Positions 1 to 64,000 of a DNA stretch of 64,000 nt are shown in pieces (position 1 is the stretch's first letter; every line of letters starts with the position of its first letter). Both the position numbers and the translations under genes were made by a program. The stretch comes from Labrys monachus (GTDB lineage: Bacteria; Pseudomonadota; Alphaproteobacteria; Rhizobiales; Labraceae), in the NCBI RefSeq assembly GCF_030814655.1, contig NZ_JAUSVK010000001.1, positions 4,471,001 to 4,535,000 of the forward strand, written 5' to 3'. The notes beneath the pieces were generated by a model. That model worked only from the letters and a program-made list of their open reading frames with translations, searched no databases and was not told the origin of the DNA.

Positions 1-723
1 GCGGCGGCGGTGCGCGAGGAACTGGCGCGCCGGCGCATCTCGCGCCAGACCCTGGCCGAGAAGGCCAAGATCAGCCTGTCCACGCTGGAAAAGGCCCTGT
101 CCGGCCGGCGCCCCTTCACCGTGGCGACGACGATCCGGCTCGAGGAGGCGCTGGGCACCCGGCTGCGCCGGCCCGAGCCGGCCGACATCGGGGCGAAGGC
201 GGCGGCGGACCAGGCGCCGGAGCATCTCGGCTCCTATGCGCGGGCGGCGATCGCCTGGCTGGTCGGCCCCTATCTGACCCTGCGCCCGTCCTTCGGCGAC
301 GCCGAGGCGATCTTCGCCTACCGCACCGAGATCACCTGGAGCGAGGCCGCCTCCTGCCTGGTCTTCCACGAGCAGGACCGCCTCGACGCGGCGTTCAACC
401 AGCAGGGCTGGGTGTCGGTGCCGCACCAGTCCGGGCATATCTATCTCGTCACCTCCCGGCACGGGCAATACCGCCTCGCCATGATCGGGCGCCCGACGAT
501 GACGGGCGAGATGTACGGCATCCTCACCACCCTGCGCGCCGGCCGCGGCACGCAGCTCACCCCGATCTCGACGGCGATCGCTTTGGTGCCGATGGCCGGC
601 GGCGGCCAGGAAGAGCCCGCCCTCGGCCGCATCGCCCCGCATCACCCGAGCTATGGCGGCTACCGGGCCCATCTCGCGCGGGTGACGGACGAGGAATTCG
701 CGCTGTTCAAGGCGGGGAACTAG
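1..723 (+). CDS. XRE-family transcriptional regulator (5' end outside window)
   Basis: The reading frame is open to the first base of the window and the first possible start (GTG at 10) already lies inside a helix-turn-helix, so the gene is probably cut at its 5' end. Residues 1-50 match a Cro/C1-type HTH: the run LAEKAKISLSTLEKALSGRR is the turn and recognition helix. Residues 70-237 form a second domain with alternating strands (LGSYARAAIAWLVGPYLTLR onward) that is probably a ligand- or partner-sensing domain; I do not recognise its family. The role as a DNA-binding regulator is inferred from the HTH only; targets are unknown. A large hairpin (776-841) lies between it and the next gene. Confidence 0.8.
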   Translation, partial: AAAVREELARRRISRQTLAEKAKISLSTLEKALSGRRPFTVATTIRLEEALGTRLRRPEPADIGAKAAADQAPEHLGSYARAAIAWLVGPYLTLRPSFGDAEAIFAYRTEITWSEAASCLVFHEQDRLDAAFNQQGWVSVPHQSGHIYLVTSRHGQYRLAMIGRPTMTGEMYGILTTLRAGRGTQLTPISTAIALVPMAGGGQEEPALGRIAPHHPSYGGYRAHLARVTDEEFALFKAGN

Positions 724-775
724 GTTTTCCGCGGCCCGCAGGGGCCTATGCGTCGACTCGGCCCGCGCTTGGGGT

Positions 776-841
776 CGATCACCGATCGACCTCTTCCCTT
801 CCGGCGTACTCGGCGTTTCCGGGAAGGGCGATCGGTGATCG
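776..841. repeat. Long nested palindrome between genes
   Basis: A perfect 13-bp inverted repeat (776-788 CGATCACCGATCG with 829-841) encloses a second imperfect arm pair (796-804 with 819-828, one bulge). There is no T-tract, so it is a poor intrinsic terminator in either direction. It may be a palindromic intergenic repeat, an operator for the adjacent XRE-type regulator, or an mRNA 3' end structure. The sequence shows the pairing; the role is unknown. Confidence 0.6.
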
Positions 842-940
842 CCCCTCCAGCGTCGCGCCTTGCCCTGCGGTCCGCGCCCTTGGCGTCGGCCGCCGGCCCG
901 GCTAAAGCAGTATCCGCAGCATCGGCAGGAGACGTCCCCC

Positions 941-1963
941 ATGAAGAAGATCGGCTTTCTCTCTTTCGGGCATTGGACGCCCTCGTCGCAGTCCGAGACC
1001 CGCACGGCCGCCGACGCCCTGCTGCAATCGATCGATCTCGCCGTCGCGGCCGAGGAGCTCGGCGCGGACGGCGCCTATTTCCGCGTCCACCACTTCGCCC
1101 GCCAGCTCGCCTCGCCCTTCCCGCTGCTGGCCGCCGCGGGCGCGAAGACCCGCCGCATCGAGATCGGCACGGCGGTGATCGACATGCGCTACGAGAACCC
1201 GCTCTACATGGCCGAGGATGCCGGCGCGGCCGACCTCATCGCCGGCGGCCGCCTGCAACTGGGCATCAGCCGGGGCTCGCCCGAGCAGGTCATCGACGGC
1301 TGGCGCCATTTCGGCTATCGCCCGGCGGAGGGCCAGAGCGACGCCGACATGGGCCGGCACCATGCCGAAGTCCTGCTCGACATGCTGCGCGGCCAGGGCT
1401 TTGCCCAGCCCAATCCCCGTCCGATGTTCCCCAACCCGCCGGGCCTGCTGCGCCTCGAGCCCTATTCCGAGGGCCTGCGCGAGCGGATCTGGTGGGGCGC
1501 CGGCTCCAACGCCACCGCGGCCTGGGCGGCCAAGCTCGGCATGAACCTGCAGAGCTCGACGCTCAAGGACGACGAGACCGGCGAGCCCTTCCACGTCCAG
1601 CAGGCCGCGCAGATCCGGATCTTCCGTGCCGGCTGGAAGGAGGCCGGCCATGCGCGCGAGCCGAGGGTCTCGGTGAGCCGCAGCATCTTCCCGCTGGTCG
1701 ATGATCGCGACCGCGCCTATTTCGGGCGCGGCGGCGAGGAGGCCGACCAGGTCGGCTTCATCGACGAGAAGACCCGGGCGATCTTCGGCCGCGGCTACGC
1801 CGCCGAGCCGGCCCGCCTCGTCGAGCAGCTCAGGCAGGACGAAGCCGTCGCCGAAGCCGACACGCTGCTGCTGACCATCCCCAACCAGCTCGGTGTCGCC
1901 TATTGCGCGCATGTCATCGAGGCGATCCTGAAACAGGTCGCCCCCGCGCTCGGCTGGCGCTGA
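941..1963 (+). CDS. LLM-class flavin-dependent oxidoreductase
   Basis: A 340-residue luciferase-like monooxygenase family protein (TIM barrel, FMN or F420 dependent). The N-terminal strand MKKIGFLSFGHW, the VHHFARQLASPFPLLAAAGA block and IGTAVIDMRYENPLYMAEDA followed by DLIAGGRLQLGISRGSPEQV are the usual family signatures. The ATG at 941 was chosen over an upstream in-frame ATG because AGGAGA lies 9 bases before it and the conserved fold starts there. The gene stands alone between two palindromic regions. The substrate cannot be read from sequence; family members oxidise alkanesulfonates, nitrilotriacetate, aldehydes and others. Confidence 0.88.
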   Translation: MKKIGFLSFGHWTPSSQSETRTAADALLQSIDLAVAAEELGADGAYFRVHHFARQLASPFPLLAAAGAKTRRIEIGTAVIDMRYENPLYMAEDAGAADLIAGGRLQLGISRGSPEQVIDGWRHFGYRPAEGQSDADMGRHHAEVLLDMLRGQGFAQPNPRPMFPNPPGLLRLEPYSEGLRERIWWGAGSNATAAWAAKLGMNLQSSTLKDDETGEPFHVQQAAQIRIFRAGWKEAGHAREPRVSVSRSIFPLVDDRDRAYFGRGGEEADQVGFIDEKTRAIFGRGYAAEPARLVEQLRQDEAVAEADTLLLTIPNQLGVAYCAHVIEAILKQVAPALGWR

Positions 1964-2000
1964 GGCGCGCCCGCCGGTCGAGATGCGGCCTCTCCCGGGT

Positions 2001-2179
2001 GCGCGGACGTCTCGTCCGCTCTGGAAACGCCGCGCTCGAAGGTTGAAACATTGCACTTGGGGGTCGGCATCTATCCTGGGACCGCGGGCGTCTCGCCCGC
2101 TCTGGAAACGCCGCGCCCGGAGGTTGAAACGTCGCACTTGGGGGTTGGCAAGAGCGGGCGAGACGCCCGCGGTCCCAGG
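2001..2179. repeat. Tandem 69-bp copies plus 29-bp inverted repeat (interspersed repeat type)
   Basis: Positions 2001-2069 and 2082-2150 are two diverged direct copies (period 81 bp) sharing the core CTCTGGAAACGCCGCG. The second copy starts within the left arm of a perfect 29-bp inverted repeat (2075-2103 with 2151-2179; arm core GCGGGCGTCTCGCCCGC). Reading frames through it give peptides such as AGETPAVPG and GRDARGPR, which I know as spurious peptides produced by a repeat widespread in several bacterial phyla. It is non-coding and probably a palindrome-tipped mobile repeat. Confidence 0.7.
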
Positions 2180-3331
2180 GAAGGCGCTCCCAGGGAAGAA
2201 CGTCGGACCGGCCCGGGCACGCGTCTTCGTCGCCGCGCCCTGTCCGGGCCGGATTGCGCAAGGGAAGATCGGGGCGACGACGGCTGGTCTCGTGTCAGCC
2301 GTGGTGCGGTATAGGATCGTGGTCGTGAGGAATCGTGGCCTCGCATGTTGTGCAAGGCCGCCGTCGCCCCTTTCCCGCCAGGCCGGGGCGCGCCAACAGG
2401 CAACGCGCCGAAGCCCGGCTCTCTCCCATCGATCCGGACCAAGCCTTCGGCCTGACCCCAGAGTGCCGGACGGGAGGCATCGCCGGCGCCGGAGGGCACG
2501 GTTCCCTCCATCACCAGTCCTGCCGGACAGGCCTCGCGCCCTTCACCGCTTCCGGGCCAGGGAAGCCGTTGGGACGCGCAAGCCTCACCCACGGAACGGG
2601 CGGGACAGGGGCCTTGGCGGACGGCTTATATCTTCGCCGCACCCCGCCGGCCGGGCAGCCGGGTCCCCGTGCTGCTGCGGCCGCGGACGCTGCGGGCCGG
2701 GTTTGCCGGCCGCCGGCGTCCGACAAGGCGATCCGGCCTGGAAGGCCGGCGCCTCTCCTGTCTCGCGCGGGATCTGCGGCAGGCCCGAAGGCGGCCCGAT
2801 CCCGGCACAGTTCCTCATCAAGCCCCGTGTACAGACCTGACGGCCGGGTGATCGCACACCCGGCGCTACCGGATGTCGGCGGTCCCGGCATCGCGCCTGG
2901 AGAAGACGCAATGGGGCGGTCTGCAGCGATCCCTTTCGGCGCCGGCCCAGCCATGGTTTCCAACACCATGACAGAGCGGACAGGCGCCTCAATGCGGCTG
3001 GCGCGCCGCAGGCGAACCGGGATCGGCCGGAGTGGGTGGAAGGCACGGGGCGGTATCGCGAACCTTGGCCCCGCCGCGCTTCGTTCCGAGGGAAAGTAGG
3101 CCATGGCAAAGGGCGGATGTCAAGGTTTGTACTCGTTTTGTTCCTGCCTCTGCCCTTCCCTGGGAAACACCCCCTTGCTGCAGCCGGGGTTACAGGAACG
3201 CCGATCTCTCGAAGCCGGATTCGGCCGGGCGCATGGAACCAATGACGGGCGGTATCGTTAAGTCGTAGCTTTGATATGACGCTGGCGTACCCTGCTCACG
3301 GGGTAGGCGGCGATCCGAAGAGAATGGCATC
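2180..3331. other. 1.15-kb stretch with no supported gene
   Basis: Several frames stay open here on both strands, but none has a credible start, ribosome site, codon bias or recognisable protein. Proline-, arginine- and glycine-rich translations in all frames are what random GC-rich DNA gives. Base composition falls in the last 250 bases (3110-3330), which may hold the promoter for the next gene. I see nothing else. Confidence 0.6.
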
Positions 3332-3772
3332 ATGAAAATTTCATCCAGATTTCGCTCCATCGCCGTGGCGGCTATCGCTGCAGCAGGCATCAGTTCGGCC
3401 GGGGCCGCCTATGCCGATAGCGGCACGATCAGCTTCGCCGTCTACAAGGCTGCGTTCTTCGTGGGCGGCTCCGGCGGCCAGGGCACGCTGACCTTCCATG
3501 GCCGGCGCTATCCCGTCTCGATCGGCGGCATCTCGGGAGGCCTCGCCTTCGGCGCTTCCAAGACCTATTTCCACGGCCGGGTTACGCATATCCGTCGCGT
3601 CAGCGATGTGGCGGGCGTCTACGGTGCCGCGGGCGGCGGCGGCGCTGTCATCAGAGGCGCCCAGATGATCGTCATGACCAATGGCAAGGGCGCCCAGCTC
3701 GAACTCACCGGCAGGCAGGTCGGCCTGCAGGTCAATGCCGACGTCACCGGCCTCGCGATCACCGTCAAGTAA
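3332..3772 (+). CDS. Small exported glycine-rich beta protein (DUF1134/EipA-like, uncertain)
   Basis: A 146-residue protein with a clear Sec signal peptide: positive N terminus MKISSRFR, hydrophobic stretch SIAVAAIAAAGISSAGAA and a likely cut after AYA (about residue 28). The mature part is glycine-rich with beta-type strands (GGSGGQGTLTFHGRRYPVSI, then GAAGGGGAVIRGAQ and LELTGRQVGLQVNADVTGL). The order of the GGSG..GxLxFxGRxYPxSIGGxS block, an alanine/glycine-rich middle and a closing LxGRQVGL block reminds me of alphaproteobacterial envelope proteins of the DUF1134 (EipA) type, but I cannot confirm this. Likely periplasmic, possibly envelope related. A hairpin follows 67 bases after the stop. 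Confidence 0.7.
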   Translation: MKISSRFRSIAVAAIAAAGISSAGAAYADSGTISFAVYKAAFFVGGSGGQGTLTFHGRRYPVSIGGISGGLAFGASKTYFHGRVTHIRRVSDVAGVYGAAGGGGAVIRGAQMIVMTNGKGAQLELTGRQVGLQVNADVTGLAITVK

Positions 3773-3839
3773 GGGCCTTTCCCGGGCCCCTGGGCCATGT
3801 GCGCTAATCTCGAATCGTGAAGCGCAACGCTGGGGCCTG

Positions 3840-3859
3840 CCCTCCCCCCTGTGGGGAGG
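3840..3859. repeat. GC hairpin of a common alphaproteobacterial intergenic type
   Basis: The sequence CCCTCCCCCCTGTGGGGAGGG folds into a short strong hairpin, followed by more G-runs (AAGGGTGGGGGGCG). The same kind of block is frequent between genes in related genomes. There is no T-tract, so I do not call it a terminator of the preceding gene. Confidence 0.4.
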
Positions 3860-4155
3860 GAATGGAAGGGTGGGGGGCGAGACACCAGGCTCGCGCGAGC
3901 AAAGTGGGCCCGTCCCCTTCCCTGCCCCGGCCAGGCTTATGCTCCGGCTGACGTAAAGATCTGAATCACGGTGACTTTGAGTGAGGATGGGCGCCGTGTC
4001 GGAGCGCCAGCCCTCCCCCAACGTCACCGTCATTGTTTGTCGCCGCCGGCTGGTTCCTTCTCGGAGGCACGCCGAAGAGATGCATCGGTATCCGAATTGG
4101 GGTATATGCCGATGGCTTCTCCGGGCGGGCAACGACACAAGGGAACTCCGAGATC

Positions 4156-4866
4156 ATGATCATGGACGATGGGATTGCCGGTGCCGGCGAGATGGACAAG
4201 GTTGCCCGGCCGGGCCTCCGGGCGGGACTTCTCGATCGCCGGTCGTTTCTGTTCGGCTCTGCCGCCGTCGGGATGAGCGCGCTGGGGCTCGCCGGCTGCG
4301 CGACCGACGGCATGAGCCTCGCCGAGGCCGAGAAGATCTACGGGCCGGTGCCCGACGAGAAATTCCCGGTTCCGGCGGTCAATCTCGGCAAGCTCGATTC
4401 GAAATATTATCGCCGCAGGGTGCGCTACGACAGCAAGGAAGCCGCCGGCACCATCATCATCGATCCCGGCAAGCATTATGTCTACCGCATCGAAGGCGAC
4501 GGCAGCGCCACCCGCTATGGCGCCAATGTCGGCCGCGCAGGCTTCCTGTGGAGCGGCGAAGCCTATGTCGGGCGCAAGGCCGAATGGGCGACCTGGACGC
4601 CGCCCAAGGAGATGATGGCGCGCCAGCCCGAGGCGCGCAAATATGCCGGTGGCATGCCCGGCGGCCTCGGCAACCCGCTCGGTGCCCGCACGCTCTACCT
4701 CTATCAGAACGGCGCCTACACGCTCTATACGATCTACAGCACCAGCGTGCCCCAATCGATCGGCACCGGCGTGACGAGCGGCTGTACCGGCCTCCTCACC
4801 CAGGACATGCTCGACCTCTATCCGCGCACGCCGGTCAAGACGAAGGTGATCGTCCTGCCGGCGTAG
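4156..4866 (+). CDS. L,D-transpeptidase-fold (YkuD) exported protein with altered active site
   Basis: A 236-residue protein with an RRSFLFGSAAVGMSALGLAGC segment (residues 28-48) that reads as a twin-arginine signal ending in a lipobox cysteine (C48). Residues 62-236 match Rhizobiales YkuD enzymes, which cross-link peptidoglycan stem peptides: GPVPDEKFPVPAV, GTIIIDPGKHYVYRI, KAEWATWTPPKEMM and GNPLGARTLYLY. The nucleophile C210 is kept (TSGC), but the usual HGTNxP motif is YSTSVP (residues 194-199), so the catalytic His is Tyr194, and the Arg after the Cys motif (GCIR) is replaced (GCTG). It is therefore probably not a standard transpeptidase; it may bind peptidoglycan or use another mechanism. 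ATG 4162 is an alternative start. Confidence 0.85.
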   Translation: MIMDDGIAGAGEMDKVARPGLRAGLLDRRSFLFGSAAVGMSALGLAGCATDGMSLAEAEKIYGPVPDEKFPVPAVNLGKLDSKYYRRRVRYDSKEAAGTIIIDPGKHYVYRIEGDGSATRYGANVGRAGFLWSGEAYVGRKAEWATWTPPKEMMARQPEARKYAGGMPGGLGNPLGARTLYLYQNGAYTLYTIYSTSVPQSIGTGVTSGCTGLLTQDMLDLYPRTPVKTKVIVLPA

Positions 4867-5122
4867 GCGGCGGCTTCGGCCTGCCGCGACGTTCGGATGC
4901 GTAGCCGCGGCAGGGCGGAACCCGATCGCTTCGCCTTGAAGGCATCTATGCGAAAACCGCCATCGCATTCGAACAATCGGAATTCGATGGCTCAGCCTCA
5001 TTCCGCGCGACCGGGAATTGCAGCCACGCCATCGATCGCCTCAACCAGACCGTCACGATGCTGCCGGCGAAATCCGTGATGTCTCGCGAAACCTCGGGAG
5101 GCCTCGCTGAGCCCCCAAGGAT
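4867..5122. other. Possible decayed coding stretch, no gene called
   Basis: One plus-strand frame stays open from about 4920 to 5124 and gives a protein-like reading (for example LEGIYAKTAIAFEQSEFDG), but it has no start codon in a sensible place and I recognise no family. It may be a remnant of the gene whose tail is the following PhoU-like frame, in a different phase. Treat as uncertain. Confidence 0.25.
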
Positions 5123-5524
5123 ATGACCGGGCTGAACGGGATAATGAACAGCCACCGCCTGCTTGGCGGCCTCGGCCGGACGGTGATCGATCTCGCGACG
5201 ACCGCCCTCCGCATCGACCACGACGCCCCCTCGGGCATCCTCGCCGGCACCATCGTCGAAGGCCTCGATGCGGTGGTGCTGACGATGCTGGAGGCCCTGA
5301 ACGAGGCATCCCCCGAAGCCCGGGAGCATTTCCACGCCATAACCCGCGACCGCGCAAACGTGATGCAGCCCCTCCGCCAGGCCTATCTGGCGGCCGAACC
5401 GGACCTGTCGATGGCGCAAAAGGGCGCCATTCTCATCCTGACCAACCTCGCCGAACGCGCCCTCGGGCTGCTCGGCCAATTCGCCGACCAGGAAAAGGCA
5501 ACGGAGCGGGAACAGGCGGGTTGA
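5123..5524 (+). CDS. PhoU-like helical protein, possibly the tail of a lost Na/phosphate cotransporter
   Basis: 133 residues, almost all helical. The second half (LDAVVLTMLEALNEASPEAR, then AITRDRANVMQPLRQAYLAA and QKGAILILTNLAERALGLLG) resembles the C-terminal PhoU-like domain of Na/Pi cotransporters, where a regulator domain of about 150-200 residues follows the membrane part. The membrane part is absent, and nothing upstream encodes it. It is either a stand-alone PhoU-like protein or a gene fragment. No ribosome site is obvious before the ATG at 5123; an alternative ATG is seven codons in. Confidence 0.5.
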   Translation: MTGLNGIMNSHRLLGGLGRTVIDLATTALRIDHDAPSGILAGTIVEGLDAVVLTMLEALNEASPEAREHFHAITRDRANVMQPLRQAYLAAEPDLSMAQKGAILILTNLAERALGLLGQFADQEKATEREQAG

Positions 5525-5831
5525 GGGGACTGGGACGGGCAGCGACGAGGGCCGGACGGGGCGGCCCACCGCGAGGGATTGCCTGTGGGATACGCTACCG
5601 AGATGGCGCCAGGAAAAGCCATTCGCTCGCAGCCGAATAGCGGACATTCATCTCCGCGCCCCTAAGTGGACATTCACTTACTCTGGCGTCGATCCCGAAA
5701 GCTGACGTCTATTCATATAGCGACGATCGCGCGTTTGAGTGGGAAGCCGACTGGCAGCCTTTCGCGGGAAGAACGAGTTACCCGACACTCCGCTACTGCG
5801 GGGCGACCAGCTGCTAGTACCTCAATTCTAG
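5525..5831. other. Left flank of the island: degenerate short repeats, no gene
   Basis: Contains spaced copies of a GGACATTC-like word (GCGGACATTCAT near 5640, GTGGACATTCACT near 5667, GACGTCTATTCAT near 5704), a pattern I associate with decayed intergenic repeats in alphaproteobacteria. A short frame ending near 5818 reads protein-like at its end but has no start. Base composition drops here, marking the left border of the low-GC island. Confidence 0.4.
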
Positions 5832-7871
5832 CTAAGCACTTCTCTCAGCCGCATCCGGCGCCAAAGCCCTCGGCTGATCGCCACCATCTTCGTCGGCGTC
5901 TTCGACGATGACACCTTCCAGAAACTGGCTATGTTTTTCCTGCAGATATCTGATCGCGGTACTTTCGTCGGCGGAATGCTGCAGATGCTCTTGGAAGAAC
6001 TGAAGCCGAGCCCGATTTTCCTCGATGAGCTCGCCCCAGGTCTTGATACCGACGATATGCCGCGGCCCCCGCGCGATCAGGCGGCGCTCGCGATCTGGAC
6101 CACTTTCGATCTCATGCTTTGCGAAGTCGTCATAGGCGTTGGAGACCAGCCAGAAGTGCCAGCGCACGCCGTCGACGGTCGAGAACCGCTCGTCTGACGT
6201 GACGGCGATCGCGTATTTTTTTGCCTGCGTGATCTCGTCGGCGCCGATCTTCACCTTCGGCGCCTTGAGCTCGACGATCATGTGCTCAATGTCGTTGGCA
6301 CGATGCCGTCGCGTCGAGCGCGAGAACATCAGGTCGATGATGCCGCGCGCCTTGCCGATCACTTTCACTGGCTCGTCGATCGCGATGTTCGGATCGAGAT
6401 GGTCGCGATGCTTTTCGAGGACGCGACGGAGATCCTTGTCGCTCACCCAAAGGTTATACTCCTCGCCGAACACCCAGGTATTTTCGGCGAGGATTTTGTG
6501 GAGCTGGGTGCGTTCCTTCAATCGGCCTTTGGTTTCCGGGTCGAAGACGATCGACTCGAGCGCGGATATGAACTTCAGTCGATCGGCGACGGTCTTGGCG
6601 GCGGTGATGATCGCGGACAGCGTCGTTTCCTGCAGAAGGTTCGCAAGCTCCTTCTGCTTACGGGCCGGCAGGTCCAGAACCTCCTTCAGGATGAGCTGCA
6701 ACTCCTCCGGTCCGCGCTCGATGGCGTTGCGCAGCATGCGAAGGTGCAGCGCCTTCGCCTTTGCCGAGCTGATGCCAAGATCGGGCGCAAGCTCCTGAAC
6801 CTGGACCGCGACGATGTCGAACACCTGACGCTCGACCTTCTCGACGGCGTTCTGCGGCGTGCCGCGATAGGGATAGACGTCTTCGGCGATCCACTCGTCG
6901 ACCAAGGATCGCGCCTTTTCCGCCGATTTTTCGCGAAAATAGTCCTTGATTGCCGAGCGGGCATTTTCGACGGCTGCGCTCAGCAGGGGATCCATCTCCG
7001 AGAGCGCAACGCGTTCTTCGTTGTGCAATTCCTCGACATAGGTAGATTTCAGATATGCGGAGAAAGAGAAGCCGGGAATGTGGAAGCGCGTTTCGACTTG
7101 ATCGAACGGAAAGCCGCTCGCGGAGCAGAGATAGAGGACTCGCCGCGCATCCGTTCGCCATTCGATGACTTCGAGCTCGACATCGTGCCGGGCGCCATCA
7201 TCCTTCTCGATTGGCGGCAGTGACGCTTTGTGGTGACTGGCGATAACATTCTCGGGATCGAGCCTATGGCCGGTGATCGAGATCGACACGCCTCGATAGT
7301 TCATCAGGTAGAGCGCGAAAATCTCGTTCAGGTCCTGAAGGCCGTCTTCGCTCTCGAAGGTCTTGAAATCACGCCGGAGGTCGTCGATTTCGACGATGAC
7401 CCCCGTTGAGCGCCCGGGTGCTGGCGCTTCCTCGGTGATGGTGACGTCGGTGAGATCGGCCTCGAGGAGCCGGACCTCGAACGCCTTACGCCCGGACGGA
7501 TCGTCATAGCAGACCTTCCAGGTGACCGACTGGCCGATGGCGAACGCCTTGTAGCGGCCGCGCCCTTCCTGGCCGTGGATCATGCGGTGGTTGCGCTTGG
7601 TCTGGCGAACGTGGCGTTTCCACGAGCCGCCGAGATTACCGAACAGCGCACGGGCGTCGCTGCGGGAAAATCCGTCACCATTGTCGTAGACGACGATTTT
7701 CGACATGCCGCCTGCGAGATCGTTGTGCGCGAACTCGACCGATACCTCGGTGGCGTCGCCATCGAGGCTGTTCCATAGCAACTCCGCAAGCGCAGGCACC
7801 GGCTTCGCCTTGGTCTGCCGCGCGACGAAATCATCTCTCACCGCGACGGATACATGTTCCTCGCCGGCCAT
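5832..7871 (-). CDS. GHKL ATPase fused to a PD-(D/E)xK (DUF4263/Shedu-like) nuclease domain
   Basis: 679 residues. The N-terminal 300 residues carry the Bergerat-fold ATPase boxes of Hsp90/MutL/MORC proteins: N box ELLWNSLDGDA (E30, N34), G1 box DNGDGF (63-68) and G2-like GRGRYKAFAIG (103-113). A long charged helical middle (300-440) follows. The C-terminal part has LAENTWVFGEEYNLW (461-475), IIDLMF with D513, VELKAPK with E534 and K536, and ITQAKKYA with Q549, the order of catalytic residues in PD-(D/E)xK nucleases of the DUF4263 type. An ATP-gated nuclease is therefore inferred. It is the last gene of a three-gene minus-strand set, 61 bases after the HEPN-like gene, and its GC content is visibly lower than that of the flanks. 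Confidence 0.8.
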   Translation of the reverse strand: MAGEEHVSVAVRDDFVARQTKAKPVPALAELLWNSLDGDATEVSVEFAHNDLAGGMSKIVVYDNGDGFSRSDARALFGNLGGSWKRHVRQTKRNHRMIHGQEGRGRYKAFAIGQSVTWKVCYDDPSGRKAFEVRLLEADLTDVTITEEAPAPGRSTGVIVEIDDLRRDFKTFESEDGLQDLNEIFALYLMNYRGVSISITGHRLDPENVIASHHKASLPPIEKDDGARHDVELEVIEWRTDARRVLYLCSASGFPFDQVETRFHIPGFSFSAYLKSTYVEELHNEERVALSEMDPLLSAAVENARSAIKDYFREKSAEKARSLVDEWIAEDVYPYRGTPQNAVEKVERQVFDIVAVQVQELAPDLGISSAKAKALHLRMLRNAIERGPEELQLILKEVLDLPARKQKELANLLQETTLSAIITAAKTVADRLKFISALESIVFDPETKGRLKERTQLHKILAENTWVFGEEYNLWVSDKDLRRVLEKHRDHLDPNIAIDEPVKVIGKARGIIDLMFSRSTRRHRANDIEHMIVELKAPKVKIGADEITQAKKYAIAVTSDERFSTVDGVRWHFWLVSNAYDDFAKHEIESGPDRERRLIARGPRHIVGIKTWGELIEENRARLQFFQEHLQHSADESTAIRYLQEKHSQFLEGVIVEDADEDGGDQPRALAPDAAERSA

Positions 7872-7932
7872 TTACCCTCCCGAGCCCCTAACCGGGCCAG
7901 TTTCCCACGCCGACCGCGCCGAGCGACGACGT

Positions 7933-8886
7933 TCAGCGTTCGTTGTTGTCATCCTCGTATCCGGAATAGTCATCTTCCGGCGCATAATATTCGGCAGCGT
8001 CGTAGACTTGCGTTTTCTTGTAGCGATCGCTTAAGCCAACCACCGCGAGACGCGACAGGCCGTTTATCTTGAGCCCGCACGCGACGCATTCGAACCGTTC
8101 AGGCAGAAATTCCTGGGTTTCGGTGATCTCGCCGTCGCTCAGCCGTTGCTGTGGCGCGGAGACCGGTTCGCCCCAAACGAGTGCCTGGGAGGTGCAGGCG
8201 GGACAATCGACGCGATGGCCGGCATGCCGCGTGGCCCAGACCGCTGCCTGTGTGGTCAGTGTGTCGCGCTCATCGCTGGGCTTGGCGAGCCAGACCTTTT
8301 TGTGGGCATCGACTTCGCCCTTCACCGCCTTCGCGCTTTCGTCGACTGCGGCGGCGATCAATTTCGTCGCGACATTCGCCTCCTCCTCCCCGAGGAAATC
8401 CTTAAGCGTCGCACCCATGGAGGCGAGGAGAATCTCACAGGTTTGATAGAAGCGCGGCTGCCAGGACGATCCCTTTACCCCGTCGAAGGCAAGCTCGCCG
8501 GAATGAAGCTCGGCGTTGCGGCGGCCCGTGTGCTGGACGCCAAAGCTTTCATGCTCTTTGGCGAAATCCGGGAGGATGGCAGTGAGCCGCTTGAAGACCT
8601 CGCTGACGGCGATCGATTTTGGCGCGAACCGCTCCTCCGTGGGCGTGAAACCCAGCGCGTGATACAAGCTCGACCAGCTCTTGTCGGTGTCCGCGATCAG
8701 GGCGGGACTGACATTGGCGAGCGCGGCGCGGGCGAGAAATTCGAGCGCAAGGCTGGACCACAGGGCATATTCCCAGTCGTCGCTGTTGAATGCGCTTATA
8801 TGCTGGATGTAGCGCTCTGCCTTGAGATAGAGCGCGTCCGGATCGCACGAGGCCGGCGTCGCGCCGGGTGAAATTGACTTCTTCAA
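7933..8886 (-). CDS. HEPN-like protein with C-terminal zinc ribbon
   Basis: 317 residues. The first 190 residues are helical and contain GRRNAELHSGE, where R123 and H128 form the RxxxxH motif of HEPN ribonuclease-type domains. The C-terminal part has CPAC (C228, C231) and CVAC (C267, C270), a four-cysteine zinc ribbon, and ends in an acidic tail rich in D, E and Y. The start is a TTG at 8886: GGAGG lies seven bases upstream, and the TTG overlaps the TGA of the dioxygenase-like gene (TTGA), which implies coupled translation. A longer frame upstream runs antisense-free but has no biological start. The nuclease role is inferred from the motif only. HEPN domains are typical of toxin and antiviral systems. 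Confidence 0.7.
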   Translation of the reverse strand: MKKSISPGATPASCDPDALYLKAERYIQHISAFNSDDWEYALWSSLALEFLARAALANVSPALIADTDKSWSSLYHALGFTPTEERFAPKSIAVSEVFKRLTAILPDFAKEHESFGVQHTGRRNAELHSGELAFDGVKGSSWQPRFYQTCEILLASMGATLKDFLGEEEANVATKLIAAAVDESAKAVKGEVDAHKKVWLAKPSDERDTLTTQAAVWATRHAGHRVDCPACTSQALVWGEPVSAPQQRLSDGEITETQEFLPERFECVACGLKINGLSRLAVVGLSDRYKKTQVYDAAEYYAPEDDYSGYEDDNNER

Positions 8887-9539
8887 TGCAGCGCCTCCAG
8901 ATACACGCGCTCGATCGCCCGGCTTTCGCCCCCTGGAAGGATCGGCGAGCGGGCATGCAGCATCCGCCAATTGTCGATCAGGAGCGTGTCGTGAGTTTTG
9001 GCCAGCGACATCGCCGTCGGCGTGCATGTCGAAAGCCATTCGCGAACACGGAGGTCGGCGGCTTCGCCGATCCTGCTCGCCGGTTTCAGGAAAACCTCGT
9101 CCCAGCGAACCCGCACGACATCTTCGACAGGCTCGCAAAGGCGCAGGAGCGAGATGCTCCCGTCACGCGGTCTTCGCGGTTTGAAGATGGCGCGCGCCAG
9201 AATGTCGAGGGTGACGGCGTCGATAAGGTCGTGCCCGTCGATCAGCAACGTCGGGATATCTGAATAGCCAGCGACGCAACGCAAAAGGAGGTAGCGCGGT
9301 GGCGTGCGCCAGTGGGCGAGATCTGAATGAAAAGGGAAACGATTGAGGCCGAAAATGCCGCTATAGCTGTTCGGCGCAGCCTCGCTGAGCGGCACGAGCG
9401 TCTGGACGAGTCCATCTTCCCATGGTTCCAAGGGCTTGCCAAAATCCTCCGCTATCTCGACGATGCTGTCGTTCGGCCGATGACTGCTGAAAAATATGTA
9501 GCCGCTTTTGCGGATCTCGTCTCTGATTTCTAATGACAT
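8883..9539 (-). CDS. TauD/TfdA-like 2-oxoglutarate and Fe(II)-dependent dioxygenase
   Basis: 218 residues from the ATG at 9539. NRFPFHSDLAHWRTPPRYLL holds the iron-binding HxD pair (H71, D73), NWRMLHARSPI gives the distal His (about 195), and RAIERVYLE holds the arginine that should bind 2-oxoglutarate. The protein is shorter than TauD (283), lacking part of the N-terminal and lid regions. It is the first gene of the island operon; its stop overlaps the HEPN-like start. Substrate unknown; the company of a HEPN-like and an ATPase-nuclease protein makes a small-molecule or nucleic-acid modification role possible. A further in-frame start exists at 9632. Confidence 0.75.
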   Translation of the reverse strand: MSLEIRDEIRKSGYIFFSSHRPNDSIVEIAEDFGKPLEPWEDGLVQTLVPLSEAAPNSYSGIFGLNRFPFHSDLAHWRTPPRYLLLRCVAGYSDIPTLLIDGHDLIDAVTLDILARAIFKPRRPRDGSISLLRLCEPVEDVVRVRWDEVFLKPASRIGEAADLRVREWLSTCTPTAMSLAKTHDTLLIDNWRMLHARSPILPGGESRAIERVYLEALH

Positions 9540-9865
9540 TCTGGCACGCGGTGTTTGGCACGACGCACAGCAACCTCCTCTTTGGTCAACCTTTTTGCTG
9601 GAAGTGTACAGCGCGTATTTGCTCAGGATCAACGTGCGTAATATGGTAGGGACATTTCCGTCGAAACGGCAGACAAGAGGTCGGCTGCAGAAGGGCAGCT
9701 TTCTCGTAACTGCCGTGAAGGCTCGACAGTCCGATTACGGCCCCACAGCGGACGCTCCCAACGTCTCAGAAGGGGTCAATAGCCAGATTTCACCCACCCA
9801 TCCCGAATGGACGCAATGGCTACAAAGGAGACATGCGTCCCAATCCTTCGAGATCCCCCCCGCCC
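9540..9865. other. Right flank of the island, no gene; likely promoter region for the minus-strand operon
   Basis: Low-GC DNA up to about 9700, then GC-rich. One plus-strand frame crosses it but is proline-rich and unsupported. Words such as GCGGACGCTCCCAACGTC (near 9749) recall the GGACATTC-type decayed repeats of the left flank. The operon promoter should lie just above 9540, but no clear -35/-10 pair stands out. Confidence 0.4.
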
Positions 9866-10234
9866 CTACCTCTGCCCCGGCCGCTCCCTTGACAGCCCCT
9901 TGTCCTGCAGCTCGGCCAAATAAGCCGCCCAGCGGGTTTCCTTCTCGCGCCCCAACTCAGCCAGATAGGTCCAGGTGAACAATCCCGTATTGTGCATGTC
10001 GTCGAAGCCGAGGCGCACGGCGTAGTTGCCGACGGGGTCGACGCTGAGGATGGTGACGTTGATCTTGCCGCCCACCGTCTTGCGCTCGGCGGCGCTGTGG
10101 CCCTGGACTTCGGCGCTGGGCGACATCACGCGCAGGAATTCGGCGCCGAGGGCATAGGTCTGCCCGTCGTCGAAGCTGACGGTCAGCGTCTTCTTGTCCT
10201 CGGAGAGGCGCAGTTCGGTCGGCCAGGCGGTCAT
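9866..10234 (-). CDS. DUF971 (gamma-butyrobetaine hydroxylase-like N-terminal domain) protein
   Basis: 122 residues that consist of a single DUF971 domain: [20 protein letters not shown], the [18 protein letters not shown] segment, and [20 protein letters not shown] followed by YLAELG. The domain occurs alone near iron-sulfur and molybdenum cofactor genes in many Proteobacteria, and as the N terminus of carnitine-pathway hydroxylases. Here it is divergent from moaA, which fits that association. The molecular role is not established; the domain assignment is firm. Confidence 0.88.
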
Positions 10235-10412
10235 GTCGTCATCCCCTCGCGATCGGCCCGCGGCATCGCCTTGCGGCCGGCGCGGGGCCGCGCGCTTGAA
10301 AATGCGCGCCTGCGGGCCACATAGGAGGTGGAACAGGGAGGCGCAAGGCGGATTTGCACAAGCCGGCTTTACGCCCCCACGCTATTGCCCTTACAAGAAA
10401 CAAACGGGGGAT

Positions 10413-11459
10413 ATGCCCCTTGGAGTCGACGACGTGCTGGATGATCGCGTAATGGCAGCGGGCCTGCCGATGATCGACCCCTTTGGCCGTTCCATCGACT
10501 ATCTGCGAGTCTCGGTCACCGACCGCTGCGATTTCCGCTGCGTCTACTGCATGTCCGAAGACATGACCTTCCTGCCGAAGAAGGACCTGCTGACGCTGGA
10601 GGAGCTCGACCGGCTGTGCTCGGCCTTCATCGCCAAGGGCGTGAGGAAGCTGCGCCTGACGGGCGGCGAGCCGCTGGTGCGCCGGGACATCATGACGCTG
10701 TTCCGCTCGCTGTCGCGCCATCTCGACAGCGGCCGCCTGCAGGAACTCACGCTCACCACCAACGGCTCGCAGCTGGCGCGTTTCGCCGCCGAGCTGAAGA
10801 GCTGCGGCGTCGAGCGCGTCAACGTCTCGCTCGACACGCTCGACCCCGACGCCTTCCGGGCCATCACCCGCTGGGGCGACCTTGCCAAGGTGCTGGAGGG
10901 CATCGACAAGGCGCAGGAGGCCGGCCTCGCCGTCAAGATCAACGCCGTCGCCGTCAAGGGCATGACCGAGACGGAAGCGTTCCGGCTGATCGAATGGGCG
11001 CATGGCCGCGGCATGGACCTCACCTTCATCGAGGTGATGCCGCTGGGGGACGTCTCCGGCCATCGCGTCGACCAATATCTGCCGCTCTCGGTGCTGCGCG
11101 CCCAATTGCTCGACCGCTACACCCTCGAGGACATCCCCTATGCCACCGGCGGGCCGGCCCGCTATGTCCGCGTCGCCGAGACCGGCGGGCGGCTCGGCTT
11201 CATCACGCCGATGACGCATAATTTCTGCGAAAGCTGCAACCGCGTGCGGATCACCTGCACCGGCACGCTGTTCATGTGCCTCGGGCAGGAGGATGCCGCC
11301 GATCTCAGGTCGCCGCTGCGCGCCTCCGAATCCAACGGCCTCCTCGACGAGGCCATCGACCGGGCGATCGCCCGCAAGCCCAAGGGGCACGACTTCATCA
11401 TCGACCGCCGCACGAAGCAGCCCTCGGTGAGCCGCCATATGAGCATGACGGGCGGCTGA
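10413..11459 (+). CDS. moaA: GTP 3',8-cyclase MoaA (molybdenum cofactor synthesis)
   Basis: A 348-residue radical SAM enzyme for the first step of molybdopterin synthesis, GTP to 3',8-cyclo-7,8-dihydro-GTP. [10 protein letters not shown] holds the N-terminal CxxxCxxC cluster; [13 protein letters not shown] is the SAM-binding GGEP motif; [19 protein letters not shown] is the second, substrate-side cluster. The protein ends in MSMTGG, the Gly-Gly tail needed for activity. The ATG at 10413 is preceded by a GGGGG run; ATG 10452 is an internal alternative. solA-like follows after three bases, so both may be on one transcript. Confidence 0.96.
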
Positions 11460-11462
11460 AGC

Positions 11463-12602
11463 ATGAGCGGCACGTTCGACGTCATCGTCGTCGGTCTCGG
11501 CGGCATGGGTTCGGCCACCTGCTACCAGCTCGCCAAGCGCGGCGTGCGGGTGCTGGGCCTGGAGAAGTTCGAGATCGGCCACGCCATGGGCTCCTCGCAC
11601 GGGCTGACGCGCATCCTGCGCCTCGCCTATTTCGAGGGCTCGGCCTATGTGCCGCTGGTGCGCCGGGCGCGCGACCTGTGGATCGAGACCGGCAAGGCGG
11701 CCGGCGAGCCATTGTTCTTCGAGGTCGGCGCCCTCGACATCGGGCGGCAGGGCTCCGGCATCGTCGAGAACGCCGAGACGGCCTGCCGCGACCACGGCCT
11801 CGCCTATGACCTGCTCGACCGCGAGGCCATCGCCCGGCGCTTCCCGGCCTTCCGGCCGGGCGCCGACCATGTCGGCCTCTACCAGCCGCAATCGGGCTTC
11901 GTCGCCTCCGAGCGCGCCATCATCGCCCATACCGCCCTCGCCTTGCATCACGGCGCCGAGATCCATGGCTGCGAGGCGATGCTCGGCTGGGAAGCCACCG
12001 CCGGCGGCGGCGTGCGCGTGCGCACCGACCAGGGCACCTATGAGGCGGGCCGGCTCATCCTGTCGCCCGGCGCCTGGATCGGCGACATCGTTCCCGCGCT
12101 GAAGCCCTCGGCCACGGTGATCCGCCAGACGCTCGGCTGGTTCAGCCCGCTGCAGCCCGCGCTGTTCGCGCCCGAGCGTTTCCCGGTCTTCACCCTGGAG
12201 ACGGAGGGCGGCCATTTCTACGGCTTTCCGCTCTGGCAGCATCCGGGCTTCAAGCTCGGCTCGCCGCATTACGGCAACGACGTCTACGATCCCGACACGC
12301 CGACGCGCCTGCCCTCGCCCGGCCACCGCGAGCAGCTGCGCGCCTGCCTCGCCGACTACATCCCCGCGGCGAACGGCTCGCTGCTCGGCCTCAAGGCCTG
12401 TATGTACACGATGACGCCGGACGAGCATTTCATCATCGACACCCTGCCCGGCTGCGAGCAGGTCGTCGTCGCCTCGCCCTGCTCGGGGCACGGCTATAAA
12501 TTCGCCAGCGTCATCGGCGAGGTGCTGGCCGACCTCGCCACGCGGGGCGCCAGCCCCTTCGATCTCTCGATGTTCTCGCTGCAGCGTTTTATCGGGCGCT
12601 AA
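11463..12602 (+). CDS. solA: N-methyl-L-tryptophan/sarcosine oxidase-like flavoprotein (MSOX family)
   Basis: 379 residues, the family length. FDVIVVGLGGMGSATCYQLA is the Rossmann FAD-binding start, GHAMGSSHGLTRILRLAYFE follows as in SolA, and KACMYTMTPDEHFIIDTLPG contains the cysteine that carries covalent FAD in monomeric sarcosine oxidases. CSGHGYKFASVIGEVLADLA closes the fold. It should oxidise an N-methyl amino acid with oxygen, giving formaldehyde, H2O2 and the amino acid. It lies three bases after moaA; no functional link is obvious. Confidence 0.9.
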   Translation: MSGTFDVIVVGLGGMGSATCYQLAKRGVRVLGLEKFEIGHAMGSSHGLTRILRLAYFEGSAYVPLVRRARDLWIETGKAAGEPLFFEVGALDIGRQGSGIVENAETACRDHGLAYDLLDREAIARRFPAFRPGADHVGLYQPQSGFVASERAIIAHTALALHHGAEIHGCEAMLGWEATAGGGVRVRTDQGTYEAGRLILSPGAWIGDIVPALKPSATVIRQTLGWFSPLQPALFAPERFPVFTLETEGGHFYGFPLWQHPGFKLGSPHYGNDVYDPDTPTRLPSPGHREQLRACLADYIPAANGSLLGLKACMYTMTPDEHFIIDTLPGCEQVVVASPCSGHGYKFASVIGEVLADLATRGASPFDLSMFSLQRFIGR

Positions 12603-12759
12603 ACCGATTCATCTTTGCCAAATCGCGGCGAAATGCATAGATGGGGCATCCTCTTCGCCGCCTCGTGCCGCCTGAGCGCCCTGCCCGCCGCCGCCCCTCC
12701 CGGGGCGCGGCCGCCGGGGCCCGGCTGCCTCGCGACGGCCGCCCGAAGCATCGCTGGAC

Positions 12760-13641
12760 ATGACACTCGCCCGCTCTCCCTGGTCCGGCATCGCCTCGAT
12801 GGTCCTCGCGACGGGCCTGTTCATCGTCAGCGACAGCCTGATGAAGCTCGCCGCGCACGACATGCCGTTCTTCCAGGCCGTCTTCCTGCGCAGCCTGTTC
12901 GGCCTCGTCTTCTGCGCCGGCCTCGTCGGCCTCTCCGGCCAGTGGCGCAGGGCCGGCGGCGCCCTGCATTGGCGCTCCTTCGCGCGCGGCGCCGGGGAGG
13001 CGGCGGCAACCTTCGTCTACATCATCGCCCTCGCGCAGATGCCGATCGCCGATGCCATCGCCATCGGCCAGACGGCGCCGCTCCTGATGATCCTGGCGCT
13101 CGCGCTCGTCTTCGGCGAGCGCATCGGCGCGCAGAGGGCGGTGCTTGTCTGTCTCGGCTTCCTCGGCGCGGTGCTCGTCGCCCAGCCCGGCGCCTCGGGC
13201 CTGTCGCCGGCGGCGCTCTTCGCCTTCCTCACGGCGGCGATCGTCGTGCTGCGCGACCTCGTCGCCCGCGGCATCCCGGCCTCGATCCCACCTTTCGTGG
13301 TGATGCTGACGACCTCGGCCGTCATGGCGGCGACCACCGGCTATGCCTCGTTCCACACGGGGGGATGGATCCCGCCGGCGGCGCCGCAATGGCTGATGAT
13401 GATGGCCTCGGGGCTCGCGGTGATGCTCGGCCAGGTATCGATCTTCATGAGCTACCGCAACGCCCCGGCAAGCGTGGTGGCGCCCTTCTATTACAGCTTC
13501 ACCCTGTGGGCGGTGATCGCCGGTTTCGTCGTCTGGCGCGAGATCCCCAATCCCCTCGCCCTCGCGGGCATGGTGCTGATCGTCGCGAGCGGGCTGGCGC
13601 TGCTGCTCGCCGCGCCTCGCCGGGTCGAGGCGGTCGCCTGA
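12760..13641 (+). CDS. EamA/DMT-family transporter (first of two)
   Basis: 293 residues with about ten hydrophobic segments in two five-helix halves, the DMT plan. Recognisable pieces are VSDSLMKLAAHDMPFFQAVF, QMPIADAIAIGQTAPLLMIL and the second-half APFYYSFTLWAVIAGFVVW. It is an inner-membrane metabolite exporter or importer of unknown substrate. The stop overlaps the start of the next gene (TGATG), a homologous transporter, so the two are a translationally coupled paralogous pair that may work as one unit. Confidence 0.9.
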   Translation: MTLARSPWSGIASMVLATGLFIVSDSLMKLAAHDMPFFQAVFLRSLFGLVFCAGLVGLSGQWRRAGGALHWRSFARGAGEAAATFVYIIALAQMPIADAIAIGQTAPLLMILALALVFGERIGAQRAVLVCLGFLGAVLVAQPGASGLSPAALFAFLTAAIVVLRDLVARGIPASIPPFVVMLTTSAVMAATTGYASFHTGGWIPPAAPQWLMMMASGLAVMLGQVSIFMSYRNAPASVVAPFYYSFTLWAVIAGFVVWREIPNPLALAGMVLIVASGLALLLAAPRRVEAVA

Positions 13642-14570
13642 TGTCCAGCCTCGCCGTCATGCCCGCCGATGCGGCGACACAGCGCGCCAACCAGCGCGGC
13701 ATCCTGCTGATGATCGCCGCAATGGGCTGCTTCCTCGCCAACGACACCTTCGTCAAGCTCGGCACGGCGCTGATGCCGTCCAGCGAGATCATGGCGCTGC
13801 GGGGCGTGTCGGCCTCGCTCTTCGTGTTCGGGCTCATCCTCGCCAACGGCATGGGCCGGCAGCTGCACCGCCTCGCGCAGGGGCCGATCGCCCTGCGCGG
13901 CTGCATCGAGGTTATGGTGGCGCTGAGCTCCATCGTCGGCCTCGCCCATGTGCCGATCGGCACCGCGACGGCCGTCGGCCAGACGGCGCCGCTGATCCTG
14001 CTGGCGCTGTCGGCGCTGGTGCTGAAGGAAAGCGTCGGCCGGCGGCGCTGGCTGGCGGTCCTCGCCGCCTTTGCCGGCGTGGTGCTCGTCGCCCACCCGA
14101 CCGCGCGCGGCCTCAACCTCTTCGTATTCGCCACTTTGCTCAGCGCCTCGCTGACGGCGATGCGCGACATCGCCACCCACCGCATGGCCGCCGGCATCCC
14201 GACGCTGCTGGCGACCCTCGGCACCACGATCATCGTCTCGCTGGCGGGCTTTGCCGGCGCGGCGGTCGAGACCTGGCAGCCGCTTTCCCCGGCGATGGTG
14301 CTGGTGCTCCTGTTCGGCGGCTTCAGCCTCGCCGGCGGCCATGCGCTGGTGATCGCCGCCTATCGCGGCGCCGAAGTGTCGGTGGTGACGCCGTTCCGCT
14401 ATTCGAGCATCGCCCTGTCGGTGCCGGCCGGGCTTGCGGTGTTCGGCGACCGGCCCGATCTATGGGCGGGCACCGGCATGGCGCTGATCGCCGCCACCGG
14501 CCTCTATACCGCCCAGCACGAATTTCGCCGCCGGCGGGCGATCGAGGCGGCCCTCGCCGAGGGCCGGTAA
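13641..14570 (+). CDS. EamA/DMT-family transporter (second of two)
   Basis: 309 residues, about ten membrane segments, homologous to the preceding protein: ANDTFVKLGTALMPSSEIMA, HVPIGTATAVGQTAPLILLA and TPFRYSSIALSVPAGLAVFG align with it. It starts at the overlapping ATG of the coupling TGATG at 13639-13643. A charged cytoplasmic tail follows the last helix. Substrate unknown. The enoyl-CoA hydratase-like gene begins 18 bases later and may share the transcript. Confidence 0.9.
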   Translation: MSSLAVMPADAATQRANQRGILLMIAAMGCFLANDTFVKLGTALMPSSEIMALRGVSASLFVFGLILANGMGRQLHRLAQGPIALRGCIEVMVALSSIVGLAHVPIGTATAVGQTAPLILLALSALVLKESVGRRRWLAVLAAFAGVVLVAHPTARGLNLFVFATLLSASLTAMRDIATHRMAAGIPTLLATLGTTIIVSLAGFAGAAVETWQPLSPAMVLVLLFGGFSLAGGHALVIAAYRGAEVSVVTPFRYSSIALSVPAGLAVFGDRPDLWAGTGMALIAATGLYTAQHEFRRRRAIEAALAEGR

Positions 14571-14588
14571 CGGGAGAGGATGGAGCCG

Positions 14589-15374
14589 ATGCCGGAACTC
14601 ATGGTCGAACGCCTGGATGCCGTCTGCACGCTCGCTCTGGACCGCCCGGCCCGGCTGAACGCCCTCACGGCGTCCCTCCATGCGGAGCTGCGCGCCGCGC
14701 TCGACGAGGCCGCCCGCGACGAGGCCGTCGCGGTCATCGTGCTCACCGGCAGGGGCCGGGCCTTCTCCTCCGGCCAGGACCTCACCGAAAGCCTGCCGCA
14801 CGACGAGAACGGCGTCGTCGACCTCGGCCAGGCCCTGCAGCGCGACTACAACCCGCTGATCCGCCGCATCATGGCCTCGCCCAAGCCGGTGATCGCCGCG
14901 CTCAACGGGCCGGCGGTCGGTGCGGCGATGAACATCGCCCTCGCCTGCGACATCGTGCTGGCGGCGCGCTCGGCGAGCCTGCAGCAGGCCTTCGCCCGCA
15001 TCGGCCTTATTCCGGATGCCGGCGGCACCTGGCTGCTGCCGCGCCTCGTCGGCGCCAAGCGGGCCCTCGCGCTGATGCTGACCGCCGATCCGATCACGGC
15101 GACGGAAGCCGAGCGCCTCGGCCTCGTCTACCGCGTGTTCGAGGACGAGAGCTTCGCCGCCGACGTCGCCGCCTTCGCCGCGAAGCTGGCGAAGGGACCG
15201 GGCCTGGCGATGCGGCTGACGCGCGAGGCGGTGCTCGCCAGCGCCGGCAACGACCTCGAGGCCCAGCTGGCGCTCGAGGCGGCGCTGCAGACGCGGGCCG
15301 GCGCGTCGGATGATTTCGCCGAGGGCATCGCGGCCTTCCTCGACAAGCGCCCGCCCCGCTTCCAGGGACATTGA
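14589..15374 (+). CDS. Enoyl-CoA hydratase/isomerase (PaaG-like)
   Basis: 261 residues of the crotonase family. GRGRAFSSGQDLTESL gives the oxyanion-hole loop, NGPAVGAAMNIALACDIVLA the second oxyanion segment, and RIGLIPDAGGTWLLPRLVG the loop where PaaG-type 1,2-epoxyphenylacetyl-CoA isomerases carry an Asp (here PDAGGT). The closest match I can recall is PaaG, but no other phenylacetate genes are nearby, so the acyl-CoA substrate is open. ATG 14589 is preferred to ATG 14580 because the GGGAGAGG ribosome site directly abuts the earlier codon. Confidence 0.87.
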   Translation: MPELMVERLDAVCTLALDRPARLNALTASLHAELRAALDEAARDEAVAVIVLTGRGRAFSSGQDLTESLPHDENGVVDLGQALQRDYNPLIRRIMASPKPVIAALNGPAVGAAMNIALACDIVLAARSASLQQAFARIGLIPDAGGTWLLPRLVGAKRALALMLTADPITATEAERLGLVYRVFEDESFAADVAAFAAKLAKGPGLAMRLTREAVLASAGNDLEAQLALEAALQTRAGASDDFAEGIAAFLDKRPPRFQGH

Positions 15375-15468
15375 CGCCGGCGACGATTGCCGTTTCTTAA
15401 CGTGAACTGCTAAGAAGCTGCCTGTAACTTTCGCCCGACGACGGGCCGTCGTGAACCGAGGATATGCC

Positions 15469-15681
15469 GTGAGCAAGTCGCGCTGGATCTGGATCGCCAT
15501 CCTTGCGGTGTTCGCGATCGCCTCCGCCTATCTGATGAGCAATCCGGAGCTGTCGAGCCGCTACATGCAGGCCCAGCGCGACGCGGCGCTGTCGGCGGAC
15601 ACCAAGGAAATCATCATGGTGGTGATCGCGCTCGCCATCGCCGCCTATGTCGGATGGTTCTTCCTCATCCGGCGCAACTGA
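15469..15681 (+). CDS. Small two-helix membrane protein
   Basis: 70 residues from a GTG at 15469, which has GAGGAT about nine bases upstream; an earlier GTG at 15451 is possible. Two hydrophobic segments (IWIAILAVFAIASAYLM and IIMVVIALAIAAYVGWFFLI) flank a polar linker, so both ends face the same side of the membrane; the tail is basic (RRN). No family recognised. It is likely an inner-membrane peptide of unknown function. Confidence 0.65.
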   Translation: MSKSRWIWIAILAVFAIASAYLMSNPELSSRYMQAQRDAALSADTKEIIMVVIALAIAAYVGWFFLIRRN

Positions 15682-15714
15682 AGGCGGCGGCTGTGCGGGA
15701 CCCCGGACAAACGA

Positions 15715-15738
15715 AACCCCGCCATTTCTGACGGGGTT
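15715..15738 (-). terminator. Candidate minus-strand hairpin terminator
   Basis: A 7-bp stem AACCCCG/CGGGGTT with a 10-base loop. Read on the minus strand it is followed by TTTCGTTTG, a weak T-tract; on the plus strand no T-run follows. It could end transcription coming from the minus strand (15740-15925) or act as a weak bidirectional stop after the small membrane protein. Confidence 0.4.
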
Positions 15739-15925
15739 GCCTTGCGACAGGAGCCGGGATCGAACCGTTGCGGCGAAACGCCGGCTTCTTCATTTCGACG
15801 CGCCATCCCTCCAGTACATCCGTGGTAGGGCCGCTTCATCGATTGAGTATCCGAACGCGTCCGTCCCGATCACTCTGTACCCTATGTAGGGCACGCTGCC
15901 GGAGAATACAAGGGCGCGCGCCCGA
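15739..15925. other. Unassigned stretch with a tRNA T-arm-like word
   Basis: On the minus strand GGTTCGATCCCGG (near 15755-15767) matches a tRNA T-loop, and a hairpin terminator follows as it does after many tRNA genes, but only three T-stem pairs form and no D arm, anticodon arm or acceptor stem can be drawn. I regard it as a possible tRNA remnant or chance. A short minus frame ending near 15790 is protein-like but unsupported. Confidence 0.25.
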
Positions 15926-16795
15926 TCATTCCTTGTCGAGGCGCGCGATGAGGCTGGAGGTGTCCCAGCGCCGGCCGCCCATGACCTGGACATCGCCGTA
16001 GAACTGGTCGACCAGGGCGGTGACCGGCAGGCGGGCGCCGCTCTGCCGCGCCGCGTCGAGGCAAATGCCGAGATCCTTGCGCATCCAGTCGACGGCGAAG
16101 CCGAAGGCGAAGGAGCCTTCGCGCATGGTCTTCCAGCGGTTCTCCATCTGCCAGGACTGGGCGGCGCCCTTGGAGATGACGCCGATCACCCGCTCGATAT
16201 CGAGCCCGGCCTTCTTGGCGAAATGCAGGCCTTCGGCGAGGCCCTGCACCACGCCGGCGATGCAGATCTGGTTGACCATCTTCGCCAGCTGCCCGGCGCC
16301 GGGCGGCCCGATCAGCTCGCAGGCGCGGGCGTAATGGGCGATCACCGGCTGCGCCGTGGCATAGACGGCCTCCTCGCCGCCGCACATCACGCTGAGCACG
16401 CCGTTCTCGGCGCCGGCCTGGCCGCCGGAGACCGGGGCGTCGACGAAGCCGAGGCCCGCCTTCGCGGCCTCGGCATGGAGCTCGCGCGCCACCTCGGCGG
16501 AGGCCGTCGTATGGTCGACGAAGATCGCGCCCGGCTTCATGCCGGCAAAGGCGCCGGCGGCGCCGAGCGTGACGGAGCGAAGGTCGTCGTCATTGCCGAC
16601 GCAGGCGAAGACGATATCGGCGCCCGACGCCGCCTCGGCCGGCGTCGGCGCGCTGCGATGGCCGAACTTCTCCACCCAGGCCTGCGCCTTGGCGGGGCTG
16701 CGGTTATAGACCGTGACGTCGTGTCCGCCGCGAAGGACGAGATGGCCGGCCATGGGAAAGCCCATGACGCCAAGCCCGAGGAAGGCCAATTTCAT
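15926..16795 (-). CDS. NAD(P)-dependent beta-hydroxyacid dehydrogenase (3-hydroxyisobutyrate dehydrogenase family)
   Basis: 289 residues, the family length. MKLAFLGLGVMGFPMAGHLV is the Rossmann GxGxMG start; DHTTASAEVARELHAEAA and FVDAPVSGGQAGAENG are the substrate-binding block with the family's SGG; GAGQLAKMVNQI carries the catalytic lysine. Members reduce or oxidise 3-hydroxyisobutyrate, tartronate semialdehyde or succinic semialdehyde; which of these applies is not readable. It lies in the same direction as, and downstream of, the polar amino-acid permeases (73-base gap). Confidence 0.92.
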   Translation of the reverse strand: MKLAFLGLGVMGFPMAGHLVLRGGHDVTVYNRSPAKAQAWVEKFGHRSAPTPAEAASGADIVFACVGNDDDLRSVTLGAAGAFAGMKPGAIFVDHTTASAEVARELHAEAAKAGLGFVDAPVSGGQAGAENGVLSVMCGGEEAVYATAQPVIAHYARACELIGPPGAGQLAKMVNQICIAGVVQGLAEGLHFAKKAGLDIERVIGVISKGAAQSWQMENRWKTMREGSFAFGFAVDWMRKDLGICLDAARQSGARLPVTALVDQFYGDVQVMGGRRWDTSSLIARLDKE

Positions 16796-16868
16796 CGTTC
16801 AAAACTCCTGAAAGGTCGGTCGACCGGGGTCCCCCGGGGCGGCTGGGCCGAGACCGACGGCAGGCCTT

Positions 16869-17666
16869 CTACGCCGCCGCCGCCGTTTCCCCGGGCATGG
16901 CTCCCGCTTTAGCCCCGATGGGCGCATGCCGCAAATGCCGCGTCATGCGGTTCTCCATCGCATCCCACAGGCGACGGATGGCCTCGACCGTGACGAGATA
17001 GATGATCGCGGCCCATAGATAGACCTCGAAGTCATAGGTGCGCGAGAAGACCAGCCGGGTCTGCCCCATCACGTCGAGGACGGTGGCGAGCGAGGCGACC
17101 GAGCTGCCCTTGATCACCAGGATGAGCTCGTTGCCGTAGGGGCGGAGGCTGACGATCAGCGCCTGCGGCAGCACGATCTTGCGGAAGATCTGGGCCGGAT
17201 GCAGCCCGAGGGCCTGCCCGGCCTCGCTCTGCCCCCGCGCGACGGATTCGATGCCGCCGCGCAGGATCTCCGCCTGATAGGCGGCCGTGTTGAGCGAGAA
17301 GGCGAAGATGACGTAATAGAAGCCCTCGCGGAAATATTTCCACAGGCCGAGATCCTCGAGGGCGGGGCGACAGGCGAGGAAGAGCGTGCCGAGCCCGGCA
17401 TAGATCAGGAACAGCTGGGCGAGCTGCGGCGTGCCGCGGAAGACATAGATGTAGCCGGCCGCCAGATTGCGCAGGACCGGGTTCCTCGACATTCGCGCCA
17501 TGGCGAGGGGACAGGCGATCGCCGCCCCGATCGGCATGGTCAGGACGACGATCAGCAGCGTCGTGCCGCATCCGGCGATCATCTTCGCGCCGTAGGTCGT
17601 CATCATGCCGGTGTCGAAGCCGACGGCGCCCGCCAGCCACAGAAAGCCGGACGCAAGCCCTTCCAT
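16869..17666 (-). CDS. Polar amino-acid ABC transporter permease (HisM type)
   Basis: 265 residues with about five membrane helices. RFTQ-type start GCGTTLLIVVLTMPIGAAIA, the YIYVFRGTPQLAQLFLIYAG segment and the coupling loop EAGQALGLHPAQIFRKIVLP (EAA motif) identify the His/Glu/Gln/Arg/opine permease family. It should form the inner-membrane channel with the preceding gene's product, one base away. No ATP-binding subunit is encoded in the cluster. Confidence 0.92.
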   Translation of the reverse strand: MEGLASGFLWLAGAVGFDTGMMTTYGAKMIAGCGTTLLIVVLTMPIGAAIACPLAMARMSRNPVLRNLAAGYIYVFRGTPQLAQLFLIYAGLGTLFLACRPALEDLGLWKYFREGFYYVIFAFSLNTAAYQAEILRGGIESVARGQSEAGQALGLHPAQIFRKIVLPQALIVSLRPYGNELILVIKGSSVASLATVLDVMGQTRLVFSRTYDFEVYLWAAIIYLVTVEAIRRLWDAMENRMTRHLRHAPIGAKAGAMPGETAAAA

Positions 17667-17667
17667 C

Positions 17668-18399
17668 TCAGGCCCTCGCCCGCACGAGGCCGCGATCGCC
17701 GCGCATTTCCAGCCATTTGATCGCCTGCCCGGACGCCAGAGCCATCAGCAGATAGACCACGCAGCAGAGCAGATAGAATTGGAACGAATAGCTCGGATTG
17801 GCGATCACCGCGGTCTTGCTGATATACATGAGATCCCTGAGGGCGATGACGGAGACCAGCGAGGTATCCTTGAGCAGGATCATCCAGTTGTTGCCGAGGC
17901 CGGGAAGGGCCAGCCTGACGAGCTGCGGGAACACCACCAGGCGGAAGCATTTGGCGCGGCTCAGCCCGAGGGCATAGGCGCTCTCCCGCTGGCCGCGGGG
18001 GATGGCCCTGAGCGCGCCCAGCCAGACCTCGCCGGAGAAGGCGCCGAGCACGAGGCCGAGCGCCACCATGCCGGCGACGAAACTGTTGACCTGGACGTTC
18101 GGGTTCTCGCCGAGCACCGGGGTCAGCAGCCTGTTGAGAAGGCTCTGGCCGCCGTAATAGACGATCAGGATGGTCAGGAGTTCGGGAAGCGAGCGGAACA
18201 GCGTCGTGTAGAGATTGCTGGCCGCCCCCGCCAGCCAATTGCCGCTGGCTCTCGCCAGCGCCATGACGAGGCCGATGAGGAGGCCGAACGGCAACGTGCA
18301 CACGGCGAGGGCGAGCGTCAGGCAGGCGCCCCGGAAGATCTCATCGCTCCATCCCTTGTCACCCCATTGGAGCAGGCTCAAGAACTGGTCCATCGGCAC
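17668..18399 (-). CDS. Polar amino-acid ABC transporter permease (HisQ type)
   Basis: 243 residues, about five helices. GACLTLALAVCTLPFGLLIG, LYTTLFRSLPELLTILIVYY and ESAYALGLSRAKCFRLVVFP (the EAA coupling loop) are typical of the family. It is the first permease after the binding protein, separated from it by 66 bases that hold a GC-rich stem-loop (18419-18448). The second permease follows after one base, which suggests coupled translation of the pair. Confidence 0.92.
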   Translation of the reverse strand: MPMDQFLSLLQWGDKGWSDEIFRGACLTLALAVCTLPFGLLIGLVMALARASGNWLAGAASNLYTTLFRSLPELLTILIVYYGGQSLLNRLLTPVLGENPNVQVNSFVAGMVALGLVLGAFSGEVWLGALRAIPRGQRESAYALGLSRAKCFRLVVFPQLVRLALPGLGNNWMILLKDTSLVSVIALRDLMYISKTAVIANPSYSFQFYLLCCVVYLLMALASGQAIKWLEMRGDRGLVRARA

Positions 18400-18418
18400 C
18401 TGCAGACATGGAAGGACG

Positions 18419-18448
18419 CCGCCGCCCTTGCGGAGGCCCGGGCGGCGG
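18419..18448 (-). promoter_or_regulatory. GC stem-loop after the binding-protein gene
   Basis: A 9-bp perfect stem (18419-18427 CCGCCGCCC with 18440-18448) with a 12-base loop and no T-tract, starting 18 bases after the stop of the binding-protein gene. A similar structure follows three other binding-protein genes in this window. It may protect the 3' end of the binding-protein mRNA so that more of it is made than permease. Confidence 0.5.
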
Positions 18449-18465
18449 ATTCGACGCTTCGCCGA

Positions 18466-19251
18466 TCAATAGATCGAGAAGGGGAAATATTTGTCGTTGA
18501 TCTTCTTGTAGGTGCCGTCGGCGACGATCTCGGCGATCGCCTTGTTGAACTTGTCGACGAGGTCGGCGTCTTCCTTGCGGACCGCGATGCCGGCGCCGGT
18601 GCCGAAATACTTGGCGTATTTCCCCATGTCGACGACCTGCTTGATCTCGCAGCACGAGGCTTCCGGCTTGCCCAGCCAGGCCTGCAGCACCGTCCTGTCG
18701 GCGATTTCGGCATCGAGGCGGCCGGCGGCGAGATCGGCGTTGACCTCGTCCTGCGTCGGATAGAGCTTGACCTCGGCGCCGCCCGGCTGGATCTCGCCTT
18801 CCAGGAAGTTGGCGTGGATCGAGGAGGACTGCGCGCCGACGACCTTGTCCTTCAGGCCTGCGGCGTCCCAGGAGGCGATCTTGGAATCCTTCGGCGCGAC
18901 GAAGACGGGAGGCGTCTGGTAATATTTGTTGGTGAACGCCACCTTCTTCTTGCGCTCCTCGGTGATCGACATCGACGCGACGATGGCGTCGAACTTGCCG
19001 GCCAGGAGCGCGGGAATGATGCCGTCCCAGTCCTGTGCCTGGAAGGTGCAGGTCGCCTGCATCTTCTCGCAGAGCGCCTTGGCGATATCGACGTCGAAGC
19101 CGACGAGATTGCCGGCGCTGTCCAGGCCGTTGAAGGGAGGATAGGCCCCTTCCGTGCCGATGCGGATCGTCTTCCAATCCTTGGCGGCGGCCATGCCGGT
19201 GAATGCGGCGAACGCGATGGCGGCCGCGCCGATGAGGTTGATGAAGCGCAT
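18466..19251 (-). CDS. Polar amino-acid ABC transporter substrate-binding protein (HisJ/ArgT type)
   Basis: 261 residues with a signal peptide (MRFINLIGAAAIAFAAFTGMAAA, cut near residue 23). IRIGTEGAYPPFNGLDSAGN, VGFDVDIAKALCEKMQATCT and QDWDGIIPALLAGKFDAIVA are the signatures of lysine/arginine/histidine binding proteins (SBP_bac_3). A cysteine pair (CCEIKQ) near residue 200 is unusual in the family. AGGGGGAA lies before the ATG. First gene of a binding-protein/permease/permease set that lacks an ATPase. Confidence 0.93.
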   Translation of the reverse strand: MRFINLIGAAAIAFAAFTGMAAAKDWKTIRIGTEGAYPPFNGLDSAGNLVGFDVDIAKALCEKMQATCTFQAQDWDGIIPALLAGKFDAIVASMSITEERKKKVAFTNKYYQTPPVFVAPKDSKIASWDAAGLKDKVVGAQSSSIHANFLEGEIQPGGAEVKLYPTQDEVNADLAAGRLDAEIADRTVLQAWLGKPEASCCEIKQVVDMGKYAKYFGTGAGIAVRKEDADLVDKFNKAIAEIVADGTYKKINDKYFPFSIY

Positions 19252-19649
19252 GGTTGTGTTCCCCCTGTTCCTGGTCCGCCGGCAACGCGGGGGCGCCGCC
19301 GGCTCGGAGCCCTGGCGAGGAATGAAGCACCGCTATCGCCGGGGTGCAACGGGGCAAGCCGCCGATTCGACGTAAAGCGTCGGTAAAACTTGCCGCCTCG
19401 CCGGGCCGCGCCTCGGTTTGAATTCCGTCGCCGTGCTTTTTTGTAAGCTTCCGTTCCGTCAGGCGGATGAGCCGAGGCATCGACATACGTCCGCACCAAA
19501 CGCGCCCTCTACCGCCTCAAGGTATTTTGATGCCTGACGGTAAAAATTTGACACTTGAGACCCAAGAGCGAAAGGCTCGCTCGCGCTCCATTGCGGTCGT
19601 TCAAGACCGACCGACACTCATCGCAAGGCGCTCATTCAGATCCCGCTCA
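19252..19649. other. 398-base intergenic region, no gene
   Basis: Upstream of the binding-protein gene and downstream of the Gfa-like gene (both minus). It should hold the transporter promoter. AT-rich blocks at 19436-19450 and 19525-19560 stand out from the GC-rich background. Nothing coding, and no convincing terminator hairpin. Confidence 0.45.
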
Positions 19650-20066
19650 TCAGCCAATGATCCGAGCTTCCTGCACATAGCCGAAGGCGCCCTTGCCCGG
19701 CCAGGCTCGTCCGTCGGGGTAGCGCAATTCTATTCCGGCGAGGTCCTTCTCATCCGCCAAACGCATATTGACGCCCATCTGGACGTTGCCAAACTTCGAT
19801 ACGGCGCTTGCGGTCAAAGTAAAATGTGTCGTCGAACCACAATTTTCACAGAAACGGATTTCTGCAGCCGGGTCTTCCTTGTCTTCCCGGCTATATGCCT
19901 TCGTCGTTCCCACGACGCTGACTTCCGACGGATGGAAATAGGCCCAGCGGGCGCCCGACTTGCTACAAAGCGTGCAGTTGCACTCGTTGATGAAGTCCGG
20001 TCGCTTCGAGATTTCGACGCGGACTTGGCCACAGAGGCAGGATAGCTTCAACATTTCCGATGTCAT
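19650..20066 (-). CDS. GFA-family (Gfa/CENP-V) zinc protein
   Basis: 138 residues. SCLCG, ECNCTLCSKSG and RFCENCGSTTHF are the three cysteine clusters that bind two zinc ions in the glutathione-dependent formaldehyde-activating (Gfa) fold. Gfa of Paracoccus was proposed to speed S-hydroxymethylglutathione formation, though most family members have other, unknown roles. An alternative start is the Met four codons in. Codon use is slightly lower in GC than in neighbours. It is not clearly linked to flanking genes. Confidence 0.9.
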   Translation of the reverse strand: MTSEMLKLSCLCGQVRVEISKRPDFINECNCTLCSKSGARWAYFHPSEVSVVGTTKAYSREDKEDPAAEIRFCENCGSTTHFTLTASAVSKFGNVQMGVNMRLADEKDLAGIELRYPDGRAWPGKGAFGYVQEARIIG

Positions 20067-20177
20067 ATCAGCGGAGCCGCTCGCCTGGTAGAGGCCGTTC
20101 GACTTCGATCGCGTCGGCAGGCGCTTCTGCCCTGAGGCCGGGTGAAGGGGCTCGGATTTCGAACCGAGACACGACGC

Positions 20178-20462
20178 CTAGCCGCGATTGCGCCGCCGCG
20201 TGCGCGTGCGCACGGCAATCTGCTCGTCGAAGGCGCTGCGCGCGGCGCGCAGGCTCGGCGTGTCGTCGAAGCGCCCCGGCAGGCAGGCCATCAGCGCGAG
20301 CCTCTCGGGCTCTGACATCTCCACCCACGCACCGATCTCGCCGCTGCTGCGGCCGCAGCCGATGCAAAAGCCGCTGGCCGGATCGATCCGGCAAATCGCG
20401 ACGCAGGGCGTGGAGGTTGTCTGCATGCCCTGAAGATAGGGACTGCCGGCGCCCACGTCCAT
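20178..20462 (-). CDS. DUF1289 small iron/zinc-cysteine protein
   Basis: 94 residues. The block [20 protein letters not shown] with GRSSGEI is the full DUF1289 signature: four cysteines spaced as a small metal-binding knot. The C terminus is basic. The family is common in Proteobacteria and of unknown function. An internal Met at residue 13 just before the motif is an equally good start. It lies downstream of cobS in the same direction. Confidence 0.88.
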
Positions 20463-20519
20463 GGCCGGCGGCGGATCGCAAGCGCTTCTCCCGGCCGGCG
20501 GCGCGTCTTGGCGGGTCCG

Positions 20520-21311
20520 CTACCGCCCGAGGGGCGCCAGCACCGCGGCGGCGAAGGCGATCTCCGCCAGCACGGTCGCGGCGCCGCACACATCGCCCGT
20601 CTGCCCGCCGATCTGGCGTTTGGCCAGCCGCGTCACGCCATAGGCGGCGAGGAAACCGAAGGCGGGCGCCGCCAGGCTGGAGGGATGGCGCGTCGCGCCA
20701 TAGGCCAGAAGGGCGGCCAGCGCGAATCCGAGGGCGGCCCCGATGCCCCAATTGGCCCTCGAGAGGCGCCCGGATGCGGCGCCGGCGCCGTCCGTCCGCG
20801 CCGGCGGCAGCATGGCCAGGGGCAGCAGGCCGGCAATGCGCGAGACGCCGGCCCCGCCCATGAGGACGAGGGCGGCGGCAACCGGTCCGGCGGCGTGGAC
20901 GAGGTCGCCGAGGATCGATATCCGGGCTGCGATGGCGAGCATCAGCGCGGTGGCGCCATAGGCGCCGATGCGCGAATCCCGCATGATCTCGAGCTTGCGC
21001 GCCGGCGTGCGCCCGCCGCCGAAGCCGTCGGCGACATCGGCCAGTCCGTCCTCATGCATGGCGCCGGTGACGACGGCCATGGCGGCGACGGCGAGGATCG
21101 CAGCCTCCACGGGCGGCAGGCCGACGCCGCAGCCGGCGAGCAGCGCCACGGCTCCGCCGAGGCCGAGCACGGCGCCGGCCAGCGGGAGGACGGGCGCGAG
21201 CCGTTCCATGTCGGGCGGGCCATGCGGATCGGCCTCGCCGGACAGCACGGGCACGGGCAGGCGCGACCAGAAGCGCAGGGCAGCCGTGACTTGGGCGAGA
21301 AGCTGTCTCAA
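20520..21311 (-). CDS. cobS: Adenosylcobinamide-GDP ribazoletransferase CobS
   Basis: 263 residues, a polytopic inner-membrane enzyme that joins adenosylcobinamide-GDP to alpha-ribazole, the last assembly step of cobalamin. ALRFWSRLPVP near the N terminus, GAMHEDGLADVADGFGGG with the metal-binding DGLADxxDG motif, and LEIMRDSRIGAYGATAL are diagnostic. It is divergent from cobT, which makes alpha-ribazole phosphate, the precursor of its co-substrate, so both act in nucleotide-loop assembly. Confidence 0.96.
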   Translation of the reverse strand: MRQLLAQVTAALRFWSRLPVPVLSGEADPHGPPDMERLAPVLPLAGAVLGLGGAVALLAGCGVGLPPVEAAILAVAAMAVVTGAMHEDGLADVADGFGGGRTPARKLEIMRDSRIGAYGATALMLAIAARISILGDLVHAAGPVAAALVLMGGAGVSRIAGLLPLAMLPPARTDGAGAASGRLSRANWGIGAALGFALAALLAYGATRHPSSLAAPAFGFLAAYGVTRLAKRQIGGQTGDVCGAATVLAEIAFAAAVLAPLGR

Positions 21312-21499
21312 TGCGCACCCGCGGGAGGGAAGGACGCGCCTTGATAGCCGCCAAGCCGCAAGCCCGCCAGCGGGAAACGCCGGGCGTCGTCTGCGGGGGA
21401 CGGCGGGTCGTCTGCCGGCCTTTGCGCCGGACCATCCCGGCGCTATAAGCGCGGCGTCCCCTCCCGCCCCGCCCGGGGCCCGATCGAAAGCCCGCTCCG

Positions 21500-22525
21500 A
21501 TGGCCCCTGCCGGCACCGCCCTGCCCTTCGACGATATCCGCGACCTCGCCCGCGCCATGCCGGACCTCGATGCCGACGCCCTCGCCCGGGTCCGCCAGCG
21601 CGACGGCCAGCTGACCAAGCCGCCCGGCAGCCTCGGCCGGCTCGAAGCGATCGTCGAATGGCTCGCCGCCGTGCAGGGCAAGGCGCCGCCGAGCGTGTCG
21701 CGCCCGCTGGTGGCGATCTTCGCCGGCAATCACGGCGTCGTCGCCCATGGCGTGTCGCCCTATCCGCAGGAGGTCACCCGCCAGATGCTGGAGAACTTCT
21801 CGGCCGGCGGCGCCGCCATCAACCAGATCTGCTCGACCTTCGACATCGGCCTCAAGGTGTTCGACCTCGCTCTGGACATCCCGACCGGCGACATCACCTG
21901 CGAAGCCGCGCTGGACGAGAAGGCCTGCGCCGCCACCATGGCGTTCGGCATGGAAGCGGTGTCGGGCGGCATCGATCTGCTGGTGCTCGGCGAGATGGGC
22001 ATCGGCAACACCACCATCGCGGCAGCGATCTATCACGGGCTCTATGGCGGCGAGGCGGGCCATTGGGTCGGCCGCGGCACCGGCATCGACGATGCCGGGC
22101 TCGGGCGCAAGATCGAGGCGGTGCGCCAGGCGGTGTCCTTCCACCGCGACCATCTCGGCGATCCCCTCGAATTGCTGCGCCGGCTCGGCGGGCGCGAGAT
22201 CGCGGCCATGGCGGGCGCCATCCTCGCGGCGCGCAGCCAGCGCATCCCGGTGGTGCTGGACGGCTACGTCACCTGCGCCGCCGCCGCCGTGGTGCACGCC
22301 ATGGATCCGGCCCTGCTCGATCACTGCGTGGCGGGCCACGTCTCGGCGGAAGGCGCCCATGCCGACGTGCTCCGGCGCCTCGGCAAGCCGCCGCTGCTCG
22401 ATCTCGGCATGCGCCTCGGCGAGGGATCGGGCGCGGCCCTGGCGGTGGCGCTGATCAAGGCCGCCCTCGCCTGCCACACGGGCATGGCGACCTTCGCGCA
22501 GGCCGGCGTCACCGACAAGGCGTGA
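21500..22525 (+). CDS. cobT: Nicotinate-nucleotide-dimethylbenzimidazole phosphoribosyltransferase CobT
   Basis: 341 residues. QLTKPPGSLGRLEAIVEWLA, FAGNHGVVAHGVSPYPQEVT, LGEMGIGNTTIAAAIYHGLY and the C-terminal DLGMRLGEGSGAALAVALIK (with the catalytic Glu) are the CobT signatures. It makes alpha-ribazole 5'-phosphate from dimethylbenzimidazole and nicotinate mononucleotide. The 188-base gap to the divergent cobS shows no recognisable cobalamin riboswitch. Confidence 0.96.
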   Translation: MAPAGTALPFDDIRDLARAMPDLDADALARVRQRDGQLTKPPGSLGRLEAIVEWLAAVQGKAPPSVSRPLVAIFAGNHGVVAHGVSPYPQEVTRQMLENFSAGGAAINQICSTFDIGLKVFDLALDIPTGDITCEAALDEKACAATMAFGMEAVSGGIDLLVLGEMGIGNTTIAAAIYHGLYGGEAGHWVGRGTGIDDAGLGRKIEAVRQAVSFHRDHLGDPLELLRRLGGREIAAMAGAILAARSQRIPVVLDGYVTCAAAAVVHAMDPALLDHCVAGHVSAEGAHADVLRRLGKPPLLDLGMRLGEGSGAALAVALIKAALACHTGMATFAQAGVTDKA

Positions 22526-22626
22526 GCCCGGCCAGGCCGGGGGAGGTCGGCCGGGATCAGCCTCGTTCCGCCCCGAAGTGGTCACGATCGGACGTTAGAA
22601 TCGCTGCTGTCGAAGGGAGCATCTTG

Positions 22627-22911
22627 ATGTTCAGATCAATTCTCGTTGCCGCGGCGGCGTTCGCTTGTGCGGTACCCGCTTTTGCCGGCAGCAAGAATTT
22701 CCCGCAATGCAGCCAGTATGGCGAAGGTTTCGTCTACTCGCCGGACACCGGCATGTGCATCAAGGTCAGCGGCGAGTTCCGGGCCGATTACAATTTCGGG
22801 AAGACGAACAGCCCGTTCGGCTCCTCGGTCGCCGGCACCGCCGATGTCAGGGGCGATACCGGGTTCGGCCCCTTCCGCGCCGTGGTCGAGCCGCGCGCCA
22901 GCAAATATTGA
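22627..22911 (+). CDS. Truncated porin-2-like exported protein
   Basis: 94 residues. A signal peptide (MFRSILVAAAAFACAVPAFA) is followed by NFPQCSQYGEGFVYSPDTGM and CIKVSGEFRADYNFG, which is the conserved N terminus of Rhizobiales porins (porin_2: CxxYGxGFxYxPGTxxCxKVxGxxRxxY). Full-length porins have 350-500 residues; this frame stops soon after the first barrel strand. It is either a truncated porin or a member of a small-protein family that keeps only the porin cap. No porin sequence follows downstream, so an intact downstream part has been lost or was never there. Confidence 0.65.
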   Translation: MFRSILVAAAAFACAVPAFAGSKNFPQCSQYGEGFVYSPDTGMCIKVSGEFRADYNFGKTNSPFGSSVAGTADVRGDTGFGPFRAVVEPRASKY

Positions 22912-23237
22912 TCCCGATCCGGTCGGCGCCGTGTCTTTTCGCACAGCGCGGCGGGGCCCTCATGCCCGCTTATGCCTTGCCGGCAGGACATGCCGGTCCT
23001 GCCTGGTGCGGCGGCGGCGCGGTTTGGCCGTCGTCCGGTCATTTTGACGGGGAAGACCTCGCCCGATCCCAATGATTGAGATGAAGCAATAAGATGGAAT
23101 GCAGTCCCTTGATGCAACCTGAAGCAGAGAGATCGAACGGTGCTGCAGTTACGGTTGAGCGAGGGCGATTTTCAGGGCGGGCGGACGGCTATGCCGCACC
23201 GGTCGCAGGCACGTTGTGCCCGGCGCCGGCCGGCGCC
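22912..23237. other. Gap between porin-like gene and metallo-hydrolase
   Basis: 326 bases. The first 130 are GC-rich without structure; the stretch 23080-23150 is richer in A/T and may hold the promoter. The metallo-hydrolase frame is open from 23094 with ATGs at 23094 and 23109, so up to 48 further residues could belong to that protein, but they have no family match. Confidence 0.4.
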
Positions 23238-24020
23238 ATGCGCGTGACGGTCATCGGCTGCGGCGACGCCTTCGGTTCGGGCGGCCGCTACAACACCGCG
23301 ACCCTCGTCGAGGCGAGGAATGCGGCGAACGGCGCGCGAGGCGCAGAAGGCCGGGACGGCCCCGTCTGCCTTCTCGACTGCGGCGCCACGACGATGACCG
23401 CCATCAACGCCATGGGGGTCGACCCGGACCGCATCGACCTCATCGTGCTCACCCATCTGCACGGCGACCATTTCGGCGGCATCCCCTTCCTGCTCCTCGA
23501 TGCCCAATGGGTGCGCAGGCGCACGCGCCCGCTGCGGATCATCGGGCCGCCGGGCACCGTCGACCGCCTCCACGTCATGATCGAGGCCCTGTTCGCCGGC
23601 TCCTCCCTCGATACGCCCTGGAGCTTTCCCTGGAGCGCGGAGGACATGACGCCGGGCACGCAGCAGACGGCGGCCGGCTTCACCATCATCACCGCCGAAG
23701 TGAGCCATCCCTCCGGCTCGCCGGCCACCGCCGTGCGCCTGGAGGCGGCCGGCAAGGCGTTCGTCCATTCCGGCGACACCGAATGGACGGAAGCGCTGCC
23801 CGCGATCGCGGCGGGCGCCGACCTGCTGTTCCTCGAATGCTTCGCCGTCGAGGCGACCCCGCCGCATCTCGACTATGCCCGGCTGCTCGCCAATCGCGAG
23901 GCTTTCGACGCGGAGCGGGTCGTGCTCACCCATATGGGGCCGTCCATGCTCGACTACCGCGGCAATGTCGACCGCGATCTGTTCGAACTGGCCGAGGACG
24001 GGCTGGTCTTCGATCTCTAG
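23238..24020 (+). CDS. Metallo-beta-lactamase-fold hydrolase (RNase Z-like superfamily)
   Basis: 260 residues from MRVTVIGCGDAFGSGGRYNT, the first conserved strand and the reason for choosing ATG 23238 despite a weak ribosome site. THLHGDHFGGIPFLLLD is the HxHxDH zinc motif; SHPSG (third-ligand His), HSGDTEW (Asp ligand) and LTHMGPSML (last His) follow in order. The architecture is that of small cytosolic hydrolases related to RNase Z and phosphodiesterases (GxxD..SGGR start). Substrate unknown. A palindromic repeat region follows. Confidence 0.88.
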   Translation: MRVTVIGCGDAFGSGGRYNTATLVEARNAANGARGAEGRDGPVCLLDCGATTMTAINAMGVDPDRIDLIVLTHLHGDHFGGIPFLLLDAQWVRRRTRPLRIIGPPGTVDRLHVMIEALFAGSSLDTPWSFPWSAEDMTPGTQQTAAGFTIITAEVSHPSGSPATAVRLEAAGKAFVHSGDTEWTEALPAIAAGADLLFLECFAVEATPPHLDYARLLANREAFDAERVVLTHMGPSMLDYRGNVDRDLFELAEDGLVFDL

Positions 24021-24039
24021 GGCAAAGCGCGTTTAGGCA

Positions 24040-24185
24040 GAAGCGGCGCTTTGCTCTAGCTCTTTGTTTTTCGACGCGTCTTTGCGTTTTGCCGATTCCG
24101 TCAAAACGCAAAACGCTCTAAAGCAAAATGCCTTCGAGCCGGAGCGGATCACCAGAACAACGCATTGGCATTGAAGGCATTTTGC
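24040..24185. repeat. Palindromic intergenic repeat cluster
   Basis: Two inverted repeats: TTTGCGTTTT (24081-24090) with AAAACGCAAA (24103-24112) around GCCGATTCCGTC, and GCAAAATGCCTTC (24123-24135) with its complement at 24173-24185. The word GATTCCGTCAAAACGC is one I associate with palindromic repeats scattered through Rhizobiales genomes. The AT-richer composition differs from its surroundings. It lies between convergent genes and might also stop transcription from both sides. Confidence 0.6.
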
Positions 24186-24239
24186 GATTCTGGCTGATTC
24201 GATCTGAAGACGGAACGCTGTGAGCCGGCCGCGCGCCGC

Positions 24240-24839
24240 CTACATCGGCGGCGCCGCTCCGTCCTGCCCGATCGAGACGCTGCTCGCCTTCCAGCCGCCG
24301 CCAGCGGACTGGGCGACCACGAAGACGGCGACGCCGGGCTTGATCTGCGCCCGCTGGCCGGGACCGAACTCGACGATCGGCACGTCCGGCGGAATGGTGA
24401 TCCTGCGGCTGCCGCTGGGAAAGGCGAGCGTCAGCTCGCGGCCCTTGGCGTCGCTGGTCACCTCGCCCTCGACCGTGCCGTTGGTCATGCGCGAGCCCGG
24501 CTCCGAATCCCAATCGCGCTCGCCCTCGCCGCTCTTGACGCCGGGCGGAAAGACATGGACTTCGAGCGAGCGGCCGCTGCCATCGGCCTGGGGCATCTGC
24601 GCGGTGCCGATGAAGCTGCCGGGGTGGATGGCCTCCACGCCGATCGGCACGAGCACCCTGACGGTCCAGTCCGGCGCGAGGGTGACGGCGGTCACCGTGC
24701 CGTCCTTGCCCCTGACGCCGAGGGTCTGGCCGTCGAGGGTCGCGACGACGCCGCGAATGCCTTTGCGCGTCTCCTGCGCGCCGGCGGGAAAGGCCAAGGC
24801 GAGCATGAGCGCAGCGCCGGTGAGGGTGGAAAATCGCAT
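24240..24839 (-). CDS. Exported protein with OB-like beta domain (DUF5666-like, uncertain)
   Basis: 199 residues from the ATG at 24839, preceded by GGAG at good spacing. A signal peptide (MRFSTLTGAALMLALAFPAGAQ) is followed by beta-rich sequence: IRGVVATLDGQTLGVRGKDG, LAPDWTVRVLVPIGVEAIHPGSFI in two pieces, and GREVTLAF-type strands ending in PGQRAQIKPGVAVFVVAQ. Repeated short strands separated by glycine turns suggest one or two OB-type barrels as in DUF5666 proteins. Periplasmic, function unknown. It lies downstream of dusA in the same direction. Confidence 0.75.
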   Translation of the reverse strand: MRFSTLTGAALMLALAFPAGAQETRKGIRGVVATLDGQTLGVRGKDGTVTAVTLAPDWTVRVLVPIGVEAIHPGSFIGTAQMPQADGSGRSLEVHVFPPGVKSGEGERDWDSEPGSRMTNGTVEGEVTSDAKGRELTLAFPSGSRRITIPPDVPIVEFGPGQRAQIKPGVAVFVVAQSAGGGWKASSVSIGQDGAAPPM

Positions 24840-24936
24840 GGCTGAAACTCCGAGCCCAGACCCGGGCCGGAGCATAGAGCTTCGCCGCATCAGGGCGATT
24901 CACGTTGGCGCGAGCACGATGCGGGCAAGGGCAGGC

Positions 24937-25947
24937 TTACGCCGCCTGGGCTTCGCCCCCCCGCCGCAGAGAGGCTTCGCGCACATGGGCCGCCGCGTCG
25001 AGCAGGACATCGAGGCCGGCGCCCGGCTTGACCGCCTCGGTGGCGAGGTGGCGGCGGAACAGGCGCGCGCCCGGACGGCCGGGGAACAGGCCGAGCATGT
25101 GGCGCGTGATCGAACTCAGCCGCACGCCCTGCGCCAGCTGCGCTTCCACATAGGGCGCCATCGCCTCGATCGCCTCGAAGCCGTCGGCGACAGGCGGCGC
25201 CTGCCCGAACAGCACGGGATCGACGGAAAGGAGGATCTCGGGGTTCTGATAGGCCTCCCGCCCGACCATGACACCGTCGAGCCGGGCGCAATGGCCCTGC
25301 CAGTCGGCGACCTGCCGGATGCCGCCATTGATGGCGACGGGCAGATCGGGGTTGGCCTGCTTCAGGCAATAGACCCGATCATAGTCGAGCGGCGGCACGT
25401 CCCGGTTCTCCTTCGGGCTGAGCCCCTTCAGCCAGGCCTTGCGCGCATGGACGACGAGGGCGTCGACGCCGGCCGCACGCACGGCCGCGGTGAGGCTGTC
25501 GAGCGCCTCCTCCGGATCCTGCTCGTCGATGCCGATGCGGCATTTGACGGTGACCGGCAGCGATACCGCGGCCTTCATCGCCGCGACGCTCTCGCCGACG
25601 AGCCCGGGCTCGGCCATCAGGCAGGCGCCGAAGCGCCCTTCCTGTACCCTGTCCGAGGGGCAGCCTACATTGAGGTTGATCTCGTCATAGCCGAGATCGG
25701 CGCAGATGCGGGCGGCGCGCGCGAGGTCGGCCGGATGGGAGCCGCCGAGCTGCACGGCGACGGGATGCTCCTCCTCCGAAAAGCCGAGCAGCCGCGCGCG
25801 ATCGCCATGGATCACCGCACCGGTGGTCACCATCTCCGTATAGAGCAGCGCGCGCCTCGACAGCACGCGGTGGAAGAACCGGCAATGCCTGTCCGTCCAA
25901 TCCATCATGGGGGCGATGGAAAAGCGCAAATATTCGTAACTACCCAT
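24937..25947 (-). CDS. dusA: tRNA-dihydrouridine synthase A
   Basis: 336 residues, an FMN enzyme that reduces U20/U20a in tRNA. FSIAPMMDWTDRHCRFFHRV is the N-terminal DusA signature, AVQLGGSHPADLARAARICA and EINLNVGCPSDRVQEGRFGA hold the catalytic cysteine region, and VHARKAWLKGLSPKENRDVP is specific for DusA. The ATG at 25947 starts at the conserved MGSYEYLRFSIAP; an upstream in-frame start at 25974 would add nine residues. Confidence 0.95.
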   Translation of the reverse strand: MGSYEYLRFSIAPMMDWTDRHCRFFHRVLSRRALLYTEMVTTGAVIHGDRARLLGFSEEEHPVAVQLGGSHPADLARAARICADLGYDEINLNVGCPSDRVQEGRFGACLMAEPGLVGESVAAMKAAVSLPVTVKCRIGIDEQDPEEALDSLTAAVRAAGVDALVVHARKAWLKGLSPKENRDVPPLDYDRVYCLKQANPDLPVAINGGIRQVADWQGHCARLDGVMVGREAYQNPEILLSVDPVLFGQAPPVADGFEAIEAMAPYVEAQLAQGVRLSSITRHMLGLFPGRPGARLFRRHLATEAVKPGAGLDVLLDAAAHVREASLRRGGEAQAA

Positions 25948-25974
25948 TTCGATTCCGATTTGGGGGGCTCTCAA

Positions 25975-26524
25975 CCCTCCATTTTCATTCGATTTCGGCC
26001 CTTATAGCGGCTTTCTCGATTCCATCGCGCGCTGGGCGTAACGTCGTATCGAGGGAACGGGAAGCCGTACCGCTTCGGACCCGGCGGCCATGAGCAGGTC
26101 TTAGCACGAAAACGCAAGGATGGCTCTATCGGCCGCCGCGCGATCGCGATCGAGCGGGATGGCGAGATCGTCGATGGGAAGGCCAGAACCTTCGATCGAA
26201 GCAGGCTGAGGATGCCCCGCATCGGCTTGTTGGCGACGGAGCAGGCGGAGCTGCCGCCTCTCGGAAGTGTCGGGCTCGAAGACGATGCCGAACGTCGGCT
26301 CCATTCTTCGGAGGGCCCCGGAAGAAAGGCCCGCATGAGGCGGGCCTTGGGGTCGGAAGCTCGGCCCTGCTGCATCTCGCCACGCTGGCAGAACGCGGCG
26401 TGGCGAGAGCAGATTGTTGCTACGATGCATTTTATCGATCGAAAAGCCTATCGGCTTTTCTGGAAGAGGCTCGAGCATCCACGCCGCCGAGCCGATGCCG
26501 GCCCGGCTCGGTACGCCCGGTATC
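25975..26524. other. 550-base region between dusA and the outer-membrane protein, no gene
   Basis: Frames on both strands are open for up to 370 bases but show no ribosome site or known family. A perfect 8-bp hairpin lies at 26441-26460. The dusA promoter should lie in the AT-richer 25950-26030 stretch. Confidence 0.45.
26441..26460. terminator. Perfect hairpin downstream of the outer-membrane protein gene
   Basis: GAAAAGCC-TATC-GGCTTTTC, an 8-bp stem with a four-base loop, 65 bases after the stop of the minus-strand barrel gene. No run of T follows on either strand, so termination is likely but not certain. Confidence 0.45.
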
Positions 26525-27385
26525 TCAGAATTTGTAGTTCAAGCCGACCCGAACGATGTGCGCCCTGCTCGAGTCCTTCCAGGTCATGAACTCGCCGGGG
26601 TCTTCCGGATTTACGACGACATGATTCTTCTTGCCGAGATCGACATAAAGATACTCGGCCTTGATCGTGTTGTGGTCGGTGATGGCGTATTCGGCGCCGG
26701 CGCCGATCGTCCAGCCCCAGCGAACCTGGCTCTTCGAGCCGGAGAAGCCGCCGCTTCGGTCGAAGTCCGCATTTCCGCCGCCGCCCCACCAGTAGCCATA
26801 TTCGTGCCAATTGTAATTGCCGCTGCTCTTCACCTGTCCATAGGCGAGGCCGCCCGTGGCATAGACGAGGAGCCGGTCGACCGGCGTGAAGCCGAAGCGG
26901 GGCCGAATGGTGCCGAACCATTCCGTCTTGCTTTCCGGCGTGAGATATTCACGGAGATGATAATTATAGTTCTGATCGCCAATGGGCTCGTAGATATCGG
27001 TGATGTCGTCCGCGAGATATTTGGTCTTCTGCCCGAGATAGTTGAAGTCGGCTTCGATACCGACGACGAACTGGCCGAACTGCTGGTTGTAGCCGAACTG
27101 CGCGCCCCCGGTGAATGAACCCCGCTTCGAATTGCGCTGACCCGAGAACCAGCCATTGGCGAAGGTCCCGACATACTCATGCTCAGTGTCGTAATAGGTC
27201 GGGTCCTTGATCTTGTCGGCGCCGTTCCAACCATATCCAGCGTTCACACCAGCATAAAAGCCCGTCCACGAAAAAGGCACGTAGATTGGAGCCACGGGCT
27301 CCGGGCTCTGCGCCGGCAAATCGGAAGCCATCGCGGGGCCGCCCACGGCGGCAACCGCAGCGAGAGCAGCAAGCAACTTACGCAT
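26525..27385 (-). CDS. Outer-membrane beta-barrel protein (Omp25/Omp31 type)
   Basis: 286 residues. The signal peptide MRKLLAALAAVAAVGGPAMA is followed by SDLP and WTGFYAGVNAGYGWN, the conserved N-terminal strand of Rhizobiales Omp25/31 proteins. Further barrel strands include GGAQFGYNQQFGQFVVGIEA, LLVYATGGLAYGQVKS and WTIGAGAEYAITDHNTIKAE, and the protein ends in HIVRVGLNYKF with the C-terminal Phe needed for barrel assembly. Glycine/tryptophan-rich loop GYWWGGGGN is notable. Such proteins are abundant small-pore or structural outer-membrane proteins. Confidence 0.93.
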   Translation of the reverse strand: MRKLLAALAAVAAVGGPAMASDLPAQSPEPVAPIYVPFSWTGFYAGVNAGYGWNGADKIKDPTYYDTEHEYVGTFANGWFSGQRNSKRGSFTGGAQFGYNQQFGQFVVGIEADFNYLGQKTKYLADDITDIYEPIGDQNYNYHLREYLTPESKTEWFGTIRPRFGFTPVDRLLVYATGGLAYGQVKSSGNYNWHEYGYWWGGGGNADFDRSGGFSGSKSQVRWGWTIGAGAEYAITDHNTIKAEYLYVDLGKKNHVVVNPEDPGEFMTWKDSSRAHIVRVGLNYKF

Positions 27386-27665
27386 TGAAATCCCCCAAGA
27401 AACTTATACCCTGCCAGCGACCAGCCGACGGTAGCATGCTGTAGAAAACTCAAGCATAGGCTGCAATCGCATCGGTACGTCAGCCATTTGCGGACGGAAC
27501 GCCACCGCACGTTTCGGCCGCTTCTGTAGCGCACGTCCTCTCACCGGTTATGGCAGAGGAGATGGCCCTTGATTGTGCCGCTGGTGGACGACGCGCCGTT
27601 GTGGGGGCTGCGGCGGCAATCGGCGCGCAAATTCTTCTCAATCTTCAACGCAGTAAACTCGCCGG
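27386..27665. other. Upstream region of the outer-membrane protein gene
   Basis: 280 bases, lower in GC. It should hold the promoter of the minus-strand barrel gene. A GGGGGA ribosome site lies directly before its ATG. No coding signal. Confidence 0.4.
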
Positions 27666-27995
27666 TTAAACACCTTGAGCCGCGCTCGCGTGCATTTTGC
27701 GCAGAAGCTCGCCGACGTTACCCGCGTGACTTGAGATGTTGCCCGTCACGCCATGCTCACGTCCATTCTCTTCCTTATCCCCGTAGCATGCCTCAAACGT
27801 CTGGAACGCCTCTGACCACGGTGAGATATCAATCTCCTGGATTGCCCCATAGGCATCGACTGCCACGTTGAAGATCGCCGGTTCAATATCCACGATCTGG
27901 CCGTACCACTTGAACGCTCCAGGGACGTCTCCAGGCGCCCGCTTCTGCCTCTTTGCCTGCGCTGCCTCACCCCAGCCGCGGCAACTGAATTGATC
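27666..27995 (-). pseudogene. Unassigned frame without a usable upstream start, possible gene remnant
   Basis: The minus frame is open from a stop at 27996-27998 down to 27666. The first start-type codon is a GTG at 27893 that opens VDIEPAIFNVAVDAYGAIQE, yet the preceding 30 codons (with APGDVPGAFKWYGQIVDIEP) also read as normal protein. This suggests the 5' part of a gene has been lost. The composition is low in GC, like the neighbouring flavin oxidoreductase region. I do not recognise the family. A short real gene starting at 27893 (75 residues) is the alternative. Confidence 0.35.
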
Positions 27996-28081
27996 CTACC
28001 TGTCGGCCGGAATCGCTGAGGCAGGCGCGATGCGAGGCTCGGCCTGGGCGGAGCCGCACGATGGCAAGAGGATATACCGCC

Positions 28082-29113
28082 TCATAGGGCCTTTGCCGGC
28101 GGAGGTAGATCCAGCATCGTCTTTACTTCCCGCATCAGCATTCGCATGGAGCGGTGTACCTGCGGCTCGGGCAGAAGCCCGAAGTTGTGCAGTGTCAAAA
28201 CGTGATCGACGCCCATGTCGCGGAGACGAAGCAGCTTTTCTGCAATGGTTTTAGGTGAACCGAAGAGTGCCAGGCCGCTTTCGATGATGTCGTCATAGAC
28301 GGCACTCTTGGCGTAAAGACGGGTTGCAACGTAGCGGTCAAACGCCTCCGCGGCAATTTTCCGAGCCTCCGCGTCTGTTTCGGCAACATGGGTATGCATC
28401 GCGAGCGCGACCGCATTGCGATGGTCGGAGAGGCCGGCTTCTTCCCGGCCGCGACGGAACTCACCCATCATCTCCCCTATTGCTTCGAAGTCCTCGACCG
28501 AGGCGTAGGGAACGAAGAGCATGCGCCTGCTCTGCCGGCCAAGTTGATAGGCGGCTTCCTTACGCAAGATAGCGACAAAGACAGGAAGATCCTGCTGTAT
28601 CGGAAAGACGTTGATACTTACCGAATCAAGGTCAATATAGGGCCCATGATGAGTAACCCGCTCGCCGTGAAGCAGGCGCATGACGAGGTCGAGATGTTCA
28701 TCGAAGCGGTCGCGCTTGGTGGCTGCATCGACGCCATAGCCTGCGAATTCGTGTTTGAGGTAGCCGGACCCGACCCCAAGAGTAAGGCGCCCGTTGGACA
28801 GCACGTCAACCATCGAATAATTCTCGGCAATCGTCAGCGGATTATGAAAGGTTAGGATCGAGATGGCGGTGCCGAGCCGGAGGCGGGTCGTGCGCGCGGC
28901 AAGATGGGAAAGAAGAATTGCCGGATTGGGCACCGTGCCGTATTCATGAAAGTGATGTTCTGCGACGAAAAAAGTGTCATATCCAAGTCTTTCGGCAAGA
29001 TCCGCTTGGCGCACGACCTCGGCGTAAAGCTCCTCGAGGGTGCGTTTCTGAGACGGATAGTGATCTTGGACAGAGAAGACGGATAGTTTCAAAGACCTGA
29101 TCCTCGCAGCCAT
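28082..29113 (-). CDS. LLM-class flavin-dependent oxidoreductase (luciferase-like)
   Basis: 343 residues. LGYDTFFVAEHHFHEYGTVP, LAARTTRLRLGTAISILTFH, NPLTIAENYSMVDVLSNGRL and LGVGSGYLKHEFAGYG are classic bacterial luciferase-like signatures; the protein belongs to the same superfamily as the enzyme at 941-1963 but is not closely related. GC content is clearly below that of the flanks, suggesting transfer. Substrate unknown. It stands alone, downstream of and antiparallel to the hydantoinase remnant. Confidence 0.9.
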   Translation of the reverse strand: MAARIRSLKLSVFSVQDHYPSQKRTLEELYAEVVRQADLAERLGYDTFFVAEHHFHEYGTVPNPAILLSHLAARTTRLRLGTAISILTFHNPLTIAENYSMVDVLSNGRLTLGVGSGYLKHEFAGYGVDAATKRDRFDEHLDLVMRLLHGERVTHHGPYIDLDSVSINVFPIQQDLPVFVAILRKEAAYQLGRQSRRMLFVPYASVEDFEAIGEMMGEFRRGREEAGLSDHRNAVALAMHTHVAETDAEARKIAAEAFDRYVATRLYAKSAVYDDIIESGLALFGSPKTIAEKLLRLRDMGVDHVLTLHNFGLLPEPQVHRSMRMLMREVKTMLDLPPPAKAL

Positions 29114-29300
29114 TCCGGGCGGCCAATTTAAGATCCTTCTGCTACCTCCGTGTTTCAGACAGCCCTATTCTCATTACAGATGAAATAATGAGCCCGGGTA
29201 GAAAAAGGGCATCATGCGCCTTTCGCAACCCGAAGCGTTCGGAATGTTGAGCACGCCGCCAAATCCAGCCTCCCAGTCCCTGCTTTTCCGGCGCTATCGA

Positions 29301-29760
29301 AACGGAGTGAGCGGGCTCGCTTCGATCTTCAATCCCGAGGCGCCGGCCTCCGCCGAGGCCCGCTTCACCCAATGCAATTTCATGATCGACCTGATCATCG
29401 AGACGATGGCGCCGGTGCTGCCGGCCGAGATCATCGCCGGCTCCTCGGCCTCGATCTCGTTCGCCTCCTATGCCGGCGTCCGCCTGGGCGGCGACTATTG
29501 GGTGTTCCTGGAGGTCAATGAAGGCGCCTATGGCGGCAGGCCGCACTCGGACGGGCCGGTTCGGCAATCCGCTGGAGCGCGATCCGCACAAGGTCCTCGA
29601 CGACGTGCTCGACGGGTTCTGCTCGCCCGAAGACGCGCGCGAGATCTATGGCGTCGTGCTCGATCTGGAGAGCGAGACGGTGGATCTCGGCGGCACGCAG
29701 GCGCTGCGGCTGCAACGCGAAGGCCAGCTGCAGCGCCGGCCGCCGCCGCTGTCGCCCTGA
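29301..29760 (+). pseudogene. Hydantoinase B (HyuB) remnant with internal deletion and frameshift
   Basis: One plus frame encodes IFNPEAPASAEARFTQCNFM, DLIIETMAPVLPAEIIAG and GDYWVFLEVNEGAYGGR, matching the central-to-late part of HyuB. From about 29545 the match continues in the next frame with FGNPLERDPHKVLDDVLDGF and EDAREIYGVVLDLESE, the C-terminal end of the same family. The segment between them, and the whole N-terminal half, are missing. It is therefore a decayed copy. It lies at the far end of the hyu operon and in the opposite direction, so it is not a simple read-through duplicate of the intact hyuB at 34577-36589. Confidence 0.75.
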
Positions 29761-29772
29761 CGCGGCGGCGGT

Positions 29773-30453
29773 TCAGAAGACCGCCATCGACGGCGCCGCG
29801 GGGTTGTCCGGCGCCGACAGGCAGCCCTTTTCCATCTGCAGGATGCGGTCGGCCAGGCTCTCCATGAACTGGACGTTCTGCTCGACGAGGAGGATCGTCA
29901 GGCCGAGCCTCTTGCGAAGGTCGTGCAGGGTGTCGACGATCTCGTCGCGGATCGAGGGCTGCACGCCTTCGGTCGGTTCATCGAGGAGCAGCAGGCGCGG
30001 CTGGCCGCAAAGGCAGCGGGCGAGGGCCAGGATCTGCTGCTCCCCGCCGGACAGCACCCCGCCGGCCCGGTCGGCGATCGGCTTCAGCCGCGGGAACAGC
30101 GCCAGGAAGCCGTCGACGATGACCGGCGACCGACCGGACGCCAGCGCCGCCATCGCCATGTTTTCCCGAACGGTCAGCGCCGGAAAGATCTGCCGGCCCT
30201 GGGGAACGTAGCCGAGCCCGAGACGCGCGCGCCGATGCGGCGGCAAGCCGCCGATCTCCTGCCCGGCGAGGGCGATCCTGCCCCTCGTCAGCGGTATGTC
30301 GCCGCTGATCGCCTTGAGAAGCGTGCTCTTGCCCATGCCGTTATGGCCGAGAATGCCCAGGAACTCGCCCTCTTCGACGGCGAAGCCGACATTGCGCAGC
30401 ACCCGCATCTGGCCGTAGCCCGCCTCGATGCCCGCCACCGTCAGAAGCGTCAT
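29773..30453 (-). CDS. HAAT-family ABC transporter ATPase (LivF/UrtE type)
   Basis: 226 residues. Walker A GHNGMGKSTL, Q-loop region LGYVPQGRQIFPALTV, signature SGGEQQILALARCL and Walker B LLLLDEPTEGVQPS are intact; the PxLTVRENM and EGVQPS forms are typical of LivF/UrtE. It energises branched-chain amino-acid or amide uptake with the next four genes. It is the last gene of the hyu transport operon and overlaps the preceding ATPase gene by ATGA. Confidence 0.94.
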   Translation of the reverse strand: MTLLTVAGIEAGYGQMRVLRNVGFAVEEGEFLGILGHNGMGKSTLLKAISGDIPLTRGRIALAGQEIGGLPPHRRARLGLGYVPQGRQIFPALTVRENMAMAALASGRSPVIVDGFLALFPRLKPIADRAGGVLSGGEQQILALARCLCGQPRLLLLDEPTEGVQPSIRDEIVDTLHDLRKRLGLTILLVEQNVQFMESLADRILQMEKGCLSAPDNPAAPSMAVF

Positions 30454-31172
30454 GCCGCCTCCCTCCCCAGATAGACGTCGCGCACGCGCGCATCGGAGAG
30501 CACGGCGTCGGCCGGGCCCTCGACCAGCACCTTGCCGCGGTTGAACACGGTGACGATGCGGGCGATGCGCTGGATGAACTGCATGTCGTGCTCGACGATG
30601 ATCACCGCGCCGGAGCGCGTCAGCTCGACGACGAGATCGGCGAGCCTCTCGACCTCCTCGCCGGTCATGCCCGCCGCCGGCTCGTCGAGCAGCACAAGGT
30701 CGGGCTGCGGCGCCACCACCATCGCCAGTTCGACGAGCTGGCGCTGGCCATGGGCGAGTTCGCCGACGAGGCGGTCGCGCAGATGCGCGATGCCCATGCG
30801 CTCCAGCGTCGCCGCGGCGCGCTGGCGGGCGAGGGAAGGCGGCAGCGTGCGGCCGGCGGCCAGGCCCACGCCCTTGCCGACGCTCAGGCCGGCGAACACG
30901 CTGGGAACCTGCGTCTTGAGCCCGAGGCCGAGCCTGGCGATGCGGGAAGCGGGCATGCCGACGATGCTGCGCCCTTTCAGAAGGACGTCGCCGGAACTCG
31001 GCCTGAGCTGTCCCGACAGCATCTTGAAGAAGGTGCTCTTGCCGGCGCCGTTGGGACCGATCAGGCAGCGCAGTTCGCCGTAGCGGACGCTGAGATCGAC
31101 GCCGTCGACGGCGGTGACGCCGCCGAAGCGCATGGTGAGGTTGCGGGCTTCGATCAGCATGTCCTCGTTCAT
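30450..31172 (-). CDS. HAAT-family ABC transporter ATPase (LivG/UrtD type)
   Basis: 240 residues from the ATG at 31172 (a second Met is four codons in). Walker A GPNGAGKSTFF, GLGLKTQVPSVFAGLSVGKG, signature LAHGQRQLVELAMV and Walker B LVLLDEPAAGMTGEE are as in UrtD-type subunits. The start overlaps the stop of the permease gene and the stop overlaps the LivF-type start, so all three are translationally coupled. Confidence 0.94.
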   Translation of the reverse strand: MNEDMLIEARNLTMRFGGVTAVDGVDLSVRYGELRCLIGPNGAGKSTFFKMLSGQLRPSSGDVLLKGRSIVGMPASRIARLGLGLKTQVPSVFAGLSVGKGVGLAAGRTLPPSLARQRAAATLERMGIAHLRDRLVGELAHGQRQLVELAMVVAPQPDLVLLDEPAAGMTGEEVERLADLVVELTRSGAVIIVEHDMQFIQRIARIVTVFNRGKVLVEGPADAVLSDARVRDVYLGREAA

Positions 31173-32245
31173 CGATTCGCTCCGCTGCCGTGCCGGCGGT
31201 CGCGGTCCGCCGCTGTGTTGGCCGCCACGATCTGCCGGGCCACGAACGGCCTCATCGCCGTCAGCCTGTCGAAGGCCGCCCCCGCCATGGGCAGCAGGCC
31301 CCTGCGCAGGACGAGCACGAAGACGGTGAGGACCACGCCGAGGATCAGGTTCGGATCGAGCCAGCCGCCGCCCGCATCCCCCACCGTGCCGAGATAGGTG
31401 GAGAGCATGAGCATCAGGAAGCAGCCGACCACCGGCCCGGCGAGGGTGCCGAGGCCGCCGACGATCACCCAGATGATGACCTGCCCGTTGGTCTGCAGAT
31501 TGAACATGTTGGGGCTCACGAAGACGCAATTGGCGAAGAGCACGCCGCCGACCCCCGCCAGCGCGCCGGCGAAGACGAACAGGCCGAGCTTGTAGAGGCG
31601 GGAATCATAGCCCAGCAGCTCGGCCCGCAATTCGTTCTCGCGGATCGCGACGACGACCTGGCCGAAGCGCGTCGCGACCAGGAGCCTGCAGGCGACATAG
31701 GCGAGGAGGAGCGCCGCCATCGCCAGCACATAGATGCGCTCGGGCGGCAACGGGTTGTCGGGATCGCCCAGGGGCGTCAGGATCGGGGTTGACGGAATGC
31801 CGTTGAATCCCCCGAGCGGCGCCACCCCGATGGTCCATTCCTCGCCGGCCGTCTGGTTGAGGAAACGGTAGAGGATCAGCGACACCGTGAGCGTGATGAC
31901 GCCGAGATAGACGTCGCTGATGCGGCCCCAGAACATGAAATAGCCGAGCACCGCCGCAGCCGCGGCCGCGACCGCCACCGCGATCATCGCCGCCATCGTG
32001 GTGTCGCCCAGATTGAGGGCGGCAACGGCATAGGCGTAGCCCCCGAGGCCGAAGAAGGCGGCCTGGCCGAAGCTCAGAATGCCGCCATAGCCCCAGATCA
32101 AAGCGAGCGACAAGGCGAGGACGGCGTAGCTCGCATAGACCGAGCCGTTGATCATCGTCGTCATGTCGCCCTGGGCCGGCACGACGAGGAAGGCGTAGAG
32201 CGCGCAGGCTGCGACGGCTCCAGCGCCCAATGCGCCCTTCAGCAT
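31169..32245 (-). CDS. HAAT-family ABC transporter permease (LivM/UrtC type)
   Basis: 358 residues with about ten membrane helices. LALSLALIWGYGGILSFGQA and AFFGLGGYAYAVAAL are the LivM signature; VVVAIRENELRAELLGYDSR is the coupling loop and FVFAGALAGVGGVLFANCVF follows as usual. The ATG at 32245 overlaps the stop of the LivH-type gene. Together they form the inner-membrane channel of the importer in the hyu operon. Confidence 0.94.
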   Translation of the reverse strand: MLKGALGAGAVAACALYAFLVVPAQGDMTTMINGSVYASYAVLALSLALIWGYGGILSFGQAAFFGLGGYAYAVAALNLGDTTMAAMIAVAVAAAAAAVLGYFMFWGRISDVYLGVITLTVSLILYRFLNQTAGEEWTIGVAPLGGFNGIPSTPILTPLGDPDNPLPPERIYVLAMAALLLAYVACRLLVATRFGQVVVAIRENELRAELLGYDSRLYKLGLFVFAGALAGVGGVLFANCVFVSPNMFNLQTNGQVIIWVIVGGLGTLAGPVVGCFLMLMLSTYLGTVGDAGGGWLDPNLILGVVLTVFVLVLRRGLLPMAGAAFDRLTAMRPFVARQIVAANTAADRDRRHGSGANR

Positions 32246-33111
32246 CACAGCGACCTCCGGAAGAAGCGCCCGGTGATGCCCTGCGGCAGGAGCCGCAGCA
32301 GCAGCACCGCCGCAGCCAGCAGCGCGACCTCGCCGAGCACGGGGCTGAACGCGAAGGAGAACAGCGTGTTGATCGACCCGAGCAGGGTCGAGGCGGCGAG
32401 GGCGCCGGCGATGATCGCCGTGCCGCCCGAGATGACGGTGATGAAGGCCTTGGCGATATAGGCCGCGCCGATCGTCGGGACGACCCCGGTGATCGGCGAG
32501 ATCAGGGCCCCGGCGAGCCCGGTCACCGCCGCCCCGATCGCGAAGGTGATCGAATAGACCCGGCCGGGATCGACGCCCAGGGCGGCCGCCATCACCCGGT
32601 TCTGCATCGTACCGCGCGCGAGCAGGCCGAACGAGGTCCGCCGCAGCACCAGCCAGCCCCCGCCATAGAGCCCGATCACCACCGCGACGAGGAAGAGCTC
32701 GTAGAGACCGATCGCATATTGGCCGACGGCGAGGCTGCCGAGCGGCGGCGATATGCCGGAGACGGTGTTGCCGAAGATCACCGTGACGAGCCCGATCAGA
32801 GCCAGGCTGATCCCCCAGGTGGCGAGCATGGTATCGATCATCCGGCCATAGAGGTGCCGGATCACCAGGCGTTCGAGCACGATGCCGATGGCGCCGACGA
32901 CGGTCGGCGCCACCACGAACATCGCGAGCCACAGATTCACCCCTGCCCGGCTGGAGACGATCGCCGCATAGCCTCCCAGCATCAGGAACTCGCCATGGGC
33001 GAAGTTGATGACCCGCATCATGCCGAAGATGATGGCCAGCCCCGCGCAGATCAGCGCCAGGTTGGCGATGGTCACGGCGAGCTGGAGCAGGATGATGACG
33101 ATGTGATCCAT
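32245..33111 (-). CDS. HAAT-family ABC transporter permease (LivH/UrtB type)
   Basis: 288 residues with about eight helices. AIIFGMMRVINFAHGEFLML is the LivH signature, RRTSFGLLARGTMQNRVMAA and LGVDPGRVYSITFAIGAAVT are the coupling region, and LLRLLPQGITGRFFRRSL closes the protein. It follows the binding-protein gene by 53 bases. Confidence 0.94.
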   Translation of the reverse strand: MDHIVIILLQLAVTIANLALICAGLAIIFGMMRVINFAHGEFLMLGGYAAIVSSRAGVNLWLAMFVVAPTVVGAIGIVLERLVIRHLYGRMIDTMLATWGISLALIGLVTVIFGNTVSGISPPLGSLAVGQYAIGLYELFLVAVVIGLYGGGWLVLRRTSFGLLARGTMQNRVMAAALGVDPGRVYSITFAIGAAVTGLAGALISPITGVVPTIGAAYIAKAFITVISGGTAIIAGALAASTLLGSINTLFSFAFSPVLGEVALLAAAVLLLRLLPQGITGRFFRRSL

Positions 33112-33164
33112 GAGCTTTTCCCGAATGAATGTCGCCCGAGCCCGCCTTGTCCGGGGGGCCGCGC

Positions 33165-34403
33165 TCAGATCTTGACGTCGATCACATATTGCTTGTTGTC
33201 GTTGGGGTGCGCCTTCAGGTTGCAGAAGGCGGCGGTGTCGGCCGGCGGCTGCTGGGCGTAGCTCTGGAGCACCTTGTATTTCCCGTCGCGCACCTCGGCG
33301 ATGTAGACGTCGAGCGTGTCGTGATGGGTGGCCGCGTCGATCGTGGTCTTGCCGGCCGGCCCGGTGAAGGACAGCCCCGTCTCCAGCGCCGCGGTGACCT
33401 TCTCCCGGTCGACGGAGCCGGCCATGGTCGCCGCCTTCGCCCACAGGTTGACGGCATGGTAGGTCATCGCCGCGCCCTCGGTGAGGCCGTCCGCCTTCTC
33501 TCCGAAACGCTTGTAGTATCTGGCGAGAAACGCCTTGTTCTCCGGGGTGTCGATGCCGTCGAAATAGGCATAGGACACGATGATGCCGTTATGCTCCTGC
33601 GGCGAGGTCAGCACCTGCTCGTTGCCGATGCCGAAGGTGGTGGAGGCCATCGGTATCTTGTCCTTCATGCCCGCCGCCACCCATTGCCGGTAGAAGGAAT
33701 TATGCGCCGCGCCGACGAGGACCGACATGATGATGTCCGGCTTCGCCGCCTGGATCTTGCGGATGGTCGGGCCGAAATCGCTGACGTCGAGGGGGAAGAA
33801 GTCGGTGGCGACGACGTCGCCGCCGTTTTCCGTCGCGAATTTCTTGATCCATTTGGCGGTGATCTGGCCGTAATTGTAGTCGGCGGCCAGCGTGTAGATC
33901 TTCTTGCCGTTGAAATGCTTCATGACGAAGGGCGTGAACTTCTCCAGCGTCTGCGCCGGGGTCGAGCCCATGCAGAAGATGTTGCGGTCGCATACGCCGC
34001 CCTCGTAGAGCAGGCTGTAGAAATACAGCGTGCGGAAGCGCTTCAGCGTCGGGCGCATGGCTTCGCGCGAGGCGGACAGGATGCCGCCGAACACCACGGC
34101 CGCCTTCTGCTTGGTGGCAGCCTCGGTGGCGTATTGGGTGTAGAGCTGCATGTTGGACTGGGGATCGTAGTTCACCAGGTCCAGCTTCCTGCCGAGCACG
34201 CCGCCGGCGGCGTTGATCTCCTCGACGGCCAAGGCGAGGCAGTTGATCATCGGCCGGCCATAGATGTCGATGCCGCCCGACGCATCATGGATGCCGGCGA
34301 TCGGGATGGTCTCGGCCGCATAGGCGTTCCGGATATAGGCGGGCCCGAAGATGGCGGTCGCCGCCCCGAGCTTCATGAGAGTCCTGCGATCGATCTCGAC
34401 CAT
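33165..34403 (-). CDS. Amide/urea-type ABC transporter substrate-binding protein, hyu operon
   Basis: 412 residues. DRRTLMKLGAATAIFGPAY is a twin-arginine-like signal, cut near residue 30. IPIAGIHDASGGIDIYGRPM, YDPQSNMQLYTQYATEAATK, GGILSASREAMRPTLKRF and YTLAADYNYGQITAKWIKKF match short-chain amide and urea binding proteins (FmdD, UrtA, AmiC fold). The ligand is probably a compound that HyuA/HyuB can hydrolyse, by operon logic. It is strongly related to the binding protein of the second operon (42842-44083). Confidence 0.92.
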   Translation of the reverse strand: MVEIDRRTLMKLGAATAIFGPAYIRNAYAAETIPIAGIHDASGGIDIYGRPMINCLALAVEEINAAGGVLGRKLDLVNYDPQSNMQLYTQYATEAATKQKAAVVFGGILSASREAMRPTLKRFRTLYFYSLLYEGGVCDRNIFCMGSTPAQTLEKFTPFVMKHFNGKKIYTLAADYNYGQITAKWIKKFATENGGDVVATDFFPLDVSDFGPTIRKIQAAKPDIIMSVLVGAAHNSFYRQWVAAGMKDKIPMASTTFGIGNEQVLTSPQEHNGIIVSYAYFDGIDTPENKAFLARYYKRFGEKADGLTEGAAMTYHAVNLWAKAATMAGSVDREKVTAALETGLSFTGPAGKTTIDAATHHDTLDVYIAEVRDGKYKVLQSYAQQPPADTAAFCNLKAHPNDNKQYVIDVKI

Positions 34404-34540
34404 TGCCGTGTTCCCTTCAGGGTTGTCTGGATGCAAATGGCTGACCAGTCCGCGGATGCGAATGGCCGCTCTTCTTGTGGTGCCCCGGGCGTTTCCGATG
34501 GAGACTGTTGTAGGAGCCGGACGCTCTGGCGGCGCCGGCG

Positions 34541-34568
34541 GCGCGGCGACCCCTGCAGGTCGCCGCGC
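34541..34568 (-). promoter_or_regulatory. GC stem-loop between hyuB and the binding-protein gene
   Basis: An 11-bp perfect stem (34541-34551 with 34558-34568) with a six-base loop (CCTGCA on the plus strand), nine bases downstream of the hyuB stop and with no T-tract. The 173-base gap is the largest within the operon. It could stabilise the upstream message, attenuate, or mark an internal processing site that separates enzyme and transporter parts. Confidence 0.5.
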
Positions 34569-34576
34569 GCGGCAGA

Positions 34577-36589
34577 TCAGGCGACTTTGAGGGTGATCGA
34601 GGCGTCCTTGCCGTCGGCGATGCTCTTGCCCCAATAGGGCACGGTGCGGCGCATCAGCATGGCGCGGAACTGGCGGGTGGTCTCGGGCAGCAATTCGCCC
34701 GAGCCCCAATTGACGATGACGCCATGCGCGCGGATCAAATCGAGCATGTCGAGATCGCCGGCGCGATAGCGCGACGCGATCTCCGCCGCATCCTGCTGCA
34801 GCCATTTGAGGCGGTTGGCGCGGATATAGGCACGCTTGACCGCGCTCGCCTCGTGATCGACCTCGTAATGAGCGAGGTCCGCGTCGACCTCGCGGATGAC
34901 GACGCCGTAATCCTTGGCCGCCCGCTCGATCGAGACATAGCCGTCGGCGACGTCCTCGCACACCATCGCCTCGTCGCGCTCCAGGGGATCGCCGAGGCCG
35001 CCGCCGCCCGCCGACGGACGCGAGACGATGTCGCCGGCTTCGAGCGGCACGTTGGAGAACAGCGAGCCGAGATAGCGCTCGTTCTCGACGCCCTGGTTGA
35101 CCCAGACGCCGTGCGGGATCGACGGCAGCCCGCCCCACAGGCCCCAGGTGATCGAACGCTCGCGGTCGCAGCAATAGGAGGCGACGGTGCGGTCGATCTT
35201 GGTGAGGATCACGCCCTTCTCGACGCCCATGCCGCCGCGGAATTCGCCTGGCCCGCCGGAATCGGCCCGCAATTCGTGGCAGGTGGTGAGAACCGGGGCG
35301 AGGCGCTCCTGCCCTTCGAAGGGCTGCGTGCCGAGCTGGACGCCGAAGACCGGTCCGGTCGCGGCCCAGCCGTCCCGGCCGTTGCGCGCGCCCCAGCCGC
35401 CGACCATCCAGTCATACCACATGAAGTATTGGTGGCCGGGCTGGCGTCCGTCGCGCCCCCCGATCAGGAGGTAGTCGAGGTTGAAGGTGCAGGCCATGGC
35501 CCGCTCGGGCAGGATCTCGGCCCAGAGTTCGAAGATCGAGTTCATGATCTTCTCGAACGGCCCGGAACAGAAGCCGGCGACCGGCGTCGGCCAGGCGGCG
35601 TTGACGACCGACCCTTCCGGCCCGAGATCGACGGTGACGACCCGGTAGAAGCCGGAATTCAGCGGGATCTCGGGGAACTGCATCTTGGTGCCCGCGACGA
35701 TGGCCGCGAAGGATCCGCCGAAGCAGGCATTGAGGAAGCTCGATATCGACTTGGGATGCGACTTCGACAGGTCGTAATGGACCTGGTCGCCCTTGATCGT
35801 CATCTTGATGCGGATCGGGACGAGCCCCTCCCCGGCGCCCGGGTCGACATCGATATAGTCCTCGGTTTCCCACACGCCGTCGGGCAGCGCCGCCACCCGC
35901 TGGCGCGTCAGCACCTCGACATAGTCCTGCACCGCGCCGAAGGACTTCTTGATGACGTCGAGGCCGTATTTCTCGACGAGGCGGCAGATCTCCTGCTCGG
36001 CCACCTTGGTGGCCTCGGCCTGCGCCTGCATGTCGCCGATGATGTCGGCGGGCGCGCGGGTGTTGGACGCGATCAGCCGGCAGACATCGTCGAGGCACTG
36101 GCCCTTGCTCCACACCCGCGTCGGGGTGATGCGCAATCCCTCGGCCATGTGGTCGATGGCGTTGACGTTGAAGGAGCCGGGGACGGCGCCGCCGACATCG
36201 GCCCAATGGCCGTTGGCCTGGGAAAAGCCGAGCAGCTCGCCCTTGTAGAACATCGGACGTACGATGCGGGTGTCGTTGAAATGCGTGCCGCCCTGATAGA
36301 CGTCGTTGACGACGAAGACGTCGCCGGGATGGATGTCGCCCTTGAAGTTGTTGATCACGGCCTTGGCCGTGTAATGCAGCGTGCCGACATGGGCGGCGAT
36401 ATCGCCCGACCCCTGCATGATCGTATCGCCGTTGACGTCGCACAGCGCCGACGAAAAATCGCGCGAATAGATGACGAAGGAATAGCAGGTGCGGAAGATC
36501 TGCTCCGCCATCTGATCGACGATGTTGACATAGGCGTTCTTGAGAACCTCGAACGTCACCGGGTCGAGGCCGTTGTCATGGGTTGCCAT
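34577..36589 (-). CDS. hyuB: Hydantoinase B/oxoprolinase family subunit
   Basis: 670 residues. FEVLKNAYVNIVDQMAEQIF, SFVIYSRDFSSALCDVNGDT, IHPGDVFVVNDVYQGGTHFN and GHWADVGGAVPGSFNVNA are the N-terminal HyuB signatures; RADSGGPGEFRGGMGVEKGV and RPSAGGGGLGDPLERDEAMV are the C-terminal ones. With HyuA it forms an ATP-dependent hydrolase for N-methylhydantoin, 5-oxoproline or related cyclic amides. It is 36 bases downstream of hyuA. Length is above the typical 520-590, owing to a longer C-terminal segment after the GDPLERD motif. Confidence 0.95.
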   Translation of the reverse strand: MATHDNGLDPVTFEVLKNAYVNIVDQMAEQIFRTCYSFVIYSRDFSSALCDVNGDTIMQGSGDIAAHVGTLHYTAKAVINNFKGDIHPGDVFVVNDVYQGGTHFNDTRIVRPMFYKGELLGFSQANGHWADVGGAVPGSFNVNAIDHMAEGLRITPTRVWSKGQCLDDVCRLIASNTRAPADIIGDMQAQAEATKVAEQEICRLVEKYGLDVIKKSFGAVQDYVEVLTRQRVAALPDGVWETEDYIDVDPGAGEGLVPIRIKMTIKGDQVHYDLSKSHPKSISSFLNACFGGSFAAIVAGTKMQFPEIPLNSGFYRVVTVDLGPEGSVVNAAWPTPVAGFCSGPFEKIMNSIFELWAEILPERAMACTFNLDYLLIGGRDGRQPGHQYFMWYDWMVGGWGARNGRDGWAATGPVFGVQLGTQPFEGQERLAPVLTTCHELRADSGGPGEFRGGMGVEKGVILTKIDRTVASYCCDRERSITWGLWGGLPSIPHGVWVNQGVENERYLGSLFSNVPLEAGDIVSRPSAGGGGLGDPLERDEAMVCEDVADGYVSIERAAKDYGVVIREVDADLAHYEVDHEASAVKRAYIRANRLKWLQQDAAEIASRYRAGDLDMLDLIRAHGVIVNWGSGELLPETTRQFRAMLMRRTVPYWGKSIADGKDASITLKVA

Positions 36590-36625
36590 GGCTGGATGTT
36601 CCCTATCCGAAAGGAATGTTCTGGG

Positions 36626-38683
<2,058 letters not shown>

Positions 38684-38752
38684 CGTTCGCTCCTCTGGCG
38701 CAGCTTCGCCGCGTCCTTGACCCGGATGCGCACCCGCCGGGCGCCGCATCGC

Positions 38753-38794
38753 GAAAACGAAAAAGCCACCGCCAGCAGTCAGCTGGTGGTGGCT
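38753..38794 (-). terminator. Intrinsic terminator between amiR and hyuA (attenuator)
   Basis: On the minus strand a 13-position stem with one mismatch (38794-38782 with 38776-38764; arms begin AGCCACCACC and end GGTGGCT) is followed at once by TTTTTCGTTTTCG. This is a standard rho-independent terminator placed inside the operon, where transcription would stop before hyuA unless antitermination acts. AmiR-type proteins act at exactly such sites. Confidence 0.8.
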
Positions 38795-38804
38795 CCCTTA
38801 GCCA
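38790..38804 (-). promoter_or_regulatory. Candidate antiterminator hairpin before hyuA
   Basis: Read on the minus strand, TGGCT-AAGGG-AGCCA forms a 5-bp stem whose 3' arm (38794-38790) is the first five bases of the terminator stem, so the two structures exclude each other. The loop is five bases, not the six expected for a textbook ANTAR site, so the assignment is tentative. Confidence 0.45.
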
Positions 38805-38881
38805 TGACCCGATCGCGACAACGTTGGCGCGGACGGATCGAATGTGACACCCCGGGACCTGCCCGGAGCCTGATTCAGCGC

Positions 38882-39469
38882 CTAGGCGCCGAAGAAACCG
38901 CTTGCCTCAATGATCGCAGCACACACCGCTTCAATCGTTGTCCTCTTCGACATCGCATGTGCGCGAATTGTATCGTAGGCTTCCTGCTCCGTGATCCCGC
39001 GCCGGGACATAAGAATAGATTTGGCCTGTTCGACTTGCTTCAAGCCGACCAACCGGGCCTCTAGCTTTCCTATTCTTTCAGATGAAGATTTTATTCTGTC
39101 AGTGAGCGTATGAGCGATAATCATGCTTGTCAAGAGCCCAAATGGACGAATCGGCTTGGTGATGACGGCTTTCGTGCCGGCACGCGCCACCGCCTCGATC
39201 ACGGCGGGGCTCTCGAACTCGACGATGGCGATGAGGGTCAGCGCCGGCCGCTCCGCCAGGACCTTGAGCAGGGCATTCGTCAACGTGTCCTGCCGGAAGA
39301 GCACGAAGGCGATATGGGTGTCGGAGGGGATGTCGTCCTGGGGCGGCCAGACCGCCTCCACCCGGCAGCCGATGCGCCGGACCTGGGCGACCAGCTCGTC
39401 GCATTCGCGATCCTTGGGATGAAAGACCAGCACGCGGACGCTGCGGATGTCGCGGAGGGGTTTGAGCAC
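38882..39469 (-). CDS. amiR: AmiR-type ANTAR transcription antiterminator (pair 1)
   Basis: 195 residues from a GTG at 39469, almost exactly the length of Pseudomonas AmiR. Residues 1-125 are a receiver-like domain without phospho-acceptor (VLVFHPKDRECDELVAQVRR; ITKPIRPF late motif), followed by a coiled helix and the ANTAR domain: ARLVGLKQVEQAKSILMSRR, GITEQEAYDTIRAHAMSKRT. ANTAR domains bind paired RNA hairpins and block terminators. The start lies five bases after the amiC stop. AmiC should hold it inactive until ligand binds. Its likely targets are the leaders at 40655-40706 and 38753-38804. Confidence 0.9.
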   Translation of the reverse strand: MLKPLRDIRSVRVLVFHPKDRECDELVAQVRRIGCRVEAVWPPQDDIPSDTHIAFVLFRQDTLTNALLKVLAERPALTLIAIVEFESPAVIEAVARAGTKAVITKPIRPFGLLTSMIIAHTLTDRIKSSSERIGKLEARLVGLKQVEQAKSILMSRRGITEQEAYDTIRAHAMSKRTTIEAVCAAIIEASGFFGA

Positions 39470-39474
39470 GGACC

Positions 39475-40644
39475 CTATCCCGTCTTGCCGAGCATGGCGA
39501 CGGGCGAGACGGGATCCCAGTCGGCCAGGCTGTGGTTGATCAGATAGGGGTCCGGCTTCACGGCGGCCGCGCTCTCCTCGACGATGGCGAACTGCCCGTC
39601 GGCCTCGACCCGGCCGATGCGGGGCCACAGATAGAAGTGGCCATTGTCGGGATCGAGCCGGATCGGCCCTTGCGGCGCCTCGAACGTCGTCCTCGCCAAT
39701 TCGGCACGCAGGGCGTCGGCATCGAGGGAGTGCTGGCGGCCGGCGGCGGCGAGCACCATATGGGTCAGGCCATAGGCCGTCTCCGCCATCGCGTTGACGC
39801 TTTCATGCGCGCCGAATCGCGCCTTGTAGGCCCGGACGAAGCGCCTGTTGGCCTCGGTCGAGACCGATTGGAAATAGGTGGCGGCGGTGAGATGGCCTTC
39901 GGCCAGGCCCGGCGGCATCAAGGCCAGTTCCGCCTCGGTGATGGTGAGGCTCGCCATCGCGGCATGGGCGGGAATGTCGGCGTCCCTGCACAGCGCGTAG
40001 AACAGGCTCGCCGCCTCGCCGACCACGGTGCAGAACACCACGTCCGGCCGCTTCGCCTTGATGTCGTCGACGATGGCCGCGAGCTCGCGGCGCTGGGCAT
40101 CGAGCTTCACATAGCGCTCGGCCAGGACCTGCCCCTTCTGCTCGGCGACCAGCGTCATCATCACGCGGTTGGATTCGATCGGGAAGGTGTAGCGGGTGCC
40201 GACGAGATAGAAGCGCTTGCCGCGGTTGGCCATGAGGTGACGCGCGAGGAGCAGGATGTGCTGGTTCGGCACGGCGCCGCCATAGATGACGTTGGGCGAA
40301 TATTCGAAACCTTCATAGGGCGCGGCATAAGCGAGGATGGCGCCGCGGCGCTCGACCACCGGCACCACCGCCTGACGGGTGTTCGTCATGTAGCAGCCGA
40401 TCAGCAGGGAGACATGGTCCTCGTCGAGGAGATGCTCCGCGACCCGGGCGAAGCGCGTCGGATCCGACTGCGCGTCATAGGTGCGGGCGACGATCTCCCG
40501 CCCGCCGACGCCGCCTGCGGCATTCGCCTCCTCGATGGCAAGCAGCGTGGCGTTCAGCTGCGTCCGCTCGACATAGGCGGTCGGTCCGGTTTGCGAGTAG
40601 AGCGCCCCGACAAGGAGCGGGCTGTGATCAGATCCCAAGGCCAT
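39475..40644 (-). CDS. amiC: AmiC-type cytosolic amide sensor (pair 1)
   Basis: 389 residues with a periplasmic-binding-protein fold but no signal peptide, as in Pseudomonas AmiC. VGALYSQTGPTAYVERTQLN, EEANAAGGVGGREIVARTYD, LIGCYMTNTRQAVVPVVERR and YEGFEYSPNVIYGGAVPNQH are the AmiC/UrtA/FmdD signatures. It probably senses the compound handled by HyuAB and controls AmiR. The ATG at 40644 has GGTGGGA upstream and directly follows a terminator T-tract, so it is itself under antitermination control. The open frame continues upstream only through the terminator hairpin. Confidence 0.9.
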   Translation of the reverse strand: MALGSDHSPLLVGALYSQTGPTAYVERTQLNATLLAIEEANAAGGVGGREIVARTYDAQSDPTRFARVAEHLLDEDHVSLLIGCYMTNTRQAVVPVVERRGAILAYAAPYEGFEYSPNVIYGGAVPNQHILLLARHLMANRGKRFYLVGTRYTFPIESNRVMMTLVAEQKGQVLAERYVKLDAQRRELAAIVDDIKAKRPDVVFCTVVGEAASLFYALCRDADIPAHAAMASLTITEAELALMPPGLAEGHLTAATYFQSVSTEANRRFVRAYKARFGAHESVNAMAETAYGLTHMVLAAAGRQHSLDADALRAELARTTFEAPQGPIRLDPDNGHFYLWPRIGRVEADGQFAIVEESAAAVKPDPYLINHSLADWDPVSPVAMLGKTG

Positions 40645-40654
40645 CGTCCCACCA

Positions 40655-40701
40655 AAAACAAAAAGAGGCTCTCGCGGGCGGAACCCGGCGAGAGCCTCTT
40701 T
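40655..40701 (-). terminator. Leader terminator upstream of amiC (pair 1)
   Basis: On the minus strand a perfect 14-bp stem (40701-40688 AAAGAGGCTCTCGC with 40675-40662) with a 12-base loop is followed by TTGTTTTTGG, only ten bases before the amiC start. This is a complete intrinsic terminator in the 5' leader. Confidence 0.85.
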
Positions 40702-40706
40702 GCTCT
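40691..40706 (-). promoter_or_regulatory. ANTAR-type antiterminator hairpin overlapping the leader terminator
   Basis: On the minus strand AGAGC-AAAGAG-GCTCT forms a 5-bp stem with a six-base loop that has A at position 1 and G at position 4, the pattern described for ANTAR target RNAs. Its loop and 3' arm (40701-40691) are part of the terminator's 5' arm, so formation of one prevents the other. This is the best antitermination candidate in the window. A first partner hairpin upstream is not clear. Confidence 0.6.
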
Positions 40707-40827
40707 TGAACGGAAAGCTACGGGCCGGACCGGCTTCCGTCAAGGCCCCTGGCAAAGCCCGCCGGGCCGCAGGCCGGTGGCGCGAGGCGGCGCGACCGGA
40801 CAAAAAGCGGCGCGGCTTATTTCACGC

Positions 40828-40861
40828 TTGACAAATGCGTTGATCTAGAAGAGCCTATTTT
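40828..40861 (+). promoter_or_regulatory. Possible promoter for the rightward amiC operon
   Basis: A perfect TTGACA (40828-40833) lies in the AT-richest part of the divergent region. No good -10 hexamer occurs at 16-18 bases; the nearest AT-rich word is TATTTT at 40856-40861. The leftward promoter should be on the other strand of the same stretch but cannot be pinned down. Confidence 0.3.
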
Positions 40862-40870
40862 TAGTGCGCA

Positions 40871-40938
40871 AGGCAAGGATGCCTATTTAAGCGCCAGATC
40901 TGGTCACATTTCCAACGGGCCGATGCTCCCGCATCGGC
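40871..40938 (+). promoter_or_regulatory. Leader hairpins upstream of the second amiC, one with ANTAR-like loop
   Basis: AGGC-AAGGAT-GCCT (40871-40884) is a 4-bp stem with a six-base loop having A1 and G4, as in ANTAR targets. A second, stronger hairpin GCCGATGC-TCCC-GCATCGGC (40919-40938) follows, then the terminator at 40956-40994. The order fits an antitermination leader, though the second hairpin's loop does not match the ANTAR pattern. Confidence 0.45.
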
Positions 40939-40955
40939 AGAGGTTGGCGGCACAG

Positions 40956-40994
40956 ACGCCCACGGCATACCGGCCGCTGGGCGTTTTTTGTTTT
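40956..40994 (+). terminator. Leader terminator upstream of amiC (pair 2)
   Basis: ACGCCCA (40956-40962) pairs with TGGGCGT (40978-40984), with an inner CGGC/GCCG stem (40963-40966 and 40973-40976) and loop ATACCG. TTTTTTGTTTT follows directly. This intrinsic terminator ends 12 bases before the start of the second amiC. Confidence 0.85.
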
Positions 40995-41005
40995 GGAATA
41001 GGCTT

Positions 41006-42163
41006 ATGTCGGCAATGCAGCATCGCATCGGGGTAATGTTCTCCACGACCGGTTCCTACAGCGTGGTCGCCCGTTCCATGCTGAACGGCGCCCTGCTGGC
41101 CTTCGAGGAGATATCGCGTTCCTTCCCGGATCTGCGGCTCGAGCCCGTGGTGGTGAACCCCGGCGGGGATCTCGCCCGCTATGCCGAGCTGAGCCGGCAG
41201 ATGGCCGGCGACGGCATCCGCCACGTCATCGGCTGCTACACCTCGTCCAGCCGCAAGGAAGTCATCCCCTGCTTCGAAAAGCACGATGCCCTGCTCTGGT
41301 ATCCCTCGCATTACGAAGGCTTCGAGACCTCCAACAACGTCATCTACACCGGCGCCTCGCCGAACCAGCACGTGCTGCCGCTGGTCGGGCACATGCTGGC
41401 CAATATCGGCCCGAACGCCTTCTGCGTCGGCTCCAACTACATCTGGGCCTGGGAGAACAACCGCATCTTCCGCGAGGCCATGACGGCGCAGGGCGGCAGG
41501 GTGCTGGCGGAACGCTATGTCGCGGTCGGCGACACCGAATTCAGCCAGGTCGTCGAGGCCATCCTGGCGGTGCGGCCCGATTTCGTGTTCAACAACCTCA
41601 TCGGCGAGAGCGCCTATGCCTTCTTCCGGGCGTTCCGGTCGGCCTGCCGGGCTCGCGGCATCGACCAGGCGGCGGCGATTCCCATCGCCAGCTGCACGCT
41701 GTCCGAGCCGGAGCTGGAGGAGATCGGCGCCGACATGGTCGACGGCCATCTGAGCTCCAGCGTCTATTTCTCCTCGCTGCCGACGCCGGCCAACCGGGCC
41801 TTCACCGCGGCCTATGAAAGGGCCTTTCCCGCCGGTCCCGCCACCTCGGCGGATGCGGAGGCCTCCTATATCGCGGTGCTGCTGCTGGCCCGCGCCCTGG
41901 CGGCGGCGGGGACGGACGAGGTGTTCGCGGTCAAGGAGGCGGTGACGCGCCAGAGGCTGGCGGCGCCGCAGGGCGACGTGTGGATCGACCCGCAGACCTT
42001 CCATGCCTGGCTGACGCCGCGCATCGGCCGTTCGAACCGCTCGGCGCGCTTCGACGTGATCGTCGCGGAACCGGGGCCGATCCGGCCCGATCCCTATCTC
42101 GTGCAATCGTCGCCGCGCTATGCGGTCGCCTCCCGTACGCCGCATTTGAGGGTCGCAAAGTGA
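41006..42163 (+). CDS. amiC: AmiC-type cytosolic amide sensor (pair 2)
   Basis: 385 residues, no signal peptide. HRIGVMFSTTGSYSVVARSM, RHVIGCYTSSSRKEVIPCFE, WYPSHYEGFETSNNVIYTGA and SPNQHVLPLVGHMLANIG match AmiC; APQGDVWIDPQTFHAWLTPR near the end is the usual closing block. ATG 41006 was chosen because GGAATAGG precedes it; an ATG three codons later is possible. It is clearly homologous to, but distinct from, the AmiC of the left operon, so the two probably sense different ligands. Its stop overlaps the amiR start (TGATG). Confidence 0.92.
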   Translation: MSAMQHRIGVMFSTTGSYSVVARSMLNGALLAFEEISRSFPDLRLEPVVVNPGGDLARYAELSRQMAGDGIRHVIGCYTSSSRKEVIPCFEKHDALLWYPSHYEGFETSNNVIYTGASPNQHVLPLVGHMLANIGPNAFCVGSNYIWAWENNRIFREAMTAQGGRVLAERYVAVGDTEFSQVVEAILAVRPDFVFNNLIGESAYAFFRAFRSACRARGIDQAAAIPIASCTLSEPELEEIGADMVDGHLSSSVYFSSLPTPANRAFTAAYERAFPAGPATSADAEASYIAVLLLARALAAAGTDEVFAVKEAVTRQRLAAPQGDVWIDPQTFHAWLTPRIGRSNRSARFDVIVAEPGPIRPDPYLVQSSPRYAVASRTPHLRVAK

Positions 42164-42819
42164 TGACGTCCCGGCTTCTCCAGAACTTCAACGGCGGCAA
42201 GGCCCTGATCGTCACGACCAACCGCACGGCCGTCGAGGCGCTCGAGGCGACGCTGGCGAAACTGGGCGTGGCCAGCGAGTTTCCCGCCATCGAGGAGGGC
42301 CGCGTCACCCTCGACCTCACCGGCCTGAAGGCGGAACGCGACATCCTCTTCGTCGACGGCGATCTCGACGGCACGCTGCCGATGGAATCCGACGCCGATT
42401 CCCGCTGTCCGCCGGTGCCGGTGATCGGGCTGGTCGGGGTCGAGGCGCCGAGCCGGCTCAAGCGCCTGATCAATGTCGGGGCGACCGCCTTCCTGCGCAA
42501 GCCGGTGCACAGCGCGGCCGTCTACACGGCGCTGTTCCTCGGCGTGAACCAGTTCCTGCTGCGCAGCGGCATGCAGAGCCGTCTCGACGACATGGAGCGG
42601 CGGCGGCGCGGCCGCCGCTCGGTGATCAAGGCCGTGCTGGCCCTGATGACGGAGAGCGGCGTCGACGACGACGAAGCCTATAACCGCCTGCGGCGCGAGA
42701 GCATGCGCCTTAGGGTCAGCCTGGAAGAATACTGCGAGGAGTTCCTCGGCAGGTGGGCGGCGACGCCCAGAGTGACGGCCCCCGAAGGGCCGCCCGGCCA
42801 GCGCGCCGGGGCAAAATAA
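42163..42819 (+). CDS. amiR: AmiR-type ANTAR transcription antiterminator (pair 2)
   Basis: 218 residues. A receiver-like domain without obvious phospho-Asp (ALIVTTNRTAVEALEATLAK, then GATAFLRKPVHSAAVYTALF) is followed by a short basic helix (DDMERRRRGRRSVIKAVLAL) and the ANTAR helices (MTESGVDDDEAYNRLRRESM, SLEEYCEEFLGRW). The basic RRRRGRR run within the coiled region is unusual. The start overlaps the amiC stop. Only 22 bases separate it from the binding-protein gene, so unlike the left operon there is no room for an internal terminator; control must act at the leader before amiC. Confidence 0.88.
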   Translation: MTSRLLQNFNGGKALIVTTNRTAVEALEATLAKLGVASEFPAIEEGRVTLDLTGLKAERDILFVDGDLDGTLPMESDADSRCPPVPVIGLVGVEAPSRLKRLINVGATAFLRKPVHSAAVYTALFLGVNQFLLRSGMQSRLDDMERRRRGRRSVIKAVLALMTESGVDDDEAYNRLRRESMRLRVSLEEYCEEFLGRWAATPRVTAPEGPPGQRAGAK

Positions 42820-42841
42820 ACGTCGACAGAGGAGAATTCAC

Positions 42842-44083
42842 ATGACTGGGAAGACCATCAGGGGGCTGCGTGCCGCAGCCCTCACGGGGACGCTTTTGCT
42901 CGGCGCGAGCCAGGCCCTGGCCGCCGATCCGATCAAGCTCGGCGTGCTGGAGGATCAGTCCGGCGATTTCGCCGTCGCCACCATCGGCAAGGTGCACGCG
43001 ATCCAGCTGGCCGCCGACGAGATCAACGCCAAGGGCGGCATCGCCGGGCGCCCGCTGGAGCTGGTGATCTACGACACGCAGTCCGACAATACCCGCTATC
43101 AGGAATTCATGCGCCGCGTGCTGCAGCGCGACAAGGTCGACGCGGTGTTCGCCGGCTTCTCCTCCGCCTCCCGCGAAGCCTATCGGCCGATCGTCGACCA
43201 GCTGGACGGGTTCGCCTTCTACAACAACCAGTATGAAGGCGGCGTCTGCGACGCCCACATGGTCGTCACCGGCGCCGTGCCCGAGCAGCAATTCTCCACC
43301 CTCATCCCCTGGATGATGCAGAAATACGGCAAGAAGGTCTACACGCTCGCCGCCGACTATAATTTCGGCCAGATCTCCGCCGAATGGGTGCGCAACATCG
43401 TCAAGGAGAACGGCGGCGAAATGGCGGGCGAGGAATTCATCCCGCTCGGCGTGTCGCAGTTCTCCCAGTCGATCCAGAACATCCAGAAGGCCAAGCCGGA
43501 TTTCGTGGTGACGCTGCTGGTCGGCACCGCCCAGGCCTCCTATTACGAGCAGGCCGCCGCGGCGAATGTCGGCCTGCCCATGGCGTCCTCGGTGAATGTC
43601 GGCCAGGGCTACGAGCACAAGCGCTTCAAGCCGCCGAGCCTGAAGGACATGTACGTCACCACCAACTACATCGAGGAGATCGACTCGCCCTCCAGCAAGG
43701 CCTTCGTCGCCAAGTTCAAGGCGAAGTTCCCGAACGAGCCCTATGTCAACCAGGAGGCCGAGAACTCCTATCTCGCCGTCTATCTCTACAAGCAGATGGT
43801 CGAGCGCGCCAACGGCTCCACCAAGCGTGACGACCTGCGCAAGATCATCGCGCAGGGCGATGTCTGCATGGACGCGCCCGAGGGCAAGGTCTGCCTCGAT
43901 CCCAAGAGCCAGCACATGTCCCACACGATCTATCTCGCCAAGGTCGGCGCGGATCACTCCATCACCTTCCCCAAGGTGTGGGAGAACATCAAGCCCTATT
44001 GGCTCGGCGATGCCGGCTGCGACCTGACCAAGAACGACCCGGAAGCGCAGTACACGCCGTCCAATCCCCCGCCGAAATCCTGA
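42842..44083 (+). CDS. Short-chain amide/urea ABC transporter substrate-binding protein
   Basis: 413 residues. Signal peptide MTGKTIRGLRAAALTGTLLL ending at QALA (about residue 27). IKLGVLEDQSGDFAVATIGK, DTQSDNTRYQEFMRRVLQRD, SASREAYRPIVDQLDGFAFY and YTLAADYNFGQISAEWVRNI are the FmdD/UrtA signatures. With an FmdA amidase in the same operon, the ligand is probably formamide, acetamide or urea. GGAG lies before the start. It may be the most expressed gene of the operon: a strong stem-loop follows its stop. Confidence 0.93.
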   Translation: MTGKTIRGLRAAALTGTLLLGASQALAADPIKLGVLEDQSGDFAVATIGKVHAIQLAADEINAKGGIAGRPLELVIYDTQSDNTRYQEFMRRVLQRDKVDAVFAGFSSASREAYRPIVDQLDGFAFYNNQYEGGVCDAHMVVTGAVPEQQFSTLIPWMMQKYGKKVYTLAADYNFGQISAEWVRNIVKENGGEMAGEEFIPLGVSQFSQSIQNIQKAKPDFVVTLLVGTAQASYYEQAAAANVGLPMASSVNVGQGYEHKRFKPPSLKDMYVTTNYIEEIDSPSSKAFVAKFKAKFPNEPYVNQEAENSYLAVYLYKQMVERANGSTKRDDLRKIIAQGDVCMDAPEGKVCLDPKSQHMSHTIYLAKVGADHSITFPKVWENIKPYWLGDAGCDLTKNDPEAQYTPSNPPPKS

Positions 44084-44112
44084 GTCGGGTCCTCCCCCGA
44101 TCCGGCCCGGAC

Positions 44113-44139
44113 GGGCCGCCGCCTCCCCGGCGGCGGCCC
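44113..44139 (+). promoter_or_regulatory. GC stem-loop after the amide binding-protein gene
   Basis: GGGCCGCCGCC (44113-44123) pairs perfectly with 44129-44139 around a TCCCC loop, 29 bases after the stop and with no T-run. It is placed like the REP stem-loops after malE and may hold back 3' decay so that binding protein exceeds permease. Confidence 0.55.
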
Positions 44140-44169
44140 GCGCGGGACCCGGCCCGCCTTGCCCGCCGC

Positions 44170-45072
44170 ATGGATCTCGAACCCAGGGTTGCCCTCTCCA
44201 TGGCTGTCGCCACGCTCGCCTTTTCCCCGCTCTACCAGTTCGGCGACGCCTTCGCCTTCCTGGTGCTCTCCGCCTGCGGCCTGGCCGTCATCTTCGGCAT
44301 GATGGGCGTGATCAATCTCGCCCATGGCGAATTCATCATGTGCGGAGCCTATGTCAGCGTCTCCGCCGCGCATGCCGGCCTCCCCCTCCCCTTCGCCATC
44401 CTCGTCGGCGCCCTGGCCGCGGCGGCGGTGGGCGCCCTGGTCGAGATCGTCATCATCCGCCACCTCTACCAGCGTCCGCTCGATACGATCGTGGCGACCT
44501 GGGGCCTCAGCCTGATCGCCACGCAGAGCACGCTGATCGTGCTCGGCTCGACCATGATGGGTGTCGGCACGCCGTTCGGCAGCTTCCAGATGGGCGGCTA
44601 CTCCTATTCGCTCTATCGCGTCGTGCTGTTCTTCATGGCGCTCGTGGTGCTCGCGGGCCTCTATGCCCTGTTCAACTGGACGCGCTTCGGGGTAATGGCC
44701 CGCGCCACCATCCAGGTGCCCCACATGGCCGCCGCGCTCGGCATCGACACGCGCCTCGTCTACAGCCTCACCTTCGCCCTCGGGGCCGGCCTGGCGGGGC
44801 TCGCCGGCGGGCTCTACGCGCCGACGATGACGCTGGTGCCCACCATGGGCACCACCTTCATCATGGAGGCCTTCGTCACCGTGGTGGTCGGCGGCGCGGA
44901 CGTCTTCCTCGGCACGGCGCCGGCCGCCGCCGTCCTCGCCGTCGTCAAATCGACCATGACCTCCTGGCAGGGACAGCTCTTCGGCCAGATCGGGCTGCTG
45001 ATCGCCGTCATCGTCGTGATCCGGGTGCTGCCCAAGGGCATTTCCGGCTTCATCCTGCGCGAACGCGCCTGA
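44170..45072 (+). CDS. HAAT-family ABC transporter permease (LivH/UrtB type)
   Basis: 300 residues with about eight helices. GLAVIFGMMGVINLAHGEFI is the LivH signature; MMGVGTPFGSFQMGGYSYSL, RFGVMARATIQVPHMAAALG and VIRVLPKGISGFILRERA follow as in UrtB/FmdE-type subunits. It forms the channel with the next gene's product. The upstream gap of 86 bases contains the stem-loop at 44113-44139. Confidence 0.94.
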   Translation: MDLEPRVALSMAVATLAFSPLYQFGDAFAFLVLSACGLAVIFGMMGVINLAHGEFIMCGAYVSVSAAHAGLPLPFAILVGALAAAAVGALVEIVIIRHLYQRPLDTIVATWGLSLIATQSTLIVLGSTMMGVGTPFGSFQMGGYSYSLYRVVLFFMALVVLAGLYALFNWTRFGVMARATIQVPHMAAALGIDTRLVYSLTFALGAGLAGLAGGLYAPTMTLVPTMGTTFIMEAFVTVVVGGADVFLGTAPAAAVLAVVKSTMTSWQGQLFGQIGLLIAVIVVIRVLPKGISGFILRERA

Positions 45073-45091
45073 CATGCAGGGACCCGCACAC

Positions 45092-46156
45092 ATGAATGGC
45101 TTCCTGCGCTTCATCGGCCGCCTGCAGGGCCCGCAGACGATGGGAAGGGGTCCGGTGTTCTGGATCGGCTTCCTGGCGGTGCTGGCCGCGGCCTGCGCCT
45201 ATCCCGCCGTCAGCGACGGCTATACGGTCGGCAACACCGTCTATTTCTTCACCTGGGTGTTCATGGCCCTCGGCCTCAGCCTGATCTGGGGCTATGGCGG
45301 CGCCCTGAGCTTCGGGCAGACCGCCTTCTTCGGCATCGCCGGCTATGGCTACGGCATCCTCACCATCGATTTCGGCGCCGGCTACGGCTTCACCCTCGCC
45401 GCTGTGGTGCTGGCCGTGGCGCTCGCCGCGCTGTTCGCGGCGCTGCTCGGCTATTTCCTCTATTTCGGCCGCATCACCGGCGTCTTCCTCGGCATCGTCA
45501 CGCTCTCGGTGACCCTGGTGCTCGAACGCTTCATGGCGCAGACCGCCGGCCCGGAATGGCATGTCGGCAAGGCGCGCCTCAACGGCTTCAACGGCATGAG
45601 CGGCATGCCGCCCCTCACCATTCCCTGGCCGGGCGGCAGCCTCGTGCTCTTCCCCGACATCGGGCTCTATTACGTCGTGCTCGGCCTGCTCGTGATCACC
45701 TATCTCGGCCTGCGCATCCTCGTGAACTCGCGCTTCGGCAATGTGCTGGTGGCGATACGCGAGAACCCGGAGCGGGCGGAAATGCTCGGCTACGACATCC
45801 GCAAATACCAGCTCGGCACCTTCGTGATCGGCGCCGCGCTCGCCGGGCTTTCCGGCGTCCTCTACACCGGCTGGGGCCAATATATCACGCCGTCCAGCAT
45901 GGGCATGACGGCGGCGGCGCTGCCCATCATCTGGGTCGCCGTCGGCGGGCGCTCCGACCTCACCGCCGCCCTCGTCGGCACCCTGGTGGTGCTCTGGGCC
46001 TTCCAGACCCTCACCATCTACGGCAGCCAATATGCCCTCGTCGTCATGGGCCTGCTGCTGGTGGTGACGGTGCTGTTCGCCCCGCGCGGACTCGTGCTGT
46101 CCGGGGCCGACCTGCTGGGCCGGCTGCTGCGCCGACGCAAGGAAGGAGGCACGTGA
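45092..46156 (+). CDS. HAAT-family ABC transporter permease (LivM/UrtC type)
   Basis: 354 residues, about ten helices. LGLSLIWGYGGALSFGQTAF, VLVAIRENPERAEMLGYDIR and the QYITPSSMGMTAAALPIIWV block are UrtC-like. The ATG at 45092 has GGGA ten bases upstream; ATG 45074, one base after the previous stop, would add six residues. The C-terminal RRRKEGG tail overlaps the ribosome site and start of the ATPase gene (TGATG). Confidence 0.93.
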   Translation: MNGFLRFIGRLQGPQTMGRGPVFWIGFLAVLAAACAYPAVSDGYTVGNTVYFFTWVFMALGLSLIWGYGGALSFGQTAFFGIAGYGYGILTIDFGAGYGFTLAAVVLAVALAALFAALLGYFLYFGRITGVFLGIVTLSVTLVLERFMAQTAGPEWHVGKARLNGFNGMSGMPPLTIPWPGGSLVLFPDIGLYYVVLGLLVITYLGLRILVNSRFGNVLVAIRENPERAEMLGYDIRKYQLGTFVIGAALAGLSGVLYTGWGQYITPSSMGMTAAALPIIWVAVGGRSDLTAALVGTLVVLWAFQTLTIYGSQYALVVMGLLLVVTVLFAPRGLVLSGADLLGRLLRRRKEGGT

Positions 46157-46872
46157 TGCCGATGCTCGAGACGCGTGGCCTCAACAAGCATTTCGGCGGC
46201 CTGCATGTCACCGACAATGTCGACCTCCGGCTCGAGGCCGGGGAGGTGCATTGCCTGATCGGACCCAACGGCGCCGGCAAGAGCACCCTGTTCCGCCTCA
46301 TTCTCGGCGAGCATGCGCCGAGCAGCGGAACGATCCTGCTCGGGGGCGAGGACATCACCGGCCTGAAGCCGTTCCAGCGCATCCGCCGCGGCATGAGCGT
46401 GAAATTCCAGGTGCCCGGCATCTTCAAGGCGCTCAGCGTCCGCCAGAACCTGGAGATCGCCATGCAGCATCATTTCGAGCCCGCCGCCCTGGCGCGCGAG
46501 ATCGACCGCCTGCTGGACTTCCTCAAGCTCGCGGCGGAAGCGGGCCAGCACGCCGGCAATCTCAGCCATGGCCAGAAGCAATGGCTGGAGATCGGCATGG
46601 CGATCAGCCTCAAGCCCCGCCTCCTGCTGCTGGACGAGCCGACGGCGGGCATGTCGCCCGAAGAAACGCACGCCACCGGCGAGATGGTGCAGCGCCTGAA
46701 TGCCGACGGCATGACCGTGCTGGCGGTCGAGCACGACATGGCCTTCGTCCGCCAGGTCGCCCACAAGGTCACCGTCCTCCATCTCGGGCAGGTCTTCGCC
46801 CAGGGATCGATCGACGAGATCGTCGCGGACGAGCGCGTCGCCGCCATCTATCTGGGGCAAGCCCATGCGTAA
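46156..46872 (+). CDS. HAAT-family ABC transporter ATPase (LivG/UrtD type)
   Basis: 238 residues. Walker A GPNGAGKSTLF, GMSVKFQVPGIFKALSVRQN, signature LSHGQKQWLEIGMAI and Walker B LLLLDEPTAGMSPEE with the H-loop EHDMAF are complete. The LSHGQKQWLEIGM form is characteristic of UrtD-type urea/amide importers. It overlaps the next ATPase gene by eight bases. Confidence 0.95.
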   Translation: MPMLETRGLNKHFGGLHVTDNVDLRLEAGEVHCLIGPNGAGKSTLFRLILGEHAPSSGTILLGGEDITGLKPFQRIRRGMSVKFQVPGIFKALSVRQNLEIAMQHHFEPAALAREIDRLLDFLKLAAEAGQHAGNLSHGQKQWLEIGMAISLKPRLLLLDEPTAGMSPEETHATGEMVQRLNADGMTVLAVEHDMAFVRQVAHKVTVLHLGQVFAQGSIDEIVADERVAAIYLGQAHA

Positions 46873-47572
46873 AGAAGTGCTGCTTTCCACGCTGGGACTG
46901 CGCGCCGGCTATGGCGGCAAGCCCGTCCTGCAGGGCCTCGACCTGGAGGTGCGCGAGGGCGAGATCGTCGCCGTCATCGGCCGCAACGGCGTGGGCAAGT
47001 CCACGCTGATGAAGAGCCTGATCGGCCTCGTCCCCGCCACGGAGGGCTCGGTCATCTATCGCGGCACCTCGATCGATGCCCTCTCCGCCCACAAGCGGGC
47101 GCGGCTCGGCATCGGCTACGTGCCGCAGGGGCGCGACGTCTTCCCCCGCCTGACGGTGGCCGAGAACATCGCCGTCGGGGCGATGCGCCATCGCGGCGCC
47201 GCCGACAAGGAGCGGATCCTCGACTATTTCCCCATCCTGCGCGAGCGCTGGAGCCAGCGCGCCGGCACGATGTCGGGCGGCCAGCAGCAGCAGCTGGCCA
47301 TCGGGCGCGTGCTCGTCGCCGATCCCTCCCTGATCCTGCTGGACGAACCCTCGGAGGGCATCCAGCCCAACATCGTCCAGGACATCGCCCGCATCATGGT
47401 CGAACTCAACCGGGCGACCGGCGTCACCATCGTCCTCGTCGAGCAGAACATCGACATGATCCGGGCCATGGCCCAGCGCTGCTACGTCATGGACAAGGGC
47501 CGCATCGTGGCCTCGCTCGACCGGGAAGCCCTGGCGGATGGCGAGGCCATGCGCCGCCATCTCGCCGTGTGA
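46865..47572 (+). CDS. HAAT-family ABC transporter ATPase (LivF/UrtE type)
   Basis: 235 residues. Walker A GRNGVGKSTLM, GYVPQGRDVFPRLTVAENIA, signature SGGQQQQLAIGRVL and Walker B LILLDEPSEGIQPNIVQD match UrtE. It completes a five-part importer (binding protein, two permeases, two ATPases). The amidase gene follows after 25 bases containing AAGGAG. Confidence 0.95.
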   Translation: MRKEVLLSTLGLRAGYGGKPVLQGLDLEVREGEIVAVIGRNGVGKSTLMKSLIGLVPATEGSVIYRGTSIDALSAHKRARLGIGYVPQGRDVFPRLTVAENIAVGAMRHRGAADKERILDYFPILRERWSQRAGTMSGGQQQQLAIGRVLVADPSLILLDEPSEGIQPNIVQDIARIMVELNRATGVTIVLVEQNIDMIRAMAQRCYVMDKGRIVASLDREALADGEAMRRHLAV

Positions 47573-47597
47573 ATTCGAACGAAAGAAGGAGAAGACG

Positions 47598-48602
47598 ATG
47601 TCACCGACCGAAACGCCCTGGCTCGATCAGTCCATCATGGCCCGCAAGGGCCTCGCCAAGGGCCGCGCGGGATCGGCCCATACGATCACCGAGGCCGAGC
47701 AAGGCAAGTATCATTACGTCTACGGGCCCTATGTCGACCCGGTGCTGACCGTCGATCCCGGCGCGGTGATCTCGGCCGAAACCCACGACGCCTTCGAAGG
47801 CAGCATCCAGCACGAGACCGACAAGCCGACTCAGATCCTCAATTTCCCCTATCTCAACCCGCAGAACGGCCCGATCTTCGTCAACGGCGCCGAGAAGGGC
47901 GATACGCTCGCGGTCTATATCCAGAGCATCGTGCCACGCGGGCCGCAGCCGCGCGGCACGACCCTCATCATGCCCGAGTTCGGCGGCCTGGTCGCGACCG
48001 GCGACACCGCCATGCTCAACGCGCCGCTGCCCGAACGGGTGAAGAAGCTCCACATCGACGCCGAGACCGGCACGAAATGGAACGACAAGATCACCCTGCC
48101 CTATGAGCCGTTCATCGGCACGATCGGCACCTCGCCGGAGATCGAGGCGATCTCGGCGCTGCAGCCCGACTATTACGGCGGCAACATGGACCTGCCGGAT
48201 GTCGGCGTCGGCGCCGTGATCTATTTGCCCGTCAACACCAAGGGGGCCCTGCTCTATCTCGGCGACTGCCACGCCGCCCAGGGCGACGGCGAGCTCTGCG
48301 GCGTCGCCATCGAGCACCCGACCGTCACCACCGTGCAGGTCGACCTCATCAAGGGCTGGCCGATCCGGTGGCCGCGGCTGGAAACCAGGGACTTCATCAT
48401 GACCATCGGCTCCTCGCGGCCGATGGAGGATGCGGCCCGCATCGCCTATCGCGAGCTGGTGCGCTGGATGGCGGCCGATTACGGCTTCGAGGACATCGAG
48501 GCCTATATGCTGCTCACCCAGGCCGGGCGGGTGCGGCTCGGCAACATGGTGGACCCGAAGTACACGCTCGGCGCCTCGATCAAGAAGTCGTTCCTGGCCT
48601 GA
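47598..48602 (+). CDS. fmdA: Acetamidase/formamidase
   Basis: 334 residues of the FmdA_AmdA family. DPVLTVDPGAVISAETHDAF, FPYLNPQNGPIFVNGAEKGD and LPVNTKGALLYLGDCHAAQG hold the metal-binding and active-site block (DCHAxQGDGE); EAYMLLTQAGRVRLGNMVDP near the end is also typical. The enzyme hydrolyses formamide or acetamide to ammonia and the acid in the cytoplasm. An AAGGAG site lies eight bases before the ATG. Its place after an amide importer and under AmiC/AmiR strongly supports an amide-nitrogen role. Confidence 0.95.
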   Translation: MSPTETPWLDQSIMARKGLAKGRAGSAHTITEAEQGKYHYVYGPYVDPVLTVDPGAVISAETHDAFEGSIQHETDKPTQILNFPYLNPQNGPIFVNGAEKGDTLAVYIQSIVPRGPQPRGTTLIMPEFGGLVATGDTAMLNAPLPERVKKLHIDAETGTKWNDKITLPYEPFIGTIGTSPEIEAISALQPDYYGGNMDLPDVGVGAVIYLPVNTKGALLYLGDCHAAQGDGELCGVAIEHPTVTTVQVDLIKGWPIRWPRLETRDFIMTIGSSRPMEDAARIAYRELVRWMAADYGFEDIEAYMLLTQAGRVRLGNMVDPKYTLGASIKKSFLA

Positions 48603-48753
48603 GGCGAACGCCCTCTCCGTCGCCGGGAGACGCCCCCACGGCTCGCGCGACCGCGTGCGAGCCCTCCCCTGAACCCATCCGTGTTGCAACGGCACGCCGC
48701 CCGGAGCGGGGCGGGTGCCGAACGCCCGGACGCGCCCGGAAAGTCCCGACGCC

Positions 48754-50478
48754 ATGCTTCACAAGGTCGCCACCATCCAGTTCGAACCGACGATGTTCGA
48801 GAAGGAACGCAACGTCTCGCGCCTGCTGGCCCTGGCGAGGGAGGCGGCCGAGGCCGGCGCCCGCCTGATCGTGACGCCGGAAATGGGCACGACGGGCTAT
48901 TGCTGGTTCGACCGGGCCGAAGTCGCGCCTTTCGTCGAGACCGTTCCCGGCCCGACCACCGGGCGCTTCGAGGCGATCGCCCGCGCGCATGGATGCTACA
49001 TCGTGATCGGCCTGCCGGAGGTCGATCCCTCGACCGGCCTCTATTACAACGCGGCGGTGCTGATCGGGCCGGAGGGCGTGGTCGGCACGCATCGCAAGAC
49101 CCATCCCTATATCGCGGAGCCGAAATGGTCCGCGCCGGGCGATTTCGGGCACCAGGTCTTCGACACGCCCATCGGCCGCATCGCCCTCCTGATCTGCATG
49201 GACATCCATTTCATCGAGACCGCGCGGCTCGTCGCGCTCGAAGGGGCGGACGTCATCTGCCACATCTCCAACTGGCTGGCCGAGCGCACGCCCGCGCCCT
49301 ACTGGATCAGTCGCGCCTTCGAGAACGGCTGCTATCTGATCGAGTCCAACCGCTGGGGGCTGGAGCGCACGGTCCAGTTCAGCGGCGGAAGCTGCGTGAT
49401 CGAGCCCGACGGCACGATCGCCGCCGTCATCGACGGCGGCGACGGCATCGCCTATGCGACGATCGACCTGGCCCGGGCCCGCCGCCGCGCCGTGCTCGGA
49501 CAGCCGGTGTTCGAACAGCGTCGGCCCGAGCTCTACAAGGAATTGGCGACCACCACCTATAGCTGGAACCCGCTCGATTTCTTCGGCCTCTACGGCCACC
49601 GCCCCCTGCCCCCGGGGCGCAGGTCCCGGGTCGCCGTCGCGCAGTTCGCGCCCGGCGGCGACGTCACCGCCAATCTCGCCGCAATCGAGGACATGGCGGT
49701 CGCCGCCCGCCGCGTCGAGAAGGCGGACCTCGTCGTCTTTCCCGAGCGCGCCGTCACCGGCCCCGGCGGCGACGCCGCGGAACCTCTCTCGGGCGCCGCC
49801 GTCGGGCGGCTGCTCGCCATCGCGGCCCGCGAGGGGCTCTATATCGTGGCTGGCCTGGCGGAACGCGACGGCGAGCACGTCCACAACACCGCGGTGCTCG
49901 TCGGCCCGGAGGGGCTGGTCGGACGCTACCGCCAGATCCATGTCGACGGCGAAAGCCGGGCCTGGGCGACGCCGGGCGAGGACTGGCAGGTCTTCGACAC
50001 CCGTCTCGGCCGCATCGGGCTGCTGGTCGGCCATGATGCGCTGTTCCCGGAATCGGCGCGCATCCTGTCCCTGCGGGGATGCGACCTCGTCGCCTGCCCG
50101 GCGGCGATCCGGGGACGGTTCCATGGCGGGCATGCCGGATCGGCCGTGGGCCAGAACTACCCGATCCCGACAGGGGCGGACCCCGACCATTGGCATCACT
50201 TCCGGGCGCGGGCGGGCGAGAACAACCTCTTCCTCGCCTTCGCCAATGTCGCGGACGAGGCGGGCGGCTTCCCCGGCAAGAGCGGCGTGTTCGGCCCCGA
50301 CACGTTCGAGTTTCCGCGCCGCGAGGCGATCGCGGCTGCCGGCGCCTCGCTGGCCTGCGCCGAGATCGACACCACCAATCTCGACAGCCGTTATCCCACC
50401 AATGTCGTGCGGCGCAAGGACCTGATGGCCATGCGCCTGCCCCACCATTATCCCGCTTTGGTGCGGCCGATGGCGTGA
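48754..50478 (+). CDS. Tandem carbon-nitrogen hydrolase (nitrilase superfamily), second domain lacking catalytic residues
   Basis: 574 residues from ATG 48754 (a GTG at 48715 would add 13). Domain 1 (1-285) has the Glu-Lys-Cys triad: TPEMG (E43), THRKTHPY (K115) and LLICMD (C148). Domain 2 (290-574) keeps Glu331 (FPERAVTG) but has Gln394 for Lys (RYRQIHVDGE) and Gly426 for Cys (LLVGHDALFPE), so it should be inactive. Such proteins normally form dimers through this fold, so the second copy may act as a built-in partner. The substrate is probably an amide or nitrile, given the FmdA neighbour. It closes the amide operon, 151 bases after fmdA. Confidence 0.88.
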   Translation: MLHKVATIQFEPTMFEKERNVSRLLALAREAAEAGARLIVTPEMGTTGYCWFDRAEVAPFVETVPGPTTGRFEAIARAHGCYIVIGLPEVDPSTGLYYNAAVLIGPEGVVGTHRKTHPYIAEPKWSAPGDFGHQVFDTPIGRIALLICMDIHFIETARLVALEGADVICHISNWLAERTPAPYWISRAFENGCYLIESNRWGLERTVQFSGGSCVIEPDGTIAAVIDGGDGIAYATIDLARARRRAVLGQPVFEQRRPELYKELATTTYSWNPLDFFGLYGHRPLPPGRRSRVAVAQFAPGGDVTANLAAIEDMAVAARRVEKADLVVFPERAVTGPGGDAAEPLSGAAVGRLLAIAAREGLYIVAGLAERDGEHVHNTAVLVGPEGLVGRYRQIHVDGESRAWATPGEDWQVFDTRLGRIGLLVGHDALFPESARILSLRGCDLVACPAAIRGRFHGGHAGSAVGQNYPIPTGADPDHWHHFRARAGENNLFLAFANVADEAGGFPGKSGVFGPDTFEFPRREAIAAAGASLACAEIDTTNLDSRYPTNVVRRKDLMAMRLPHHYPALVRPMA

Positions 50479-50505
50479 GCGCATGGATGCCCGGTGCGGC
50501 GGCTG

Positions 50506-51345
50506 TCAGGCCTTGCCGTGCCAGGGCACGAGCAGGCGCTCGACCAGGCGCACGATGCCTTCGAGGGCGATCGCCACCAGGGCGATGACGAGGATGCCGA
50601 GCAGCACGACATCCGTCAGGAGGAATTGCGAGGCCGTCTGGATCATGAAGCCGAGACCGCGCGTCGCCGCCACCAGTTCGGCGGCGACCAGCGTCGACCA
50701 GCCGACGCCGAGGCCGATGCGCACGCCCGTCAGGATCGACGGCAGGGCGTTGGGCAGGATGACGTGGAGCAGAACCTGCCATTTGCGGGCGCCGAGCGCG
50801 CGGGCGGCGTCGAGCCGGTCGGCCGGGACGGTGGCGACGCCGGCAGCCGTGGTGATCGCCACCGGCGCGAAGATCGCGATCAGGATGATCAGCACCTTGG
50901 TGGTCTCGCCGATGCCGCACCAGATCACCATCAGGGGCAGATAGGCGAGCGGCGGGATCGGCCGCAGGAATTCGATGATCGGATCGAGGATGCCGCGGGC
51001 GATCGGACTCAGCCCGATGGCGAAGCCGGCGGGCACCGCCGTCGCCAGCGCGATGAGCAGCGCGGCGAAGATGCGCCAGAGGCTGGCACCCAGATGTTGC
51101 CAGAGGGTGGAATCCGCGTAGCCCTCGGTCGAGACCAGGAAGAGCTGATCGAGCACGGCACGCGGCGAGGGCAGGAACAAAGGCTCCACCAGCTCCAGAC
51201 GGGTGGCCAGCCACCACAGGAAGAGGATGGCGAGGATGGTCAGCGCGCGGACCGGGCCGGCGGTGAGCGACGACGGCCGGGCGGCCGGCCTGTCCTTGCC
51301 GGCAGCGAGATCGGTCAGGCTGCCGGTGTCGATCACCTCGCTCAT
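50506..51345 (-). CDS. tauC: Aliphatic sulfonate/taurine-type ABC transporter permease
   Basis: 279 residues with six helices. [40 protein letters not shown], and [20 protein letters not shown] (EAA coupling loop) are those of TauC/SsuC. The long polar N terminus (about 35 residues) is usual in TauC. Overlaps tauB by four bases. The closest known system imports taurine, but family members also carry other sulfonates, nitrate or pyrimidines. Confidence 0.88.
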
Positions 51346-52124
51346 GCTTCGGCTCCCTTGAGGACGGCGGACAGCACCTGTTCGCGCAGGGCGATGAAGG
51401 CGGGATCGGACTTGATGGTGCGGCTCGTTTCCCCGTCGAGGAGGCGGCGGGAGAAATCGGCATGGAATTCCCGGGTGATCCGGCCCGGGCGCGGCGACAG
51501 CACGACGATGCGGGTGGCCAGGAAGATCGCCTCCTCCACGCTGTGGGTGATCAGGAAGACGCTGCGTTTGGTGCGGTCCCACAGATGGACCAGAAGCTCC
51601 TGCATCTTCTCCCGCGTCAGCGCATCGAGGGCCCCGAGCGGTTCGTCCATCAGCAGGATCGAAGGCTCGTTGGCGAGAGCCCGCGCCATGCCGACGCGCT
51701 GGCGCATGCCGCCCGACAATTCCCAGATGCGGTGATCGGCGAAATCGGTCAGGCCGACGAGGTCGATGATGCGGCCGCAACGCGCCCGGCGCTCGGCTGC
51801 GCCGAGGCCGGTCATCTTCGGGCCGAACTCGATGTTGCCGCGCACGGACAGCCACGGAAACAGGGCATCGTCCTGGAACACCACGCCGCGCTCGCCTCCC
51901 GGCCCGTCGACCGGCTCGCCGCCGAGCGTGATCGAACCGGCCGTCGGCTTGAGGAAACCGGCGAAGAGCTTGAGCAAGGTCGTCTTGCCGCAGCCGGAGG
52001 CGCCGACGGCGACGACGAATTCGCCCTGGTCGATGGAAAGGGAGACGTTGCGCAGCGCCGCCACAGGGCCGCCGCCGCGCCGGGGATAGACGACATCGAC
52101 ATCACGGGCGGACAGGACCGTCAC
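51342..52124 (-). CDS. tauB: Taurine-type ABC transporter ATPase
   Basis: 260 residues from a GTG at 52124, close to the 255 of E. coli TauB; GGAAAG precedes it. Walker [12 protein letters not shown], signature [15 protein letters not shown] and Walker [21 protein letters not shown] with H-loop [20 protein letters not shown] are intact. The longer upstream frame lacks homology and crosses a stem-loop. It pairs with the permease whose start it overlaps. Confidence 0.9.
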
Positions 52125-52185
52125 GGGCTTGGCTTTCCGTCTTGGTGGGGGGTCACCCGCGCGGTGCGGCGCGGCGACATGGGAA

Positions 52186-52220
52186 GGCGGCCCCGGGAGG
52201 AAGGAGCTCCCGAGGCCGCC
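52186..52220 (-). promoter_or_regulatory. GC stem-loop after the tauA-like gene
   Basis: GGCGGCC (52186-52192) and CGGGAG (52194-52199) pair with CTCCCG (52207-52212) and GGCCGCC (52214-52220), leaving one C-A mismatch and a seven-base loop. It begins 16 bases after the tauA stop, with no T-tract. The same arrangement recurs after other binding-protein genes here. Confidence 0.55.
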
Positions 52221-52236
52221 GACGGGCTCACGAAAT

Positions 52237-53256
52237 CTATTGGGAGGAGAGTTTCGTGAGAGCCTGTTGGACATAGGTCTTGGCGACATAGGCCGAATAA
52301 TCCGGCAGCGCGGCCGGGATCTTCTTCTGCTCCACCAGGAAGGCGGCGGTGTCGGCGATCGCCTTGACCGAGCCCCCGCCCAGAAGGTCCGCCGAGGACT
52401 GCTCGGGCAGCAGCGGCCAGACATTCGACTTCAGCAGGCCCGGCACGTCCTCCGGCCGGGAGCCGGTGATCCTGGCGATCTCGGTCGCCTGCCTGGACGT
52501 CGCGGTCCAGGCGTCGGGATTGTCGCGATAGGCCTTGTAGGATTCGCCGGTGACCTTGACGAAGTCGGTCACGACATCGGGATGGGCAGCGGCAAAATCG
52601 GTACGGACGATCCAGGCGTCGAAGGTCGGCGCGCCCCATTTGGCGACGTCGGCTGAGGAGACCAGGACCTTGCCGCCCTCCTTCAGCTTGCCCAAGGCGG
52701 GATCCCAGACATAGCCGCCGTCGACGTCGCCGCGGGCATAGGCGGCCGCCAGTTCCGGCGGCCGCAGATTGAGGACCTCGACGGATTTGCTGTCGATGCC
52801 CCAGTGCTTCAGGGCCGCCAGCAGGCTGTAATGCGACGTCGAGACGAAGGGCACGCCGATCTTCTTGCCGACGAGATCCTTGGGCTCCTTGATGCCGGAT
52901 TTGTCGCTGACCACCAGTTCCTCGGCATCGCCCAGAAGCGCGGCGATGAAGATGGTCTGGATCGGCAATTTGCGGCTGGCGGCAGCGGCCAGCGGGCTCG
53001 AGCCGACATAACCGATCTGCACGTCGCCGGAGGCGATGGCGGCGATGACGTCGGCGCCCGAATCGAATTTGCGCCAGTCGATGGCCCAGCCGGTCGCCTT
53101 TTCATAGGCGCCCTCGGCCTGCGCCACCTTGGCCGGATCGACGCCGGTCTGGAACGCGATGGTGACGCGGTTGTCGGCCGCGAAGGCCGGCCCGGCCAAG
53201 GCCGTGCCGAGCGCGAGGCCAGCGGCGAGAAGCAGGCGGCGATTGAGGAATGACAT
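52237..53256 (-). CDS. tauA: Taurine-type ABC transporter substrate-binding protein
   Basis: 339 residues. Signal peptide [20 protein letters not shown] to AFA (about residue 26). [20 protein letters not shown] and [20 protein letters not shown] are typical of TauA, and [40 protein letters not shown] and [20 protein letters not shown] hold the binding-site segments. TauA-like identity is good by motif; the ligand is probably taurine or another sulfonate. No tauD dioxygenase follows, unlike the E. coli operon. Confidence 0.92.
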
Positions 53257-53610
53257 GTGGAGATCCCCGAGGGCAAAGGCCATCCATGCCGCGCTCTGCC
53301 CGATCCGCGCGGTTTACGGCCGATGAAATTGTGGGTGGTTCAGGAAAGCCGGCGGCGCGTGGGAGCGCGAGGCCCGCAGCCGATGCTCAACAGCAATGGA
53401 GGTTCATGGCCGCTTCCCCACGATAATCCGTCACAGGCCGTCTCGGCCCGGTGCAGGAAGAGTGCTGCGGGGCCTTCTTCTTGTCAATTATTTTCTATAG
53501 ATTTAGTAGAATTAATTGCCACCATACGTGAGAGGGACCATGGAGGCGACCGCTCCCTGGCTGCAAAGTCCCGCCCCGTAAGGCGTTCATGCCCTGGCGC
53601 CGGCAGAACC
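53257..53610. other. Divergence-free gap with an AT-rich promoter-like patch
   Basis: 354 bases between the end of the catabolic operon (minus) and tauA (minus). The stretch 53481-53518 is strikingly AT-rich (TTGTCAATTATTTTCTATAG and on), unlike anything near. It may be the tauA operon promoter (read on the minus strand, with TATAGA as a possible -10) or the terminator zone of the upstream operon. No gene is visible. Confidence 0.4.
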
Positions 53611-54315
53611 TCAGCCGCCCGGGCGGAGAGCCGGCAACAGGGCGAGGCAATGCCGAACGGCCACGCGCACCGAATCCAGGACGGGAATGCCGAGTTCCGC
53701 CGATACCGCCTCGGCGATCGACGAGCCCGCGAGGTTGGTGCACATAATGACGATGGCGTCCGGGCGGACGGGACTGGCGGCGACCCGCCGGACCATGTCC
53801 GCGATCTCGGCCGGCGCGATGTCCGCATAGGCGGTGTTCTTCGTCAGGTCGAGGCGCTCGGCGGCGCAGACGTCGATCCGGCGGGAGCGGTAATTGGCGA
53901 TGATCCTGCGCTCCAATTCCTCGATATAGGGCGTGACCAGGCCGATCCGCCGCACCGAGAGCCTTTCGAGCTCGGCATCGATGGCCCGAACCGCCGTGGT
54001 CGCCGGGATGCCGGTGTGCCGTTCGACCGCCTCGATCAGCGAGCGGTCCCATTCCGGACCGAGCCAGCTGGCGGAGGTGCCGTTCCAGAGGATGAGATCC
54101 ACCTCGGCATCGGCGAGCAATTGCGCGGCGGCGATGACGGGCGCCATTTCGAACTGGGAGAGCGACTGGGCATCGGCGGAGATCTGCACCACGCGCAGGC
54201 GCGAGACATGCGCCGTCACCGTTCCGTCCGGCGGAAGCAGGCGCCAGGTCTCGGGTTCGATCACCGTGTTGGAGGACGGGCCGAGCATGCCGAGGCGGTA
54301 GGGACGCGGCCTCAT
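53611..54315 (-). CDS. Asp/Glu racemase-superfamily enzyme (maleate isomerase/arylmalonate decarboxylase-like)
   Basis: 234 residues. YRLGMLGPSSNTVIEPETWR resembles maleate isomerase (PSSNT). The first catalytic-cysteine site is LWNGTSASWLG, with Gly79 in place of Cys, as in arylmalonate decarboxylase (GTSLS), while the second cysteine is present (MCTNLAGSS, C192). One-cysteine members decarboxylate malonates; two-cysteine members isomerise or racemise. The residue pattern therefore favours a decarboxylase-like or other one-cysteine reaction. It is the last gene of the catabolic operon and overlaps the nucleoside hydrolase gene by four bases. Confidence 0.82.
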   Translation of the reverse strand: MRPRPYRLGMLGPSSNTVIEPETWRLLPPDGTVTAHVSRLRVVQISADAQSLSQFEMAPVIAAAQLLADAEVDLILWNGTSASWLGPEWDRSLIEAVERHTGIPATTAVRAIDAELERLSVRRIGLVTPYIEELERRIIANYRSRRIDVCAAERLDLTKNTAYADIAPAEIADMVRRVAASPVRPDAIVIMCTNLAGSSIAEAVSAELGIPVLDSVRVAVRHCLALLPALRPGG

Positions 54316-55271
54316 GACAGCACCCTGATCAGGCGTTCGGTGAAGGCCGCGCTGTCGGCTGCCCTGATCACGCGGGCATTGCCGCGGCCGGAGGGCCAGA
54401 GCGGGTCGTCGATCGCCTCCTGGCCACAATTGGGCACGCAGATGCTGGAATAGCCGCGCGTCAGCTCGCCCTGGGTCTCGACATCGACGAGGCAGGCGGC
54501 GCTGTCCAGGATGAGGCTCTCGTCGATGGCGCAGGCGCAGGTGAGCGTATCCGGCAAGGCGCTGATCGCACGACCGTAGCGGATCCGCGTCCGCCGCAGC
54601 GGCGCCTCGCTGACCTGCAGGAAGAAGCGCGACAACGGGGTATCCAGCGCCTCGATGCGGGAGAGGGCTTCGGGCGAGAGGACGCCGCAGGACAGGGTCA
54701 GCGTCCACGTCGACAAGGTCAGCTCGAAGCCCGCCTTCATGACGATCTTGGCGGCCTCGGGGTCGACGTAGAAATTGAACTCGGAGGCGGGCGTGGTGTT
54801 GCCGATGGAATTGTCGAGGCCTCCCATCACCCACAAATGCCGCACGGCACCGGCGAATTCGGGAACCTTGACGCAGGCCGCCGCGATATTGGTCAGCGGC
54901 GCCTGGGCCAGGATGTCGATCTCGCCCGGATTGGACATGACGATGTCGATGAGGGCATCCACGGCATGCCGGTCCGCCGGCCTCTGCATGGCCCTGGGAT
55001 AGTTGGCATCGCTCATGCCGTCCGGGCCGAAATATTCCGTCGCGGCAACCGGTGCGCGGATCATCGGCCGGGGGCATCCCCGATAGACCGGCACGGTGCC
55101 GCCGCGCCCGGCCACCTCCAGCGTGTACAGGGCGTTCTCCACCTGCTGGTCGAAATCGACATTGCCGTTGCAGATCGTGATGGCCTCGAGGGTGACGCCG
55201 GGCTCGGCGAGCGCCATCAGGATCGAAAAGCAGTCGTCGCCGGCGGTGTCCGTATCGATGATGAGCCGCAT
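54312..55271 (-). CDS. Inosine/uridine-preferring nucleoside hydrolase family protein
   Basis: 319 residues. The calcium-binding N terminus MRLIIDTDTAGDDCFSILMA is the family hallmark (DTDxxxDD), and AICNGN-like TICNGNVDFDQQVENALYTL, DILAQAPLTNIAAACVKVPE and LWVMGGL follow in order. It hydrolyses the N-glycosidic bond of nucleosides or related ribosides. ATG 55271 is at the conserved start; the 16-residue upstream extension has no match. Overlaps the following gene; lies ten bases after the dehydrogenase gene. Confidence 0.92.
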   Translation of the reverse strand: MRLIIDTDTAGDDCFSILMALAEPGVTLEAITICNGNVDFDQQVENALYTLEVAGRGGTVPVYRGCPRPMIRAPVAATEYFGPDGMSDANYPRAMQRPADRHAVDALIDIVMSNPGEIDILAQAPLTNIAAACVKVPEFAGAVRHLWVMGGLDNSIGNTTPASEFNFYVDPEAAKIVMKAGFELTLSTWTLTLSCGVLSPEALSRIEALDTPLSRFFLQVSEAPLRRTRIRYGRAISALPDTLTCACAIDESLILDSAACLVDVETQGELTRGYSSICVPNCGQEAIDDPLWPSGRGNARVIRAADSAAFTERLIRVLS

Positions 55272-55281
55272 GCCGCCCTCG

Positions 55282-56061
55282 TCAGACGATCGAGCGGCGC
55301 GAGGCGATGCCGCCGTCAACGGTCATGATGGTGCCGCTGGTGTAGCCGGAACGGTAGGAGGCGAGGAAGAGGAAGAGATCGACGACCTCGTGCACCTTCG
55401 CCGGGCGCTTGAGGGGATAGAGCGCTTCCAGCTCGCGATAGCGCTCCTCGTCTCCGAACATGTCGCGGGCACGCTTGCGCAGCATGGCGTAGATGCGGTC
55501 GGTATCCACCGGCCCGGGATTGACGCCGACGACGCGGATATTGTCGTTGAGGCTGGTGCCGCCGATGGCGCGCGTGAACGCCATCAGGCTGGCATTGCCC
55601 ATGGCCCCGGCGATGTATTGGGGGTCGGCGATCTCGCCGCCATTGCCGATATTGTTGAGGATGACGCCGCCGCCCTGCGCCTTCATGCGCGGATAATAGA
55701 GGCGGCAGAGATTGATGTAGCCGTAGACCTTGAGCTCCCAGCCCGCGCGCCATCGGGCCTCGTCGATGTCGAACAGCGAGCCGCTCGGAATGACGCCGGC
55801 ATTGTTGATGAGGATATCGACGTCGCCGACGGCCTCGGCAAGGGCCTGCGCCGCACCCGGCTGGGCGAGATCGAGCGGATGCACGCCTGCCGTGCCGCCT
55901 GCCGCCCGGATCTCGCGCTCGATCGCCTGGAGCTTGTCGGCGCTGCGCGCCGTGAGCTCGACATGGCATCCCTCGGACGCGAAGGCCCTGGCCAATCCCG
56001 AGCCAATTCCCTGCGAGGCACCGGTGACCAGCACTCGCTTGCCCGCCAATCCAAGGTCCAT
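55282..56061 (-). CDS. Short-chain dehydrogenase/reductase-fold protein without the usual catalytic Lys
   Basis: 259 residues. VLVTGASQGIGSGLARAFAS (cofactor-binding TGxxxGIG) and VDILINNAGV are standard. The active-site region reads NNIGNGGEIADPQYIAGAMG: Tyr149 is present, but the lysine four residues later is Ala153 and the serine near 138 is missing. I know of a subgroup of SDR proteins with this YIAGxxGNA form, so it is probably a real subfamily rather than decay. Reaction uncertain. It is between the oxidase and nucleoside hydrolase genes. Confidence 0.85.
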   Translation of the reverse strand: MDLGLAGKRVLVTGASQGIGSGLARAFASEGCHVELTARSADKLQAIEREIRAAGGTAGVHPLDLAQPGAAQALAEAVGDVDILINNAGVIPSGSLFDIDEARWRAGWELKVYGYINLCRLYYPRMKAQGGGVILNNIGNGGEIADPQYIAGAMGNASLMAFTRAIGGTSLNDNIRVVGVNPGPVDTDRIYAMLRKRARDMFGDEERYRELEALYPLKRPAKVHEVVDLFLFLASYRSGYTSGTIMTVDGGIASRRSIV

Positions 56062-56086
56062 GATCAAGTCTCCAATTTGCCGTTGT

Positions 56087-57496
56087 TCATTGAAAATCGC
56101 GTGGTCCGCCGCATGCCGAGGGGTCGCCCAGGCAGGCAAGGACGGTATCGAGGGGAACGGGACGAAGCGGAATGCGGGGCGGATTGAAGCCCGCCTCCTC
56201 GAGGGAGCCGCCGGTCGCCCGGCTCGCCAGATGCGCTATGGCCCAGCCGCAGATGCGCCCCTGGCAGCGCCCCATGCCGGCCCGCGTCCAGCGCTTTGCG
56301 CCCTGCACGTCGATGGCGCCTTCCCGGCAGGCCTGCAGGATCTCGCCAGCGGTGGCATCCTCGCAGCGGCAGATGATCGTATCCGCATCGATCAGCTCGG
56401 CAATGCCGGGCGGCGGACGGAAAAGCGCGTTGAGGCCCGAGGCGAAAGCCCTGTAGCGGGCGAGCGCCGCGACCCCGCCTGCGGCCGGCGGCGCCGGCTT
56501 CAGGCCGAGGCCGGCGGCGGCCGCCCGGCCGGCGAGGTCGCCCGACAGGCGCGCGGGATGGAAGCCCGCGAGGCCCGTCGTCTCGCCGGCGGCGAAGACG
56601 CCCGCCACCGATGTCGCGCCGGTTGCCGGATCCGCCACGCAATGCCATCCGCCCGCGGCTTCGTCGAAGGCGTGCCGGCAGCGCAGCAGGCCCGAAATCT
56701 CGACGGAGGGGCGAAAGCCCCAGCCGACGAGCAGGGCATCGATATCGGGCAGGATCATCGAGCCCGCCGCGTCGATCCGGCCGGCCGCGTCGAACGGCGC
56801 GATGCGGATCGCCTCGACCCTGTCGCCGCCGAGCGCCTCGACGACGCCCCAGCCGAAATGGCGCGACGGGATCCTGCGCAGGGCTTCGAGCAGCCGCGCC
56901 GCTTCGCGCCAGCGGTCGGGATGGCGCAGCAGATGAGCGATCTGCGCCCATTGCGTCCGCCGGGCTTCGACGATCGCCCGGGGGCCGGCGCCAATCCGCT
57001 GCAGGCTCGCCGCCACCGCCAGCAGGAAAGGGCCGCTCCCCGCGAGCGCGACGCGCCGGCCGGGCGGCGTGCCGCCGAGCTTGGCCAGCCTCTGGCCGGC
57101 GCCGGGGGTCATCACCCCGGGCAGCGTCCAGCCGGGGAACGGCATCACGCGGTCCTGCGCGCCGGTGGCGATCACCACGGCACGCGGGATCAGCTCCAGC
57201 GGCTCTCCGTCCTGCAGGGCGCAGATGCGGCGATCGGGAAAGGCGGCCCAGACCTCGGCCCGGCTGTGGATCGAAACGCCGGCGGCCGCCGCGGCGGCGG
57301 CGGCGCGGATCCCCTCCCCGCTCTGCCCGCTGTCGCGGCGATGCGTGGAGAGATCCTGCATCCAATATTGTCCGCCCGGCTGCGCGCCCGCGTCGAGAAT
57401 ATCGACCTTCGCCCCGGCGCGGGCCGCGGCGAGCGCGGCGGACAGGCCGGCCGGCCCGGCGCCGATGACGGCGATGTCGGTGCGGATGCGTTTCAT
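56087..57496 (-). CDS. FAD/NAD(P)-binding oxidoreductase with BFD-like [2Fe-2S] domain (HcnB-like)
   Basis: 469 residues. TDIAVIGAGPAGLSAALAAA is the FAD-binding start, QPGGQYWMQ and VVIATGAQDRVMPFPGWTLP follow, and the second nucleotide-binding segment is RRVALAGSGPFLLAVAASLQ. The C terminus holds CRCEDATAGEI and GMGRCQGRIC, four cysteines of a BFD-type iron-sulfur site. This is the alpha-type subunit of HcnABC (glycine to HCN), opine oxidases and hydroxyproline dehydrogenases. It overlaps the small ferredoxin-like subunit gene by four bases. Confidence 0.9.
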   Translation of the reverse strand: MKRIRTDIAVIGAGPAGLSAALAAARAGAKVDILDAGAQPGGQYWMQDLSTHRRDSGQSGEGIRAAAAAAAAGVSIHSRAEVWAAFPDRRICALQDGEPLELIPRAVVIATGAQDRVMPFPGWTLPGVMTPGAGQRLAKLGGTPPGRRVALAGSGPFLLAVAASLQRIGAGPRAIVEARRTQWAQIAHLLRHPDRWREAARLLEALRRIPSRHFGWGVVEALGGDRVEAIRIAPFDAAGRIDAAGSMILPDIDALLVGWGFRPSVEISGLLRCRHAFDEAAGGWHCVADPATGATSVAGVFAAGETTGLAGFHPARLSGDLAGRAAAAGLGLKPAPPAAGGVAALARYRAFASGLNALFRPPPGIAELIDADTIICRCEDATAGEILQACREGAIDVQGAKRWTRAGMGRCQGRICGWAIAHLASRATGGSLEEAGFNPPRIPLRPVPLDTVLACLGDPSACGGPRDFQ

Positions 57497-57753
57497 GGCC
57501 GGCCCGTGACGATGCGCATGCCGTCGGCGGCGGGCGTGATGCAGGCGCGCACCGCCTCCCGGCCATCGACCAAGACCAGGCAGTCGAAGCACAGGCCCAT
57601 GCCGCAGAAGAGCCCGCGCCGCCGCCCGTCGCCGGTAAGGCGCAGCGTGGCATCCCGGGCGTGCAGGAGCGCGCCGATCGGCATGCCGGCGGGAGCCTCG
57701 ACCGGGCTGCCGTCTATGATCACGGTCACGAGGGGAGCGGCCTCCGGGGTCAT
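57493..57753 (-). CDS. (2Fe-2S)-binding small subunit (HcnA-like)
   Basis: 86 residues. LFCGMGLCFDCLVLVDG with the later RACIT gives the C-x4-C-x2-C...C set of a plant-ferredoxin-like cluster; GMPIGALLHA precedes it. It is the electron-carrying small subunit between the two flavoprotein subunits of HcnABC/opine-oxidase complexes. Both ends overlap neighbours by ATGA, so the three subunits are coupled. Confidence 0.9.
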   Translation of the reverse strand: MTPEAAPLVTVIIDGSPVEAPAGMPIGALLHARDATLRLTGDGRRRGLFCGMGLCFDCLVLVDGREAVRACITPAADGMRIVTGRP

Positions 57754-58901
57754 GCGTGGCCTGCCGCGGGCTGGAAACGGGCGGGGGAATAGATGTCGGT
57801 CCTGAACGCAGGCTCGGCCTGCGCGATGAAGTCGGCGATCAGCCTGCCGATCGCCGGGGCCCGGATGAAGCCCGTGCCGCCGTCGCCCGCGGCGATCAGG
57901 AGGCCGTCCGGGCCGGCCGGTCCGATGACGAAGCGATCATCCGGGGTGACCGCCTCGAAGCGAACCCAGGAGCGCAGCAGCTCGACCTTGGCGAGCGAGG
58001 GGAAGAGGCGCAGCAGCGTCGCCACCGAATCCCGCACGAAGATGCGGTCGACCTCGTCGATGCGATCGGGATTGCCGGCGCCGCTCGTGCCGCCTTCGAG
58101 GACGGTGTTGAAGAGGATCTGGCCGCTCCCGGCCTGCTGGATCTGGGTATAGCCGGCATCGACGCCTCCTTCGGCCTTGCAGGCGCCGACCACGGTGCGG
58201 ATGGAGGGCGGCCGCGACACGGTCGCCAGGCATTGGGCCTTGCGCGGCACGATGGGAAGGTGGACGCCGGCGGTCGCGGCGAGCCGCGCCGTCCACGGCC
58301 CGCCGGCGATGACGACGTGCTCCGCCTCGATGCGTCCCCGGGATGTCTCGACGCCGCTGACGCCCTTGTCGCCGCTGCGGAGCGCCGTCACCGTCGTCCC
58401 GCTTTCCACGCTCGCCCCGCCTGCGCGGGCGAGGGCCAGCAGCGTCCGCACGGCGAGGAAGGGATTCACCACCGCATCGTCCGGCGACCAGGTCGCGCCC
58501 AGGATGGCGCCCTGCAGCAGCGGCTCGATGCGCCGCACCTCGTCCGGCTCGACGAGGACGGGACGAAGGCCGTGCCGGGTCTCCATCTCCGTCCAATGCC
58601 GGGCCGAGGCGAACTCGTCCGCCTGCGCGATGAAGCGTATCTGCCCGCAGCGCCGATATTCGAAGGTCGGCGACCGCGCCGCGAGCGCCGCCCAGGCATC
58701 GCAGGACCATTTCAGCAGAGGCAGCTCGTCCTCATCCATCATATGGGTGCCGATGCAGGCGAGACTCGCGCCGGAAACGGCGCTGGCGGGCGTGTTCTGC
58801 TCGATCACATGGACTTTGCGCCCGCGCGCGGCGACCGCATGCGCGATCGCGGCGCCGACGACCCCTGCCCCCACCACCAGCACCTCGGTCCGGCTCACCA
58901 C
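57750..58901 (-). CDS. FAD-dependent amine/amino-acid oxidase subunit (HcnC-like, DAO family)
   Basis: 383 residues. EVLVVGAGVVGAAIAHAVAA is the FAD-binding start; VSGASLACIGTHM, GAILGATWSPDDAVVNPFLA and VVIAGGPWTARLAATAGVHL are typical of the D-amino-acid/sarcosine oxidase-beta type, and AAGDGGTGFIRAPAIGRLIA binds the FAD near the C terminus. It should oxidise a C-N bond of the imported compound, passing electrons through the two other subunits to the respiratory chain. First of the three oxidase genes; overlaps the upstream binding-protein gene by seven bases. Confidence 0.91.
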   Translation of the reverse strand: MVSRTEVLVVGAGVVGAAIAHAVAARGRKVHVIEQNTPASAVSGASLACIGTHMMDEDELPLLKWSCDAWAALAARSPTFEYRRCGQIRFIAQADEFASARHWTEMETRHGLRPVLVEPDEVRRIEPLLQGAILGATWSPDDAVVNPFLAVRTLLALARAGGASVESGTTVTALRSGDKGVSGVETSRGRIEAEHVVIAGGPWTARLAATAGVHLPIVPRKAQCLATVSRPPSIRTVVGACKAEGGVDAGYTQIQQAGSGQILFNTVLEGGTSGAGNPDRIDEVDRIFVRDSVATLLRLFPSLAKVELLRSWVRFEAVTPDDRFVIGPAGPDGLLIAAGDGGTGFIRAPAIGRLIADFIAQAEPAFRTDIYSPARFQPAAGHA

Positions 58902-59824
58902 GACGAACTCCTCAGCGCCGCCGGCGCCCCGGTCCAGAACCGGCCGTCGACCAGCGATGTGGTGTCTTTCTCGTAGGGATGCTCGACATCGGCCATGGCC
59001 TGCAGGGCGCGCCGCATATGGAGGGGATCAGGAAAGCCAAGCCCTTCGCGCAGGGTCGCGCCCGTCATCGCCAGGGCGCGGATGTCGCCGAGCTGGCGCC
59101 GATGTTCCGCCGGGGCCATGTCGGGCCGCAGCCGCGCGCAGAGCGAGACGGCGGCATCGGGATCCGTGAAGGCAAGCGTCCAGCCTTCCAGCACGGTGTC
59201 GATCACGGCCTGCGTTTCGGCCGGATGGGCCTCGACCCAGTCGCGCCGGGCGATCAGGCCGTCCTTGAGGAGGGATGCGTCGGCCTCGCTCGCCCGGAAG
59301 ATCGAGAAATCGGCCAGCGAGCCGGCCTCCTCCTCGAGATGATGGATCTCGTGATACACCGTCATCTGGGCGCAATCGACCGTGCCGTCGAGGAGGCCCG
59401 CGACCGTGTCGTTCATGGCGATGCACTGGTAGCGGCCGGCTTCGATGCCGCTGCGGTGGAGAAACCAGCGCAGTTCGAGGTCCTCGCGCCCCGGCCAGAC
59501 GCCGATGCGCTTTCCCGCGAGGTCGGCGACCCCATGGATCCCGGCCGAGATGCGCGCGGGATAGACGAGCGCGCTCGCCTGCTGGATGGCGAGCAGCATG
59601 ACCAGTTCGTCCGCATGCCCGCTTTCGAGCATATGGGCGGGGCTCGCGACGGCCATGGCGACATCGCCGGCGAGCAGCGCCTCGATCGGGCCGGTGCCGA
59701 AATCCAGCGGAACACATTCGACGGCGATGCCACGGGCTTCGCCCAGCCTGTCATGCTGGGCGAGCAGATAGCCCGCGAATTGCGCCTGGGGATGCCAGAG
59801 GAGGCGGATACGGATGTTCTTCAT
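58895..59824 (-). CDS. THI5/NMT1-like binding protein without signal peptide
   Basis: 309 residues. IRLLWHPQAQFAGYLLAQHD is the family start, GIAVECVPLDFGTGPIEALL, AMAVASPAHMLESGHADELV and GKRIGVWPGREDLELRWFLH continue it. No signal peptide or lipobox is visible from the only start (58895-59824 frame begins MKNIRIRLLW at the first strand), so it seems to be cytosolic. It may be a ligand sensor, a lid-type partner, or an enzyme as THI5 is in fungi. A secreted homologue is encoded directly upstream. Confidence 0.85.
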   Translation of the reverse strand: MKNIRIRLLWHPQAQFAGYLLAQHDRLGEARGIAVECVPLDFGTGPIEALLAGDVAMAVASPAHMLESGHADELVMLLAIQQASALVYPARISAGIHGVADLAGKRIGVWPGREDLELRWFLHRSGIEAGRYQCIAMNDTVAGLLDGTVDCAQMTVYHEIHHLEEEAGSLADFSIFRASEADASLLKDGLIARRDWVEAHPAETQAVIDTVLEGWTLAFTDPDAAVSLCARLRPDMAPAEHRRQLGDIRALAMTGATLREGLGFPDPLHMRRALQAMADVEHPYEKDTTSLVDGRFWTGAPAALRSSSW

Positions 59825-59854
59825 TCTGTCGCCGCAAGGCTTTCTCTCGCGAGA

Positions 59855-59890
59855 GGCCGCGAGATGCCGTGAACACGGCGCCTCGCGGCC
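59855..59890 (-). promoter_or_regulatory. GC stem-loop after the secreted binding-protein gene
   Basis: Outer stem GGCCGCGAG (59855-59863) with 59882-59890 and inner stem GCCGT (59866-59870) with 59875-59879 around GAAC, seven bases after the stop. No T-tract. Fourth occurrence of a strong stem-loop right after a binding-protein stop codon in this window. Confidence 0.55.
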
Positions 59891-59897
59891 GCCTCGT

Positions 59898-60929
59898 TTA
59901 TTTGCTGCATTTGATGGTCTTGGAGGCGGCCGGGGCCTTGTCCCAGAAGACGTTGGTGTAGGCCTTCGACAGGTCGACCGGATCGTGAAGGCCGTCCGGG
60001 TTGGTCTTGCCGTAGCTCAGCAGCACCGTCTGCACCGTCTGCCATTCCTCCGGGGTGGATTGGCCGAATTTTCCCTCCAGCGTCGGACCGGCGCAGAACA
60101 TGTCGCCCATCGCCTTGATCATGGCGACCTGATCCTCGACCTTCAGCTCGGGATTGTACTTGACCACGACCTTGGCCGCCGCCTCCGGATCGTCGAGCGC
60201 TTCCTTCCACCCCTGCAGCGTCGCATCGACGACGGCCTGCACCAGTTCGGGGCGCTCGGCGATCGTCTTCTCGGAGGTGAACAGGCCGGTGTTCACCAGG
60301 GCCACGCCCGCATCCTCGGGATAGAGATAGGTCAGATCCTCCGGCTTGAACTTGGTGAAGAGCACGGCAAGATCGGCCGGCGCGTAACGCACGGCCTCGA
60401 TGACGTCGAGCTGGCCTGAGATCAGCTGGGGAACGGGGTTGTCCTGCTGCGGCTGCAGCTGGACGTCGTCCGGCGTCATCTTCAGCGTGTTCAGCATCGC
60501 CATGAACTCGGCTTCGTCGCCGCCGAACCAAGAGCCGATCTTCTTGCCGCGGACGTCGGCGAGCTTGGTGATGCCGGCATCCTTGCGGGCGATATAGACC
60601 TGGGCGCTCTTCTGGCCGTGCTGCGAGATCATCACCAGCGGTGCGCCATGGGAGCGGGCCATGATCACCTGGTTGGGATGGCCGATGCCGAAGGTGTCGC
60701 TGCCCTGGGCGACGGTGACGGCCGGCTTGATGTCGCTGCCGGCCGGCAGGAGCTTGATGTCGGCGCCGGCGGCCTTGTAATAGCCCTTGTCGAGGGCGAT
60801 CAGCTCGCCGGCGAACTGGCCCTGGATGATCCATTCGAGGCGGAGTGTATCCTCCGCCGCGGCCGGAGATGCCGCGAGGGCGGCAAAGGCGGCGGCAGCG
60901 GCGACTAGGCCAGGCAATCTGAGAGACAT
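59898..60929 (-). CDS. ABC transporter substrate-binding protein (THI5/NMT1 family)
   Basis: 343 residues. Signal peptide MSLRLPGLVAAAAAFAALAA cut near AAAE (residue 26). LRLEWIIQGQFAGELIALDK, GSDTFGIGHPNQVIMARSHG, KKIGSWFGGDEAEFMAMLNT and VIEAVRYAPADLAVLFTKFK match binding proteins for pyrimidine-like, nitrate-like or amine compounds. It ends in IKCSK with a cysteine that could pair with the cysteine near residue 280 (MFCAGP). It feeds the permease and ATPase encoded just upstream. Confidence 0.92.
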   Translation of the reverse strand: MSLRLPGLVAAAAAFAALAASPAAAEDTLRLEWIIQGQFAGELIALDKGYYKAAGADIKLLPAGSDIKPAVTVAQGSDTFGIGHPNQVIMARSHGAPLVMISQHGQKSAQVYIARKDAGITKLADVRGKKIGSWFGGDEAEFMAMLNTLKMTPDDVQLQPQQDNPVPQLISGQLDVIEAVRYAPADLAVLFTKFKPEDLTYLYPEDAGVALVNTGLFTSEKTIAERPELVQAVVDATLQGWKEALDDPEAAAKVVVKYNPELKVEDQVAMIKAMGDMFCAGPTLEGKFGQSTPEEWQTVQTVLLSYGKTNPDGLHDPVDLSKAYTNVFWDKAPAASKTIKCSK

Positions 60930-60994
60930 CGTGTTCCCCTGTCGGTTTGGATGGAATGCGTTTCTTGCGTTTGATTGATCGTTCGTCCCGGCCG

Positions 60995-61816
60995 TCACAG
61001 GGACGGGTCGCGCATCGAGCTGTGCCACGGGATGGCAATGCGCTCGAGCCGGGCCACCACGGCGAAGAGGATCACGCCCATCACGGCCGAGACGGCCATG
61101 GCGGCCCAGAGCCGGGGCATGTTGAGGTTCTTGTAGGACGACATGATCACGAAGCCGAGCCCGCGATCGGCCTGCACGAATTCGGCGACGATGGCCCCGA
61201 TGACCGAGAAGGTGACGTTCAGCTTCAGGCCGACGAAGACATAGGGCAGAGCGCTGGGCAGGCGCATCTTCAGGAAGCGCTGCCAGGAAGAGGCGGCGGC
61301 GACGTGGAACACGTCCATGATCGTGCGGTCATAGGATTGCAGGCCCTTCATCATGTTGAGGGCGAGGGGAAAGAAGGAGAGCAGCGCGGTGACGGCGATC
61401 TTCGAGGAGACGCCGTTGCCGAGCCAGAGGATGATGATGGGGGCGATACCCACGACGGGAATGGTGTTGGCGGCGATGACATAGGGGAGCAAGGCCCGGC
61501 TCATGATGGTCGAATAGGCAAAGGCGATGCCGAGCAGCGCGCCGAGGACGGAACCGATCACGAAGCCCACGATCGCCTCGCCGCCGGTGATGGCGGCCTG
61601 GCTGAAGATGGAGCCGTGGTTGAACCAGATGGCCTGCCAGATGCCGCTCGGCGCCGGCATGAGGTAGGACGGCACCTGCCAGGCCGCGATGGCCCATTCC
61701 CACGCCGCGACGACGACGACGAAGGTCAGGAGCGCCGGCCATGCGGCGGTCGCGAACGCCGCGATCCTGCTTTTCCACGCGGTTTGCTCCGAGCCTTCGG
61801 ACACGATGCTAACCAT
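60995..61816 (-). CDS. ABC transporter permease (BPD_transp_1, SsuC/ThiX type)
   Basis: 273 residues, six helices. WEWAIAAWQVPSYLMPAPSG, ANTIPVVGIAPIIILWLGNG and the coupling loop HVAAASSWQRFLKMRLPSAL are typical. DRGLGFVIMSSYKNLNMPRL closes the signature. It overlaps the ATPase gene by eight bases. Confidence 0.93.
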   Translation of the reverse strand: MVSIVSEGSEQTAWKSRIAAFATAAWPALLTFVVVVAAWEWAIAAWQVPSYLMPAPSGIWQAIWFNHGSIFSQAAITGGEAIVGFVIGSVLGALLGIAFAYSTIMSRALLPYVIAANTIPVVGIAPIIILWLGNGVSSKIAVTALLSFFPLALNMMKGLQSYDRTIMDVFHVAAASSWQRFLKMRLPSALPYVFVGLKLNVTFSVIGAIVAEFVQADRGLGFVIMSSYKNLNMPRLWAAMAVSAVMGVILFAVVARLERIAIPWHSSMRDPSL

Positions 61817-62657
61817 GGGCTTCGAAGCCTCCTTCGAGCTCAGCCAGGCCTTCCTGCGCGAGCGCGATGAATTTGGGGTCGTTGCGCACCGCCAGATGCC
61901 TCGGGCGGGCGAGATCGATTGCGAGGATCGAGCGGATCCGCCCGGGCCGGGGCGACATCACGACGACCCGGTCGGAAAGCAGGATCGCCTCGCGGATCGA
62001 GTGCGTGACGAAGAGGACGGTCATGCGCTGGCGCTGCGAGAGTTCCAGCAGCTCCATGTTGAGCCGGTCGCGGGTGATCTGGTCGAGCGCGCCGAAAGGC
62101 TCGTCCATCAGCAGCACCTTCGGCGCCGTCGACATGGCGCGCGCGATCGAGGCGCGCTGGCGCATGCCGCCCGAGAGCTGGCGCGGATAGGCCCGCTCGA
62201 AGCCGGCAAGGCCGACGAGGCGGATCAGCTCCAGCGCCCGCTTCTCGCGCTCGGCGTGGCGCACGCCCTGCAGCTCCAGCGGCAGCATCACATTCGCCAG
62301 GATGGTGCGCCATTCGAGCAAAGCGGAATCCTGGAACACGAAGCCGATGTCGCGCCGCAGGCGGGCCGCCTTCGGGCTCTGTCCCGCGACCGTCGCCCGG
62401 CCGGACGAGGGCGCGAGGAGATCGGCGGCGACACGCAGGAGCGTGCTCTTGCCGCAGCCCGACGGGCCGACCAGCGAGACGAATTCGCCCTCGGCGAGGG
62501 TGAGCGAAACATCGTCGAGGGCGAGCACGTCGCCATGCCCGCCGGTCGCCTTGAACTTCACGCCGACCGATTGGAAATCGACCAGCACCGGCGAGGCGGT
62601 CGCGGCGATCTTCGGGTCGGGCGCTTGCTGGGTCTGTGTCATGGCTGGCTGCATCAT
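61809..62657 (-). CDS. ABC transporter ATPase (nitrate/sulfonate/taurine type)
   Basis: 282 residues from ATG 62657, which overlaps the aldehyde dehydrogenase stop (ATGA); starts at 62654 and 62642 are also possible. Walker A GPSGCGKSTLL, signature [15 protein letters not shown], Walker B VLLMDEPFGALDQITRDRLN and H-loop THSIREAILLSDRVVVMSPR are all present. Energises uptake by the neighbouring permease and binding protein. Confidence 0.93.
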   Translation of the reverse strand: MMQPAMTQTQQAPDPKIAATASPVLVDFQSVGVKFKATGGHGDVLALDDVSLTLAEGEFVSLVGPSGCGKSTLLRVAADLLAPSSGRATVAGQSPKAARLRRDIGFVFQDSALLEWRTILANVMLPLELQGVRHAEREKRALELIRLVGLAGFERAYPRQLSGGMRQRASIARAMSTAPKVLLMDEPFGALDQITRDRLNMELLELSQRQRMTVLFVTHSIREAILLSDRVVVMSPRPGRIRSILAIDLARPRHLAVRNDPKFIALAQEGLAELEGGFEAHG

Positions 62658-64000
62658 CCGTAGCGCTGGCCTCCGCCGAACCAGTCGTCGAATTTCGGCG
62701 CCGTGCGCACGACGACGCTGCGCTTGCGCTGGTAGCTCTTGAGCGCATCCCAGCCGTTTTCCTTGCCGTAGCCGCTGTTGGCGTAGCCGCCCCAGATCGA
62801 GCGCGGATCGTTCTTGTGGTGATCGTTGATCCAGACGATTCCGGCCCTGACGGCCCCCGCGACGCGATGGGCCCGGGCGACATTGCCGGTCCATACGGCA
62901 GCGCCGAGGGCGAAGGGCGTGTCGTTGGCGAGCCGCAGCGCCTGCTCCTCCGTCTCGAACCGGCTCACCGCCGCCACGGGACCGAAGACCTCCTCGCGGA
63001 AGAGCGACATGGCCGGCGTCACATCGGCGAGAATCGTCGGCTCGACGAAATTGCCGCGGTCGAAAGGCGCGGCGAGATCCGGCCTGGCGCCGCCGCAGAC
63101 GAGGCGCGCGCCCTGCGCCACGGCCTCGGCGGCAAAGGCCAGGCAGCGATCGCGCGATAACGGCGTGATGACCGGCCCCATGTCGGTCTCGGCCAGGGCG
63201 GGATCGCCGACCCGCAGGGCCTCCGCGCGACGGGCGAAAGCCGCCAGGAAAGCGTCATGGATATCGGAGGCGACGAGAAAGCGGCTGGCGGAAACGCAGG
63301 TCTGGCCCGCGGCCACGAAGGCCGAGAACACGGCGGCGGCCGCCGCCTCCTCGACATCCGCATCCTCGAAGACGAGGACGGGCGTCTTTCCGCCCAGTTC
63401 CAGCGTGCAGGGGACGAGACGCTGGGCCGCCGCCGCGGCAACGATGCGGCCGGTGGCGGTGCCGCCGGTGAGGTCGATATGCTGCACCTGCGGCGACGCG
63501 CAGAGCAGCGCCCCCGTGCGGCCGTCGCCGGTCACGACATTCACGAGCCCTTCCGGCAGGCCGGCCTCCGTCGCCCATTGCGCCAGCAGGAGCGGCGTCA
63601 CCGGCGCGAGCTCCGACGGCTTGACGACCACCGCATTGCCGGCGGCCAGCGCGGCCGCGAGCTTCTTCACCAGGATGAGGATGGGATGGTTCCACGGCGT
63701 CAGCAGCGCACAGACGCCGTGGGGCTCATAGGCGGTATAGGTGAGGAAGCCGCCCCGAACCCGGTTGGATTCGCCTTCGAGCCCGGCCGCGATGCCGCCG
63801 AAATAGTCGAGCCATTCCGGGATCCTGCCCATCTGGGCCCGCATTTCGCGAATGGGCCGCCCGGTGATCGCGGCCTCCAGTTCGGCCAGCTCCGGCATTT
63901 TCCGGCGCAGGCAGTCGGCAAGGGCGCGCAGATGCCGCCCGCGGTCGAGCGGATCGACGAACCTCCAGCGTTCGGACGCCGCCTGGGCCGCGTTCGTCGC
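62654..64000 (-). CDS. Aldehyde dehydrogenase family protein (5' end outside window)
   Basis: The frame is open to the window edge, so the N terminus is missing; 448 residues are visible of about 490. The start of the visible part (ERWRFVDPLDRGRHLRALAD) is the usual N-terminal helix. TPWNHPILILVKKLAAALAA, LELGGKTPVLVFEDADVEEA (catalytic Glu), AGQTCVSASRFLV (catalytic Cys) and EEVFGPVAAVSRFETEEQAL are complete. It belongs near betaine-aldehyde/aminoaldehyde dehydrogenases and should oxidise the aldehyde released by the amine oxidase of this operon to the acid with NAD(P)+. Confidence 0.95.
   Translation of the reverse strand, partial: ATNAAQAASERWRFVDPLDRGRHLRALADCLRRKMPELAELEAAITGRPIREMRAQMGRIPEWLDYFGGIAAGLEGESNRVRGGFLTYTAYEPHGVCALLTPWNHPILILVKKLAAALAAGNAVVVKPSELAPVTPLLLAQWATEAGLPEGLVNVVTGDGRTGALLCASPQVQHIDLTGGTATGRIVAAAAAQRLVPCTLELGGKTPVLVFEDADVEEAAAAAVFSAFVAAGQTCVSASRFLVASDIHDAFLAAFARRAEALRVGDPALAETDMGPVITPLSRDRCLAFAAEAVAQGARLVCGGARPDLAAPFDRGNFVEPTILADVTPAMSLFREEVFGPVAAVSRFETEEQALRLANDTPFALGAAVWTGNVARAHRVAGAVRAGIVWINDHHKNDPRSIWGGYANSGYGKENGWDALKSYQRKRSVVVRTAPKFDDWFGGGQRYG

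Follow-up and report, generated by a model that had tools for sequence, protein, structure and literature searches.

The conserved unit of this locus consists of two genes, encoding a TauD-like and a HEPN-like protein, which form a coupled, near-obligate pair with conserved catalytic residues. In the window (the whole 64,000-nucleotide stretch of Labrys monachus DNA that was analysed), the pair is followed by a GHKL ATPase-nuclease gene, which is a separate cassette outside the core pair. As judged from sequence comparisons, the pair is a mobile, patchily distributed and probably undescribed candidate defence set.

Table 1. Features of the TauD-HEPN locus in the window
Feature	Position	Strand	Basis
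TauD-like gene, first of the core pair	8883-9539	-	ORF, 218 aa, ATG start
HEPN-like gene, second of the core pair	7933-8886	-	ORF, 317 aa, TTG start
GHKL ATPase and PD-(D/E)xK-type nuclease gene, accessory cassette	5832-7871	-	ORF, 679 aa, ATG start
Stop/start overlap of TauD and HEPN, 4 nt, TTGA, coupling both genes	8883-8886	-	ORF coordinates
Transferred block, outer limits common to relatives in other orders, flanks differ	5699-9757		blastn
Candidate sigma-70-like promoter of the operon, TTGATC-18-TACACT	9603-9632	-	read by eye
Possible 12-codon out-of-frame leader ORF, GTG start after a GGAGG-like site, overlapping the TauD start	9530-9568	-	6 of 11 close loci examined

The three minus-strand open reading frames described in the sequence-only reading (TauD-like, HEPN-like and GHKL/nuclease) are present, the last of them beginning 61 nt past the HEPN stop codon, and their low GC content is confirmed, being 60.2% in 5832-9539 versus 67.3% in the remainder of the window. 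A GC content as low as that of the island is found in 16 of 603 segments of the same length (step 100), and these overlap either the island or a single other region, at about 25.4-30 kb. The decayed repeats said to border the island are not confirmed: whichever orientation is compared, the longest exact border-to-border match is 8 nt, a length at chance level, being reached in 45 of 60 shuffles. Direct repeats on the left side measure 12 nt (5639/5665) and 19 nt, the latter at 74% (5557/5799), and weak inverted repeats of 14 and 18 nt are located inside the right and left border, respectively. The two hexamers of the candidate promoter are presumably sigma-70-like, and the block upstream of the operon looks alignable among the window and loci L033, L034, L035, L060 and L037, and not with L036 and L040. 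There is no Rfam match over 4800-10500 and no tRNA within the window.

In all 48 loci found with TauD, the HEPN gene comes next (three of these loci end at a contig edge within HEPN). When the search is started from HEPN, TauD is found upstream in 9 of 10 genomes, the own genome being counted, and the tenth has a broken HEPN gene; on plasmids, TauD is upstream in 12 of 12 loci fetched, out of 46 records, and the pair is present in 6 of 6 viral contigs, searched from TauD or HEPN. The sequence-only reading placed the novelty in the set of three genes, but the unit is the pair: TauD and HEPN are conserved neighbours across phyla, with near-absolute adjacency, whereas the third gene is facultative, and the three genes together are largely what that reading had named as counter-evidence, rarely adjacent elsewhere (a full-length GHKL gene in 7 of 48 loci). 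At 45 of the 48 loci the two genes meet in an NTGA junction that lies in the HEPN reading frame (TTGA in 33, ATGA in 11 and GTGA in 1), and the pairwise protein distances of TauD and HEPN correlate with an r of 0.93 over 38 loci, a value reached in none of 2000 permutations. The ratios of mean dN to mean dS, 0.195 for TauD and 0.094 for HEPN (10 loci each), point to purifying selection; protein change is 2 to 2.5 times faster in TauD than in HEPN, and in TauD it peaks in codons 1-60. No locus was seen with a broken TauD next to an intact HEPN, and there are only two broken HEPN copies (L089 and L113), which are too few for telling toxin from antitoxin.

The TauD gene product is predicted to be a small TauD/clavaminate-synthase-like Fe(II)/2-OG oxygenase. 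It matches the Pfam TauD model (PF02668) with an E value of 4e-10 and 40.4 bits, above the cut-off of 27, and its AlphaFold model (pLDDT 93.5) has AsnO, TmpA and clavaminate synthase as best Foldseek matches, with KDO1 and VioC also among the nearest folds. His71, Asp73, Thr97, His195, Arg207 and Arg211 are invariant across 39 aligned rows; we take the HxD/E...H residues to be the Fe(II) triad and the threonine and arginine to be 2-OG-binding. Beyond the alignment, the active-site exceptions are HxE in L091 and L093, and an aspartate at the threonine position in L095. No extra nucleic-acid-binding domain is evident in the predicted structure, and the closest solved relatives work on amino acids or small molecules, not on proteins or RNA. 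No system model of PADLOC-DB 2023 and no PHROGs family is matched by TauD, and, the general Pfam TauD model aside, neither TauD nor HEPN has a specific match in Pfam, NCBIfam, PADLOC or PHROGs.

The HEPN assignment is based on an invariant RNxExH motif, a predicted helical fold and weak fold matches. Arg123, Asn124, Glu126 and His128 are invariant in 38 aligned rows, which conforms to the Rx4-6H motif (R123-x4-H128), and so are the four cysteines of a C-terminal zinc ribbon (Cys228, Cys231, Cys267 and Cys270). The AlphaFold model is helical (pLDDT 88.8); its first-ranked Foldseek match, the HEPN domain of sacsin, is weak (E 0.71), and HepT (7bxo, 5yep) and HEPN (2hsb) structures are among the matches listed, all with E values above 0.1. 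No Pfam HEPN model is matched in any of the 38 members scanned, of which only two match any Pfam model at E 0.01 (DUF7129, best E 0.0076). The sole match in PADLOC-DB 2023 is Cas11a (E 0.025), and no PDB sequence and no PHROGs family is matched. Apart from the helical part and the zinc ribbon, no ligand-binding domain is recognised.

The third gene matches the GHKL ATPase model HATPase_c_3 of Pfam (E 8e-13), and its C-terminal nuclease matches Pfam weakly (HSDR_N_2, E 0.001, below the cut-off); the GHKL boxes, Asp513 and Glu534-Leu535-Lys536 are invariant in 10 aligned sequences, and the ratio of mean dN to mean dS is 0.071 (8 loci). Further matches are phrog_6203 of PHROGs, a family without functional annotation (E 1e-69), and REase_II of PADLOC-DB 2023 (E 4e-4). 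Like the BbrUII/HgiDII restriction enzymes and the MORC/paraMORC GHKL proteins of restriction-modification (R-M) systems, it is a GHKL ATPase with PD-(D/E)xK-type nuclease residues, and some of its relatives have R-M or defence neighbours; it differs from BbrUII/HgiDII in that its NCBIfam match (E 8e-12) scores 44.5 bits versus the equivalog cut-off of 550, and no methylase is found beside it in the window. Among the 48 TauD loci, the GHKL gene is full-length in seven, a fragment in two and not visible in 39, of which L037, L044 and L068 end within HEPN and L053 and L074 retain only 255 and 513 nt past HEPN. It also occurs away from the pair, which is lacking from all 7 plasmid loci that were fetched for GHKL, out of 48 records.

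The pair is found in hosts from Alphaproteobacteria to Bacillota, and the identity to loci in genera of Rhodobacterales, Rhodospirillales and Sphingomonadales is 80-95% for TauD and 92-96% for HEPN. As the sequence-only reading had expected, the distribution is patchy, with 7 genomes out of 398 in one count and 6 out of 385 in another, the own genome being within both. The sequence comparisons indicate that the pair is horizontally transferred: blastn blocks cover 5699-9703 at 92% in L034 and 5875-9757 at 94% in L033, and 32 of the 46 HEPN plasmid records are predicted to be conjugative. HEPN has no match at E 1e-5 among 50,697 phage records, yet six viral contigs carry the pair. Neither of the two objections foreseen in the earlier reading has materialised, since no metabolic role of the oxygenase was found and, as to core-genome synteny, none of the four congeners has a match to TauD; TauD as a core gene was rejected for this absence. 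When the DNA of the region is compared, with up to 40 first-look candidates scored per genome, the right flank is found in all four congeners, whereas matches to the island DNA are limited to two short stretches in G004, about 31 and 49 bases long. The YkuD gene of the left flank matches on contigs other than those of the right flank in all four, so that no clean empty site can be read.

The anticipated proximity to other defence genes is often seen. Large neighbours picked by hand, 20 proteins from 18 loci, were scanned in two sets; nine of these proteins, belonging to eight of the loci, match a defence family, named or candidate, at 1e-10, being GajA, LmuB, MkoC, PtuA/PDC-M01A, pAgo with APAZ-REase, PDC-S06, PDC-S68 and MTase_I (Gabija, Lamassu, Mokosh, Septu-like, short Argonaute and type I R-M systems, and two candidates); those of the remaining 10 loci match no defence family. 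AbiV, AbiH, VapC-type pairs and TrlF are neighbours in plasmid loci. The comparison of neighbours near to and far from the pair is a weak one for defence enrichment and counts families, not proteins: 133 of 189 neighbours at most 3 kb away (loci L033-L069) matched 271 PADLOC families, and 133 proteins at least 5.5 kb away matched 99. These neighbours were drawn from 41 of the 48 loci, L037, L044, L046, L047, L050, L068 and L071 being dropped as redundant or short, and the far set is taken from the first 148 of 191 randomly ordered proteins, leaving out one large L077 protein and the last 14. The far set also includes defence genes (Qat, DrmD, HamB and BrxA), and the hand-picked neighbours of 10 loci match none, so that the defence signal belongs to the islands rather than to the pair on its own. 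In L039 (G085, the same contig) a RecD-like helicase matching the PADLOC candidate PDC-S68 directly abuts TauD; it has no relative in the other 47 loci and was rejected as a fourth component, being a neighbour.

The near-exceptionless pairing in distant bacteria, together with the frequent antiphage neighbours, makes the pair a strong candidate for an immune system or toxin-antitoxin system that has so far gone undescribed. The reading that we tentatively prefer, at somewhat short of an even chance, is that of a mobile two-gene conflict module, in which HEPN would act as RNase effector, with the oxygenase as its obligate enzymatic partner. RNA cutting by the HEPN-zinc-ribbon protein would halt growth or phage takeover, and the zinc ribbon may bind RNA or the partner protein. 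The oxygenase, encoded first, would be a dedicated enzymatic partner, perhaps an antitoxin acting by oxidation. It would either keep HEPN inactive or license its activity, the target of oxidation being HEPN itself or else a residue or RNA that HEPN has bound; if infection or stress blocked the synthesis or activity of the oxygenase, the RNase would be set free. This would be analogous to the HEPN/MNT (type VII) toxin-antitoxin pairs, with hydroxylation replacing AMPylation. In the window, the GHKL-nuclease cassette would be a further defence gene, separate from the pair and acquired downstream of it. It is conceivable, if rather doubtful, that the pair represents a new class of immunity or toxin-antitoxin system, in which an oxygenase dependent on oxygen, iron and 2-oxoglutarate controls a HEPN RNase through hydroxylation, either post-translational or of RNA; the RNase would thereby be armed by the metabolic and redox state of the cell or by a phage that disturbs this state. 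Counted against the conflict-module reading are the fast change of TauD, which is unneeded in a pure housekeeping antitoxin, the weak fold match of HEPN, the lack in HEPN of the tyrosine that is modified in HepT, the small-molecule or amino-acid substrates of the TauD relatives and the 10 of 18 loci whose hand-picked neighbours match no defence family.

RNA restriction-modification, in which TauD hydroxylates host RNA (for example tRNA) as a mark of self and HEPN cuts unmarked RNA, would also be consistent with the near-obligate pairing, with the conservation of both active sites, with a zinc ribbon potentially able to bind RNA and with the travel of the pair between hosts as a single unit; since the structural neighbours of TauD use small molecules or amino acids, and its 218 residues show no evident added nucleic-acid-binding domain, this is considered unlikely. 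The same structural neighbours (AsnO, clavaminate synthase, KDO1 and VioC) are in agreement with a small-molecule signal that TauD makes or destroys, or with TauD sensing 2-OG, iron or oxygen, HEPN being the effector switched thereby, and the faster change of TauD, with its peak in codons 1-60, fits a varying sensor or specificity part. HEPN, however, has no recognised domain by which such a ligand would be bound, and we regard this possibility as quite improbable.

The earlier reading of all three genes as one three-component defence system finds agreement in seven loci of several orders that carry them in one block (DNA identity to the window 89-94% in six loci and 85% in the seventh), but the GHKL gene is not visible, or only a fragment, in the other 41 loci, and GHKL copies of 93% identity stand without the pair in L097 and L102. 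The three-gene unit was rejected, GHKL being facultative, and we give this reading only a slight chance. A metabolic or stress operon of the ordinary kind, carried on mobile DNA and without a link to defence, would be suggested by the metabolic enzymes among the TauD relatives and by the plasmid copy of L085, which adjoins sulfur genes; the RNase-type motif of HEPN is, however, invariant, and the commonest neighbour cluster besides TauD, HEPN and GHKL (cluster 3, at most 13 copies at varied distances) occurs in nine loci, whereas varied defence genes recur, which makes such an operon very improbable. The preferred reading remains that of the two-gene conflict module.

The TauD/TfdA family (PF02668; AsnO, clavaminate synthase, TmpA and PvcB) shares with the window protein the fold, the HxD...H iron site and the threonine and arginine of the 2-OG site, but the latter is short, is tied to a HEPN gene and is found on mobile DNA, often near defence genes. 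The HEPN defence effectors (AbiU2, DUF4145-like, PrrC/RloC, Tha and DS-11) have in common with the second protein the Rx4-6H motif and a helical fold, which in the latter is predicted and putatively HEPN-like, and differ in that none of the 38 members of the window type matches Pfam HEPN and that the partner is an oxygenase. The word 'oxygenase' does not occur in the HEPN survey text searched, and no HEPN-dioxygenase pair is described in the literature titles and abstract openings listed, a scope outside which lie supplements, most subscription papers and bioRxiv; word searches covered the main texts of PMC13092281, PMC2292703, PMC3710099, PMC8195603, PMC2701414, PMC7641770, PMC12839542, PMC8649781 and PMC7159879. 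If the pair, which is small (about 1.6 kb, two genes) and spread across several phyla, is a defence or toxin-antitoxin module, Fe(II)/2-OG oxygenases would enter the field as partners of an RNase effector, a role absent from the texts and libraries searched, and immunity would be linked to oxygen, iron and 2-oxoglutarate.

A close parallel in organisation is the HEPN/MNT (HepT-MntA) type VII toxin-antitoxin system, likewise a mobile two-gene pair of a HEPN RNase (a putative one in the TauD-HEPN pair) with an RX4H motif and an adjoining enzyme, and a precedent for an enzyme acting as antitoxin to a HEPN toxin, as given in the main text of PMC7641770. The type VII characteristics described there are the GSX10DXD motif of the MNT antitoxin and a modified tyrosine in the RX4HXY motif. 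In the TauD-HEPN pair, an Fe(II)/2-OG oxygenase takes the place of the nucleotidyltransferase, and HEPN adds a zinc ribbon; the window protein has RX4HXG, the tyrosine being lacking at that column in the rows shown, so that no target residue is evident in HEPN. Membership of type VII was rejected because the partner is TauD and not MNT and because the HXY tyrosine is absent. The TauD-HEPN pair is also a clean family with defined catalytic residues for the question raised by HEPN/MNT, namely how far enzymes, rather than tight-binding proteins, serve as antitoxins.

The three minus-strand genes that the sequence-only reading had described are present in the window, and its proposal that they form one unit holds for the first two. 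In a TauD scan of genome contigs (one genome per species, 84,980 species), the gene of the HEPN-like protein (HEPN) lies directly downstream of the TauD-type oxygenase gene (TauD) in all 48 loci found, being truncated at the contig end in three of these loci of relatives (L037, L044 and L068), whereas a full-length third gene (the GHKL ATPase-nuclease) follows the pair in only 7/48 (L033, L034, L035, L039, L040, L041 and L060), while in L036 and L038 only fragments of it are found, a count in which the contig ends inside HEPN in three loci and within 255 and 513 nt in two more. The conserved unit is the TauD-HEPN pair. The NTGA junction is in frame with HEPN in 45/48 loci, and the pairwise protein distances of TauD and HEPN correlate with r 0.93 (38 loci). 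The pairing is also seen from the HEPN side: two draws of a HEPN profile search gave 7/398 genomes in the phylum and 6/385 in the class (three common to both, 10 distinct), and TauD is upstream in nine of the ten, including the own genome and G085, whose contig is the same as that of L039, so that the HEPN-found and TauD-found sets overlap. In the tenth genome, G224, HEPN is interrupted by stops and there is no TauD within the stretch examined. HEPN occurs in 46 plasmid records, with TauD in each of the 12 regions inspected (in plasmid locus L089, HEPN is split and the TauD open frame lacks its N-terminus), and both genes are on 6/6 viral contigs. Among 48 plasmid GHKL records, neither TauD nor HEPN is found within 6 kb in any of the seven regions inspected, two of these GHKL copies being 93% identical to the copy of the window.

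Features of the window in and around the low-GC regions
Feature	Position	Strand	Details
Third gene (GHKL)	5832-7871	minus	679 aa; start 61 nt past HEPN stop
HEPN	7933-8886	minus	317 aa; TTG start
TauD	8883-9539	minus	218 aa; stop inside HEPN start, TTGA overlap
Possible leader ORF	9530-9568	minus	12 codons, out of frame; GGAGG-like site; end 10 nt within TauD
Right-flank gene	9866-10234	minus	GBBH-like N-terminal domain protein, PF06155
OMP beta-barrel gene	26525-27385		second low-GC region
Luciferase-like monooxygenase	28082-29113		second low-GC region
Hydantoinase_B match, partial	29214-29867		second low-GC region

The island (5832-9539) is indeed poorer in GC than its surroundings (60.2% versus 67.3% for the remaining window), and GC is as low in 16/603 windows of equal size, which overlap either the island or one further region near 25.4-30 kb. 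This second low-GC region spans about 25400-30000. The 'decayed repeats' said to bracket the island are not borne out, since repeats within the borders are short and weak and the longest exact match common to both borders is 8 nt, a length attained in 45/60 shuffles. The right-flank gene is found in 4/4 congeners and lies outside the island; none of the four congeners gives a match to TauD, which is matched in 2/149 relatives' genomes, the own genome counted. The block common to other orders spans at most ~5699-9757, with differing flanks, and close relatives (TauD 80-95%, HEPN 92-96% identical) are found in Limimaricola (Rhodobacterales), Azospirillum (Rhodospirillales) and Novosphingobium (Sphingomonadales), with a distant relative (28% and 35%) in Tumebacillus (Bacillota). 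Of the plasmid records with HEPN, 32/46 are predicted to be conjugative. These sequence comparisons indicate that the pair is mobile and moves between hosts. The island genes are under purifying selection, protein-level change being 2 to 2.5 times as fast in TauD as in HEPN.

TauD exceeds the Pfam cut-off in a profile scan and is modelled with confidence by AlphaFold (pLDDT 93.5), the nearest solved folds being asparagine oxygenase, TmpA, clavaminate synthase, PvcB and further Fe(II)/2-OG enzymes. H71, D73 and H195, together with T97, R207 and R211, are invariant in the alignment (39 rows); analogy with TauD and clavaminate synthase suggests that these are the residues of the iron site and the 2-OG site. 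Outside these rows, the deviations are HxE in L091 and L093 and T to D in L095; the aligned part of L094 stops ahead of the arginines, although H, D and H and, past the motif, an arginine can be read in the translated sequence. The leader ORF is present in 6/11 close loci (the window, L033, L034, L035, L060 and L037), and inspection by eye finds no clear ribosome site at the ATG of TauD, so that translational coupling between the leader and TauD is possible. For HEPN, no Pfam or NCBIfam match passes a cut-off, and PADLOC and PHROGs give nothing convincing. Its R-N-x-E-x-H motif and four cysteines are invariant (38 rows); outside these rows, L108 has E to H. Its model (pLDDT 88.8) consists of a helical portion and, after it, a strand-rich one containing the cysteines. 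The sacsin HEPN domain ranks first among the fold matches, and the HepT toxins 7bxo and 5yep and the HEPN protein 2hsb are among the matches listed; because all these matches have E >0.1, the HEPN identity is likely, not proven. HEPN is broken in L089 and L113; this would be compatible with occasional loss of a toxin, although two copies are too few to judge.

In the third protein, Pfam recognises a GHKL ATPase domain (E 8e-13), and the C-terminal part bears the nuclease signature D-(x20)-ELK; the residues of both are invariant in 10 sequences with identities down to 32%. Residues 347-635 match the phage family phrog_6203, whose function is unknown (E 1e-69), so relatives of the GHKL-nuclease exist in phage genomes. 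The protein is similar to GHKL proteins described for R-M systems (PMC2292703) and to the BbrUII/HgiDII family, scoring below the cut-off of that family. GHKL relatives are found, for example, beside a Dcm/LlaMI R-M pair and Drt2 (L100) and beside a type ISP enzyme (L098).

Hand-picked large neighbours of the pair in 18 loci were compared with PADLOC (threshold 1e-10), and defence-family matches are found in 8/18: GajA of Gabija (L043), a short Argonaute with its APAZ-nuclease (L056), MkoC of Mokosh (L041), LmuB of Lamassu (L054), a PtuA/PDC-M01A ATPase (L033), a type I methyltransferase (L059) and the candidate families PDC-S06 (L040) and PDC-S68 (L039); the hand-picked neighbours of the other 10 have no match at this threshold. 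The count of near versus far neighbours (271 versus 99 PADLOC families) points in the same direction, being a weak control because the far genes also include defence genes. In L039 (6202-9999), the PDC-S68 protein, a 1265-aa RecD/PIF1-like helicase, is encoded immediately next to TauD, a single base separating the helicase stop from the start of TauD. Plasmid annotation near the pair includes AbiV and AbiH (L088), VapC-type pairs (L085, L088, L089 and L093), SIR2 and AbiEi (L092) and TrlF ATPases (L091, L093 and L095), all of them kinds of genes that plasmids commonly carry. In L091 and L093, two different plasmids with divergent pairs, the order is TrlF-like ATPase, TauD, HEPN and GIY-YIG nuclease, and in L095 TrlF is downstream of the pair. 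It is possible, from this gene order, that TrlF is a second linked partner.

The most likely reading is a module in which TauD, the upstream oxygenase, would control HEPN, the downstream predicted RNase; it fits the gene order, the overlap, the near-obligate pairing and the conservation of both active sites. The HEPN start codon is TTG in 33/48 loci, which would fit the production of less toxin than antitoxin, although the overlap itself also constrains this codon. Rival explanations are RNA marking and a small-molecule signal. The words dioxygenase and TauD are absent from the main texts, as consulted, of the 2013 HEPN survey, the TA survey, DefensePredictor, the BREX survey and the Tn7-cargo survey, and the titles and abstract openings found by literature search hold no description of a HEPN-dioxygenase pair; it may nevertheless be listed, under an accession, in a supplement or a subscription paper. 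HepT/MntA offers the nearest working precedent: there, the antitoxin is reported to AMPylate a tyrosine of the toxin adjacent to RX4H (PMC7641770). This tyrosine is missing in the HEPN of the window (RX4HXG), and the pair is therefore not a type VII member. By analogy, the pair may act similarly to HepT/MntA, with oxidation as the modification in place of AMPylation.
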